A DNA stretch of 37,449 bases from IMG/VR virus record IMGVR_UViG_3300007734_000650, positions 1-37,449 of that record, one strand, 5' to 3'. The stretch is from a virus. The position numbers and the translations under genes were made by a program. This document shows, one piece after another, positions 1 to 37,449 of the stretch. The notes below the pieces were generated by a model. It had not been told where the DNA came from and made no database searches. It was given only the letters and a program-made list of their open reading frames with translations. Each line of letters begins with the position of its first letter. The first letter of the stretch is position 1.

Positions 1-127
1 AGGACGTGTAGCCGGTATTTTCAAAAGTAGAAGGGCCGGTGCCAGCCAAAACATATAGTGTATCGCCGGGAGAAACAAACGAGGTATTAGATATCAAGAG
101 AGTTATTCGTTTTACCCAAGAAGGAAT
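1..127. repeat. Terminal direct repeat, copy 1 (contig overlap)
   Basis: Bases 1-127 are identical to bases 37323-37449. The repeat lies inside the tail-fibre gene and the reading frame continues across the join, so the two copies are one locus of a circular molecule. A length of exactly 127 matches a common assembler k-mer, so this is probably an assembly overlap and not a biological terminal repeat. Confidence 0.95.
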
Positions 128-877
128 TCCTGTGAAATCAACTGTGGTTCCGCTCGTTACTGTTTGAGCAGTAGATGCTGTAAAAGGCTGAGCTATTTTT
201 GCAGGAGTAACATTAGCGTCCGTTATTTTTATTGTTGTAACTGCATTTGACGCAAGTTCTGTGGTTCCAACGCCGCCAGAAGAAATTGATATGATAGGAT
301 TGCTACTAATAGCGCCGCCGCCTGTAAGGCCGTTTCCTGCGGTGACAGTTTTAGAGGCTACCGCGTCAACATAAGTTTTAGTTGCCGCATGAAGCCCCGT
401 CGTCGGCGCGCCTGATAGGGTGAGCAAACCCGTCATTGTGCCGCCGGTTAGTGGCAGCAGTCCAGATTGACCGGCAATTTTCCATTCTGAATTGGTTGAG
501 TCCCATGAAATAATATAAAATGCACCATTAACAATATCGTCGGAAACAAGATCAGTTCCCGTTACACGACGCAATGGTGCAGCGCCAAGACTATCAACAT
601 TCATAGTCACAGCGCCGGTATTTGACCGAGTGGCAAAAAAGCCAATCAGAGACGGAACGCGGCTTGTCATGGCCTGCGACAAGGAAAGCGTAAATGTATT
701 TCCTGATCCGCCAAGTGTAGCGTAACCACCCTGATCGCGAACCAAAGCTGCAAGAGCCGCCATCATTGATCGCGCGCTATCATTTACCGTGGACGGAAGC
801 TGTCCTTCAGCCCAATTGATATTGCTATCAGCGGAAGCGTTTGAACCCGCCGTCGTGGACCATTGATAAACGCTCAT
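1..877 (-). CDS. Tail fibre protein, N-terminal part (gene crosses contig join)
   Basis: The start is the ATG at 877-875. The frame is open to base 1 and continues in frame at 37322 to a stop at 37048, giving 1152 nt or 383 aa on the circle. The N-terminus (MSVYQWSTTAGSNASADS, then INWAEGQ..STVNDSARSMMA) is the attachment module found on many podophage tail fibres. The middle is Gly/Thr/Ser-rich with short repeats such as LTGGTMTGLLTLSGAPTT and a TKTYVDA segment, typical of beta-structured fibre shafts. It probably binds the host surface. It lies between the virion lysozyme gene and the lysis cassette in the late leftward transcript. Confidence 0.85.
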   Translation of the reverse strand, partial: MSVYQWSTTAGSNASADSNINWAEGQLPSTVNDSARSMMAALAALVRDQGGYATLGGSGNTFTLSLSQAMTSRVPSLIGFFATRSNTGAVTMNVDSLGAAPLRRVTGTDLVSDDIVNGAFYIISWDSTNSEWKIAGQSGLLPLTGGTMTGLLTLSGAPTTGLHAATKTYVDAVASKTVTAGNGLTGGGAISSNPIISISSGGVGTTELASNAVTTIKITDANVTPAKIAQPFTASTAQTVTSGTTVDFTGIPSWVKRITLLISNTSFVSPGDTLYVLAGTGPSTFENTGYTS

Positions 878-879
878 GT

Positions 880-1635
880 TTATATCTTCCGCATGTTGAA
901 TTTGGGACTTGTGCGAACCGTGATCTGCTTGAAGGCCAACCCGCGCGGCCTTGGCGGCGGCGACATAGGCTCAGCAGCAGCCAGGCGCATTCGTGGATTT
1001 TCCGGCTGCTCTTGTTCAGCAGGGACCATTTTAGCGAGCAAGAAACGCATAGCGGCCTGATCGTAGACAGTTCTTTCGTCTTGCTCTGTGTCCGGCTGCG
1101 ACGCGATATCCGCCACCGGCTCAAAGCTGTCTGACGCCAGAACAGGCTCGGAACCGGCGATCTGGCCCATTCCTGTTTGATAATTTGCCAAAAGCCCTCT
1201 GCCCTGCCCTTGTGGCTGCGCTTCTATGCCGCCTGCGAGGCTCGTCCATGTGCCGGACAGGGTTTGGGCTACTTCCGGTAACTTCCCGGCCCGTAGAGCC
1301 TCTGTGAGATCGCCGCCGGTCTTTTTACGATAGACCTCATTGGCCAACGCCCACGCACCGTAGTCCTGATTGGCGGGTGAGAAGTCTTGCAGTCCGTAAC
1401 GGCCCGCAATATCGTCCCATGTATCGCCCAGAAACTGGTATTTTCCGGCGGCTGAGCTTGTCTTTCCCTTGTTGGGTCCGCTGGCAATTGGGACGGCAAT
1501 GTGCGGGTGGTGAGACAGATCGTCTATGTGCCTTCCGCCATAGATAACGTCGTACGCGCCGCCGCTTTCCGGGCCAGCGATAGCGTTAAGCAAGCCTCGC
1601 CCTTCAGGCGGAATGTAGCGATTTAGGAGAGCCAT
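880..1635 (-). CDS. Virion-associated lysozyme-like muramidase
   Basis: 251 aa. The first ~150 residues resemble the lambda R/GH104-type lysozyme fold: IAGPESGGAYDV (residues 19-30, Glu23 the likely catalytic acid), then SSAAGKYQFLGDTWDDIA, a pattern typical of these enzymes. The last ~100 residues are Gln/Pro-rich, low in complexity and end with basic residues. It follows the ejection-protein genes and precedes the tail fibre, so it is more likely a structural enzyme that opens peptidoglycan at entry than the lysis enzyme; a separate M15 endolysin is in the lysis cassette. The stop is 2 nt from the tail-fibre ATG. Confidence 0.8.
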   Translation of the reverse strand: MALLNRYIPPEGRGLLNAIAGPESGGAYDVIYGGRHIDDLSHHPHIAVPIASGPNKGKTSSAAGKYQFLGDTWDDIAGRYGLQDFSPANQDYGAWALANEVYRKKTGGDLTEALRAGKLPEVAQTLSGTWTSLAGGIEAQPQGQGRGLLANYQTGMGQIAGSEPVLASDSFEPVADIASQPDTEQDERTVYDQAAMRFLLAKMVPAEQEQPENPRMRLAAAEPMSPPPRPRGLAFKQITVRTSPKFNMRKI

Positions 1636-1636
1636 T

Positions 1637-1795
1637 ATGGATTTTGACCTTGAGCCTCACCAGTGGAAATTAGAACGCGACAAAGACAAGCCTCGAGAAC
1701 CGTTCTTCGGTCCCGGACTTTGGTGGTTCATTGGTGTAATGATTTTGATTGTCGTGGTAGCGGCGTTTAAGAGATATATTCTTCACTTACGTTAG
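1637..1795 (+). CDS. Small single-TM membrane protein on the opposite strand
   Basis: A 52-aa ORF on the plus strand in the only gap of the leftward structural operon. An AGGAG at 1625-1629 lies 7 nt before the ATG. The N-terminus is charged (LERDKDKPRE), followed by one hydrophobic segment (about residues 26-43, containing WWFIGVMILIVVVAAF) and a basic tail, giving a clean N-in/TM/positive pattern. Its end overlaps the tail of the 1792-3915 gene. No function is recognised. The minus strand of the gap has no comparable ORF. The odd orientation keeps confidence moderate. Confidence 0.5.
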   Translation: MDFDLEPHQWKLERDKDKPREPFFGPGLWWFIGVMILIVVVAAFKRYILHLR

Positions 1796-3915
1796 CGAGA
1801 ACCAGCAAACTCGCCTTCCGCCGCCAATAGACCGCGCAAAAGCCGATCCCTATCTTTTTGAACACGAGACTGTCTGAACCTGTCCAAAACCATTTGACGC
1901 AGTAAACCACGACCGCCGTCATTCTCGCCGGTTGTTAACAGAATGTCCGCAAGCTCTTTGCGAACGGACGGTGTATTGCCGCCCATAACATTCCCCGCGC
2001 CACGTAGAAACTGTCCGCCAGCACCAAGGAAATCGCCTCGTGCAAGCAAGCCAAAGACACGCGGATCAATCTGATTTTCTGCCTGATCTGCCAAATTATC
2101 CGCAGTCTGAGAACCGCCAATTGCCTGACGCCGCGTCTCAAACATTGTATTTTCGCGACCAAGACGATTGAAAATCTCATTCTGCTCGCCGGGACGCATT
2201 GGCCCCTGATATAGAGACAGTTCAGGCAATTCCTGCCGTGCTTTCATTGAGGTAAATTTACGCGCGGCATTGACCCCTTCTGCGCCACGCTCAATTCCCT
2301 CATTTAATCTATCGGCATATCCAACGCGGAAGCCTCTTTGCTCAGTAGGCGAGAGGTTTTGAAAATCGCCTATATTGTCTTCCGGTCGGCCTCGTGTAGC
2401 GGCGCTTTGACCACGACCCACAGCCTCTCTTTCAGCCGCCGGTCCTGCGTATGCGCGACGCGCTTGACCATAGAACGGATTAATCTGATCGAGGTGATTG
2501 ATATATGCCCGACGTAGCTGGTCAATAGCCCTTCCTTGCTCATCGAGAACCAAGCGTCCGGTCGTTTTATCACGATACGCCTCAAGCATATCGTCAAGAC
2601 CTATTTTCATCGCATTCAGAACGCGCATATTAGGACCAGCAGCCTGAACACCGGGCTGTTCCGCCGCCTCATTCAGCGCGCCAAGGGTGAAATCCGCTGC
2701 GTTATGATTTGCGGGATTGGTTGCCAAACTTTCAAGACGCTGCGTTTCAATACCCTGATTAAGCGCCTTACGCATAATAGGGTCATTCAGAAACGCTTCT
2801 GTTTCCTGCGTCCATTGAATGGGATACTCATTTGCCGCTCTATACAACGGACCAGCGTCAGATTGCGCCTGTCGCCTCAGTTGAGCGGTAGCCTGTCTGC
2901 CCGTGCGATTAGCGCCAAGACCCTCGTCGATAATATTGCCAACCCTCTCGGCCTGACCAGACTGTCTGGCATTCAGGAAATCTACAACTTGAGTTCTTCC
3001 CTCACCCGGCGCACGGGCTACAGTAGATAGAAGCCTCTGACCGGGATTACCCAAGGCGTCCGCAAGCGCAAACTCACCCTGTCCAGCGGCAGAAGCGTTG
3101 CCCATGTCATAGAACAAATCCCTGACAGACCGACCGCTTTCGCCTACAGCACGAGCCACACGCGCGCGAGCCGCGCCCTGCGGATCAATCGCAGACATGA
3201 CGTTTGAAACAACCGGCGACGCCGCCATGCCGATACCGCGACCAACAGCGGGAATACCCGCGCCAAGCAAGCCGCCTAACGCAGCGCCAGACGCCGCGCC
3301 GGAAAAGCGCCCCTCGTCCTCGCCGGTCAGAAATCCCGTAGCACCGCCATACCCAGCGCCTTCCGTTCCCATAGCCGCTATGCGTGGCAGAAGCCTTTGG
3401 CCCTCTTTGACAAGCGTAGCGCCACCTCGAGCAAGTGTGCCGCCAGAAAGAACGCCGCCAGCTAACTCTGCAATATCGCCCCCTAGTCCGGTCTTCTCGT
3501 CAGAGCGACGCAGCCGCTCATTCTGGAATGCCTTCGAATATTTATAACCCTCAACAGGATTAAACGTCCTGTTCTCGATCATAGCCATAGGCGTTTCAGC
3601 CAAGGCCAGCGCCTCGTCGCTCCCGCCAAACGTCATGCCCTGCAAGAGCTTTTGACCAGCGCCCGCGTCAAGCAAACCTAGCTTTTCCTGTCTGTCAGCC
3701 TTCGATTTTGCGGCAGACTGATACTGGTCGAGTTTTGGCTCATTTGGCTTTTCAGTTTGAGTAACGACTGGCTGTGGCGTCGGGATCGCAGATTTTACGC
3801 CTTTGCCGATCTGATCACGGACATGCGCGACAAACGCATTCTGATCGTCAGGCGATAGATTGGCAAAATCGTCACCAACATTAATCAGGCCAACGCCGTC
3901 AATTTTTAGTTTCAT
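1792..3915 (-). CDS. Large ejection / internal virion protein
   Basis: 707 aa. An N-terminal segment (LSPDDQNAFVAHVRDQI) is followed by a Gly/Ala-rich hydrophobic stretch (about residues 150-235: ELAGGVLSGGTLARGG, ATGFLTGEDEGRFSG, ALGGLLGAGIPAVGRGIG) that could insert into membrane. A long Gln/Arg/Ala-rich helical region follows. The size, position after the tail hub and glycine-zipper segment fit proteins ejected with DNA by P22-like phages (gp16-type role), although no direct homologue is recognised by eye. The ATG overlaps the previous gene's stop by 4 nt, so it is translationally coupled. Confidence 0.65.
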   Translation of the reverse strand: MKLKIDGVGLINVGDDFANLSPDDQNAFVAHVRDQIGKGVKSAIPTPQPVVTQTEKPNEPKLDQYQSAAKSKADRQEKLGLLDAGAGQKLLQGMTFGGSDEALALAETPMAMIENRTFNPVEGYKYSKAFQNERLRRSDEKTGLGGDIAELAGGVLSGGTLARGGATLVKEGQRLLPRIAAMGTEGAGYGGATGFLTGEDEGRFSGAASGAALGGLLGAGIPAVGRGIGMAASPVVSNVMSAIDPQGAARARVARAVGESGRSVRDLFYDMGNASAAGQGEFALADALGNPGQRLLSTVARAPGEGRTQVVDFLNARQSGQAERVGNIIDEGLGANRTGRQATAQLRRQAQSDAGPLYRAANEYPIQWTQETEAFLNDPIMRKALNQGIETQRLESLATNPANHNAADFTLGALNEAAEQPGVQAAGPNMRVLNAMKIGLDDMLEAYRDKTTGRLVLDEQGRAIDQLRRAYINHLDQINPFYGQARRAYAGPAAEREAVGRGQSAATRGRPEDNIGDFQNLSPTEQRGFRVGYADRLNEGIERGAEGVNAARKFTSMKARQELPELSLYQGPMRPGEQNEIFNRLGRENTMFETRRQAIGGSQTADNLADQAENQIDPRVFGLLARGDFLGAGGQFLRGAGNVMGGNTPSVRKELADILLTTGENDGGRGLLRQMVLDRFRQSRVQKDRDRLLRGLLAAEGEFAGSR

Positions 3916-5096
3916 TGAAGGCTCCAGCCAATGTTCGGAACACCGCCATTATCTGGACGGTAGTATGTGCCGCCGCGTAGCTCGCCAGCGCGCTTTTTAT
4001 TAAATTCGAGGCGCTTCTGAGCCATTTGAATAGCTCGATCGTAAATCTTCTGACGCTCAGCGTCGGGCAAAGCAGAAGAACCGGAAAGCTGCAATATGAT
4101 TGCGCGCTCGCCTTCCGTGGGATTGCCGCCAAACACTGATTTCAGCGAGGCCAAGGCGTTGCCGCCAACAATGTTATCAAGATCAACAGTATCTTGTGCG
4201 CCTTGAACAAATGGCGCTAATACGCCTGAAGTCATTGACCCAACTTTATTGCCCCAAGCCTTCTTGCTGGCTTCTTTAGCCTGACCTAGCGCATTAATAG
4301 CAGCCTCATTCGTTGCTACCATTTCGTCGGCTTCAAGAATTGCTTTTTTATCAGAGGCAGAAAGCGGCTGCGCGTCTTCACGCGGATATTTGCCTGTATT
4401 AATGAACTGCTGATTTTTTGGGTCTTTAATATCGCCGCCCTGTTCCGTAATCAGCTTTGTGCGAGCATTAACGCCCTGCAAGAATTCCTGACCCTTATCC
4501 GGCTGCTCTGTTACATTCTGCACATGCGGAAGGCCACTTGCGTCAATCCAGACGGGTTTATTCCGCAATGGCTCAGGAACCTCTTCCGGCGACGCCCAGT
4601 GACCGGTTTGAGGCTTCGGCGCGTCAGGTATGCCCGGAATAGGACTTGCCCCTGCCTGCGGATTATTCTTATCGTAAAACAGCGCCCGTCCATTAGCGGT
4701 TACGGTGGCATAATCAGGCTGGCTTGCCTTGGCCTGTAGAGCCTTCAGACGCGCGTTCATGATCTCGCGCTGGTTAGCTAGGCCCTGCTGCGATTGGACC
4801 GTCTGTAGCCCCTGCAAGAGGCCCTGACCCACGTTCCTGCCGGTCATTAGGCCAGCGCCAAGCGCGACAAGCGCGTCACCCGGACCGCCAGCGCCGTAAA
4901 TGTTCCGCATAGCGCCTTCGGGATCAAATCCGGTCTGTTCCGCTTCCGGCTGTTTATTGAGAAGACCCATACCCGGTTGCGGCTGTGGCTGCGGCTGGAC
5001 AGCCGGTTGCCGCATTTGCGTGAAAGCAGGCAAAGCAAGGCCGATACGTGGAGCCATGTCAGGCTCAAATCTGCCGGTCATAGGATTGTAAGCCAT
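3912..5096 (-). CDS. Putative ejection / internal virion protein
   Basis: 394 aa. A Pro/Gln-rich N-terminus (PQPQPQPGMGLL, about residues 35-47) is followed by Gly/Ala-rich segments (GALVALGAGLM-like, GQGLLQGLQTVQSQQ) and a helical C-terminal half. The segment LQLSGSSALPDAERQKIYDR is typical of internal virion proteins in podophage tail modules. It lies between two other candidate ejection proteins, with 4-nt overlap to the next gene. The assignment rests on order, composition and size; the function is inferred. Confidence 0.6.
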   Translation of the reverse strand: MAYNPMTGRFEPDMAPRIGLALPAFTQMRQPAVQPQPQPQPGMGLLNKQPEAEQTGFDPEGAMRNIYGAGGPGDALVALGAGLMTGRNVGQGLLQGLQTVQSQQGLANQREIMNARLKALQAKASQPDYATVTANGRALFYDKNNPQAGASPIPGIPDAPKPQTGHWASPEEVPEPLRNKPVWIDASGLPHVQNVTEQPDKGQEFLQGVNARTKLITEQGGDIKDPKNQQFINTGKYPREDAQPLSASDKKAILEADEMVATNEAAINALGQAKEASKKAWGNKVGSMTSGVLAPFVQGAQDTVDLDNIVGGNALASLKSVFGGNPTEGERAIILQLSGSSALPDAERQKIYDRAIQMAQKRLEFNKKRAGELRGGTYYRPDNGGVPNIGWSLQ

Positions 5097-5108
5097 TCTA
5101 CGTCGTCC

Positions 5109-6035
5109 TTATGCCCATTTGAACAGGCTAGACCAGCCGCCGCCGCCCTTAGCCACGTTGCCCGCCAATCCAAGGCCAGCCATGCCCGCACCCAAGGCTA
5201 CCTGACCAGCGCTTGGCGTCGGCGTGTATTGCTGCGGGCTAATGCCGACACTGGTAGAGGTGCCGCTGCTCGTGCCGCCCATAGAGCCAATGCCCTGTGC
5301 GATCTGGGCCAGATTGCCAACGCGCGCCCACGGTGCCTGATTGGCCGCGTCAATCTGGGCTTGGCGGTAATCCATTCTTTCAGCGCCCACACCCTTCTGC
5401 GTCTGAGCGTCGGAATAGAGCGGCGTTTGCAGATTATTCAGAGCGCCACCGGCATTGTAGATATTTGCCACTCCTTGCTGGCCAATTCCAGCCATTTGCC
5501 CGATAGCATTAAGCTGGTTGCCCTGCTGCTGAAGATAATCGTTATATCTTGCGCTCGTGCCAATCCCGGCCAGTTCGCGTCCCAATGTTCCGGCATATGC
5601 GCCTGAACCATAACGACCGGCAGACGAGAAATTTGCATTTACCCGATCAGCCGCTTCCTGCTGTGATTTGCCAATAATAGCGTCGAGATAAGGATTATTA
5701 TTGATATACGCGCCACTGGCATACGGGTTGAGATAATCCAGAGCCTGTTGCGTAGGTGCGCCGATCCCGCCACTATTGAGGATATTCTGTATCCCGCCAA
5801 TGCCGGTCTGAGCCGCATTCGACATAGACCCACGATTGGCAATGCCTAACTGTGCGTTCTGGCCCGCTGTGACATTAGGGTCCATTTCCGCGACTTGCGG
5901 ACCCTGATATGTCGTGTTGTAGGCGTTCATTGCGCCTGAGAGCGCCTGATTTAACGCGCCAGAAGCCGGTGCCCACGGATTGCGCGTCTCGTTTGTGCTT
6001 GTCGTCTGGGTTGTCGGGTTATACTGCCAAGCCAT
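5109..6035 (-). CDS. Putative ejection / tail-associated protein
   Basis: 308 aa, rich in Gly, Ala, Asn and Gln. The central part has a motif seen in phage DNA-transfer proteins (ANFSSAGRYGSGAYAGTLGRE, about residues 134-153), and the C-terminus is hydrophobic and Gly-rich (ALGAGMAGLGLAGNVAKGGGG). It is the first of three consecutive candidate ejection proteins after the tail-hub genes. The precise role is inferred. Confidence 0.6.
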   Translation of the reverse strand: MAWQYNPTTQTTSTNETRNPWAPASGALNQALSGAMNAYNTTYQGPQVAEMDPNVTAGQNAQLGIANRGSMSNAAQTGIGGIQNILNSGGIGAPTQQALDYLNPYASGAYINNNPYLDAIIGKSQQEAADRVNANFSSAGRYGSGAYAGTLGRELAGIGTSARYNDYLQQQGNQLNAIGQMAGIGQQGVANIYNAGGALNNLQTPLYSDAQTQKGVGAERMDYRQAQIDAANQAPWARVGNLAQIAQGIGSMGGTSSGTSTSVGISPQQYTPTPSAGQVALGAGMAGLGLAGNVAKGGGGWSSLFKWA

Positions 6036-6044
6036 TTTCTATCC

Positions 6045-6362
6045 CTATCCCAAAGCTATGTAGGCAAATGTCCGATCCGTCGTTCCGGCATTTGCATGTG
6101 TAACTGTAAAGGTCTTGTTCCCGACATTAGCGCTCGTGACATAAGTTGTCGCGACCGCACCCGCCGCATTCGCCGTCAGAGGCGTTAGAAAGATATAAGA
6201 CCCAGCCGCGCAATACTCATTTGTCACGACAGTAGACGTAGCGCCTGCGGTCAACGTAACCGTTCCAACGGCATTCGATCGGCCCTGTGCCAATTGCCGG
6301 ATCGCAGCAACCGTGCGTTGTAAATTCGTATCGTCCGGCGTCGGAAGCGTTGATAAGCTCAC
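6045..6362 (-). CDS. Small beta-rich tail/fibre-like structural protein
   Basis: 105 aa. About 30 helical residues (DDTNLQRTVAAIRQLAQGRSN) precede a Thr/Val/Ala-rich beta segment (VGTVTLTAGATSTVVTNEYC) that resembles C-terminal domains of phage fibres. Its ATG overlaps the stop of the tail-hub gene by 4 nt. It is probably a virion component attached to the tail hub; no exact family is recognised. Confidence 0.6.
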   Translation of the reverse strand: MSLSTLPTPDDTNLQRTVAAIRQLAQGRSNAVGTVTLTAGATSTVVTNEYCAAGSYIFLTPLTANAAGAVATTYVTSANVGNKTFTVTHANAGTTDRTFAYIALG

Positions 6363-8077
6363 CGTGCGCCGCCCGCTCTGCCGTTAACGTCCACGCCTCT
6401 CAAATATGTCCATGTCGCACCAGCAGGAACACGCGCCCTTACCGTATTAAATCGAGCATTTACCCGAGCAGGAGCATAACCCTTCACACCGATCTGCGTT
6501 TCTGAGCTTGTTGTCAGACTATCAATCAGTCGATCCCTATAACGGACAGACATATAAGCCGAACTCGCGTCGCCTATTGGCGCAAGATCGCGCACAAATG
6601 TCCTTGTCCCGTTTCCAACAGCGCCCTCGGGCGTATCAACGGTCGCTTCAATCGTCGCTCCGTCGAGGAAACCCATTTTATTATCAGAACCCATGACAGC
6701 TAAACGCTGCTTGTATGTGTTCGTATAATTGTCGAGGGAGAACGGCAATCTGTCCAGCCCGTCAAGCTGGTTCGCTGTATGTGTGCCAGACTGACTGCCG
6801 GACGTATTGATCGCGGTTCCGCCCAGTGTTGCAGATAGCTGGAATGTATTTGTTGCGGCATTAACGACATAATACGTCGTTCCAGTAGTCAAACCCGTAG
6901 GCAGGCTTCCCGTCGTCGTAAGTCTGACGGCTGTCCCGTTCGACATGCCGTGTGCGTTCCACGTTAAAACACCGGGCGACGCTATAGTGATTGTAACGGT
7001 TGAAGAGTTGTATATAAGCGCGTCAAGAGCATCCAGCGTTGTCGGAAGCTGAAGCGTATTTGTCGCGCTCGCGACATTCATTTCAGCATACGACCACCGA
7101 TCAAGCGCCCAATCGTAAATAACCACCTTATCCATAAGATTGCCAAGGTTGTTGGACAGGCTCTTATAGAAAAAGAAAATGCGTGGATTAAACGGATCAG
7201 GAACACCAAGCATATTCCTGTTGCTTTCCGCATTCAAATCGGCCAGCACGGTTTGATTAACTCTGTTCGCGCCAATAGGCGAAAGCTGACCGGAATTATC
7301 AATTTTATAAAACCCGTCGCTGGACATAAAATATGTAATTCCAGCCTGCTTGCAGATAGAATGGCGCATCATAACGCCCTTGCTGTCTGAAATACGCTGA
7401 AACTCAAATATATTAGGCGGGCCGGTATAAACCATTCGACGAATAGCCCGGTCCTGAAAGACAAGACCAAACTCGCCGCCCGCTATGCCTTGAACAAACC
7501 CGCCGTCCGGGAAATCCTGATAATCAGACTGATTGGTGCCGACAGTCCAGCTTGTCGCGTCGTTAATGCCGGACCACTGAATACGATTAGACTGACCGGT
7601 GGCAGACAACGACGCCAAGACAACAAAATCACCCACGACTGCACACCGTCGCGCCTGTGGCGGGCTACCGGCTAGTGCAGCGAATTTAGTCGAAACACCA
7701 AGCTCAAAATACTGAACAGCATTACTGTCCGTCGTCGCTATGACGTAATTGCCAAATTGGCAGAAATCCCATAACTCGCGTGAACCCACGCTATAATCGC
7801 CACCAGAGGCACGGGTAACGTCGTCCCACGTTCTGCTTGTGGCATTCAGGCTATACAATTTCGTATCATTACCGCCGAAGACAGAAACATTACCGTCTTT
7901 CTGGACAGCGCCAAAAAGACCACGGCAATTTCCCGTCATTGCGTCAGTAAACGGATTAATCGCATTTAGAGGCGAATATCCATTTACGCTGGGCACGACA
8001 TTCTTGACGTTACTGGTCTTGACCGTCCCGACGCTGGCAACGTCCGGCTCGTAGGGTCCGAAGCTAATTTCAGCCAT
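6359..8077 (-). CDS. Tail hub / packaged-DNA stabilisation protein (P22 gp10-like)
   Basis: 572 aa. The N-terminus (FGPYEPDVASVGTVKTSNV) and successive beta-propeller-like segments (GLFGAVQKDGNVSVFGG, VVLASLSATGQSNRIQWSG, IAGGEFGLVFQDRAIRRM, YFMSSDGFYKI) resemble the gp10-type closure/hub proteins of P22-like podophages. A Thr-rich insertion (about residues 350-420) looks like a beta-sandwich. In such phages the protein plugs the portal channel and holds the tail fibres. It directly follows the adaptor gene. Confidence 0.75.
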   Translation of the reverse strand: MAEISFGPYEPDVASVGTVKTSNVKNVVPSVNGYSPLNAINPFTDAMTGNCRGLFGAVQKDGNVSVFGGNDTKLYSLNATSRTWDDVTRASGGDYSVGSRELWDFCQFGNYVIATTDSNAVQYFELGVSTKFAALAGSPPQARRCAVVGDFVVLASLSATGQSNRIQWSGINDATSWTVGTNQSDYQDFPDGGFVQGIAGGEFGLVFQDRAIRRMVYTGPPNIFEFQRISDSKGVMMRHSICKQAGITYFMSSDGFYKIDNSGQLSPIGANRVNQTVLADLNAESNRNMLGVPDPFNPRIFFFYKSLSNNLGNLMDKVVIYDWALDRWSYAEMNVASATNTLQLPTTLDALDALIYNSSTVTITIASPGVLTWNAHGMSNGTAVRLTTTGSLPTGLTTGTTYYVVNAATNTFQLSATLGGTAINTSGSQSGTHTANQLDGLDRLPFSLDNYTNTYKQRLAVMGSDNKMGFLDGATIEATVDTPEGAVGNGTRTFVRDLAPIGDASSAYMSVRYRDRLIDSLTTSSETQIGVKGYAPARVNARFNTVRARVPAGATWTYLRGVDVNGRAGGAR

Positions 8078-8078
8078 A

Positions 8079-8717
8079 TCAAAACGCCTGCGGCTGAATG
8101 AAACCGTTGCGGATCATACCGGCAGAAGCGGCCTTCAATGTATCATACGCCTCGATTTCCGCTGCCTGACACGCCACGGCGGCGTCTGCGTCTAATAGAA
8201 TGTCCTGATACAGGAACCTCTTCGCGCAGCTTCGGATCATGCGTTCCGCGTCCGTCATCCACTTGTTGTTCGCCTCGCCGTCCGTCGCTGGCGCGGCCAG
8301 CTTGTAATGACCCACGATCTGCATGGGATAAACCGCATTCGGGATCGGGCTGAATGAGAAGGTTTGGTTCAGGAACATATACTGATACGGCTGACCCTTG
8401 AAGTTGGGCATTTGATTTATGCGATAAATCGTCGGATCGATCCGCTTCACCCGGAAATTGTTCACGCCTACTGTTACGAATACGTCGTCCACGTCGTACA
8501 TGTAGGGAATGTCCGGGTCGTCCGTCGCCGTGTAGACTTCCTGATTGGCCACCGTGTTGAACGACGACCCGTTTGGACCCGTCTCGTTGAAATAAAACCT
8601 CTTGGTCTGATACAGCGCAATCGCATCGCTGATCGCCAAGGCTATCTGTGAGGTCAGGTCCGCGCGGCTTAGTTCGTCCGCTATGCGCGCCTTCATGTCG
8701 GCTAATGTCCCGGCCAT
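8079..8717 (-). CDS. Head-tail adaptor / neck protein
   Basis: 212 aa. It starts MAGTLADMKARIADELSRAD followed by helices (ISDAIALYQTKRFYFNE) and a C-terminal AERMIRSCAKRFLYQDILLD segment, the usual outline of podophage adaptor (gp4/tail tubular A-like) proteins that sit under the portal. It lies between the decoration protein and tail hub genes, as expected. An AGGCAGGG lies just before the ATG. Confidence 0.7.
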   Translation of the reverse strand: MAGTLADMKARIADELSRADLTSQIALAISDAIALYQTKRFYFNETGPNGSSFNTVANQEVYTATDDPDIPYMYDVDDVFVTVGVNNFRVKRIDPTIYRINQMPNFKGQPYQYMFLNQTFSFSPIPNAVYPMQIVGHYKLAAPATDGEANNKWMTDAERMIRSCAKRFLYQDILLDADAAVACQAAEIEAYDTLKAASAGMIRNGFIQPQAF

Positions 8718-8776
8718 TCCCTGCCTCTAATTCCAGTTCCGCATATGCAAACCAAAGTAATAAACTCATAATGAGC

Positions 8777-8796
8777 GCGGGGGATTGCTCCCCCGC
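8777..8796 (-). terminator. Strong hairpin after the capsid/decoration genes
   Basis: The minus strand has a perfect 8-bp GC-rich stem with a 4-nt loop (GCGGGGGA/TCCCCCGC) in the 93-nt gap between the 8811-9245 gene and the adaptor gene. A second small palindrome, CTCATTATGAG, follows at once (8765-8775). There is no clear U-tract, so this may be a partial terminator or mRNA 3'-end stabiliser that keeps capsid and decoration expression higher than downstream tail genes. Confidence 0.6.
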
Positions 8797-8810
8797 CTCC
8801 TGTATCTACA

Positions 8811-9245
8811 TTAAGCCGCCGCAACCGTATTGGTCGCAACAAGGCTAACGTAATTGACCGTGATAATGGCCTTGCCGGTCGTCGCAGCCGTGCCGGTCGG
8901 AATATAAGACGTATAGAGCGTCTGATCCGCCGTCTGCTGTTTCCAGCCAGCCGCCGCAGCCGGTGTGCCGGTGTAGACGCCAGCCGTTCCCGACGTAATA
9001 GACGCAGAAGCCGCAACCTCCGCGCCCGTCGCCGTCGTTCCCAAGGTAATGGGATTGGTCGTTCCAGCGTTAAACGCCGTTTCAACCGTCACATTCCACC
9101 GGGTAACAACAGCATTCGCCGGAATAATGCCAATAGCAACGCCGCTCGTCGCGCCCGTCGTATTAAAGTTCAGAACGTAAGCCAACGTCTGAACAACCGG
9201 CATCATTACGTCACGGGCATTCGTTCCCGCAGTTCCAGTAGTCAT
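8811..9245 (-). CDS. Putative head decoration / structural protein
   Basis: 144 aa, very rich in Thr, Ala and Gly, with alternating hydrophobic residues (ITLGTTATGAEVAASASITS; AIITVNYVSLVAT) and predicted mostly beta. It is directly downstream of the major capsid gene with an excellent ribosome site (AAGGAGG 7 nt before the ATG) and followed by a strong hairpin, suggesting high expression together with capsid. A decoration or head-associated protein is most likely. Confidence 0.6.
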   Translation of the reverse strand: MTTGTAGTNARDVMMPVVQTLAYVLNFNTTGATSGVAIGIIPANAVVTRWNVTVETAFNAGTTNPITLGTTATGAEVAASASITSGTAGVYTGTPAAAAGWKQQTADQTLYTSYIPTGTAATTGKAIITVNYVSLVATNTVAAA

Positions 9246-9260
9246 GTTATGCCCTCCTTC

Positions 9261-10865
9261 TTAGCTTGCGACTGCGTAGGTGGGCATAAGAACCGTGGCA
9301 AAGTCCGCCGAGTTGAAAACAGTCTTCTTCAACCCGTAAATCGTGCCAGCAGCAACGCCGAAACGGTTATCGTCACTTGTGTTCAGCAAGGAACGCGACT
9401 TCCCTGCCCGGCCAGCTATTCGGCTTTCCTGGCCAGCCTTACATTTCTGCAAGGGTCAGATCATATCATCACCCTCTTGCGAGGGGGGCGGCGCTTCGGG
9501 CCGCTTGGCCCTACGAGCTTGCGCTCTGATCGTTGCACCTTCTCCGTTGCCGGAGCTTGGCTCAGGATTACCCACCGCATCCGGTTAGGGCTTCCCCTGA
9601 GTTCACCGCCTTCTTCGACTGGAATTACTTCCAGAAGGACCTACGAATTAAGTCAAAGAGTTTTTCACATTGTCTTCAGAACGGATCGCTACTTCCATTC
9701 CCGCCGTGTCCGGCAGCTTACGGTTTCCCGCAAGATGTGACCATATCATCAACCCAGAGGGTTGCTTCGCGCTTCGGGCCGCTTGGCCCTACTTCCTTTC
9801 GGAATGGTCGATGCACCTTCTCCGTTGCCGGAGCTTGGCTCAGGATTTTCCACAGCACTAGGCTGCTAGGAGGTTCCCTGAGTTCACGAAGTTATCATTC
9901 GCAAATTGCTTTGCGACGGGGCCGAAATTGTTAACCCATGTAAACTTTGACGGGCCATTGTCCTGACCGAAGGCAAGCATAGCAGCCTGCGCTCCACACA
10001 GAACAGCGCGACGTACGTTACCCGCGCCAGCAGCCGCTGACGATGGCGCAACCGGAATACGGTTCCAGCGGTAAAGCAGGACGCCGTTGTACATACCGAG
10101 AGCGCCGGTAAGGATCGGGTTGTCGTCGATCTGACCGCCGGTCAACACGCTTTTCTGAATGTCGAGCCATTGTCCCGTTGACGTATTCGTCCGCAGGCTC
10201 GTCACCTGATAATCATGCAGGAAAGCGACATAGTAATCGCTACCGTTGATCTTCAGAGGACGGATCATTGGCGTGAGCGTGCGTGCTTTTTCAACCGCCT
10301 TGTCGATCATCGTCAGCGTAAACGTATCGCTGCTGTTGATCGTCGCCTCGCTGTTACGAGCCGCAGCCGGGTAAACGATATTGCCGGAAGACGGCGCAAT
10401 CGCAGCCTGATTGCCCGTGTAACGGGTATCAGCCACGCCCGTATTGCCGCAAATCTGGTTGGCAAAGGCAAAGTCCATACGGTTCGCCCACCAATCAGAA
10501 AGGCTGTCCTTACACTCCTGACGGAGATCAAAAGGAACACGCTGCTCGGAAACGCGGCCACCCGTGACGTGAGCATGACGAAGCTGATCAATCAGAACAG
10601 CATCGCTATACGTGGTCAGGCTTTCCTCGTTGCCTTCCAGAACGCCGTCACCAAGAACGCCGTCGCCAGAAGCCTGCATACGAAGGCCGTAGGTGATCTT
10701 ATCACCCGCGCCTTTCGAAGTTTCAGTCTTGAGCTGGATCAGGGAGCTTGCGCCGGAGCCAATGAAGTTCGCAAAGTAGGTCTTCTTCAGGGCTTCGACC
10801 GCCAACTCCTTCGACCACAGCTTGACTGCAAGGGCGTCATTTACGCCAAAGCTAGTCGTCGCCAT
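9261..10865 (-). CDS. Major capsid protein, N4-gp56 family, split by two group I introns
   Basis: Exons are 10865-9934 (932 nt), 9667-9651 (17 nt) and 9373-9261 (113 nt); joined they give 1062 nt or 353 aa. Exon 1 encodes the capsid body (MATTSFGVNDALAVKLWSKE...; ..LFRDWW-like region; VAFLHDYQVTSLRTN). Without splicing, translation runs into intron 1 and stops at 9858 after about 24 foreign residues. Splicing gives KFTW-VEKLFDYDNRFGVAAG-TIYGLKKTVFNSADFATV, the conserved family C-terminus. Both exon ends are T and both introns end in G, as group I introns require. AAGGAAA lies about 9 nt before the ATG. Skipping the micro-exon would give W-V-R-stop, so accurate double splicing is needed for a full capsid subunit. 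Confidence 0.92.
9374..9650 (-). ncRNA. Group I intron 2 in the major capsid gene (277 nt)
   Basis: This intron is related to intron 1. It has an identical 36-nt P4-P5 block and a shared 24-nt P7.2 block. P1 pairs exon end GACU with GGUC, and P10 pairs UCGU with the exon-3 start ACGA. P7 is GAUCA (9531-9527) with UGAUC (9463-9459): compared with intron 1 (GACCA/UGGUC) this is a compensatory C-G to U-A change at the centre of P7. P3 GCGGUG/CGCCGC, P7.1 AGC-GCAA-GCU and P8 CCCUC-GCAA-GAGGG also form. It begins U-UAAUUC, much like T4 td, ends in G at 9374, and has no ORF inside. Confidence 0.88.
9651..9667 (-). other. 17-nt micro-exon of the major capsid gene
   Basis: The minus-strand sequence TGAAAAACTCTTTGACT supplies one codon base, five full codons (E-K-L-F-D) and one further base. 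Flanked by exon 1 and exon 3 it restores the family motif V-E-K-L-F-D-Y-D-N-R-F-G-V. Its first five bases form P10 with intron 1 and its last four form P1 with intron 2, so nearly the whole exon is constrained by both introns. Confidence 0.85.
9668..9933 (-). ncRNA. Group I intron 1 in the major capsid gene (266 nt)
   Basis: The core is recognisable on the minus strand. P1 pairs exon end GGGU with GCCC (U.G at the splice site). P10 pairs UUUCG in the guide with the exon-2 start UGAAA. The P4-region motif AAUCCUGAGCCAAGCUC lies at 9847-9831. P5 is GCUCCG/CGGAG-like, P7 is GACCA (9809-9805) with UGGUC (9743-9739), P7.1 is UUCC-GAAA-GGAA, P8 is AACCC/GGGUU, and P9 is CUUGCGG-GAAA-CCGUAAG. The intron ends in G at 9668. 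P7.1/P7.2-type hairpins between P7 and P3 suggest subgroup IA, the class common in phages, and the 5' region resembles the T4 td intron. No ORF lies inside. Confidence 0.88.
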
Positions 10866-11057
10866 GTTGGATATTTCCTTGTCGATTGAGAGATTTTCGG
10901 TCGCTCCGGTTACGTCGGTGGCATACGAGGCCGCGCTTGATTAACGTCTGCGGCAGGCTCAGACGGATCGCGTATCGTGCGAGGACGAGGACGACTAAGG
11001 CGCGTCGGTCCAGCTTGTAACGTAAGCTATGCGAGGACTGATTACCGTCAGTCGCGG
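10866..11057 (-). promoter_or_regulatory. Non-coding leader upstream of the capsid gene
   Basis: 192 nt with no ORF on the minus strand. Just after the stop of the upstream gene lies a perfect 6-bp hairpin, GACTGA-N6-TCAGTC (11036-11053), without a U-tract. The rest is GC-rich up to the capsid ribosome site. A gap of this size in an otherwise packed operon suggests a separate promoter or mRNA processing site for capsid expression. No clear -35/-10 pair is visible. Confidence 0.4.
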
Positions 11058-11408
11058 TTAGCCGAGAAAACGCAACTTATAGGCCGTGCTGAGGTAAAAC
11101 GCCCCAAGCTCGTCAAGCTGGTTTTCAATTACGGTATTGCCACGCGCAATATCTTGGCGGTGATCAGCGATCCAGTTCGCTTCTTCAATAATCTGGCCAA
11201 GAATATCGTCTTTGCGATACTCAATCGGCTTCACGGTTTTAATCAGGCCATAAGCGCCTTGATAAGCCTCTACAACCGCGTCAATGCGATCAATCAAAGC
11301 GCCGTAAAACTCGCCTAACGCCTCATGCTCGGCAAATGATCTGGTTGCCCAATGAGCAAGATGGCTTGCGTCACGAAGCGCAAAAAGGCGTGAGACGAGT
11401 TCTTCCAT
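11058..11408 (-). CDS. Ferritin/Dps-like four-helix protein (DUF5856-like)
   Basis: 116 aa, all helical. The N-terminal half has spaced residues typical of ferritin/Dps-like folds (LRDASHLAHWATRSFAEHEA, then YGALIDRIDAVVEAYQGAYG, residues about 11-54), with His/Glu/Asp placed as in a metal-binding helical bundle. Phages often carry such DUF5856-type proteins near head genes. The role is unknown; metal handling or DNA binding are possibilities, not shown. It lies upstream of the capsid gene in the late operon. Confidence 0.55.
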   Translation of the reverse strand: MEELVSRLFALRDASHLAHWATRSFAEHEALGEFYGALIDRIDAVVEAYQGAYGLIKTVKPIEYRKDDILGQIIEEANWIADHRQDIARGNTVIENQLDELGAFYLSTAYKLRFLG

Positions 11409-11417
11409 GATCTGTCC

Positions 11418-11792
11418 TTACGCCACAGGCTCAATAGGCGTCACAGCGTTAGCCGCAGCCTCCGCAGCCTTCGCCTTTTCAAACGCCACCGTGGACGACA
11501 GCAGGCTGTTCAGCGTTGCACGAGCATAGGCGGTCACAGCCTCGTCAGCCGTAGCCGGGCGCGTCACCCACTGCTGCACAGCTATCGTCGGTCTGTCGGC
11601 TTCCGTCTGATCCTCACCGGGCGACCACGAGGCGTCGGGGACCGTGGACTGCACGTTTTCAGTGACTGTGCCGTAGCCGCTGGAAGGCGACAGAAGCCAC
11701 GCGACAATGCGCGGGGCGTCTGTGTCTGCGATGTTGAGCGCGACGTTGAGGTCAAGCGTCGGGCCGTCAACGCCAAGTGTGAGTGTAGCCAT
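11418..11792 (-). CDS. Hypothetical structural-operon protein
   Basis: 124 aa and acidic. The N-terminal part MATLTLGVDGPTLDLNVALN is beta-like, and the C-terminal part is Ala-rich helix (AVTAYARATLNSLLSSTVAF..AKAAEAAANA). The family is not recognised. The ATG overlaps the stop of the upstream small membrane protein (TAATG), so it is translationally coupled within the head gene block. Confidence 0.55.
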   Translation of the reverse strand: MATLTLGVDGPTLDLNVALNIADTDAPRIVAWLLSPSSGYGTVTENVQSTVPDASWSPGEDQTEADRPTIAVQQWVTRPATADEAVTAYARATLNSLLSSTVAFEKAKAAEAAANAVTPIEPVA

Positions 11793-11935
11793 TAGGCTGT
11801 TCCTTTTCTATTTCTATGCACGATTTCTGCAAAGGCCGACGCGCGCCCGGCTAGGTATCCAAGATAAAACATGCTACCCACAAGGACTGCGCTCATTCCC
11901 GCATACATCGCGATAATTACGTGAGTGGTCGACAT
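11792..11935 (-). CDS. Small single-TM membrane protein
   Basis: 47 aa, with one hydrophobic segment (about residues 5-30, including VIIAMYAGMSAVLVGSMFYL) followed by a basic tail (IVHRNRKGTA). The ATG overlaps the upstream stop (TGATG) and its TAA overlaps the next ATG, so both ends are translationally coupled. The size and topology would fit a holin-like or membrane-adaptor protein, but the position among head genes gives no clear role. Confidence 0.6.
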   Translation of the reverse strand: MSTTHVIIAMYAGMSAVLVGSMFYLGYLAGRASAFAEIVHRNRKGTA

Positions 11936-12117
11936 CACGCGTGTCCTTCAGTTTCATCCACAACAGGCGTAGCCGCCGGTTCGCCCTTCGCCGCTTCCTC
12001 AATCTTCCGCTTGAAGTGCAGCCCGGCTTCCGCCGCCTGCAAACCCGCTGCCTTCACGGCAACGTCAATCAGGTTGATGAGGACATTGGCTTCGTCGTTG
12101 TTTAGTTCGATGTTCAT
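11935..12117 (-). CDS. Small acidic hypothetical protein
   Basis: 60 aa. A helical segment (LNNDEANVLINLIDVAVKAA) is followed by a Lys/Glu-rich and Pro/Ala-rich tail. It is preceded by GGAGAAAGCA close to the ATG and coupled to the next gene by TGATG. No family is recognised. Similar short acidic proteins are common among phage head genes. Confidence 0.6.
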   Translation of the reverse strand: MNIELNNDEANVLINLIDVAVKAAGLQAAEAGLHFKRKIEEAAKGEPAATPVVDETEGHA

Positions 12118-12197
12118 TTTGCTTTCTCCAAAGCATTGTCCGACCAGTTGGAGAACACGCGAGGCTGGCCGGACGATGCTCCTCGCGTGTGTTGGCG

Positions 12198-13277
12198 TTA
12201 GGCCCAGCAGGGAATGTAGGCGGTAGTCCCGTCTGACGTTATGACCTTAATCCACGATTTGATTGTCGCGCTCGCAGCCGGGCAGGTTGTTCCAAGGCTT
12301 GGCGTCGTCGAGCCTGTGCCGCCGTCTTCAAGATACTGAAGCCGTTGAACGCGCTGTGTGCCACCGCCGGAACCTTTGGTCGGGCCTACAAGAGCAATAT
12401 TGGCTGTTGTCTGCCAATCAATCTCAAAATCCTCGTAGCTAGTGCTAGATGTGTATGTGTTGTAAACGCGGAATTTCTGCGCGTTCGTCCCGTTCCGCAG
12501 CGCGAGCGTGTTGGCGGCGTCGCGGGCGAGGATGAGGTCCAGCGCCGCACCGGGATTAGATGCTGTCCAACCAAAAGTGAAAGTAGAAGACAGCCGAACT
12601 GACGAAGGCTGGACGGCCACGCCCCAATTATCGGCCACGCCTAAATGGACATACCCGGCGGAATTTGGCGCATTCACCCAAGTGTTCGTGCCGTCGCCCC
12701 ATACCGCATAATTTGAGGAAGAAGGTGTTGCGCTTCCAAGATAAAATTTACCTTGAAACGGCCCAAAGGCCGCAGTGGTCGCATAAGCATTCTGCACGCC
12801 GTTGCTGCTGCCGCCCGCAGGCGCAACCTGAAAGATGATGCTGCCGCCAGCGCCCGTGCCGGTGCCGCGTGAGCCTTGGATGGTGAAGTCCGCGCCGGTC
12901 TGGTTGTTGTTCGTGGATGACGACCACGACTGCACGCGAAGGAGCTGCGGTGTGGGCGCGGTTGTGCCGGTGGTGTCCGCAGCGCCGAGTTGGAGCGTGG
13001 CGGCGGTCGGGCTAGTCACGATAGGAAACGAAGACGACGCGCTACCAAAGGTAATCGTCGTGCTGTCCGTGCCAGCAAGCGTGAGCGTGTTGCTCGCCGT
13101 GAACGTCTTGCCGGAAGCGATGGAGACGGAGCCTGCGCCGATAGATAACGTCTTAATCGCGCCAGCCGTGGTTTTTCTGTCTAGCGGTGTGCCAGAAGGG
13201 TCTTTAACCGCGTAAAGGACTTCCGTGCCGTCAAGCGTGCCAGCGGACGTAAGGTCCGTAACTTTCGAGTCCGCCAT
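12198..13277 (-). CDS. Fibre-like structural protein in the head gene block
   Basis: 359 aa. The N-terminal ~45 residues (KVTDLTSAGTLDGTEVLYAV..RKTTAGAIKTL) form the adaptor-like module found at the start of many phage fibres and spikes. The remainder is Ser/Thr/Gly-rich with repeated beta segments (TFTASNTLTLAGTDSTTITF; FRVYNTYTSSTSYEDFEIDW). It sits between scaffold and capsid genes, away from the tail fibre at 877, so a head fibre or second receptor-binding fibre is possible. Coupled to the upstream 51-aa gene by TAATG. Confidence 0.65.
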   Translation of the reverse strand: MADSKVTDLTSAGTLDGTEVLYAVKDPSGTPLDRKTTAGAIKTLSIGAGSVSIASGKTFTASNTLTLAGTDSTTITFGSASSSFPIVTSPTAATLQLGAADTTGTTAPTPQLLRVQSWSSSTNNNQTGADFTIQGSRGTGTGAGGSIIFQVAPAGGSSNGVQNAYATTAAFGPFQGKFYLGSATPSSSNYAVWGDGTNTWVNAPNSAGYVHLGVADNWGVAVQPSSVRLSSTFTFGWTASNPGAALDLILARDAANTLALRNGTNAQKFRVYNTYTSSTSYEDFEIDWQTTANIALVGPTKGSGGGTQRVQRLQYLEDGGTGSTTPSLGTTCPAASATIKSWIKVITSDGTTAYIPCWA

Positions 13278-13432
13278 TATTCAACCCTCTGGAGCTTGCT
13301 TGAGCCGTCCGTCAATAGAAGATAAGAAGAGCCGTCAACCAACAGTATGAAACTGCCCGCAGGAGGCGGTGACGGCGCACCACCCCACAACGCTTGGTGG
13401 CTGACAAGTCGGTAAAGCCATTGCAAAAGCAT
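13277..13432 (-). CDS. Small hypothetical protein in fibre operon
   Basis: 51 aa. Both ends are coupled by TAATG overlaps to neighbours. The C-terminal half carries two similar beta hairpin-like units (GSFILLVDGSSYLLLTDGSS), a pattern in short phage proteins encoded next to fibre genes. No function is known; association with the fibre protein is an inference from coupling. Confidence 0.6.
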   Translation of the reverse strand: MLLQWLYRLVSHQALWGGAPSPPPAGSFILLVDGSSYLLLTDGSSKLQRVE

Positions 13433-13758
13433 TAGGTAAATGACCCGATTGCAATAACAGACACATTAGCGCCTGTAGTCACCTTCCATGCACCGTTAAC
13501 GCTTTTCATTCCCAACGGGATCATGAACGGAACAAGATTGCTCACCGAGGAAGCGCCGCCGGTGAAAATCGTAATGCTGGTAGCGTTATCGATTACAGAC
13601 ACGGCACCTGGACTTGTGGTTGCGGGAACAACAAGAACGCCTGCGAGATAATCGCCAACCGCGCCATTATTGCCCAACACTGTTGCCGTCTGAGAGGCCG
13701 CAACAGTCTCATAATCGGAGTCGCTGACGCGAACCGTCATTCCCGCATTCTGTGCCAT
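13432..13758 (-). CDS. Putative head decoration/fibre-associated protein
   Basis: 108 aa, Val/Ser/Thr/Gly-rich and apparently all-beta (e.g. VSVIDNATSITIFTGGASSV). It starts directly beside the stop of the scaffold gene and is coupled downstream by TAATG. Composition and position between scaffold and fibre suggest a virion surface protein. No defined family is recognised. Confidence 0.55.
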   Translation of the reverse strand: MAQNAGMTVRVSDSDYETVAASQTATVLGNNGAVGDYLAGVLVVPATTSPGAVSVIDNATSITIFTGGASSVSNLVPFMIPLGMKSVNGAWKVTTGANVSVIAIGSFT

Positions 13759-14751
13759 TTATTCACCCATTATCTTGCGTCTTTTGCTTTCCGGCGTCTT
13801 CGCGAGCCATTCAGCAAATTCGTCCTCTGACATATCAGCAATCTCAGCCACAGAAGGCGCAACACCGCTACGTTGACCACCAGCGCTGCTCAGGCTCTTT
13901 GACGCTGGTGCCGCCTTCTGCCTGCGCGCTACGTCTTCCTCAGCCTTACGAGCCGCGTCTTCCTGATTGGCGATCTGACGCGCCTGCTTGGGCGTGTAGC
14001 CCATTTCCATAGCTTCGCGGTAAATGATCTCAGCCGGGTTTACCCCAGACCGGAACGCCGCAACTGCGATCTTTCGTTCCTCATTCTCAACGTGAGCGTC
14101 AGCCTGTTCCTTGCTAAAACCCTGCGCTCTCAAAACCGCCGCCGTTGCTTTGAGAAAATGCTGATAGGCGTCCATTGCGTCCGGCTGCTGATTGGCGAAG
14201 TGACCCCACGCCTGACGGTAGCCGTTATCAATCTGCTGGATCGCAGCCTGTTCTTGTTGAACCCTTAGCTGCTGTTCCTGCCATTGGCGCGTCTGCTCGA
14301 TCTGCTGACGCTGCCATTCAATTGCCCCTATCGGATCAACAGTCGGATCAGGTGGCGTAAATTCCTGCTTCTTCTCAGTCTGCTCTGCGACCTGACGCTG
14401 CTGCGTCTCATAAAACATACGCAGCCGCTCGTCGGCGCGGCTAAACTTTTCCCTTAGCTCTTCATACTGGCGTTCTACCTCTTTACGCTTTTCCTCCGCT
14501 GCAAGCAGCTTGCGTAAAGGAACCCGCCCATCGCGCTTTTTAGGCGCTTCGTCCTCATTATCGGACTTGTCTTCCATGCGCTCGTCGTCGGCGCTTATTT
14601 CATCGGAATTGTCCGCGTCCGCTTCTACCGGATCGGCTTCCGTATCTTCCGGCGCTTCCGTCTCTACCTGATCGCCAGTAGAAATACCCTTCTCACCACG
14701 ACTATTGAAATACTCCCGCTCAGCAGGAGTAAACGTCTCTAACTCTGTCAT
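13759..14751 (-). CDS. Putative capsid scaffolding protein
   Basis: 330 aa. A strongly acidic N-terminus (about residues 25-70, EAPEDTEADPVEADADNSDE) is followed by a long coiled-coil region (AEEKRKEVERQYEELREKF; Gln-rich EWQRQQIEQTRQWQEQQLRV) and a helical, charged C-terminus (EDEFAEWLAKTPESKRRK). This composition and its place between portal and capsid are the usual signature of scaffolding proteins. There is no protease motif. RBS AGAGGGCAATA precedes the ATG. Confidence 0.7.
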   Translation of the reverse strand: MTELETFTPAEREYFNSRGEKGISTGDQVETEAPEDTEADPVEADADNSDEISADDERMEDKSDNEDEAPKKRDGRVPLRKLLAAEEKRKEVERQYEELREKFSRADERLRMFYETQQRQVAEQTEKKQEFTPPDPTVDPIGAIEWQRQQIEQTRQWQEQQLRVQQEQAAIQQIDNGYRQAWGHFANQQPDAMDAYQHFLKATAAVLRAQGFSKEQADAHVENEERKIAVAAFRSGVNPAEIIYREAMEMGYTPKQARQIANQEDAARKAEEDVARRQKAAPASKSLSSAGGQRSGVAPSVAEIADMSEDEFAEWLAKTPESKRRKIMGE

Positions 14752-14804
14752 TATTGCCCTCTATCGCGGGGAAGCGAAGCCGGGAAAACGCCCCCGGCGG
14801 CGTA

Positions 14805-16811
14805 TCAAGCCATGCCCTCAAACGGCGGCATATCGCCTTCCGTAGGGAGAACATTCGGCTGAACCATAATAGGCGGCATAGTCTCACGCTGAGCCGCCAT
14901 GCCCTCGCGCGCTGCCTTAGCCTGATTAAGAGCAGCTTTTGATGCCGTTTCCTGAACCTTTGCCACCGCACCGGCCTTCGACACTTGTGCAGCCTCAGCC
15001 TGTTGCTGCGCGTTCTGCTGCTGGGATTGAGTAATAACCTGTTGCAGTTCCTGAACCGCAGAAGCCGGGAGCGGGCTATATTTCATAAAGGACGCGAACA
15101 TATCCGGCGTGATCATGCCCTTCAGCATCGGGATCGTCTGCATGAGCAGCGCCCACGTAATCTCTTTCTGCTGCGGGCTAGACGGCGCGTCGTCCACGAT
15201 CACGTCATATGTCTTGAAATCCGGCTGGCGGATAAACGGCATATATTGAGCCGCGCCGTTGTTTCCGGTTATCCTGATCAATCTGCCGTCAGAAACAAAT
15301 TCCTGTATCAACCACAAAAGCAGCTTGCCCTGCGTCTTGCGATAACGCCGCAGACTATCAAAAAGGACAGCCAAAACCGCCATAGCCTGACGTTTACGCT
15401 GTGCTTCCAGAACGCCCGGCTGTTCCGTGTCTTTCTGGCCCAAAAGCTCGAGATTTACCCCGGAGGCGTCCCTGATAGACTGTAGAGCAAACTGCATTAA
15501 ATCAGGATAGCCAACCGGCATAGTCGGCTGAGGCTTTGGGATAATCTTCGCCCCATTGGCATTCGAGAGAGCGCCCTGCTTCATGTAAACAAAATTATCA
15601 GGCCGCGCCCACGTCTTCTCTGCCTCGCGCTCGTCCTCAAATGCACCCTTCTCTACCAGCGCGCCGCCCTTGGCCGAGGTATTTAGGATATGCATAGTCT
15701 GGCTAAGCCATTTATTCGCCCACGCCTGCGGATCGAGCATAGACCGGACAAGGCCGTAATACGTTCCCTTGTTCCGATCACGGTAGCCTGTAATCGCGTT
15801 ATAGGAGAAATGGTCCCCGTAGGGAGCCTTCTCAGGCTCGGCAAGCACCTTCTGGCCCAACCATGCCCGGAAATACTTCCGGCGCGTCTGACGGGCCATT
15901 CTGGGCGGTTCCTGGCCTAGTTCCTCAAAGCGGCTAAGGGCCGTCTCAACCTGATCCTCGGTCAGGAATTCCACGCCCATAGGACCAGCCACAGCGTAGA
16001 CCGTTTCCCGTTCCCACCACTGGCATTCGACAATGGTAATCAGGTCCGTATCGCTGTCGTTATTCCCGCCCTTTGTCGGACGATAGAACCGGGCTTCCTG
16101 CCGCGTCTCGTTGGGATCGCCCTTGCTATCGAAGTTCGCCCATTTGGCGTCGAAGTCCTCGTCCGGCGTATCTGGATCGGCACCGACAAGCGCCTCGGCC
16201 TCGTCCAGCGGAACCTTCTTCACACGCCAGATACGGCGTGCATCCTCAATATTCCTTTTTTTAGCCGCCGCGTCCCAGAACATTTCGAGCGGATCGACCC
16301 GTTCCAGAACAGGCGCACCGTCGGGATCGGACTCGAAATCAAAGCGGGTTTCCGTCCAGCCCATGCCGCAACAGAGGCAGTCCCAGAAAGCATCGCTTTC
16401 CTCGTCCTCGCCGTTGCACTCGTCACGGAACCATTTCGCAGTGGCAGTCAATATTTCGTCAGCCATAGCATCGCCCGGCTCACGAGGCAGATACCGGACT
16501 TCCTGCCTGTTTGTAACCTCTGTGCCGCTCACAGCCGAGATAACAGGCGCTATGCGATTAAAAGCCACCACCGGGCGCATTTGCTCGCGGAGCGTGGCCA
16601 TGTCTTCCGCCGACCACTGACGGCCCGCGACAAAATCAAACTCATTTTCAGCCTGACGCCGCCAATCCTCGGAATGGCGCTTGTCCATAAGAAACCACCG
16701 CTTCAAACGGCGGAATAGCTGGTCCCTGTCCAGATCAGACGCATTTCCCTTGTCGTCAGAGGACGTGGCCGAAGCCTTATCATCATCCTCAAATGTGCTG
16801 TCGTCTATCAC
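14805..16811 (-). CDS. Portal protein (P22-like)
   Basis: 668 aa, the usual size of P22-type portals. Family segments include NEFDFVAGRQWSAEDMATLR (about residues 50-70), RPVVAFNRIAPVISAVSGTE, PLEMFWDAAAKKRNIEDARR, and a long Gln/Ala-rich C-terminal barrel-like helix (QVITQSQQQNAQQQAEAAQV). It forms the dodecameric DNA entry ring at one capsid vertex and the docking site for terminase. The ATG overlaps the terminase stop by 1 nt. Confidence 0.85.
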   Translation of the reverse strand: MIDDSTFEDDDKASATSSDDKGNASDLDRDQLFRRLKRWFLMDKRHSEDWRRQAENEFDFVAGRQWSAEDMATLREQMRPVVAFNRIAPVISAVSGTEVTNRQEVRYLPREPGDAMADEILTATAKWFRDECNGEDEESDAFWDCLCCGMGWTETRFDFESDPDGAPVLERVDPLEMFWDAAAKKRNIEDARRIWRVKKVPLDEAEALVGADPDTPDEDFDAKWANFDSKGDPNETRQEARFYRPTKGGNNDSDTDLITIVECQWWERETVYAVAGPMGVEFLTEDQVETALSRFEELGQEPPRMARQTRRKYFRAWLGQKVLAEPEKAPYGDHFSYNAITGYRDRNKGTYYGLVRSMLDPQAWANKWLSQTMHILNTSAKGGALVEKGAFEDEREAEKTWARPDNFVYMKQGALSNANGAKIIPKPQPTMPVGYPDLMQFALQSIRDASGVNLELLGQKDTEQPGVLEAQRKRQAMAVLAVLFDSLRRYRKTQGKLLLWLIQEFVSDGRLIRITGNNGAAQYMPFIRQPDFKTYDVIVDDAPSSPQQKEITWALLMQTIPMLKGMITPDMFASFMKYSPLPASAVQELQQVITQSQQQNAQQQAEAAQVSKAGAVAKVQETASKAALNQAKAAREGMAAQRETMPPIMVQPNVLPTEGDMPPFEGMA

Positions 16812-18100
16812 TAGGCAATCATCCAGCTTTTATCGCTTGATCGTGAGCCGTAATCCGACCACCGATCCTTGCGTTCTCTTATCTCAGGCTCAGCCCAGCC
16901 AGCGGCAAAGTATCTGAATGCGTCGGACCCGTGTGAGGTCCAATCATGCAACGGATTATTGCGCCAGATTTTATTGCGCTCATCCCAATCCCGACGGTAT
17001 TGCCATAGGCACTCTACGCCGCGCTTGGTCTTCTGTTCATCAAACCAGCAGCGATCCAGTAGCCTACGGACAGCATTAATGCCGTCATTGACGTTGTGCT
17101 GCGGGACGACCTGAACCTCTGTTATCCCAAGGTTACGCAGCGTCTCTAACCGGCTTTTGCCCGTGGACAACTCGCGCACCTGAATATCGTGCGGGAAATA
17201 ATGCGTCCCGTAAACGTAGCCCTTGTCCTTTAAGACCTTGGCGTATTCGTCCAGACCGCACCCGCTGTCTTCGTGATAGTCTATTACCCGGACCTCTCGT
17301 CCGACGACCTGAATAAACCAAATCGCTGTGCTATCAGATACGCCCAAATCCCAAGCTGTATGAACCGCAAGGCCGCGTTCATAAGGAACTTTTCCAATGC
17401 GGCTTTCCTCACGGGCGCGCTTTAGGGCGTCGGAATAGAAAGCGCCCTGAATGGCGGCAGTCGGATCACACTCAAACTCTGCCGCATACTGGTCAACGGA
17501 CATAGCCCGCTTGGCGTCTTCCAGTTCTTGCGGGTCAAGAATACCCGTTTCAGATGCCCGTAAAACCGCAGAAAACCAATGTTCAGGATCAGTCTGTGCA
17601 GTTTCATAAGCCTGCCACAACTGGTTCTTGCCCTTCACCGTCCCAATAATAGTGGCCCAACCCTTACGGTCAGCCAGAGCAGGACGGATAACCTCGCCCC
17701 ATAATTTCGTTGGCATGTCGGCAAATTCGTCAAGAATTACGCCGTCCAACGCCAAGCCGCGCAAACGATCAAAGTTATCGCCACCATACAGGCTAATACG
17801 CGCGCCGTTTATAAGGTCTACTCTTAACTCGCTTTCGTTTGGCGGTCCCGCCAGAACCGGCCTTGCGAAAGATTTGAGATAGTCCCACGCGACTGATTTC
17901 GCCTGCACGTAATACGGCGCAATATAAGCAAAGCGCCCATTTGACTGCTTGCACCTTAAAGCGTGATCCAGCGTGTCCATAAGACATGCAACAGTCTTCC
18001 CGGCCCTACGATGGGCAATGACAACAGACCAACGCTGCGTGCGTGTATGAAACGGCACAAATGGAGGCCGAGGCCGGTAATCGAAATTAATCTCCGGCAT
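16811..18100 (-). CDS. terL: Terminase large subunit
   Basis: 429 aa. Walker A is AHRRAGKT (residues 29-36), Walker B VILDEFAD (121-128), coupling motif IIGTVKG (~151-157). The nuclease acidic residue lies in TAWDLGVSDS (~Asp251), with further metal ligands likely in the C-terminal DWTSHGSDAFRY. It powers DNA packaging and cuts the concatemer. Overlaps the small-subunit gene by 14 nt. With the P22-like portal this suggests headful packaging. Confidence 0.92.
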   Translation of the reverse strand: MPEINFDYRPRPPFVPFHTRTQRWSVVIAHRRAGKTVACLMDTLDHALRCKQSNGRFAYIAPYYVQAKSVAWDYLKSFARPVLAGPPNESELRVDLINGARISLYGGDNFDRLRGLALDGVILDEFADMPTKLWGEVIRPALADRKGWATIIGTVKGKNQLWQAYETAQTDPEHWFSAVLRASETGILDPQELEDAKRAMSVDQYAAEFECDPTAAIQGAFYSDALKRAREESRIGKVPYERGLAVHTAWDLGVSDSTAIWFIQVVGREVRVIDYHEDSGCGLDEYAKVLKDKGYVYGTHYFPHDIQVRELSTGKSRLETLRNLGITEVQVVPQHNVNDGINAVRRLLDRCWFDEQKTKRGVECLWQYRRDWDERNKIWRNNPLHDWTSHGSDAFRYFAAGWAEPEIRERKDRWSDYGSRSSDKSWMIA

Positions 18101-18467
18101 TCGGACGCGGAACGCCTGTGTTAATCACGATAGGACTGTTTTCTATTCCGCCATGCTCAAGGCGGCTTGTGTCTTTCCAGCCTAGACGGGTCTTGGTCCA
18201 GAAGATTGCAGCCGCTGTAGAGCGCGGGTCGTCTTTAGTGGCTTGGCGGAACAGATTGCCCACAACCATTGCGTGAGCCTTTGCGCCGCCAGACTTTAGC
18301 TCATCGCGGAAATACTTACGCAGAGTCTCGTCAGAGCAGCCGATTGCGTATGCGATTGCGTCTTGCTGAAAACCACCCGCCGCCATAACGCTCACGATCC
18401 GGCGCTGATCTTCCGTTGGCTCAAAGCGTGGCCGACCGCCCTTGTTAATTTCCGGCTGATCTTCCAC
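18087..18467 (-). CDS. terS: Terminase small subunit
   Basis: 126 aa. An N-terminal helix-turn-helix (PTEDQRRIVSVMAAGGFQQD, AIAYAIGCSDETLRKYF, about residues 17-55) of the DNA-recognition type is followed by a helical oligomerisation region and a flexible C-terminal tail. It lies immediately upstream of terL with overlapping reading frames, the standard arrangement. It would bind the pac site. Confidence 0.8.
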   Translation of the reverse strand: MEDQPEINKGGRPRFEPTEDQRRIVSVMAAGGFQQDAIAYAIGCSDETLRKYFRDELKSGGAKAHAMVVGNLFRQATKDDPRSTAAAIFWTKTRLGWKDTSRLEHGGIENSPIVINTGVPRPNAGD

Positions 18468-19155
18468 TCTTTACCTCAACATTTGGAGCGTTCAGGTCGG
18501 CGCTACCCCGCCGCTGTTCCGAATGGTATCCGGCCATCGCTTGCTTTGAACGCTTGGGATACGGTTTTGCTAAAGGCAAAATTTTTGCGCGCATTTCTGC
18601 ATTAAGAGGCATTAAATACCTGTGTTTACCGGGGACCGATACCGCAATCGCATATTTGTCTAGGTTTTTCTTAACCCAACTAATGTTTTGTATGCCACCT
18701 TTAGCACCTACGCTTCTTGGGTGCGTCAATTTACCGTTTATTTTGAAAAACGTAGCCGGATCACCTTGACCAGAATATATCCAATTTGTTGCTTGATATA
18801 TCCCGCCATGATGACCTTGTGATTGGTCTGCAAATGAAACAATCAGCTTAAAATCAGCGTGCTCAGTTTTGAGACATCTTATGGCAATTGCCATAATTTT
18901 GCTGACTGGTGTTTTATGATTTGTAAGCGCCACCCGGACCAATTCGCATCCTTCTGTTTGTTTTAAACCGTAAGGTTTCAGAAGGTTAGGCGTTGCACCA
19001 CGACCAAAAATAATTGCGCCAATAAATTGCCCAGCTTCCCACGCGCCCACTTTTACAAGCTTTCCCACAGGCAGACATTTGCTGTAATGCCAATTTTCGC
19101 AAGCATACTTGGCCGCCTCATGCGTGGCCCAATCTATCTTTAAATCAACCGCCAT
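18445..19155 (-). CDS. Mom-like DNA modification protein
   Basis: 236 aa from the ATG at 19155. It matches the outline of phage Mu Mom and relatives, GNAT-fold enzymes that modify adenine in DNA and block restriction: an early ENWHYSKCLPVGKLVKVGAW (residues 18-37), FIGAIIFGRGATPNLLKPYG, CELVRVAL, the signature SFADQSQGHHGGIYQATNW, and a late KHRYLMPL. It overlaps terS by 23 nt and the ParB-like gene by 11 nt, so it would be expressed just before packaging. Parts of it are more A/T-rich than neighbours. Modification chemistry is inferred from the family. Confidence 0.75.
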   Translation of the reverse strand: MAVDLKIDWATHEAAKYACENWHYSKCLPVGKLVKVGAWEAGQFIGAIIFGRGATPNLLKPYGLKQTEGCELVRVALTNHKTPVSKIMAIAIRCLKTEHADFKLIVSFADQSQGHHGGIYQATNWIYSGQGDPATFFKINGKLTHPRSVGAKGGIQNISWVKKNLDKYAIAVSVPGKHRYLMPLNAEMRAKILPLAKPYPKRSKQAMAGYHSEQRRGSADLNAPNVEVKSGRSAGN

Positions 19156-19678
19156 GCTTGCGCGCGTCAAAGTCTTGGCCGCAATGCGGGCATTGAATGA
19201 TTTTAGGCGACAACTCGTCCAACTTGCCTTGATCGTCCAACGATCCCGGCTCAAAGTTAGGCTCGTCGAATAGCGCGGACATTTCACCCACGCCAAAGCC
19301 GGTGAGGGAAATATCAAAGTCCAGCGCGCCTAGATCGCCCAGCTCGACCTTCAACATATCGCGGTCCCAACCGGCGTTTTCCGCCAGCTTGTTATCCGCG
19401 AGGACGTAAGCCCGCTTCTGCCCCTCAGACCAGCCCGCAGCGACCATAACCGGCACTTCCGTCAGACCTAGCTTCTTAGCCGCCATAACGCGCCCGTGGC
19501 CCGCTATAAGCCCGCCCTGCTCGTCTATCAGGATCGGAACCGTCCAGCCCCATTCCCGGATAGACGCGGCGATCTGGTCTACCTGTTCCGGCGAGTGCGT
19601 CCGGGCGTTTCTCGCATACGGTATAAGCGCATTGATATTGCGCCGTTCTACCTTATCGGCAGGCCATTCTCGTTTCAT
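19145..19678 (-). CDS. ParB/Srx-fold domain protein with C-terminal CxxC
   Basis: 177 aa. The N-terminal ParB-like nuclease domain has NARTHSPEQVDQIAASIREW, then GGLIAGHGRVMAAKKLGLTE (GxGR motif, residues about 55-74). The C-terminus has a single CPHCGQDF knuckle. In many phages this domain is fused to a DNA methyltransferase; here it overlaps a Mom-like gene, suggesting a two-protein DNA-modification unit. It is not a partition ParB: there is no HTH and no ParA. Confidence 0.7.
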   Translation of the reverse strand: MKREWPADKVERRNINALIPYARNARTHSPEQVDQIAASIREWGWTVPILIDEQGGLIAGHGRVMAAKKLGLTEVPVMVAAGWSEGQKRAYVLADNKLAENAGWDRDMLKVELGDLGALDFDISLTGFGVGEMSALFDEPNFEPGSLDDQGKLDELSPKIIQCPHCGQDFDARKHGG

Positions 19679-19731
19679 AAAGTCAAAATACTCACGCCAA
19701 AGCTAAAGCTAATCTATGTTTATTACTTTGA

Positions 19732-19902
19732 TCAGCAGCTTTTAGACGGCTTGATCGGACCCATGTAGGACTTGCTGCGGCTATCGCCTTTTTTCTGCTT
19801 GCCGGAGACGACGGGAGCGCCCATTCCGGTATTGCCTTTGCGGCCCATGAATTCTTTGTTGCCGCCGTTGTTCTTGACGGAAGGCTTGCCACGATCTGCC
19901 AT
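19732..19902 (-). CDS. Small basic hypothetical protein
   Basis: 56 aa from the ATG at 19902, Lys/Gly-rich (KPSVKNNGGNKEFMGRKGN) and ending PIKPSKSC. It overlaps nothing essential and lies just after the ADP-ribosyltransferase-like gene. It could be a nucleic-acid-binding or virion-packaged basic peptide. The family is not recognised. Confidence 0.45.
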   Translation of the reverse strand: MADRGKPSVKNNGGNKEFMGRKGNTGMGAPVVSGKQKKGDSRSKSYMGPIKPSKSC

Positions 19903-19910
19903 TGTAGTCC

Positions 19911-21230
19911 TCATGTAACTGGCGCTTGATTTGGCGCGGGTTGAAACTGTTGCATTGTGCTGTAAGCCGATGGGACGCCTATGGCTCCCAGAAGGCCGTA
20001 TTTCCGCAGTATCTCAATTAGGCTGTCGTCGAATACGACGTAGTTTCGTGAGCCTTCGCCAGAGCCGCGAGAGCCTGCGTCTAAGTATTTAATGCCGGGG
20101 ATGCCGGCTTCGCGGAAGGCGCGCGTAGCTTCACGCCCTTTTTGGCCTTCTACGCCGCCAAACACCTCACGCATAATGTCGTTGCCGTCAGGCATTGGCT
20201 GGCCGCTTTGCTGGCGGGTATAGCCCCAATCCTCAATTTTTTTCCTGATGCCGGGGTCGAAGTTGTCGAATTTAGCGGCAAACCGTTCCACTTCGTCTGC
20301 ATTAGCAAACGGCCTGTCCCAATCAAGGAAGGCATTCGGGTCGGCGTTGATGCGGACCTGATACATTGAGCCATTAGGCCGCGATGTAACATTGTTCTGG
20401 ATGTGGCCAAGCAGGGCGCGGCGTATTTCGTCAACCGCCGCAGCTTCATCCTCGTAGGGAGCGTTTTTTTTCAAAACTGCGTCTACCGTGCTGGCAGCTA
20501 CAGAATTTACGTCGTGGCCCGTTTCCGCCTTTAGCAACGCCTTGTAAACAGCGTCGCTCATTTCCTTGTTGTAAAAGTCAAATGTCTCTTTGCCAGAAGC
20601 GAAGCCAGCCCCCGGTGATGGCACAGCCTTTTCAACAGCGTTTCTTAAATAATAGTTTCCCATATCCGAGCCAAAGTCGCGCCCGTCAATGGTCAGTACA
20701 TTGTTAAAATAACCGGGCTTTAGCGCGTCACGGTAGCTCTTTGCGACCGGCTCACTCTCCGCAAAATACAGCCCGTGACCGTAAGCCTGCGCTCCCTCGC
20801 CCGTGCCGATTTTTGACAGGTCGAATTTATCAAAGCTGTGCGGGCTGCCGTGGTAGGCGATGATGCCTTCCTTGACCGCAGGCGCAGCCGCGTCCGCGAC
20901 CTTTGCAGCTACCTTTTCGGCTACGCCAGCACCCGGCAAGATACCAGCCGCCGCCAGCGCCATGCCGGTTCTATCGCCCTCTTGCGAGGCACGCTGTAAA
21001 TCAAGCACAGCGCCAACAGGCGTGGCGTCAAGCGCCCCGATATTTGTCCGCCCAAGTCCTGTTGTGCCAAGCAAACCGCCGACAAATTGCCTGCGCTCCG
21101 GGCTTGCTTGACTGTCGCCCATAAGCCAAGAAGCAATCTTGTCGCCCCACGACGGATTATAGGCTCTTAATGTCTCGTTTTTGGAAAGCAGACCGCGACC
21201 TACGCCAAAGTCTTTCTCAAGAAGTGGCAT
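19911..21230 (-). CDS. ADP-ribosyltransferase-like protein (ART-PolyVal type)
   Basis: 439 aa. Residues 1-110 are a Gly/Ala-rich region with an amphipathic stretch (RTGMALAAAGILPGAGVAEK). From residue ~123 the ART fold signature appears: AYHGSPHSFDKFDLSKIGTG (Tyr126/His127), AYGHGLYFAESEPVAKSYRD (Tyr155), and near the C-terminus GIPGIKYLDAGSRGSGEGSR followed by NYVVFDDSLIEIL. This layout matches ART domains found in phage polyvalent proteins that are delivered with DNA or made early to modify host proteins with NAD+. The catalytic Glu is not certain by eye. The target is unknown. Confidence 0.65.
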   Translation of the reverse strand: MPLLEKDFGVGRGLLSKNETLRAYNPSWGDKIASWLMGDSQASPERRQFVGGLLGTTGLGRTNIGALDATPVGAVLDLQRASQEGDRTGMALAAAGILPGAGVAEKVAAKVADAAAPAVKEGIIAYHGSPHSFDKFDLSKIGTGEGAQAYGHGLYFAESEPVAKSYRDALKPGYFNNVLTIDGRDFGSDMGNYYLRNAVEKAVPSPGAGFASGKETFDFYNKEMSDAVYKALLKAETGHDVNSVAASTVDAVLKKNAPYEDEAAAVDEIRRALLGHIQNNVTSRPNGSMYQVRINADPNAFLDWDRPFANADEVERFAAKFDNFDPGIRKKIEDWGYTRQQSGQPMPDGNDIMREVFGGVEGQKGREATRAFREAGIPGIKYLDAGSRGSGEGSRNYVVFDDSLIEILRKYGLLGAIGVPSAYSTMQQFQPAPNQAPVT

Positions 21231-21233
21231 AGT

Positions 21234-21494
21234 CTAACAGTCCCAAGCCCTTAACGACTTGTTTATTCTGCTATTTGGATCGCGAGCGGTCTCAGCGCTC
21301 GTTAGCTTCTTTTTTGCGCCGGTCATACGAGCGCAAAATGATTTCTTACGAGCGGCGTCTTTTTCTGTCTTTGGCTTTGGAGCAGGAGCCTTGAGGTTCA
21401 TGCCCTCGCGCTTGGCAGAGGCGCGACCCTTGGCATTCAGACCCCCAGAAGGGTTTTTACCCTCTTTGCGCTGCCATGCAGGAGATTTCGCCAT
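21234..21494 (-). CDS. Small basic protein, DUF6321-like
   Basis: 86 aa from the ATG at 21494. The sequence pattern SPAWQRKEGKNPSGGLNAKG, then KSFCARMTGAKKKLTSAETA and DPNSRINKSLRAWDC matches the compact basic phage protein family I know as DUF6321. Molecular role unknown. It is the first gene of the leftward unit that continues into the ART, ParB/Mom and terminase genes. Confidence 0.6.
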   Translation of the reverse strand: MAKSPAWQRKEGKNPSGGLNAKGRASAKREGMNLKAPAPKPKTEKDAARKKSFCARMTGAKKKLTSAETARDPNSRINKSLRAWDC

Positions 21495-21558
21495 AACCGT
21501 CGTTTCCTGTTGCAACACTTATCAGAGGTAAATAGACTCGCTTTTCAGGAGCAAGCCC

Positions 21559-21822
21559 ATGAAAACCTCACTTATCGCCGCCAGTATTCTCGCACTTAGC
21601 TCACCTGCGTATGCCGGGGCTAACTGCTACGTCATAAACAATTACGTCCAATGCTTCGGAACCGGCGCCAACGAGGGATCAACCCTGTTTGGCTCTACAG
21701 TCGCCGGGACAACCCGCCTTTACGGATCAGACCAGTTCGGGAACACCGATACATGGGCGATCCAGAATAATAATCTGCTCAACGAAATGGATGGGCTGGA
21801 CGATTTGGGCGGATATCCCTGA
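21559..21822 (+). CDS. Secreted small protein (moron candidate)
   Basis: 87 aa on the plus strand among leftward genes, flanked by non-coding DNA on both sides. A signal peptide is evident (MKTSLIAASILALSSPAYA, cleavage after AYA). The mature part is Gly/Asn-rich with two Cys (NCYVINNYVQCF) and an acidic end. CAGGAG lies about 7 nt upstream of the ATG. The 188 nt downstream (21823-22010) has no ORF but contains inverted repeats such as CGCC..GGCG that could end the transcript. Independent orientation and a signal peptide suggest a lysogenic-conversion gene; target unknown. Confidence 0.6.
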   Translation: MKTSLIAASILALSSPAYAGANCYVINNYVQCFGTGANEGSTLFGSTVAGTTRLYGSDQFGNTDTWAIQNNNLLNEMDGLDDLGGYP

Positions 21823-22010
21823 CGCCTCGCGAGTGGCGCTGTCGGCCTTCCGCCTTACCCGCTAGGCCCTGCGGTTCGGCTTCTCAGAGATATTGGCGCG
21901 GTGATTTCTTCCGTTGGCTCAACCGCGAAGCCAACAACCCAGCGGAAGGAGCGCCGCCGGAAGCTCTGCTTTAGACGCACGAATGGACTTTGGATTTAAT
22001 TAGCCACAAC

Positions 22011-22568
22011 TCACCGACGACGCGCAATAGGCTGTATGCCACTTAAAACCTGTGGAGACAATTTGCCCAAATGCACGGCCAACGCCAGTAATGCCCGCTG
22101 CGCCAGCATGGGATCGGCACCCGGCGCAAACTCAAAATCGTCGAACGCCATCCACGTTACGGACAGCAATCCACCGGGTCCGCCATAACGCAACATAGCC
22201 TGCTGAGCCTCATAATCCTGATCCCGCCAGCTATTGACCAATTCCAAAGGGATATCCGCGCCAGTCCCGTGAACCTTTATTTCCAGCTTAGCGCCCATTG
22301 CGGACAGCCATTTGCGCTTGATCGTGGCCCACTGCTCGGCGGCGTCATAGCACTCGTATCTGAGCTTGTATCGCAGAATGAACCGGCCTAATGCCGATCC
22401 AGCCAACTGTGATTGCTCGCCCCTTCTATGAGGCTGAGACAGAACCACCAGCTTCTCAGCGTCGGCGCGTTGCCGTTCCGCCTGTTCGATCTGCTCGACC
22501 GTCGAGGGTCTTTTTAACTGTCCTGACGGATATCGTTCCCCGCCCTTGCGCGGCCTGCCTACGGGCAT
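22011..22568 (-). CDS. Hypothetical protein with basic GRPRKGG N-terminus
   Basis: 185 aa. It starts MPVGRPRKGGERYPSG, an AT-hook-like basic start often seen in small DNA-binding phage proteins. The middle is helical (YKLRYECYDAAEQWATIKRK), and the C-terminus is helical and ends with Arg residues. It is the last gene of the early left operon before the moron. A regulatory role, for example a late activator, is possible from position but not shown. Confidence 0.55.
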   Translation of the reverse strand: MPVGRPRKGGERYPSGQLKRPSTVEQIEQAERQRADAEKLVVLSQPHRRGEQSQLAGSALGRFILRYKLRYECYDAAEQWATIKRKWLSAMGAKLEIKVHGTGADIPLELVNSWRDQDYEAQQAMLRYGGPGGLLSVTWMAFDDFEFAPGADPMLAQRALLALAVHLGKLSPQVLSGIQPIARRR

Positions 22569-22569
22569 T

Positions 22570-22770
22570 TTAATCCCTCTTAATCCAGTGAGACGGGAAA
22601 CGTAACGGGCTGTCCTGTAGCGCCCGTGAGACTTCTGAGGCTAACGGCCCGGCGGGCTTGCGGAATACCTGATCTTTGAGAGGCGGCTTTCTGCCTTCCC
22701 GCTTCCGAGGCATGATCTTGCGCTTTTCAATAGCAACAGAAGGTTTGCCTACGTCCCATATGCCGCTCAT
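22570..22770 (-). CDS. Small basic hypothetical protein
   Basis: 66 aa from the ATG at 22770, which overlaps the upstream stop (ATGA). Rich in Lys/Arg/Pro (KRKIMPRKREGRKPPLKDQV). No family is recognised. It is coupled within the early left operon. Confidence 0.5.
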   Translation of the reverse strand: MSGIWDVGKPSVAIEKRKIMPRKREGRKPPLKDQVFRKPAGPLASEVSRALQDSPLRFPSHWIKRD

Positions 22771-23291
22771 TCGTTCGCCGCCTGTTTGATTTCTACCGGG
22801 AACCACCAGCCGCCCTTCTTATCGACAGGCGGCTCACGGTTCTTTTCTGCCCTATACACGGCTGCGTAACGCGGCCAATCTGGCGAGGATTGCAGGACGT
22901 AAATCCCGTTATTAGACGCCACAATCTTAAGTTCCGGCTGTGCGTGGCCTTCAAACCGCTTTTTGCTCAGAAACCGGACGGCATGAACGGGTCGATACCA
23001 TTCCGCATTTGCCTTGCAGTATTCCTTGAACCTCGGGATCGCCTGCATGGCTAGACCGCGCTCAGTCTCGTCTATCTTCTGCCATTGCTGCCACGCTTCA
23101 TGCTTGCTCATATTCGGATCAGTCGGATAAGCCTGCCAGAACGCCTCGAACTCCGCGCTGTAAGCCGCCTTCACCCGCGTCGTCTTGATAGCTGTCTTTC
23201 CCGCAATAGCCGCAGCTACGCGGCCAACCAGTTCCGGCGGAACATTGGCCGAGATCAAATCAGCAATCAGGACAGCAACGGGATCAGACAC
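22767..23291 (-). CDS. Replication-associated protein (phage O / helicase-loader-like C-domain)
   Basis: 174 aa. The segment EFEAFWQAYPTDPNMSKHEA followed by WQQWQKI (about residues 47-73) is the short helical motif repeated in many phage replication-initiation proteins. The C-terminal part has a Trp-rich end (KKGGWWFPVEIKQ). With the DnaA-domain-IV-like gene two positions upstream it may help recruit host replication machinery. No helicase or polymerase is encoded, so host enzymes must be used. Confidence 0.5.
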   Translation of the reverse strand: MSDPVAVLIADLISANVPPELVGRVAAAIAGKTAIKTTRVKAAYSAEFEAFWQAYPTDPNMSKHEAWQQWQKIDETERGLAMQAIPRFKEYCKANAEWYRPVHAVRFLSKKRFEGHAQPELKIVASNNGIYVLQSSPDWPRYAAVYRAEKNREPPVDKKGGWWFPVEIKQAANE

Positions 23292-23886
23292 GCTGCATTT
23301 CCTTTATTCTGGAATTGCTGATTGGCGCTGTGCGGTAATAGGCCAGCGCATGGTGCTGACAGCAGTAGACGCGACCCGGCTCAGCATAATCGCCGCAGAA
23401 GCGGAAATTGTCGTGCCTCGGATCGCCTACAGGCCAGCGGCATGTGTGTGGCGTCAATTCCATTAGCGTTACGCCGCCGGACGCTGCAAATGATTGATAC
23501 GTTTCCCGCTTGGGTGATTTGTATTCCTTTGAAGGAACCAGATTTACCACCTTGTCAGGCGCTGAAAACTCACTTGCCTGGCGCATAATATATTTCGTAA
23601 CCGTGCGTGAACTACGTCCTATTTCTTTAGCTATAGCTAAAGTGCCAAGGCCATGTTTTCGCAACGCAAAAATGCGCGCGACTTCCTCCTCAGATATTGG
23701 CGGCGCACCGAAACGTTGAAGATCAGGACTGTTCGCGTCTCTTAGATTTTTCTGCCTGCCGTAACGGCCTATCACAGCGTTCTTGGTCTTACCCAGAACA
23801 GCTGCTATTTGTGAAAATGTTAATCCCTCGAGACGCAAGGCAAACAGCTTATCGTCTGTCTCACGGTTCCACGACGTTTCTTCCAT
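23284..23886 (-). CDS. GcrA-like cell-cycle transcription regulator
   Basis: 200 aa from the ATG at 23886. The N-terminal ~45 residues (RLEGLTFSQIAAVLGKTKNA, then VIGRYGRQ) match the GcrA DNA-binding helix-turn-helix. The C-terminal end (CRWPVGDPRHDNFRFCG, YCCQHHALAYY) matches the conserved Cys/His segment of GcrA. A second HTH-like stretch (LRKHGLGTLAIAKEIGRSSR, ~75-95) is an extra. GcrA is an alphaproteobacterial sigma70 co-regulator linked to methylated GANTC promoters. Overlaps the preceding gene by one base. Confidence 0.8.
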   Translation of the reverse strand: MEETSWNRETDDKLFALRLEGLTFSQIAAVLGKTKNAVIGRYGRQKNLRDANSPDLQRFGAPPISEEEVARIFALRKHGLGTLAIAKEIGRSSRTVTKYIMRQASEFSAPDKVVNLVPSKEYKSPKRETYQSFAASGGVTLMELTPHTCRWPVGDPRHDNFRFCGDYAEPGRVYCCQHHALAYYRTAPISNSRIKEMQRV

Positions 23887-24455
23887 TACGCCCCCCAATA
23901 TGTTTGATCGTCGTCTGCCGAGATTATTTTGCCACGAAGAATTGCAACACTGAGCGCGACTGCGGGATTTTCCGTAATGTTCTTTTCCATGCGATCTATG
24001 CCATATCTGACGGTTGAACGATCCCGGCGGTAATATCTAGCGATTTCTTTAATCGTTGATCCGGCTACGTGATAGCAAAGCCAAAAAGCCACATATTTCG
24101 GAAGAACAAAAACGTGTGGCGATTTAATCCGTTCGTCTATTGGCCTGCGATTTCTTAACAAATCTTCCCTTGTCACATTGTAATGCACGCAAACATTTTC
24201 GGTTATCAAATTCACACATATGGCTACTTTAGCCTTCCTCTCACGTTTTCGTTTTGCAATTTCCTTGCGTTCCGCCCATGACGGCCGTACCCGTAATTGT
24301 ATTTCTGCTAACTCGGGGACAGGCTCATCTTCCGTCAATGGGATTGGCTTTTCTGCAATCGGACGCGAGACGCATACAATCGGCTTTGTCTGAACAAAGC
24401 CCATGCGTTTTCTACGTTCCTTCGCAGCCTCGGCCATTTCACGCGCCAAACTCAT
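23886..24455 (-). CDS. DnaA domain IV-like DNA-binding protein
   Basis: 189 aa. The N-terminal half is basic and low in complexity (ERKEIAKRKRERKAKVAICV). The C-terminal ~95 residues resemble DnaA domain IV: VCVHYNVTREDLLRNRRP, PKYVAFWLCYHVAGSTIKEI, then ARYYRRDRSTVRYGIDRME. The last corresponds to the DnaA signature GGRDHTTV, with Arg in place of His. There is no AAA+ ATPase domain. It could bind DnaA boxes on phage or host DNA. The ATG overlaps the RusA stop. Confidence 0.75.
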   Translation of the reverse strand: MSLAREMAEAAKERRKRMGFVQTKPIVCVSRPIAEKPIPLTEDEPVPELAEIQLRVRPSWAERKEIAKRKRERKAKVAICVNLITENVCVHYNVTREDLLRNRRPIDERIKSPHVFVLPKYVAFWLCYHVAGSTIKEIARYYRRDRSTVRYGIDRMEKNITENPAVALSVAILRGKIISADDDQTYWGA

Positions 24456-24862
24456 TTCTTTACCTCAAGCGCAGATACAACGTGAATTTTTGTTCCCTCG
24501 TCGCTTACCTTTGCAACCTCAATCCGCTGGCAATATCTGTCGTCGTCGCAGATACCCGCCTGCACCAAGGCGTCCTCGTAAGCCTTGATCGTGTTTGAGA
24601 TATCCATTCTGCATTTACTCGGCAGAAGAATACGCAATCCAAACGGACCCTCAACACGACACGGCTTTTGTTCCTCAATCATAGCCTGTGCTTCACGCGA
24701 CCATTTCTGATATTTGAAGGAACGCACCCGCACAGCCTTTCCACCTTTGTTAAAGGCTATAAAAAGCTCATTGGTACTGATCGGCGGCGGCATACGCAAA
24801 GTCACCCATTGCGCCGTCTCGCGCTGTATTTTGGGTTTTTTGTTTTCAGCCGCGCGCCGCAT
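24452..24862 (-). CDS. RusA-family Holliday junction resolvase
   Basis: 136 aa. The N-terminus TLRMPPPISTNELFIAFNKG and the acidic active-site pattern SKCRMDISNTIKAYEDALVQ, AGICDDDRYCQRI (D..N..K...D.L...DD) are diagnostic of RusA. It resolves branched DNA before packaging. It lies between the DnaA-IV-like and GapR-like genes in the early left operon. Confidence 0.85.
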   Translation of the reverse strand: MRRAAENKKPKIQRETAQWVTLRMPPPISTNELFIAFNKGGKAVRVRSFKYQKWSREAQAMIEEQKPCRVEGPFGLRILLPSKCRMDISNTIKAYEDALVQAGICDDDRYCQRIEVAKVSDEGTKIHVVSALEVKK

Positions 24863-24870
24863 AGTGCCGC

Positions 24871-25134
24871 CTAAAACGGGAGATCAATCTGCAAGGCGTT
24901 CTGATAAAGCGCCAGTGTTTCTGCCTTCAGCTTTTCACGCGCTCGCTTCTTGTCGTCCATTAGCTGCTTACGGACGATTGACTTGATCGCGTGCGCCTCG
25001 TATCCGGTAGAAGACGCCTCTTGAAGGATATCGCGTATATCCTCACTCAGAGTGCGCCGTTGTTCTTCTTTCGACACCAATCTGTCGATAAATTCCTGCA
25101 ACGCGCCTGCGTCTACACAATTGCTAATCGTCAT
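24871..25134 (-). CDS. GapR-like nucleoid protein (DUF2312)
   Basis: 87 aa from the ATG at 25134, chosen because AAGGAG lies 7 nt upstream. It follows the GapR/DUF2312 outline: ALQEFIDRLVSKEEQRRTLS, EDIRDILQEASSTGYEAHAI, then KSIVRKQLMD and a final helix ETLALYQNAL. GapR is an alphaproteobacterial protein that binds overtwisted DNA ahead of replication and transcription. A phage copy could assist phage replication or compete with the host protein. Confidence 0.8.
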   Translation of the reverse strand: MTISNCVDAGALQEFIDRLVSKEEQRRTLSEDIRDILQEASSTGYEAHAIKSIVRKQLMDDKKRAREKLKAETLALYQNALQIDLPF

Positions 25135-25486
25135 TATCTGCTCCTTCATGATCTGCTAAAGCCTCAGCGTCCGCACCAGCCATAAAATCAGCCGTGCGAA
25201 CGAGACGCTTGCCAAGTTCGCTTTTCGCATTAGTCAGCCTTCTTTCGTGCAGTAGGGAATTAAGACCCTTATTTAATTCTGCCTCGTACGCATTACGCAG
25301 TTTCTCATACATACTGACGTATAAATCCTTCGGTGGCCTGTAGAGGCAGGACCACATGAGATTATACGGGACGCCATACCTGTTACTGATACGCCGCATT
25401 GCGTTTATTCTGTCTCCCGTTCCACGGCTTTCGCGGTGGATCATGGCCTTTATCCATTTTGTGGCTTCTTCAACGGCCTTACTCAT
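25124..25486 (-). CDS. Hypothetical early protein
   Basis: 120 aa from the ATG at 25486. It starts MSKAVEEATKWIKAMIHRES and contains INAMRRISNRYGVPYNLMWS, a helix-turn-helix-like stretch, followed by helical charged residues. The C-terminus is acidic (ADHEGADNDD). Family unknown. Its end overlaps the start of the GapR-like gene by 11 nt, so the two are co-translated. Confidence 0.6.
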   Translation of the reverse strand: MSKAVEEATKWIKAMIHRESRGTGDRINAMRRISNRYGVPYNLMWSCLYRPPKDLYVSMYEKLRNAYEAELNKGLNSLLHERRLTNAKSELGKRLVRTADFMAGADAEALADHEGADNDD

Positions 25487-25539
25487 TGGCAAGCTCTTTT
25501 TGCACTTTCCGCAAACACGCGCATGTCACTGTAAGACAT
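25483..25539 (-). CDS. Tiny upstream ORF (18 aa)
   Basis: An ATG at 25539 opens MSYSDMRVFAESAKRACQ and stops on the ATGA that begins the next gene. The coupling geometry is like that of real genes in this operon. No ribosome site is obvious and the length is minimal, so this may be a leader peptide or chance. Confidence 0.25.
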   Translation of the reverse strand: MSYSDMRVFAESAKRACQ

Positions 25540-25693
25540 GACACACGATACGGAATGGACGCAGCTAGGGTTGGCTGCTTTACAAATCGTCTCCCGCCTA
25601 AAGGCTCCCGACGCCGTGTTTCAGACGCCGGGAGAAGTCAGGGAGGAAACGCAACCGAGGCCCGGCTGCAAAGGCTCCGCGTCTACGCGGAAT

Positions 25694-25906
25694 TCACGAA
25701 TTCTTCGCTCTCCGTTCCTTTTCATTTTCGACGGCCAATGCGTCAGCCTCGATAAAATCGGGAACTGTAATTCGCCCAAGCAGAATACCGGCGCGCAAAT
25801 AGGCGCTAATCCTGTCGTTCCGGCTCATGTAGAAGGGTTGGCCTTCAATGGCCTCAGCCATGCGCTGCCAGAGAGGACGAGTCTTAATCGGCGCGTCCAC
25901 GGTCAC
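25694..25906 (-). CDS. Small hypothetical early protein
   Basis: 70 aa: MTVDAPIKTRPLWQRMAEAI, then YMSRNDRISAYLRAGILLGR, ending with charged helix. Coupled by ATGA to the upstream 71-aa gene. Family not recognised. Downstream (25540-25693) I see no gene, only G/C-rich inverted repeats such as CGACGCC/GGCGTCG-like elements. Confidence 0.5.
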   Translation of the reverse strand: MTVDAPIKTRPLWQRMAEAIEGQPFYMSRNDRISAYLRAGILLGRITVPDFIEADALAVENEKERRAKNS

Positions 25907-26118
25907 AGGCTCAATTCCTTCTTGAGCTTACGGACATGAGACGCGGCGTGTTCCTCGCCATGTTCACACGCGCAGTCGCTGTATTCTGCGACCAGTTCCA
26001 TTGGCACCCAGAGCGGCACGAGAATGCCCTTGCGCGCGGCTTTAACGAGCGCGGTCTGGTATGCGCCCTCAGCAGCGCGAGGGATTGGCCAGCAGGCTAT
26101 TTGCGAGGCGCTAATCAT
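25903..26118 (-). CDS. Small hypothetical early protein
   Basis: 71 aa: MISASQIACWPIPRAAEGAY, helical middle with a Cys/His cluster (SDCACEHGEEHAASH) that could bind metal. It overlaps the Cro-like stop by 4 nt, so it is the second gene of the early left transcript. Function unknown. Confidence 0.55.
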   Translation of the reverse strand: MISASQIACWPIPRAAEGAYQTALVKAARKGILVPLWVPMELVAEYSDCACEHGEEHAASHVRKLKKELSL

Positions 26119-26327
26119 GCCGCCTCGGTGCTTTGCGGAGGCGGATATATGTCCGGTCGTATTTCATGGCGCGGCACGCCAGTTACGCGCTCTACGTCAA
26201 GCACTCGCCTAACAGGTATTTGGCAACGCAGTCGCCAAGAAGACACCGTGGCAATCGGCACATTGAGGTCGCGCGCAACCTTCGTGAGACCGCCAGCCTT
26301 GTCTATAATCTGATCAACCGTATGCAT
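26115..26327 (-). CDS. Cro-like repressor (YdaS/Cro-type HTH)
   Basis: 70 aa from the ATG at 26327. Helix-turn-helix: VDQIIDKAGGLTKVARDLNV, PIATVSSWRLRCQIPVRRVL (residues 4-44), typical of Cro/YdaS-type regulators, with a short Pro-rich tail. It is the first gene leftward from the switch and faces the CI-like gene. The start codon lies about 7 nt after the -10 element, so the mRNA is probably leaderless. An upstream in-frame start at 26378 would place the promoter inside the gene, so the later start is preferred. Confidence 0.75.
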   Translation of the reverse strand: MHTVDQIIDKAGGLTKVARDLNVPIATVSSWRLRCQIPVRRVLDVERVTGVPRHEIRPDIYPPPQSTEAA

Positions 26328-26333
26328 GAGCGC

Positions 26334-26362
26334 AATATGCAGAATGCATAGCTGCTTGTCAA
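26334..26362 (-). promoter_or_regulatory. Early leftward promoter (PR-like) for cro operon
   Basis: On the minus strand TTGACA (26362-26357), a 17-bp spacer, and CATATT (26339-26334) form a strong sigma70-type promoter, with the expected start close to the Cro ATG at 26327. Two operator-like elements overlap it. Confidence 0.75.
26335..26350. promoter_or_regulatory. Operator 1 in immunity region
   Basis: ATATGCAGAATGCATA lies inside the PR-like promoter between its -10 and -35. It matches 14 of 16 positions of the palindrome at 27951-27966, indicating a site for the same repressor. Confidence 0.6.
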
Positions 26363-26375
26363 TGCGACATGCATA
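26361..26375. promoter_or_regulatory. Operator 2 in immunity region
   Basis: AATGCGACATGCATA touches the -35 of the leftward promoter and the likely -10 region of the CI-like gene (TACATT 26374-26379). It matches 11 of 15 positions of the TATGCATNATGCATA pattern. A further half site, TATGCAT (26321-26327), covers the Cro start codon. Confidence 0.5.
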
Positions 26376-26387
26376 CATTTTTTTGCA

Positions 26388-27083
26388 ATGAACCCAGTTA
26401 TGGAAGATTCAAACAAAGAAATTCACGAGCGGCTAAAATTGGCTCGCGAAAGACGCGGTTATGCTTCAGCTAAAGAGGCCGCGTCCGCAATGAGCGTAAG
26501 TTATCCTACGTACGCCGGACATGAAAACGGCAGTCGGGGCATTAAACGGCAAGATATTGTAAGATATGCGATTTTCTTTGGCGTAACGCCAAACTGGCTT
26601 CAATTTGGAGCAACAGTTAATGATCAAAAACCGATCCTACCTCGCAGAGCGCCTGTTGAAGAACTAATTACAAAGGTTCATGCTCCGCTTGGCGCTCGCG
26701 ATCTTCCCGTCTTTGCGGCCGTCGAAGGCGGAGATGGCGACTTGGTCATTTCAACGGAACCACTTGATTATGTTCAGCGACCTTGGTTTTTAGGCGAGGT
26801 CAAGGACGGGTTTGGCGTTATCGTAACCGGCGAAAGCATGTATCCGGCGTACGAGCCGGGTGATACCGCTATTGTAAACCCGCGCCTGCCTTACATGCGT
26901 GGCAAAATTCATATTTTTACAGCCGAGTCGGAGAATAGCCATTTTAAGGCAACTATTAAAAAACTAGTCGGCGTTACGGAAACACATTGGAAAGTTGAAC
27001 AATTTAACCCGCCGCACGTTTTTGAGCTTGACCGTAAAATCTGGACAAACGCTCGCCGGGTTGTTGGCAAATACAACGGGTAA
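26388..27083 (+). CDS. CI-like repressor with S24 peptidase domain
   Basis: 231 aa. An N-terminal XRE-type HTH (LKLARERRGYASAKEAASAM, SVSYPTYAGHENGSRGI, about residues 16-52) is joined to a LexA/CI-type C-terminal domain: catalytic Ser150 in VTGESMYPAYEPGD and the general-base Lys in ATIKKLVG (191/192). It maintains lysogeny and would be inactivated on RecA-stimulated self-cleavage. The start at 26388 is close behind the candidate -10, so the mRNA may be leaderless; MEDSN at 26400 is the alternative start. Confidence 0.85.
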   Translation: MNPVMEDSNKEIHERLKLARERRGYASAKEAASAMSVSYPTYAGHENGSRGIKRQDIVRYAIFFGVTPNWLQFGATVNDQKPILPRRAPVEELITKVHAPLGARDLPVFAAVEGGDGDLVISTEPLDYVQRPWFLGEVKDGFGVIVTGESMYPAYEPGDTAIVNPRLPYMRGKIHIFTAESENSHFKATIKKLVGVTETHWKVEQFNPPHVFELDRKIWTNARRVVGKYNG

Positions 27084-27101
27084 TCACAAATATTAGCCTG
27101 G

Positions 27102-27314
27102 CTAGCGTTTTGGGATAATTCCGACAATTTCCCCGGTTTTCGGGTCTATTCTACGCACGTCAGACGCAGCGCCCATTTTTCCTAACTGCTTATTCCGTTC
27201 CCGAGCAGCGCGAACCGTGTAAATCAATCCACCCGGTTGCCTGTCAGCGTCCTTGGTCAGATAAGCGCCAACCCGCAATGCTCTCTTATGAATTTTCAGA
27301 CCTTTTTTTCTCAT
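27102..27314 (-). CDS. Small basic hypothetical protein, convergent to repressor
   Basis: 70 aa from the ATG at 27314, with GAGG about 6 nt upstream. Basic: MRKKGLKIHKRALRVGAYLT, ending DPKTGEIVGIIPKR. It ends 18 nt from the CI-like stop on the other strand, so the two transcripts converge and could regulate each other. Family unknown. Confidence 0.4.
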   Translation of the reverse strand: MRKKGLKIHKRALRVGAYLTKDADRQPGGLIYTVRAARERNKQLGKMGAASDVRRIDPKTGEIVGIIPKR

Positions 27315-27537
27315 GTCATGCCTCAGACAAAGTTTGCCCTGCCCGAGTCCCTTGGCTCCCCCAACCTTTGAGGGCGCGGCCAGATAAGCTGGCCTTACCA
27401 AGACGGGCACCTAAGACCTGACTTCTCATATCCACCCGTTGCCTTTTATCGGGGGCCAGCCGCCTTGGTCTGAGTATCTCGCCCTCAGAAGGCTATACGT
27501 GAATGCCAATTGTTTTTCGGGTTTCTGGTGGTCCTTG

Positions 27538-27750
27538 TCAGAAGGTTGCCACCGGCTCGGGATACTTTGGTTGGTCAAACACAAGGTTTGATTTTCGCGG
27601 TCGAGCTACCAAAGTTTGAAGCCTGATTTTCTTCCCGGTGAAGTCCGGGGGCGACTGCCGCAACTCTGTCCGAAGCTCAGTCGGCACTAAGGCCGGGCTT
27701 CTGGCATCTGCCTGCCAGATAAAACGGTAGCAATAAGCGTCTTGCGGCAC
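27538..27750 (-). CDS. Possible 70-aa ORF (GTG start)
   Basis: A GTG-initiated frame encodes 70 aa, including PTELRTELRQSPPDFTGKKI and a C-terminal KSNLVFDQPKYPEPVATF. No clear ribosome site and no recognised family. It lies in the poorly coding region between the immunity and early right operons and may be chance. Confidence 0.25.
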   Translation of the reverse strand: MPQDAYCYRFIWQADARSPALVPTELRTELRQSPPDFTGKKIRLQTLVARPRKSNLVFDQPKYPEPVATF

Positions 27751-27940
27751 GCTCGCTTAAAGAAAAGAGGAATAGCCCCCTTTCTTGCTTGTCGTATGCT
27801 TATTTTCAGTGTATCGCATACTAATCGCAATCTCTGGTTTTGCGGTCACGGCTCCGGGGCGCTGGTACGCTCGCGGGGCCATTCTTTTTACCACAGGTTA
27901 TGCTTTTTGCAAATATTATCTTCGTTACGCATTTTCCTGC

Positions 27941-27968
27941 TTGCCTTAGCATATGCATTATGCATAAT
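27941..27968 (+). promoter_or_regulatory. Early rightward promoter with embedded operator
   Basis: TTGCCT (27941-27946), 16-bp spacer, CATAAT (27963-27968). The palindrome TATGCATTATGCATA (27952-27966) fills the spacer and -10, and nearly matches the operator in the immunity region (14 of 16 over ATATGCA..ATGCATA). So the same repressor should silence both the left operon and this right operon. First gene at 28003. Confidence 0.65.
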
Positions 27969-28002
27969 AGCCCAATCGGCACCCCGCCGTTGGAGCAACG
28001 CC

Positions 28003-28170
28003 ATGATCACTCACTTTCATCAGCACTCACTTCAATACGTGAATGAAGCCGATCTCATTCGGTATGCTTGGTTTGGCTCTTGGGCAGACGACGAGCGCCG
28101 TTGCGCGTTCCGTTTAATTGAGCTTGGCAATTTTAGATATTTGGCTTTCAAATCGAGTTTTTTGAACTGA
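28003..28170 (+). CDS. Small hypothetical early protein
   Basis: 55 aa: MITHFHQHSLQYVNEADLIR, then DDERRCAFRLIELGNFRYLA. The start is chosen for the GGAG 7 nt upstream. The 13-nt leader TTGGAGCAACGCC is repeated exactly before the next gene (28174-28186). First gene of the early right operon. Family not recognised. Confidence 0.6.
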   Translation: MITHFHQHSLQYVNEADLIRYAWFGSWADDERRCAFRLIELGNFRYLAFKSSFLN

Positions 28171-28187
28171 AGATTGGAGCAACGCCA

Positions 28188-28337
28188 ATGTCCCTTTTCT
28201 CGGAAGCCCAACTTGTCGCACTGATCGGCGCAGCGCCGTTTCTGGCGCTTAGCCTGATCTGGCTGATCCACGACAGCATTCAGATTGCGCGCGTGATCCG
28301 CTCAGAGCGCGCCGCTCGCAACGGGAGGCCGTCATGA
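28188..28337 (+). CDS. Small single-TM protein
   Basis: 49 aa. Hydrophobic segment LVALIGAAPFLALSLIWLIH (residues 9-28), then a basic tail (IARVIRSERAARNGRPS). It uses the repeated TTGGAGCAACGCC leader. Its stop overlaps the next ATG (ATGA). Membrane protein of unknown role in the early right operon; inhibition of superinfection is possible but not shown. Confidence 0.6.
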   Translation: MSLFSEAQLVALIGAAPFLALSLIWLIHDSIQIARVIRSERAARNGRPS

Positions 28338-28606
28338 CCGACATGCTTTTAGCTAAGTCTGGACGCAGCTACGTCACCATTAAAGAGCGCCACGACGGCA
28401 AATGCCGCGTCGAGTGCGTCTGGATTGTTGGCTTTGATTTCAACCCAACCGGCGAGCGCGTTGCTGACGCGTTCGTAGCCGACAACATTCGACAGGCCAA
28501 GCGTCTAGCCAAAGATTGGCTAGTTGGCGACGGCGACATTGAGTGGAGCCGTATTGGTGCGTTTGGCCACGTTTACGCCGAGCGGAACTTGGAGGCGCGG
28601 TCATGA
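28334..28606 (+). CDS. Hypothetical early protein
   Basis: 90 aa: TDMLLAKSGRSYVTIKERHD, CRVECVWIVGFDFNPTGE, and a helical NIRQAKRLAKDWLV. Mixed alpha/beta. Coupled on both sides by ATGA overlaps. Family unknown. Confidence 0.6.
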   Translation: MTDMLLAKSGRSYVTIKERHDGKCRVECVWIVGFDFNPTGERVADAFVADNIRQAKRLAKDWLVGDGDIEWSRIGAFGHVYAERNLEARS

Positions 28607-28905
28607 TTTTCAACAGTTTCGAATACGAGTTCGAGGAACTCGAAATCTATCCCGGCGTCTACGCTTACGGGATCGCTGATCTTGTCCTGTTCGGCGGCAA
28701 GTTCGTTTTGACCGGCTTGTGGACCGGCAACTGTCCCAAGTCCAAAGGCATGACGGTGCGCGGCTCAGACGATCCGATCTGGAAGCTGATCGAGGCCGCG
28801 CTGCTCAAGACGCCGGAATACCTCATGGACGCTTATGAGCGCGATCAGGAACGCCAGCGCGAGGCTAATCGCGAGGCAGAACGCGCTTACGCATACGAGG
28901 ATTAG
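28603..28905 (+). CDS. Hypothetical early protein
   Basis: 100 aa from the ATG at 28603, overlapping the previous stop. It begins MIFNSFEYEFEELEIYPGVY, has VLFGGKFVLTGLWTGNCPKS, and ends with a charged helix (ERDQERQREANREAERAYAY). Family unknown; coupled in the early right operon before the recombination genes. Confidence 0.6.
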   Translation: MIFNSFEYEFEELEIYPGVYAYGIADLVLFGGKFVLTGLWTGNCPKSKGMTVRGSDDPIWKLIEAALLKTPEYLMDAYERDQERQREANREAERAYAYED

Positions 28906-28908
28906 GCC

Positions 28909-29022
28909 ATGCAGTATCTTGGCTTATTCCTGCTTGGTTTTGCAGAACCAGCAATCCAATTCGTCGCAGCAGCGACAGCGTTTTCCTACATTTATCTGGA
29001 GTTCAACAATGAAAACCAGTGA
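28909..29022 (+). CDS. Small membrane protein
   Basis: 37 aa: MQYLGLFLLGFAEPAIQFVA then AATAFSYIYLEF, almost wholly hydrophobic. Its stop lies 13 nt inside the next gene (ERF). Starts 3 nt after the preceding stop. Function unknown. Confidence 0.5.
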   Translation: MQYLGLFLLGFAEPAIQFVAAATAFSYIYLEFNNENQ

Positions 29023-29632
29023 GCAGATTAACGAGATTGCGGCTGCGCTTGCAAAGGCGCAAGCTGAGATCAAGAACCCGCACAAAGACAGTATTAACCC
29101 GCACTTTAAATCGCGATACGTTGATCTTGCCTCGGGTATCGACGCCGTGCGTGCGGTTCTATCGAAAAACGGCATATCAATTATTCAAGCTCCTACTGTT
29201 GAGAACCTGTTTATCACTCTTGAAACCCGCCTGGCGCATTCATCCGGTCAGTGGATTAGCTGCACCTATCCCGTGATCCAGTTCCCTGCAAAGCAACAGG
29301 AAATCGGCTCGGCAATCACGTATGCCCGTCGATACAGCCTGTTTGGTCTGGTCGGGATCGCGGGTGACGACGACGACGACGGTAACGAGGCGTCCAAGCG
29401 CGAGACTGCGCCGCCTGCAAAGCAAGCGCCTAAACCCACGATAGGCTTGCCGGAAAGCAAGGTTGTTTACGACGCGCTGGCTCAGTCTTTGATTATGGCT
29501 CAGACCGTTCAGGAAGCTGATCAGTGGATGGCGGATAATCTGGAAGCCATTAACGGCTTGCACGACGACCATAAGGCCATGCTGCGCCGGTCTATTAAAG
29601 ATATCCGTCAATCGCTTGCGAAGGCCGCGTAA
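29009..29632 (+). CDS. ERF-family single-strand annealing protein
   Basis: 207 aa from the ATG at 29009. Family signature: ALAKAQAEIKNPHKDSINPH, FKSRYVDLASGIDAVRAVLS, KNGISIIQAP, and SAITYARRYSLFGLVGIAGD followed by an Asp run (DDDDDGNE). It anneals complementary single strands and works with the YqaJ exonuclease encoded next. The low-complexity linker precedes a helical C-terminal domain. Confidence 0.85.
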   Translation: MKTSEQINEIAAALAKAQAEIKNPHKDSINPHFKSRYVDLASGIDAVRAVLSKNGISIIQAPTVENLFITLETRLAHSSGQWISCTYPVIQFPAKQQEIGSAITYARRYSLFGLVGIAGDDDDDGNEASKRETAPPAKQAPKPTIGLPESKVVYDALAQSLIMAQTVQEADQWMADNLEAINGLHDDHKAMLRRSIKDIRQSLAKAA

Positions 29633-29633
29633 C

Positions 29634-30257
29634 ATGCAACAGAGAACGCCGGAATGGTTTACCGATCGACTTGGCAAAGCAACGGCCTCGCGGGTGCCGG
29701 ATATCATTGCAAAGACGCAAACCGGATGGGGCGTGTCCCGCGCAAAATATCGCACACAGCTTGTGACGGAGCGCTTAACCGGCGTTGCAATGCCCGGCTT
29801 TACTAATGCATCAATCCAGTGGGGAACAGAGACAGAGCCGCACGCGCGCAGCGCATACGCGCAGATCAAAGGGTTTTCGGTCGAGGAAGTAGGATTTATT
29901 CCGCATCCATTGATCGCAATGTCTGGCGCGTCACCGGACGGACTGATTGTTGATCAGCCAGGGCTGGTAGAAATTAAATGCCCGGAGACAAGCACACATA
30001 TTGACACGCTTCTTAGCGGAAAAGTTCCCGGCAAATACATGACGCAAATGCTTTGGCAGATGGCTTGCACGGGAAGGCAATGGTGCGATTACGTTTCTTT
30101 TGATCCGCGCTTGCCGGAAAATATGCAGCTATTCATCCGCCGCGTGGATCGCGACAGCAAGGTGATCGCCCAGCTTGAGGAAATGGTGGAAGAGTTTTTG
30201 AATGAGGTAGACAAGCAAGTCAAAGCATTAAACGAAATAAGAAAGGAAGCAGCGTAA
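29634..30257 (+). CDS. YqaJ-family (lambda Exo-like) exonuclease
   Basis: 207 aa from the ATG at 29634. Catalytic motifs include GTETEPHARSAYAQIKGFSV, the core ASPDGLIVDQPGLVEIKCPE (Asp..Glu-x-Lys), and KYMTQMLWQMACTGRQWCD. It resects duplex ends for the ERF annealase. Stop and next ATG overlap (TAATG). Confidence 0.88.
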   Translation: MQQRTPEWFTDRLGKATASRVPDIIAKTQTGWGVSRAKYRTQLVTERLTGVAMPGFTNASIQWGTETEPHARSAYAQIKGFSVEEVGFIPHPLIAMSGASPDGLIVDQPGLVEIKCPETSTHIDTLLSGKVPGKYMTQMLWQMACTGRQWCDYVSFDPRLPENMQLFIRRVDRDSKVIAQLEEMVEEFLNEVDKQVKALNEIRKEAA

Positions 30258-30487
30258 TGATTAAACGGCCAGACAAAATGTTTGGACCTGCCGGTGTTGA
30301 GACAAACGGCGAATGGAAAATCTCGTGCGTCGCTAGAGGAAGGCTTTGCACATTTTTAATCGGTGATCACTGTTGCCATGTCAAACCGTCTCAAAAGATC
30401 GCGGACACAGACAACACGCCAGAATGGTGTGAAATGCGGGAAGACATTGCGAATGAAATACAGAGACTGAAAAAGGGAGCAGCGTAA
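30257..30487 (+). CDS. Hypothetical protein in recombination operon
   Basis: 76 aa: KRPDKMFGPAGVETNGEWKI, two Cys-containing segments (VARGRLCTFLIGDHCCHV, EWCEMRED). Coupled at both ends by TAATG overlaps. No family recognised; the Cys/His content hints at metal binding. Confidence 0.6.
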   Translation: MIKRPDKMFGPAGVETNGEWKISCVARGRLCTFLIGDHCCHVKPSQKIADTDNTPEWCEMREDIANEIQRLKKGAA

Positions 30488-30756
30488 TGGCTAATCACTT
30501 CGAATTGTTAACCGCACGTCCGGGTAAGGAAGGCAAGGTTTGGTGGTCGCGTATCGGGACTATGTTTCCTTCTAAAGACGGCAGCGGCTACAGCATTATT
30601 CTGGACGCCTACCCGCTGCCAGACAAAGAAGGTCGCGTCTCTTGTATTGCGCGCGAGCCAAAGCCGCGTGAGCAACCGGCTCAGTCGGGTGGATATGCGG
30701 GAAATCTCAGCCACCAGCTAGACGACGATGTTCCGTTTATTATGGAGTGGCGGTGA
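30487..30756 (+). CDS. Hypothetical protein in recombination operon
   Basis: 89 aa: MANHFELLTARPGKEGKVWW, SRIGTMFPSKDGSGYSIILD, AYPLPDKEGRVSCIAREP, acidic C-terminus (QLDDDVPFIMEW). The small beta-rich start and acidic tail recall ssDNA-binding-like phage proteins, but this is only a resemblance. Coupled to NinB by TGATG. Confidence 0.55.
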   Translation: MANHFELLTARPGKEGKVWWSRIGTMFPSKDGSGYSIILDAYPLPDKEGRVSCIAREPKPREQPAQSGGYAGNLSHQLDDDVPFIMEWR

Positions 30757-31142
30757 TGCAATGGGTTCCGATTAATACAGAACTGGAACGCAAGCGCGCT
30801 CACGGATGGATAGATCGCGCGCCGCCGGGAACAAAAATTGCGTTTCGTAAGGCCGATACGCGGTCGCTGGATCAGAACTCGCTCATGTGGTCACGACTGA
30901 CGGAATTATCCCGTCAGGTTGAGTGGTATGGCCAGAAGCTGTCTGCCGAGGATTGGAAAGACATGCTGACGGCAAGTCTGCGTAAGGCTGTAGCGGTTCC
31001 CGGCATAGACGGCGGGTTTGTCGTCCTCGGTCTGCACACCAGCACAATGACGAAAGCGGAAATGGCTGATCTACTCACGTTAATGGAAGCCTTCGCCGCA
31101 GAACGCGGAGTTGTGTTTTCTGATCAGGTTCAGGCTGCGTAA
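30756..31142 (+). CDS. ninB: NinB-like recombination protein (lambda Orf family)
   Basis: 128 aa from the ATG at 30756, which overlaps the previous stop. Family features: an early basic beta segment, RSLDQNSLMWSRLTELSRQV, the W-containing AEDWKDMLTASLRKAVAVPG, and STMTKAEMADLLTLMEAFAA. NinB/Orf mediates recombination alongside an annealase. Its stop overlaps the ATG of an HNH remnant. Confidence 0.8.
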   Translation: MQWVPINTELERKRAHGWIDRAPPGTKIAFRKADTRSLDQNSLMWSRLTELSRQVEWYGQKLSAEDWKDMLTASLRKAVAVPGIDGGFVVLGLHTSTMTKAEMADLLTLMEAFAAERGVVFSDQVQAA

Positions 31143-31240
31143 TGGCTCGGCAGGAGTTCCCGCGCGCTGTGAAGGTGGCCGCGATCAAGCGCGCCACCGT
31201 CAACGGACAGGTTTACTTTAAAATTGAGGTAAAGCAATGA
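31142..31240 (+). pseudogene. Orphan 5' end of native HNH gene
   Basis: A 32-aa frame (MARQEFPRAVKVAAIKRATV, then NGQVYF) matches the start of the full HNH gene at 31825 (MARREFPKSIKVQIVKRAMQ, then NNGVVYC) but stops where the HNH insertion begins (ATGA at 31237). Its GC-rich codons are like the host operon, unlike the A/T-rich 31.24-32.0 kb block. This is the native gene start left behind after the insertion. It may still be translated, as it is coupled to NinB and to the inserted HNH gene. Confidence 0.75.
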
Positions 31241-31824
31241 CACTGTGCAATTGCTTTGAATGCGGAAAAACATTTGAACGCTATAGAATTAGCGCAAAAC
31301 GTGCTGCCAATCCGCAGTTTTGCTCCAAAACTTGTCAAGCAGCAACAAGAAATAAAAGAGCAAAAGAAAATATTACGAAAAGATTTTATGAGCGCGTTAA
31401 TGTTGGCTTGCCGCATGAATGTTGGGAATGGAAAGCCAGAAGAGATTTAAATGGATATGGCTTGATTGATATTGGAGGAAGGCCAAATTTGGCTCATCGA
31501 GTGTCTTTTTTCATAACTTATGGCTATGAATGCGAAAACGTGTGCCATGCTTGCGATAATCCGCCGTGTTGCAATCCAAAACATCTTTGGGCGGGAAATC
31601 CGAAATTAAACGTGACAGACATGGTTTTAAAAGGTCGCTGGCGTGGCGGACCGCCATTGCGCGGCTCTTTAAATCCAGCATCAAAACTTACCGAACAACA
31701 GGTAATTTTAATTATTAATTCAACAGAAAGCTACAAGAAGCTCAGCGAGAAATTCAACGTATCTACTACAGCAATTCGGCATATTAAGACGCGACAAAAT
31801 TGGAAATATTTGAAGGCGAGCTAA
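31237..31824 (+). CDS. Free-standing HNH homing-type endonuclease
   Basis: 195 aa. Two N-terminal Cys pairs (CNCFECGKTF, QFCSKTC), then the HNH core: HECWEWKARRDLNGYGLIDI, AHRVSFFITYG, VCHACDNPPCCNPKHLWAGN, with conserved His/Asn/Lys/Gly residues. The C-terminal tail has a small HTH (KKLSEKFNVSTTAIRHIKTR) like NUMOD-type DNA-recognition modules. It is clearly A/T-rich compared with neighbours, consistent with recent transfer. It is inserted between the native 5' end and a second copy of another HNH gene. Confidence 0.85.
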   Translation: MTLCNCFECGKTFERYRISAKRAANPQFCSKTCQAATRNKRAKENITKRFYERVNVGLPHECWEWKARRDLNGYGLIDIGGRPNLAHRVSFFITYGYECENVCHACDNPPCCNPKHLWAGNPKLNVTDMVLKGRWRGGPPLRGSLNPASKLTEQQVILIINSTESYKKLSEKFNVSTTAIRHIKTRQNWKYLKAS

Positions 31825-32187
31825 ATGGCAAGGCGCGAGTTTCCAAAATCAATTAAAGTGCAAATAGTAAAACGCGCCATGCAAAATAACGGCGTTGTTT
31901 ATTGTGAAACATGTGGGCAGCAGACAAAACAATATGAAATTGACCACAAAATACCGGATGCGATGGGAGGCGAGCCAATTGCGTCAAATGCAGTTCTCAT
32001 GTGCAAAAGTTGCCACAAGGAAAAAACGCGCGCTGACGTTGGTGCTATCGCGAAAGCAAAGAGGGTTGAAGCTCGCAATCTTGGCATACGCAAAAGCGGC
32101 AAAGGCTTCCCGCGACGCGAAAAGGAAAAGCTGGAACTGACAAAGGTCGTATCACGACGGCCAATGTATGAGGAAATCAATGGCTGA
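31825..32187 (+). CDS. HNH endonuclease with recoded 5' part
   Basis: 120 aa. HNH core: YCETCGQQTKQYEIDHKIPD, AMGGEPIASNAVLMCKSCHK (CxxC..IDH..SN..L.C..CH). This is the phage HNH type often next to recombination or packaging genes. The first part is A/T-rich and diverged from the orphan 5' end at 31142, whereas the last third (IAKAKRVEARNLGIRKSGKG) has base composition like the surrounding phage, so it looks like a hybrid gene made by the insertion event. Confidence 0.8.
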   Translation: MARREFPKSIKVQIVKRAMQNNGVVYCETCGQQTKQYEIDHKIPDAMGGEPIASNAVLMCKSCHKEKTRADVGAIAKAKRVEARNLGIRKSGKGFPRREKEKLELTKVVSRRPMYEEING

Positions 32188-32533
32188 GCGGATACAGGCC
32201 AAAGACGCTGCAAGCATTCTTGGCATTTCAGCCGGGAATGTCATAGCCTTGGCATGTCGGGGAGAATTACCCGGCTCAGCAAAAATCGGCGGTCGCTGGA
32301 CCTTCGACGAGAAGAAAATCCGCGACTTTATAGCCGAGAGGGAGGCGGAATGTCTGACCAAAATCTCTATCAGAGAGCGGGCATATACTGGCTGCGCGCC
32401 ACCGTTAACGGCGTCGAATGCCGAGAAAGCCTACACACAGACGATATTAAAGATGCGCGGAAAGCACGGGACAAACGCCTCAACGAGCTTAAAGCAGCGC
32501 GCAAACGCGGTCAGGCCCGGAAATCGTGGCTAG
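32180..32533 (+). CDS. Excisionase-like HTH protein with read-through frame over integrase
   Basis: 117 aa from the ATG at 32180 (GAGGAAATCA upstream). Residues 1-57 form a compact HTH_17/excisionase-type domain (QAKDAASILGISAGNVIALA, CRGELPGSAKIGGRW). The frame then runs 184 nt into the integrase gene in another frame. At the integrase start the expected ATGA overlap reads ATGT, so a stop may have been lost. Only the first ~57 residues are likely meaningful. A directionality role is inferred from position. Confidence 0.6.
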   Translation: MAERIQAKDAASILGISAGNVIALACRGELPGSAKIGGRWTFDEKKIRDFIAEREAECLTKISIRERAYTGCAPPLTASNAEKAYTQTILKMRGKHGTNASTSLKQRANAVRPGNRG

Positions 32534-33399
32534 AGGCCGTGGCGGAATGGTTTGCACACGCCGAGGATCAGATCGCAGCCTCAACCGCTATGAGATATGC
32601 CGTGTCCCTTGAACAGGCTAAACCCTACCTGTCCCGCTACAGCGTGGATCAGATCGACGGTCAGGTGATAGCCGGTTACATGACGGCTCGGCGGAAGACG
32701 GGAGCCAGCGCGGCCACGATCCGGCGCGATCTGACGGCTATTAGCCGGGTGCTGGAATATGCGGAGGCTATGGGTTGGAGAGAGGGAAACCCTACCCTGT
32801 CCAAACGCCGTTTGCTGCGCGAGAGGCGCGATCCTATCGTCCTTCCCGAGATCAGAAACATAGAGGCCATTATAGAAGCCGCCGGGCCGCGTATGGGCGC
32901 TATGATCCGGGCTGCTTGGCTTACCGGCTGTCGTCAGGGCGAGTTAGTCACGGCAAAATGGACCGGCTTCAATGATAAGGCCAGAACCCTTGAGGTAATT
33001 GGGAAAGGCAACAAGCGGCGGGTGATTACCCTATCCATAGACGCATCGCGGCACATTTCGAGCCAGCCGCATACCCTCGGTAGCGATCTAATATTCTGTC
33101 AGGCCAATGGCGAGCCATTCCGGCAGGCCGCGTCGGACTTCACCCACCATAGGCGGAAAGTAGCCTCTCAATCGGCCAGAAAAGGCCGTCCGTTTGTTCC
33201 GTTCCGTTTCCACGATCTGAGGCACCTGTTCGCCGTCGAGGCGCTACAGGCGGGCATGAGCATCTACGATTTACAGCACCACCTCGGCCATACCTCGGTC
33301 AAGACGACGGAAATTTATCTTGAGTTCCTGACGACGGAGCAGAAAGCCGTCGCGAAAGCCGGGTCGGCACAATTTGTCGGCACAGCAAAACATAGGTAA
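32350..33399 (+). CDS. int: Tyrosine integrase
   Basis: 349 aa from the ATG at 32350 (GGAGG upstream). N-terminal arm/core-binding region (LYQRAGIYWLRATVNGVECR; RDLTAISRVLEYAEAMGWRE), catalytic domain with Arg in AAWLTGCRQGELVTAKW, Lys in GKGNKRRVITL, His-x-x-Arg in FRFHDLRHLFAVEALQ, His in LGHTSVKTTEIY, and the nucleophilic Tyr at its end. attP follows 33 nt downstream. It inserts the phage into a host tRNA-Ser gene. Confidence 0.92.
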   Translation: MSDQNLYQRAGIYWLRATVNGVECRESLHTDDIKDARKARDKRLNELKAARKRGQARKSWLEAVAEWFAHAEDQIAASTAMRYAVSLEQAKPYLSRYSVDQIDGQVIAGYMTARRKTGASAATIRRDLTAISRVLEYAEAMGWREGNPTLSKRRLLRERRDPIVLPEIRNIEAIIEAAGPRMGAMIRAAWLTGCRQGELVTAKWTGFNDKARTLEVIGKGNKRRVITLSIDASRHISSQPHTLGSDLIFCQANGEPFRQAASDFTHHRRKVASQSARKGRPFVPFRFHDLRHLFAVEALQAGMSIYDLQHHLGHTSVKTTEIYLEFLTTEQKAVAKAGSAQFVGTAKHR

Positions 33400-33432
33400 T
33401 TGATTATGCTAGCATTAAGGCTGATATTTACG

Positions 33433-33493
33433 GGTCTTGAAAACCGCCGTGGGGGCAACTCCACCGTGGGTTCGAACCCCACCCCTTCCGCCA
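33433..33493 (+). other. attP: attP core: 3' half of tRNA-Ser(UGA)
   Basis: The sequence reads as the anticodon loop (CTTGAAA, anticodon TGA), a long variable arm (GTGGGGG-CAA-CTCCACC region), a T arm (GTGGG-TTCGAAC-CCCAC) and an acceptor end (CCCTTCC-G-CCA) of tRNA-Ser. The 5' half and D arm are missing, so this is not a functional tRNA. Located right after int, it is the attachment core that restores the host tRNA 3' end on integration. Confidence 0.85.
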
Positions 33494-33626
33494 TACATCA
33501 AACACTTGCAGCCGCTTTTAGCCTGTGGATAAATCGGGCCAGTTCTGCAAATATCCCGGCACAATTAGGTCCGACTCGGCACAGAACTCGGCACAGTCGT
33601 TTCCCGCTTTGTTCCGGGAGGCGCGC

Positions 33627-33884
33627 ATGAACCCGCAACAATTTTTATCCGAGGCGTCCGCTATCATTGGCGAGCGTGGCCTAGACTATGGCGGGATAGA
33701 AGACAATTTTGAGAACGTGGCGCGGATTGCAAACGCAATTTTAGGCCGTGCGCTGACCGCTCATGACGTTGCGATCATTATGGCCTCGGTCAAGCTGGCG
33801 CGTATGCGGACAAGTCCGGCTAAGCGGGACAATTATCTCGACTGCGTGAATTACCTCGCCTTTGCCGCCGAGATTAAAAAATGA
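33627..33884 (+). CDS. DUF6378-like phage protein
   Basis: 85 aa from the ATG at 33627 (GGGAGG upstream). Motif GERGLDYGGIEDNFENVARI then DVAIIMASVKLARMRTSPAK, RDNYLDCVNYLAFA is characteristic of a widespread small phage protein family (DUF6378), whose role is unknown. First gene after attP; coupled by ATGA to the next. Confidence 0.7.
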   Translation: MNPQQFLSEASAIIGERGLDYGGIEDNFENVARIANAILGRALTAHDVAIIMASVKLARMRTSPAKRDNYLDCVNYLAFAAEIKK

Positions 33885-34186
33885 CGGCATACGAGAAAAT
33901 CAAAAAGCGCTGCGCTGAAGACCCTGAGTTTCGCGCTCGCTACCTCGCAATGAAGGCGAAGAACAATCAAGCCGTGCGGGATCGCGCCAAGGCGAAAATG
34001 ACGCCTGAACAGATTGAAGAACGCCGCAAGCGGAATGAGGAAAAACGCATTGCAGCGGTAAAGGCGGCGCATGAGCGCAAGTATGGGTCAAAACCAAAAC
34101 AGGAAAGACGTTCTGATCTGCCGGGGTGGAAGAAAGACAAACCGGGTCGGATCGTATCGCTCTGCGGTTGGAATGGGTGGGGATGA
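33881..34186 (+). CDS. Charged hypothetical protein
   Basis: 101 aa, very rich in Lys, Arg and Glu (helical KKRCAEDPEFRARYLAMKAK, QIEERRKRNEEKRIAAVKAA). Ends GRIVSLCGWNGWG. Probably a single long charged helix; nucleic-acid binding is possible. Coupled by ATGA upstream and overlapping the next start. Confidence 0.55.
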   Translation: MTAYEKIKKRCAEDPEFRARYLAMKAKNNQAVRDRAKAKMTPEQIEERRKRNEEKRIAAVKAAHERKYGSKPKQERRSDLPGWKKDKPGRIVSLCGWNGWG

Positions 34187-34278
34187 TGCTGCGCTGGGTC
34201 TACTGGATAATCGCCATCCTGACCGCGCTGATATGGGCGGCGGTGCTGACGTTTACGAAAGATGGGGGAGCGGGATGA
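34183..34278 (+). CDS. Small single-TM protein
   Basis: 31 aa: MMLRWVYWIIAILTALIWAA then VLTFTKDGGAG. A single TM helix with positive N-terminus. Start overlaps the previous stop and its stop overlaps the next ATG (ATGA). Function unknown. Confidence 0.5.
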   Translation: MMLRWVYWIIAILTALIWAAVLTFTKDGGAG

Positions 34279-34439
34279 ACTATTCAGAAGAAAGGCTGGC
34301 GCTTGTAAGGCGTATCGTAAAGATTTTATCGCCAAAAGCAGAGCCTACAGACGAGCAACTGAAGCGTATGCTGTGGCTTAATGAGTTGCGGAAAACGAAA
34401 AAGCATAAGGTTATTCTGAAGGGAGAGAAGGATGACTGA
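34275..34439 (+). CDS. Small basic hypothetical protein
   Basis: 54 aa from the ATG at 34275: MNYSEERLALVRRIVKILSP, KAEPTDEQLKRMLWLNELRK, then a Lys-rich end. Helical and basic. Coupled on both sides. Family unknown. Confidence 0.5.
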   Translation: MNYSEERLALVRRIVKILSPKAEPTDEQLKRMLWLNELRKTKKHKVILKGEKDD

Positions 34440-34794
34440 ACAGGAACGCGAAGAACTGATTGAGAAGATGGCGAAGGCTGCGTGGGAGAGCGATGGAGTG
34501 TTGAACTGGGAAGGGGTAGAATTTGGTCGCAAAATTTATTTACTCGAAGCCCGCGCCGCACTCGCAGTCGCTGAGCCGGTGATACGGGAGCAGGCGGACA
34601 ACGCCCTGCGCGAAGAAAACGCGCGGCTTCGGGCGGTTATTCAATTTATATTGGATAATCAAATTTCCGAGCGCAGAAGCGAACACATAGATTGCGTGAT
34701 TATTCACGGTGAGCCTATACGCGCCGCTCGCGCCGCTATTCTGGGAAAAGTTAAAGCCGAGGCCGCTTGTCCAGCGCCTGACGAAGCTCCTTAA
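34432..34794 (+). CDS. Hypothetical early protein at convergence point
   Basis: 120 aa: helical EREELIEKMAKAAWESDGVL, EARAALAVAEPVIREQADNA, then NQISERRSEHIDCVIIHGEP. Last gene of the rightward operon; its final ~44 nt overlap the end of the leftward 34751-35059 gene on the other strand. Family unknown. No clear bidirectional terminator is visible. Confidence 0.55.
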   Translation: MTEQEREELIEKMAKAAWESDGVLNWEGVEFGRKIYLLEARAALAVAEPVIREQADNALREENARLRAVIQFILDNQISERRSEHIDCVIIHGEPIRAARAAILGKVKAEAACPAPDEAP

Positions 34795-35059
34795 TCTCGT
34801 CGCGCAGCGCTTCAATCTCGTCGGTCAAATCCTTGACGCGAGCTTCATAGCCGTCAATGAGCGCCTGAAAATGCCGGGTCATGCTGTCTAGTTTAGCCGC
34901 CGCTGCGTCCGCTTCCAGTTTCGCCGTCTCAGCCGCAGCCTTTTTCCGGCCAGCCCAAAATCCAATTAGGCCAACCGGAGCAGACAGAGCAGCGCCGTAT
35001 TCCTTGAGTGCTTCCAGAAATTTCTGCGCTTCTTCCGTCACTTTTGCACCCATCCGCAT
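34751..35059 (-). CDS. Membrane/coiled-coil protein in lysis cassette
   Basis: 102 aa. A short hydrophobic segment (GAALSAPVGLIGFWAG, about residues 22-37) precedes a coiled coil (AKLEADAAAAKLDSMTRHFQ; VKDLTDEIEALRDEIKELRQ). This topology recalls an inner-membrane spanin or lysis accessory protein, but an i-spanin candidate is already present at 35168. It starts inside the end of the Rz1-like gene. Confidence 0.55.
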   Translation of the reverse strand: MRMGAKVTEEAQKFLEALKEYGAALSAPVGLIGFWAGRKKAAAETAKLEADAAAAKLDSMTRHFQALIDGYEARVKDLTDEIEALRDEIKELRQALDKRPRL

Positions 35060-35286
35060 TTCAGAGCCACGCCAACCGCGTTGTGTTCGCGGATTTGTGC
35101 AATCGTCGGTTTCGTATCGTGTCGGCTGTAATATATCGCTTTTGCCGTCGCGCAGAAGGACGCCGTATCAGTCGCGGAGAAACGGGTCTCGCTCGTCGAT
35201 TGACACGCTGCGAGCGTTAGCAGCCCGCACAGCTTCACGAGCCGCAACGGCAATCTGAGCGTCCCGGACCTGATTGTTGAGCGCAT
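35038..35286 (-). CDS. Outer-membrane spanin-like lipoprotein (Rz1-type)
   Basis: 82 aa from the ATG at 35286, with AGGAAAAG just upstream. Basic start, hydrophobic stretch LVKLCGLLTLAAC with a lipobox ending in Cys, then a segment SFCATAKAIYYSRHDTKPTI, AQIREHNAVGVALKCGW common in Rz1-like annotations. It begins within the i-spanin gene in another frame, the nested Rz/Rz1 layout, and bridges the envelope at lysis. Confidence 0.65.
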   Translation of the reverse strand: MRSTIRSGTLRLPLRLVKLCGLLTLAACQSTSETRFSATDTASFCATAKAIYYSRHDTKPTIAQIREHNAVGVALKCGWVQK

Positions 35287-35401
35287 CAAGCTTTTCCTGA
35301 ACACGGCCAGCGTCCACTAGCTGACGGGCATACAGCCATTCAAAGAGCTTACCAGCGGCCGTGAATAGACCGCTGATAGCCGTGAGGATTGCGACAATCA
35401 C
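35168..35401 (-). CDS. Inner-membrane spanin (Rz-like)
   Basis: 77 aa with a GTG start at 35401, overlapping the previous stop. An N-terminal TM helix (IVAILTAISGLFTAAGKLFE) is followed by a periplasmic coiled coil (VQEKLDALNNQVRDAQIAVA). The Rz1-like gene is nested in its 3' half. Together they form the candidate spanin pair that joins inner and outer membranes. Confidence 0.65.
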   Translation of the reverse strand: MIVAILTAISGLFTAAGKLFEWLYARQLVDAGRVQEKLDALNNQVRDAQIAVAAREAVRAANARSVSIDERDPFLRD

Positions 35402-35577
35402 GAGCGGGTTCCGCCGGTCACGTTAAAGTCCTTCGCGAAGATAAGACCGACGCCAAGCATCGCGCGCTGAAGCTCCGGCCAGTCAATGGTCTTCGTCTGC
35501 CAGATATTAAACAGCACGGTGACAAGCGTCAGGATGCCGGGAATGGTCGTCATCCAGTTGCTGAGAATGGTGGGCAT
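35398..35577 (-). CDS. Holin-like small membrane protein
   Basis: 59 aa from the ATG at 35577. Hydrophobic N-terminal part (TTIPGILTLVTVLFNIWQ), then LQRAMLGVGLIFAKDFNVTG; the GLIFAKDxNVTGG ending is typical of a small protein family in phage lysis cassettes. A candidate holin, unconfirmed because its hydrophobic segments are short. Overlaps the i-spanin start. Confidence 0.55.
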   Translation of the reverse strand: MPTILSNWMTTIPGILTLVTVLFNIWQTKTIDWPELQRAMLGVGLIFAKDFNVTGGTRS

Positions 35578-35578
35578 A

Positions 35579-35761
35579 TTAAACACTCCTGCATTGTGTG
35601 TAGCCGGGACGGATTTCACTACACACAACCGGCCTTGTGTGTTGCTGGGTATTCGAAAAACCTGCGCCTTCGACCGCGCAGCCTGTCAGCAAGAACGCCA
35701 CTCCAAAGAGGCATACGGTGAACAGGGAAGCGACAAGCAGAAAGCGTAGGGTTTCGGTCAT
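35579..35761 (-). CDS. Small lipoprotein in lysis cassette
   Basis: 60 aa from the ATG at 35761, coupled by ATGA to the upstream small membrane protein. Signal segment TLRFLLVASLFTVCLFGVAF, lipobox LLTGC, then a short periplasmic tail with two Cys (VVCSEIRPGYTQCRS). It could be a lysis lipoprotein or a lipoprotein altering the envelope of the lysogen. A hairpin CACACAA..TTGTGTG (35632-35651) lies in its coding region. Confidence 0.6.
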   Translation of the reverse strand: MTETLRFLLVASLFTVCLFGVAFLLTGCAVEGAGFSNTQQHTRPVVCSEIRPGYTQCRSV

Positions 35762-35847
35762 CGGGTGTCGACCCAGTGAATGGCGAGCATGATTAGGCAC
35801 ACCAGCAGCGCGCCGCCGGTCGCGATGGCGTTAAGGACGGTAATCAT
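35758..35847 (-). CDS. 29-aa membrane protein in lysis cassette
   Basis: MITVLNAIATGGALLVCLIM then LAIHWVDTR: a single TM helix of minimal size. Its ATG overlaps the stop of the orphan native endolysin end (ATGA), so it was once translationally coupled to endolysin; the HNH insertion has separated them. Its stop overlaps the next ATG. Confidence 0.6.
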   Translation of the reverse strand: MITVLNAIATGGALLVCLIMLAIHWVDTR

Positions 35848-35921
35848 GCGAGCTTAGTCGGCGGTTGCTTGCCAGCACGAAGCTGAGCCAGCGTCAGACC
35901 GCCGGTCCATTGAAAGTGAGG
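35844..35921 (-). pseudogene. Orphan 3' end of native endolysin gene
   Basis: The frame encodes PHFQWTGGLTLAQLRAGK followed by QPPTKLA-stop. The first 18 residues are identical to residues 118-135 of the active endolysin (36500-36925), but 13 or so third-position bases differ. This is the native gene end, displaced by the HNH insertion, with no start of its own. Confidence 0.85.
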
Positions 35922-36574
35922 ATTGTCTTTACTTTTGCGCATTTTTTTGTATCTTTCTGATATGCCTAGAAACTACAGAAAATCATCTATTGAAGGATTT
36001 CGCATTTGTAACAGATGCGAAAACGAGCTTCCGGCAACGGAACAATATTTTGGAATAGATAAAGGTCGTGCGCTTGGAATTGCGTACGAATGTCGGGAAT
36101 GCCATAAAAAAAGATGTGTTGGCAGAGATAAGCGTTTAAAACGTTGGCTTTCTATGACGGATGAGCAAAAGCAAAAAAAGAAAATTGCTCAACAGAAATA
36201 CGCAAAAACTACTATGGGCAGAGCTATATTTTTGCGCAAAGCATACGAGCGTATTGATGCTTGCGATATGTCCACAAAAGAAGTTGCTCAACTTATTTCA
36301 AAATCATGCTTTTATTGCGATACGGTTGATTACCCAAGAGGGCTAGATAGAATTGACAACAATTTGCCTCACGTAGCTGCAAATGTTGTTCCTTGTTGCG
36401 CAGCGTGTAATTTTGCAAGAGGCGACCGACTGACTGTTGAAGAAATGAAAATTGTCGGACAAGCCATAAAAACAATTTACGCGCTGCGCAAACAAGCTGT
36501 TAAGCATTCATCTTTGGAACTTTCCCCGCCCGCAACTGAGCCAAAGTAAGCCCCCCTGTCCATTGGAAGTGAGG
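35922..36574 (+). mobile_element. HNH insertion with replacement endolysin 3' end
   Basis: The block lies between two homologous stretches beginning with AAGTGAGG on the plus strand (35914-35921 and 36567-36574). It carries an HNH gene on the plus strand and, on the minus strand, a full substitute for the last ~25 endolysin codons. The insertion therefore disrupts the target site but keeps the endolysin ORF complete. It is A/T-rich compared with flanks. Confidence 0.75.
35962..36549 (+). CDS. Free-standing HNH homing-type endonuclease
   Basis: 195 aa from the ATG at 35962. An N-terminal Cys pair region (CNRCENELPA, YECRECHKKRC) is followed by a helical basic linker and the HNH core CFYCDTVDYPRGLDRIDNNL, PHVAANVVPCCAACNFARGD (CxxC..LDRIDN..N..PCC..CN). 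The last 15 residues are encoded antisense to the endolysin C-terminus. A/T-rich, on the strand opposite to the lysis genes, so probably transcribed on its own. Confidence 0.85.
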   Translation: MPRNYRKSSIEGFRICNRCENELPATEQYFGIDKGRALGIAYECRECHKKRCVGRDKRLKRWLSMTDEQKQKKKIAQQKYAKTTMGRAIFLRKAYERIDACDMSTKEVAQLISKSCFYCDTVDYPRGLDRIDNNLPHVAANVVPCCAACNFARGDRLTVEEMKIVGQAIKTIYALRKQAVKHSSLELSPPATEPK

Positions 36575-36925
36575 CATTTCTCGAAATTTTACCCAATCAC
36601 CGGCCCACTCAAGTCCGACGCCCTTGCCGATTGCGCCAAGCCTGCGGAACGTCCGCAAATCGTTCCACATCGCTTTGCCGTTCACGATAGGCACGACATC
36701 GAATGCGAGGCGATAATTGTGCCACGACTGACCGGCGCGAGCGTTTGTTACAATGCGGCCCGGCTTTGTCCTGCCCTGCGCGTAAAGCGAGTTTTGGCTT
36801 TCGCCGTCGCGATAGGTGGACGTGACAAGAACGTCGATGCCTTCCTTCTTCGCGGCAGTAATGAACTTTTTAGCCATATCCTGAACGACAGGGTGAAGGT
36901 CGGAGAGGTTGCGTGAGTTAATCAT
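36500..36925 (-). CDS. Endolysin, M15-family L-Ala-D-Glu-type peptidase
   Basis: 141 aa. M15C motif: TSTYRDGESQNSLYAQGRTK, RAGQSWHNYRLAFDVVP (zinc ligands His69, Asp76), GLEWAGDW (catalytic Glu106) and PHFQW (His119). It cuts the peptide stem of peptidoglycan at lysis. No signal peptide, so a holin must release it. The last 23 residues come from the HNH-associated replacement segment. The ATG overlaps the preceding small membrane gene (ATGA). Confidence 0.88.
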   Translation of the reverse strand: MINSRNLSDLHPVVQDMAKKFITAAKKEGIDVLVTSTYRDGESQNSLYAQGRTKPGRIVTNARAGQSWHNYRLAFDVVPIVNGKAMWNDLRTFRRLGAIGKGVGLEWAGDWVKFREMPHFQWTGGLTLAQLRAGKVPKMNA

Positions 36926-37041
36926 TGGAACAGCATTCCCCTATGCAGAAAAAAGCCTAGCTCGATGAGCAAGCGGCAAAGAAAAAGGGCCGCGCCAATG
37001 AGGCACAGCCCTTGAATAAACTTTATGTCGTCCTCTGGCAC
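36922..37041 (-). CDS. Small membrane protein before endolysin (possible holin)
   Basis: 39 aa with a GTG start at 37041: VPEDDIKFIQGLCLIGAALF then LCRLLIELGFFLHRGMLFQ, mostly hydrophobic. Its stop overlaps the endolysin ATG. No clear ribosome site. Location directly before the endolysin makes a holin role possible. Confidence 0.45.
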   Translation of the reverse strand: MPEDDIKFIQGLCLIGAALFLCRLLIELGFFLHRGMLFQ

Positions 37042-37047
37042 CGTTTT

Positions 37048-37449
37048 TTATTCATAAAATATGTTAAACGTGCCGGACGCAAACGCGCGGCCCAAAACAC
37101 CGCCAATACGTAAGCTCGCCAAAGTTGACGCTGTTGTCTTGGCTGACTGTAATATGCTTATGTTTGTGACGCCGCTGCCGCCGATCTGACCTGTAGCAAC
37201 CCAAGTGTTTGACGTTATGTTTGATATTACGAGGGTTCCAGAAAATACAAATTGAGTTCCCATATTAAAAGTAAAACCAGTAGTTGATGAAGACGCGCCG
37301 CCACCGTTCAAGGTGTAACCGTAGGACGTGTAGCCGGTATTTTCAAAAGTAGAAGGGCCGGTGCCAGCCAAAACATATAGTGTATCGCCGGGAGAAACAA
37401 ACGAGGTATTAGATATCAAGAGAGTTATTCGTTTTACCCAAGAAGGAAT
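37048..37449 (-). CDS. Tail fibre protein, C-terminal part (continues from base 1)
   Basis: This is the 3' portion of the tail-fibre gene that starts at 877; 37323-37449 duplicates 1-127. The unique part 37048-37322 encodes the last 91 residues, rich in Gly, Ser and Thr and ending SGTFNIFYE. The join is in frame: 877 nt plus 275 nt is 384 codons including the stop. The C-terminal end is where receptor binding would be expected, but no specific fold is recognisable. Confidence 0.85.
   Translation of the reverse strand: MPSWVKRITLLISNTSFVSPGDTLYVLAGTGPSTFENTGYTSYGYTLNGGGASSSTTGFTFNMGTQFVFSGTLVISNITSNTWVATGQIGGSGVTNISILQSAKTTASTLASLRIGGVLGRAFASGTFNIFYE
37323..37449. repeat. Terminal direct repeat, copy 2 (contig overlap)
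   Basis: Exact second copy of bases 1-127. Removing it gives a 37,322-bp circle in which the tail-fibre gene is intact. Confidence 0.95.

Follow-up and report, generated by a model that had tools for sequence, protein, structure and literature searches.

Why would a temperate phage set cut-down or altered relatives of GcrA, DnaA and GapR, three proteins with which its hosts time replication and the genes of the cell cycle, next to one another in its early operon? The question is raised by a complete virus record from IMG/VR, 37,449 bp in length (the window). The phage is temperate and podovirus-like, and its host group is probably alphaproteobacterial. Its terminase resembles those of HTVC010P-type phages (46%) and has its best genome-contig match in a Xanthobacteraceae MAG (57%). 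The window, in which ORFs were called mechanically, also encodes a portal, a major head protein, an integrase, a RecE-like exonuclease and NinB. Of the answers considered, the one preferred here, with a probability of roughly 45%, is that the DnaA-like and GcrA-like proteins act as a pair of regulators that recruits sigma70 to phage promoters, possibly late ones. The relevant features are these:

26388..27083, plus strand: CI-type repressor (helix-turn-helix and peptidase S24; PF00717, phrog_4), divergent from the early operon
26115..26378, minus strand: Cro/YdaS-like regulator, first gene of the operon (PF15943, phrog_35)
25124..25492, minus strand: phrog_35370 protein (E=1e-21), no assigned function, directly upstream of the GapR-like gene
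24871..25149, minus strand, ATG at 25134: GapR-like protein (PF10073)
24452..24862, minus strand: RusA-like Holliday junction resolvase (PF05866, 31.4 bits, cut-off 22.8; phrog_34)
23886..24455, minus strand: DnaA-domain-IV-only protein, 189 residues (PF08299)
23910..24221, minus strand: predicted DnaA domain IV fold within it, residues 79-182 (VIA-align Z 16.5-16.9, rmsd 1.2)
23284..23898, minus strand, ATG at 23886: GcrA-like protein (PF07750)
23566..23694, minus strand: within the GcrA-like protein, a second helix-turn-helix inserted at residues 69-111 (PF13936/PF13384 matches; predicted model)
23335..23481, minus strand: within the GcrA-like protein, the sigma-interaction domain at residues 140-188 (sequence alignment to 7YE1/5YIX; structure alignment to 5YIX)
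22767..23291, minus strand: replication-initiation/replisome-organiser-like protein, directly downstream of the GcrA-like gene (phrog_270, E=2e-5; phrog_26426)

The leftward operon runs from cro through two small unknown genes, the phrog_35370 gene and the genes for the GapR-like protein, RusA, the domain-IV-only protein (DnaA_C) and the GcrA-like protein to the replication protein. A preliminary description of this DNA had grouped the three regulator genes with RusA, and they do form a cluster, all on the minus strand of one early operon and overlapping or nearly touching. The gap between the GapR-like and RusA genes is 8 bp, the RusA and DnaA_C genes overlap by 4 bp, and the DnaA_C stop codon and the GcrA-like ATG have one base in common (TAATG). 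The same one-base overlap of DnaA_C and GcrA genes in two other phage loci (L152 and L172) favors a paired function of their products.

The family assignments of that description were confirmed by profile search, with all three ORFs exceeding their Pfam cut-offs: 88.1 bits against 26.9 for GcrA (PF07750), 37.8 against 31.5 for Bac_DnaA_C (PF08299) and 47.3 against 22.6 for GapR (PF10073). All three fall below the NCBIfam equivalog cut-offs of the host proteins (76.7 bits against 280 for the GcrA-like and 29.6 against 140 for the GapR-like protein), and they are thus members of these families rather than orthologs of the host proteins.

The GcrA-like protein has a PF07750 match that covers residues 9-191, spanning the N-terminal DNA-binding and C-terminal domains, and its sequence matches both the DNA-binding and the sigma-interaction domain of Caulobacter GcrA. 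The second helix-turn-helix sits between these two domains. In the predicted model, the C-terminal domain aligns with 5YIX, a crystal structure of the GcrA domain in complex with domain 2 of sigma70, over 48/48 residues at 40% identity (rmsd 1.9); the modest Z of 6.2 is backed by the sequence match to the same domain. The earlier proposal that sigma70 transcription is redirected to phage DNA is therefore plausible, and the sigma-interaction domain it calls for is kept; sigma70 binding itself would follow from this likeness.

Against the sigma70-recruiting pair stands the finding that no GcrA-target promoter was identifiable in the window, where GANTC is nearly absent (11 sites, with 93 expected from a Markov model or 136 from shuffles). 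GTAC is also scarce (12 versus about 70 expected), and both shortages probably reflect avoidance of restriction or of CcrM sites. A link between GANTC avoidance and carriage of GcrA was ruled out, the median observed/expected ratio being 0.56 with GcrA and 0.54 without. As separate observations, one GANTC site, at 21535, falls in the intergenic region (21520-21558) that precedes the leftward late operon, where it adjoins a TATTTA, a possible -10 element, and a Mom-like DNA modification gene adjoins a ParB-like gene at 18445-19678, so that the DNA of this phage may be chemically modified.

The DnaA-like protein was claimed to consist of the DNA-binding domain only, with RRDRSTV as its motif, and this holds: PF08299 is its sole DnaA match, and profile search found neither the PF00308 ATPase nor a DnaA_N domain in the protein. 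An AlphaFold model (mean pLDDT 85) superimposes its domain IV on 1J1V (Z 16.5, rmsd 1.2 Å over 93 residues) and 3PVP (Z 16.9, rmsd 1.2 over 96 residues), and as modeled it is genuinely a domain IV of the DnaA type without an ATPase. The residues that contact the DnaA box have largely changed. R399, D433 and T436 are kept, the substitutions are R407K, Q408Y, K415Y, P423K, H434R, T435S and L438R, and the basic loop carries an 8-residue insertion. That the protein is without ATPase and DnaA_N and has altered box contacts counts in favor of the sigma70-recruiting pair.

These substitutions also bear on the suggestion that the phage interferes with host replication. By binding DnaA sites of the host, at its origin or at promoters under DnaA control, DnaA_C would prevent host initiation, and GcrA and GapR would push the cell into a state resembling S phase. 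The phage DnaA_C set favors this proposal: among its 83 proteins, H434 is kept in 82/83, R407 in 82/83 and R399 in 76/83, counts to be read with the knowledge that one of the two scan patterns required RDH, and H434 is present in 11/11 DnaA_C loci reached through GapR, a sample free of the RDH bias. In addition, a domain IV without ATPase should bind an origin rather than open it. DnaA boxes are unenriched in the window (4 TTWTNCACA against 2.4 expected, no clusters), and box clusters were not found in related DnaA_C loci; exact TTATCCACA occurs 8 times against 2.3 expected in loci with a short DnaA_C, but the copies are scattered. Since clusters were not seen in phage DNA, the sites may be those of the host. 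Box contacts kept in the phage family and lost in the window protein make occupancy of oriC boxes reasonable for the family and poor for this member. For the window phage, the claim that DnaA boxes are occupied to block host initiation is left unsupported, and interference with host replication is an unlikely explanation of its locus.

The third member of the trio matches GapR structures in addition to the profile. In an alignment with positions placed provisionally by the Caulobacter GapR numbering, the GapR-like protein seems to keep about half of the basic DNA contacts, with K or R at 34, 42, 59 and 63 and the basic residue lost at 49, 56, 60 and 66. The basic DNA contacts described for GapR are K34, K42, K49, K56, K59, K60, R63 and K66 (PMC7498317).

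Whether these genes belong together can be judged from other phages. Single-protein scans returned no close relatives of the window trio. The only phage-database match to DnaA_C, MT836079.1 (L012, labeled Bacteriophage sp.), was rejected as a fragment of a bacterial chromosome, an origin region with a full dnaA and dnaN-, recF- and gyrB-like ORFs. An alignment-based GapR scan of IMG/VR confirmed at least 185 loci, and the best 80 contained DnaA_C in 11 and a GcrA-like gene in 9. A scan with phage DnaA_C proteins confirmed at least 445 contigs; among the best 80, 30 have GapR no more than 6 kb from DnaA_C (same strand in 28/30, within 1 kb in 19/30), 15 have GcrA in that range, and 7/80 contain the full trio. 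Such counts are minimum values for the roughly 6 kb around the gene. GapR falls from 22 in the first 40 DnaA_C loci to 8 in the last 40, a sign of seed bias.

The arrangement of the genes is more telling. In 11/15 cases GcrA directly touches the DnaA_C gene (P about 1e-8 if the chance of adjacency is 10%), mostly with spacings of -27 to +64 bp, which favors a joint action of the two products. The complete set of three families is encoded by 10 further loci (L144, L152, L172, L227, L235, L237, L248, L272, L276 and L278), some of them counted through weak GcrA matches. The tightest trio is that of L272 (GapR 3816-4118, DnaA_C 4183-4800, GcrA 4793-5224), where all three exceed their Pfam cut-offs. 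The phrog_35370 family is present in 17/80 DnaA_C loci, mostly directly upstream of DnaA_C; L188, for example, has the order phrog_35370-like (4485-4859), DnaA_C, RusA, GapR. Four adjacent GcrA-like genes (L172, L237, L227 and L235) have no sigma-interaction domain, which counts against the sigma70-recruiting pair. In L248 (1224-1928), a GcrA-type N-terminal helix-turn-helix is seemingly fused to an HNH-like C-terminal region, directly after DnaA_C. In several related phages, NusG/RfaH-like proteins are encoded between the replication genes and the terminase, at L017:8747-9379, L011:10249-10797, L105:12760-13365 and L170:7725-8285; none was recognized in the window.

Linkage of this kind in diverse phage loci answers the concern that the trio might not be conserved in relatives, and together with the profile placements it supports the description of these genes as a functional module. 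Carried as a linked set by many distant phages, these genes give the impression of a genuine module, for which turning on phage genes is the likeliest use.

In other phages a DnaA with its ATPase, in some cases with all domains, lies beside GapR or GcrA genes (L250:4582-6288, L247, L232, L231:5314-7084, L234, L241 and L243). The L231 protein combines PF00308 and PF08299, without domain I, and occupies the slot of DnaA_C with GcrA directly after it; a CI-type repressor gene lies upstream on the opposite strand and a phage-type methyltransferase gene nearby. In L250, a protein with DnaA_N, Bac_DnaA and Bac_DnaA_C is encoded directly after GapR and adjoins a phage-type methyltransferase gene. These larger proteins in the same slot suggest that the domain-IV-only proteins may be reduced forms of phage DnaA. 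They also point to replication rather than transcription, as does the position of the module directly upstream of a replication gene, and DnaA_C might accordingly mark the phage's own origin and start replication with the downstream replisome-organiser protein. This is improbable for the window protein, which has neither domain I nor the ATPase, and the lack of box enrichment in the window and of box clusters in it and in DnaA_C loci makes a nearby phage origin of the DnaA type less likely.

A final possibility is that separate small regulators merely share a common mosaic early region. Gene order does differ among phages, the full trio is confined to the seven loci given above among the best 80, and it was not found among 80 loci selected by TerL (DnaA_C in 2, GcrA in 0), where only L017 has GapR and DnaA_C, with RusA also present, and in L075 a short HTH-like protein precedes DnaA_C. 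This control was not matched by host, many of its loci being Desulfovibrio, and weight is therefore placed on the adjacency pattern and not on frequency ratios. Given the close spacing of DnaA_C and GcrA, the shared strand of GapR and the distance between the linked phages, whose DnaA_C proteins are 14-30% identical to that of the window, the absence of any joint function is rather unlikely.

Precedent for the sigma70-recruiting pair comes from the gene transfer agent activators GafA of Rhodobacter and GafY-GafZ of Caulobacter (PMC9638019, PMC11150451). In these systems a DnaA-like DNA-binding domain without ATPase is followed immediately by a partner that contacts RNA polymerase, or is fused with it, an arrangement that the window pair resembles, and phage-type gene clusters are the known targets that these proteins activate; GafY itself binds sigma70 (PMC11150451, PMC9638019). 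The loci differ, one being a phage early operon and the other the host mucR-gafYZ-sufE locus. The window DnaA_C shares R434 with GafY (GRDRTTV in GafY, RRDRSTV here) and a turn shorter by one residue, which suggested membership in that family. This was ruled out because numerous relatives in phages have RDHTT and by scores against a GafY profile, made from seven host candidates obtained via NCBIfam NF004687 and one more, several of them at the gafYZ locus as recognized by the neighboring sufE: the window protein scores 27 bits against this profile and 32 against a DnaA profile, whereas GafY members left out one at a time score 76-124. Kinship of the GcrA-like protein with GafZ was likewise rejected (profile probability of GafZ against GcrA, 0.1%). 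The precedent is weakened to this extent, and the window DnaA_C, though not itself a GafY, may by analogy work in a similar way.

Other known systems share single elements with the window locus. The GcrA homologue of phiCbK-like Caulobacter phages is also phage-encoded and has a conserved C-terminal motif (29-42% identity), but these are large lytic phages with no linked DnaA_C or GapR reported, and the second helix-turn-helix belongs to the window protein (PMC3556154). Roseophage RDJLphi1, of another phage group, has GafA beside a receiver-less CtrA, likewise a host cell-cycle regulator cut to its DNA-binding part, although it is CtrA instead of DnaA or GcrA (PMC6363796). Small domain-IV-only "DnaA C-terminal" proteins of uncultured Caudovirales are common in databases (BFVD/UniProt), but as annotation only; the literature searched mentions no linkage to GcrA or GapR. 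Prophages of the Sinorhizobium phiLM21-like type include GcrA (5), DnaA COG0593 (1) and UPF0335/GapR (1) among their genes, but these regulators are listed separately in a table and not as a module (PMC12429752). No description of the linked module was found in the literature searched, mostly outside subscription journals; the parts are known singly in phages.

Taken together, the sigma70-recruiting pair can be pictured as follows. The trio would be an early-operon regulatory module of a temperate phage, with DnaA_C and the GcrA-like protein translated as a coupled pair to give a two-part promoter-targeting device. DnaA_C would provide sequence-specific DNA binding with a specificity that has drifted from the DnaA box, and the GcrA-like protein would bind DNA by its two helix-turn-helix motifs and sigma70 domain 2 by its C-terminal domain. 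RNA polymerase would thereby be favored at selected promoters, which most likely serve the phase of phage transcription that comes next, and the GapR-like protein may assist by binding phage DNA that is being replicated or heavily transcribed. A broader and only tentative proposal is that alphaproteobacterial phages have repeatedly assembled a portable cell-cycle module of GcrA, GapR and DnaA or its DNA-binding domain, in which the coupled DnaA_C-GcrA pair would be a switch dedicated to directing sigma70 and the phage equivalent of GafY-GafZ, and domain-IV-only forms would descend from a complete, phage-borne DnaA.

Phage homologues of GcrA, DnaA and GapR had previously been recorded singly and were unexplained. 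A recurrent, coupled DnaA_C-GcrA pair offers a small, defined and testable system for studying how a phage programme is tied to the cell cycle of alphaproteobacteria. It can also be set beside the DnaA-like activators of gene transfer agents when asking where these came from. Phages with a complete DnaA at this position would allow a direct test of an initiator turning into a DNA-binding regulator.
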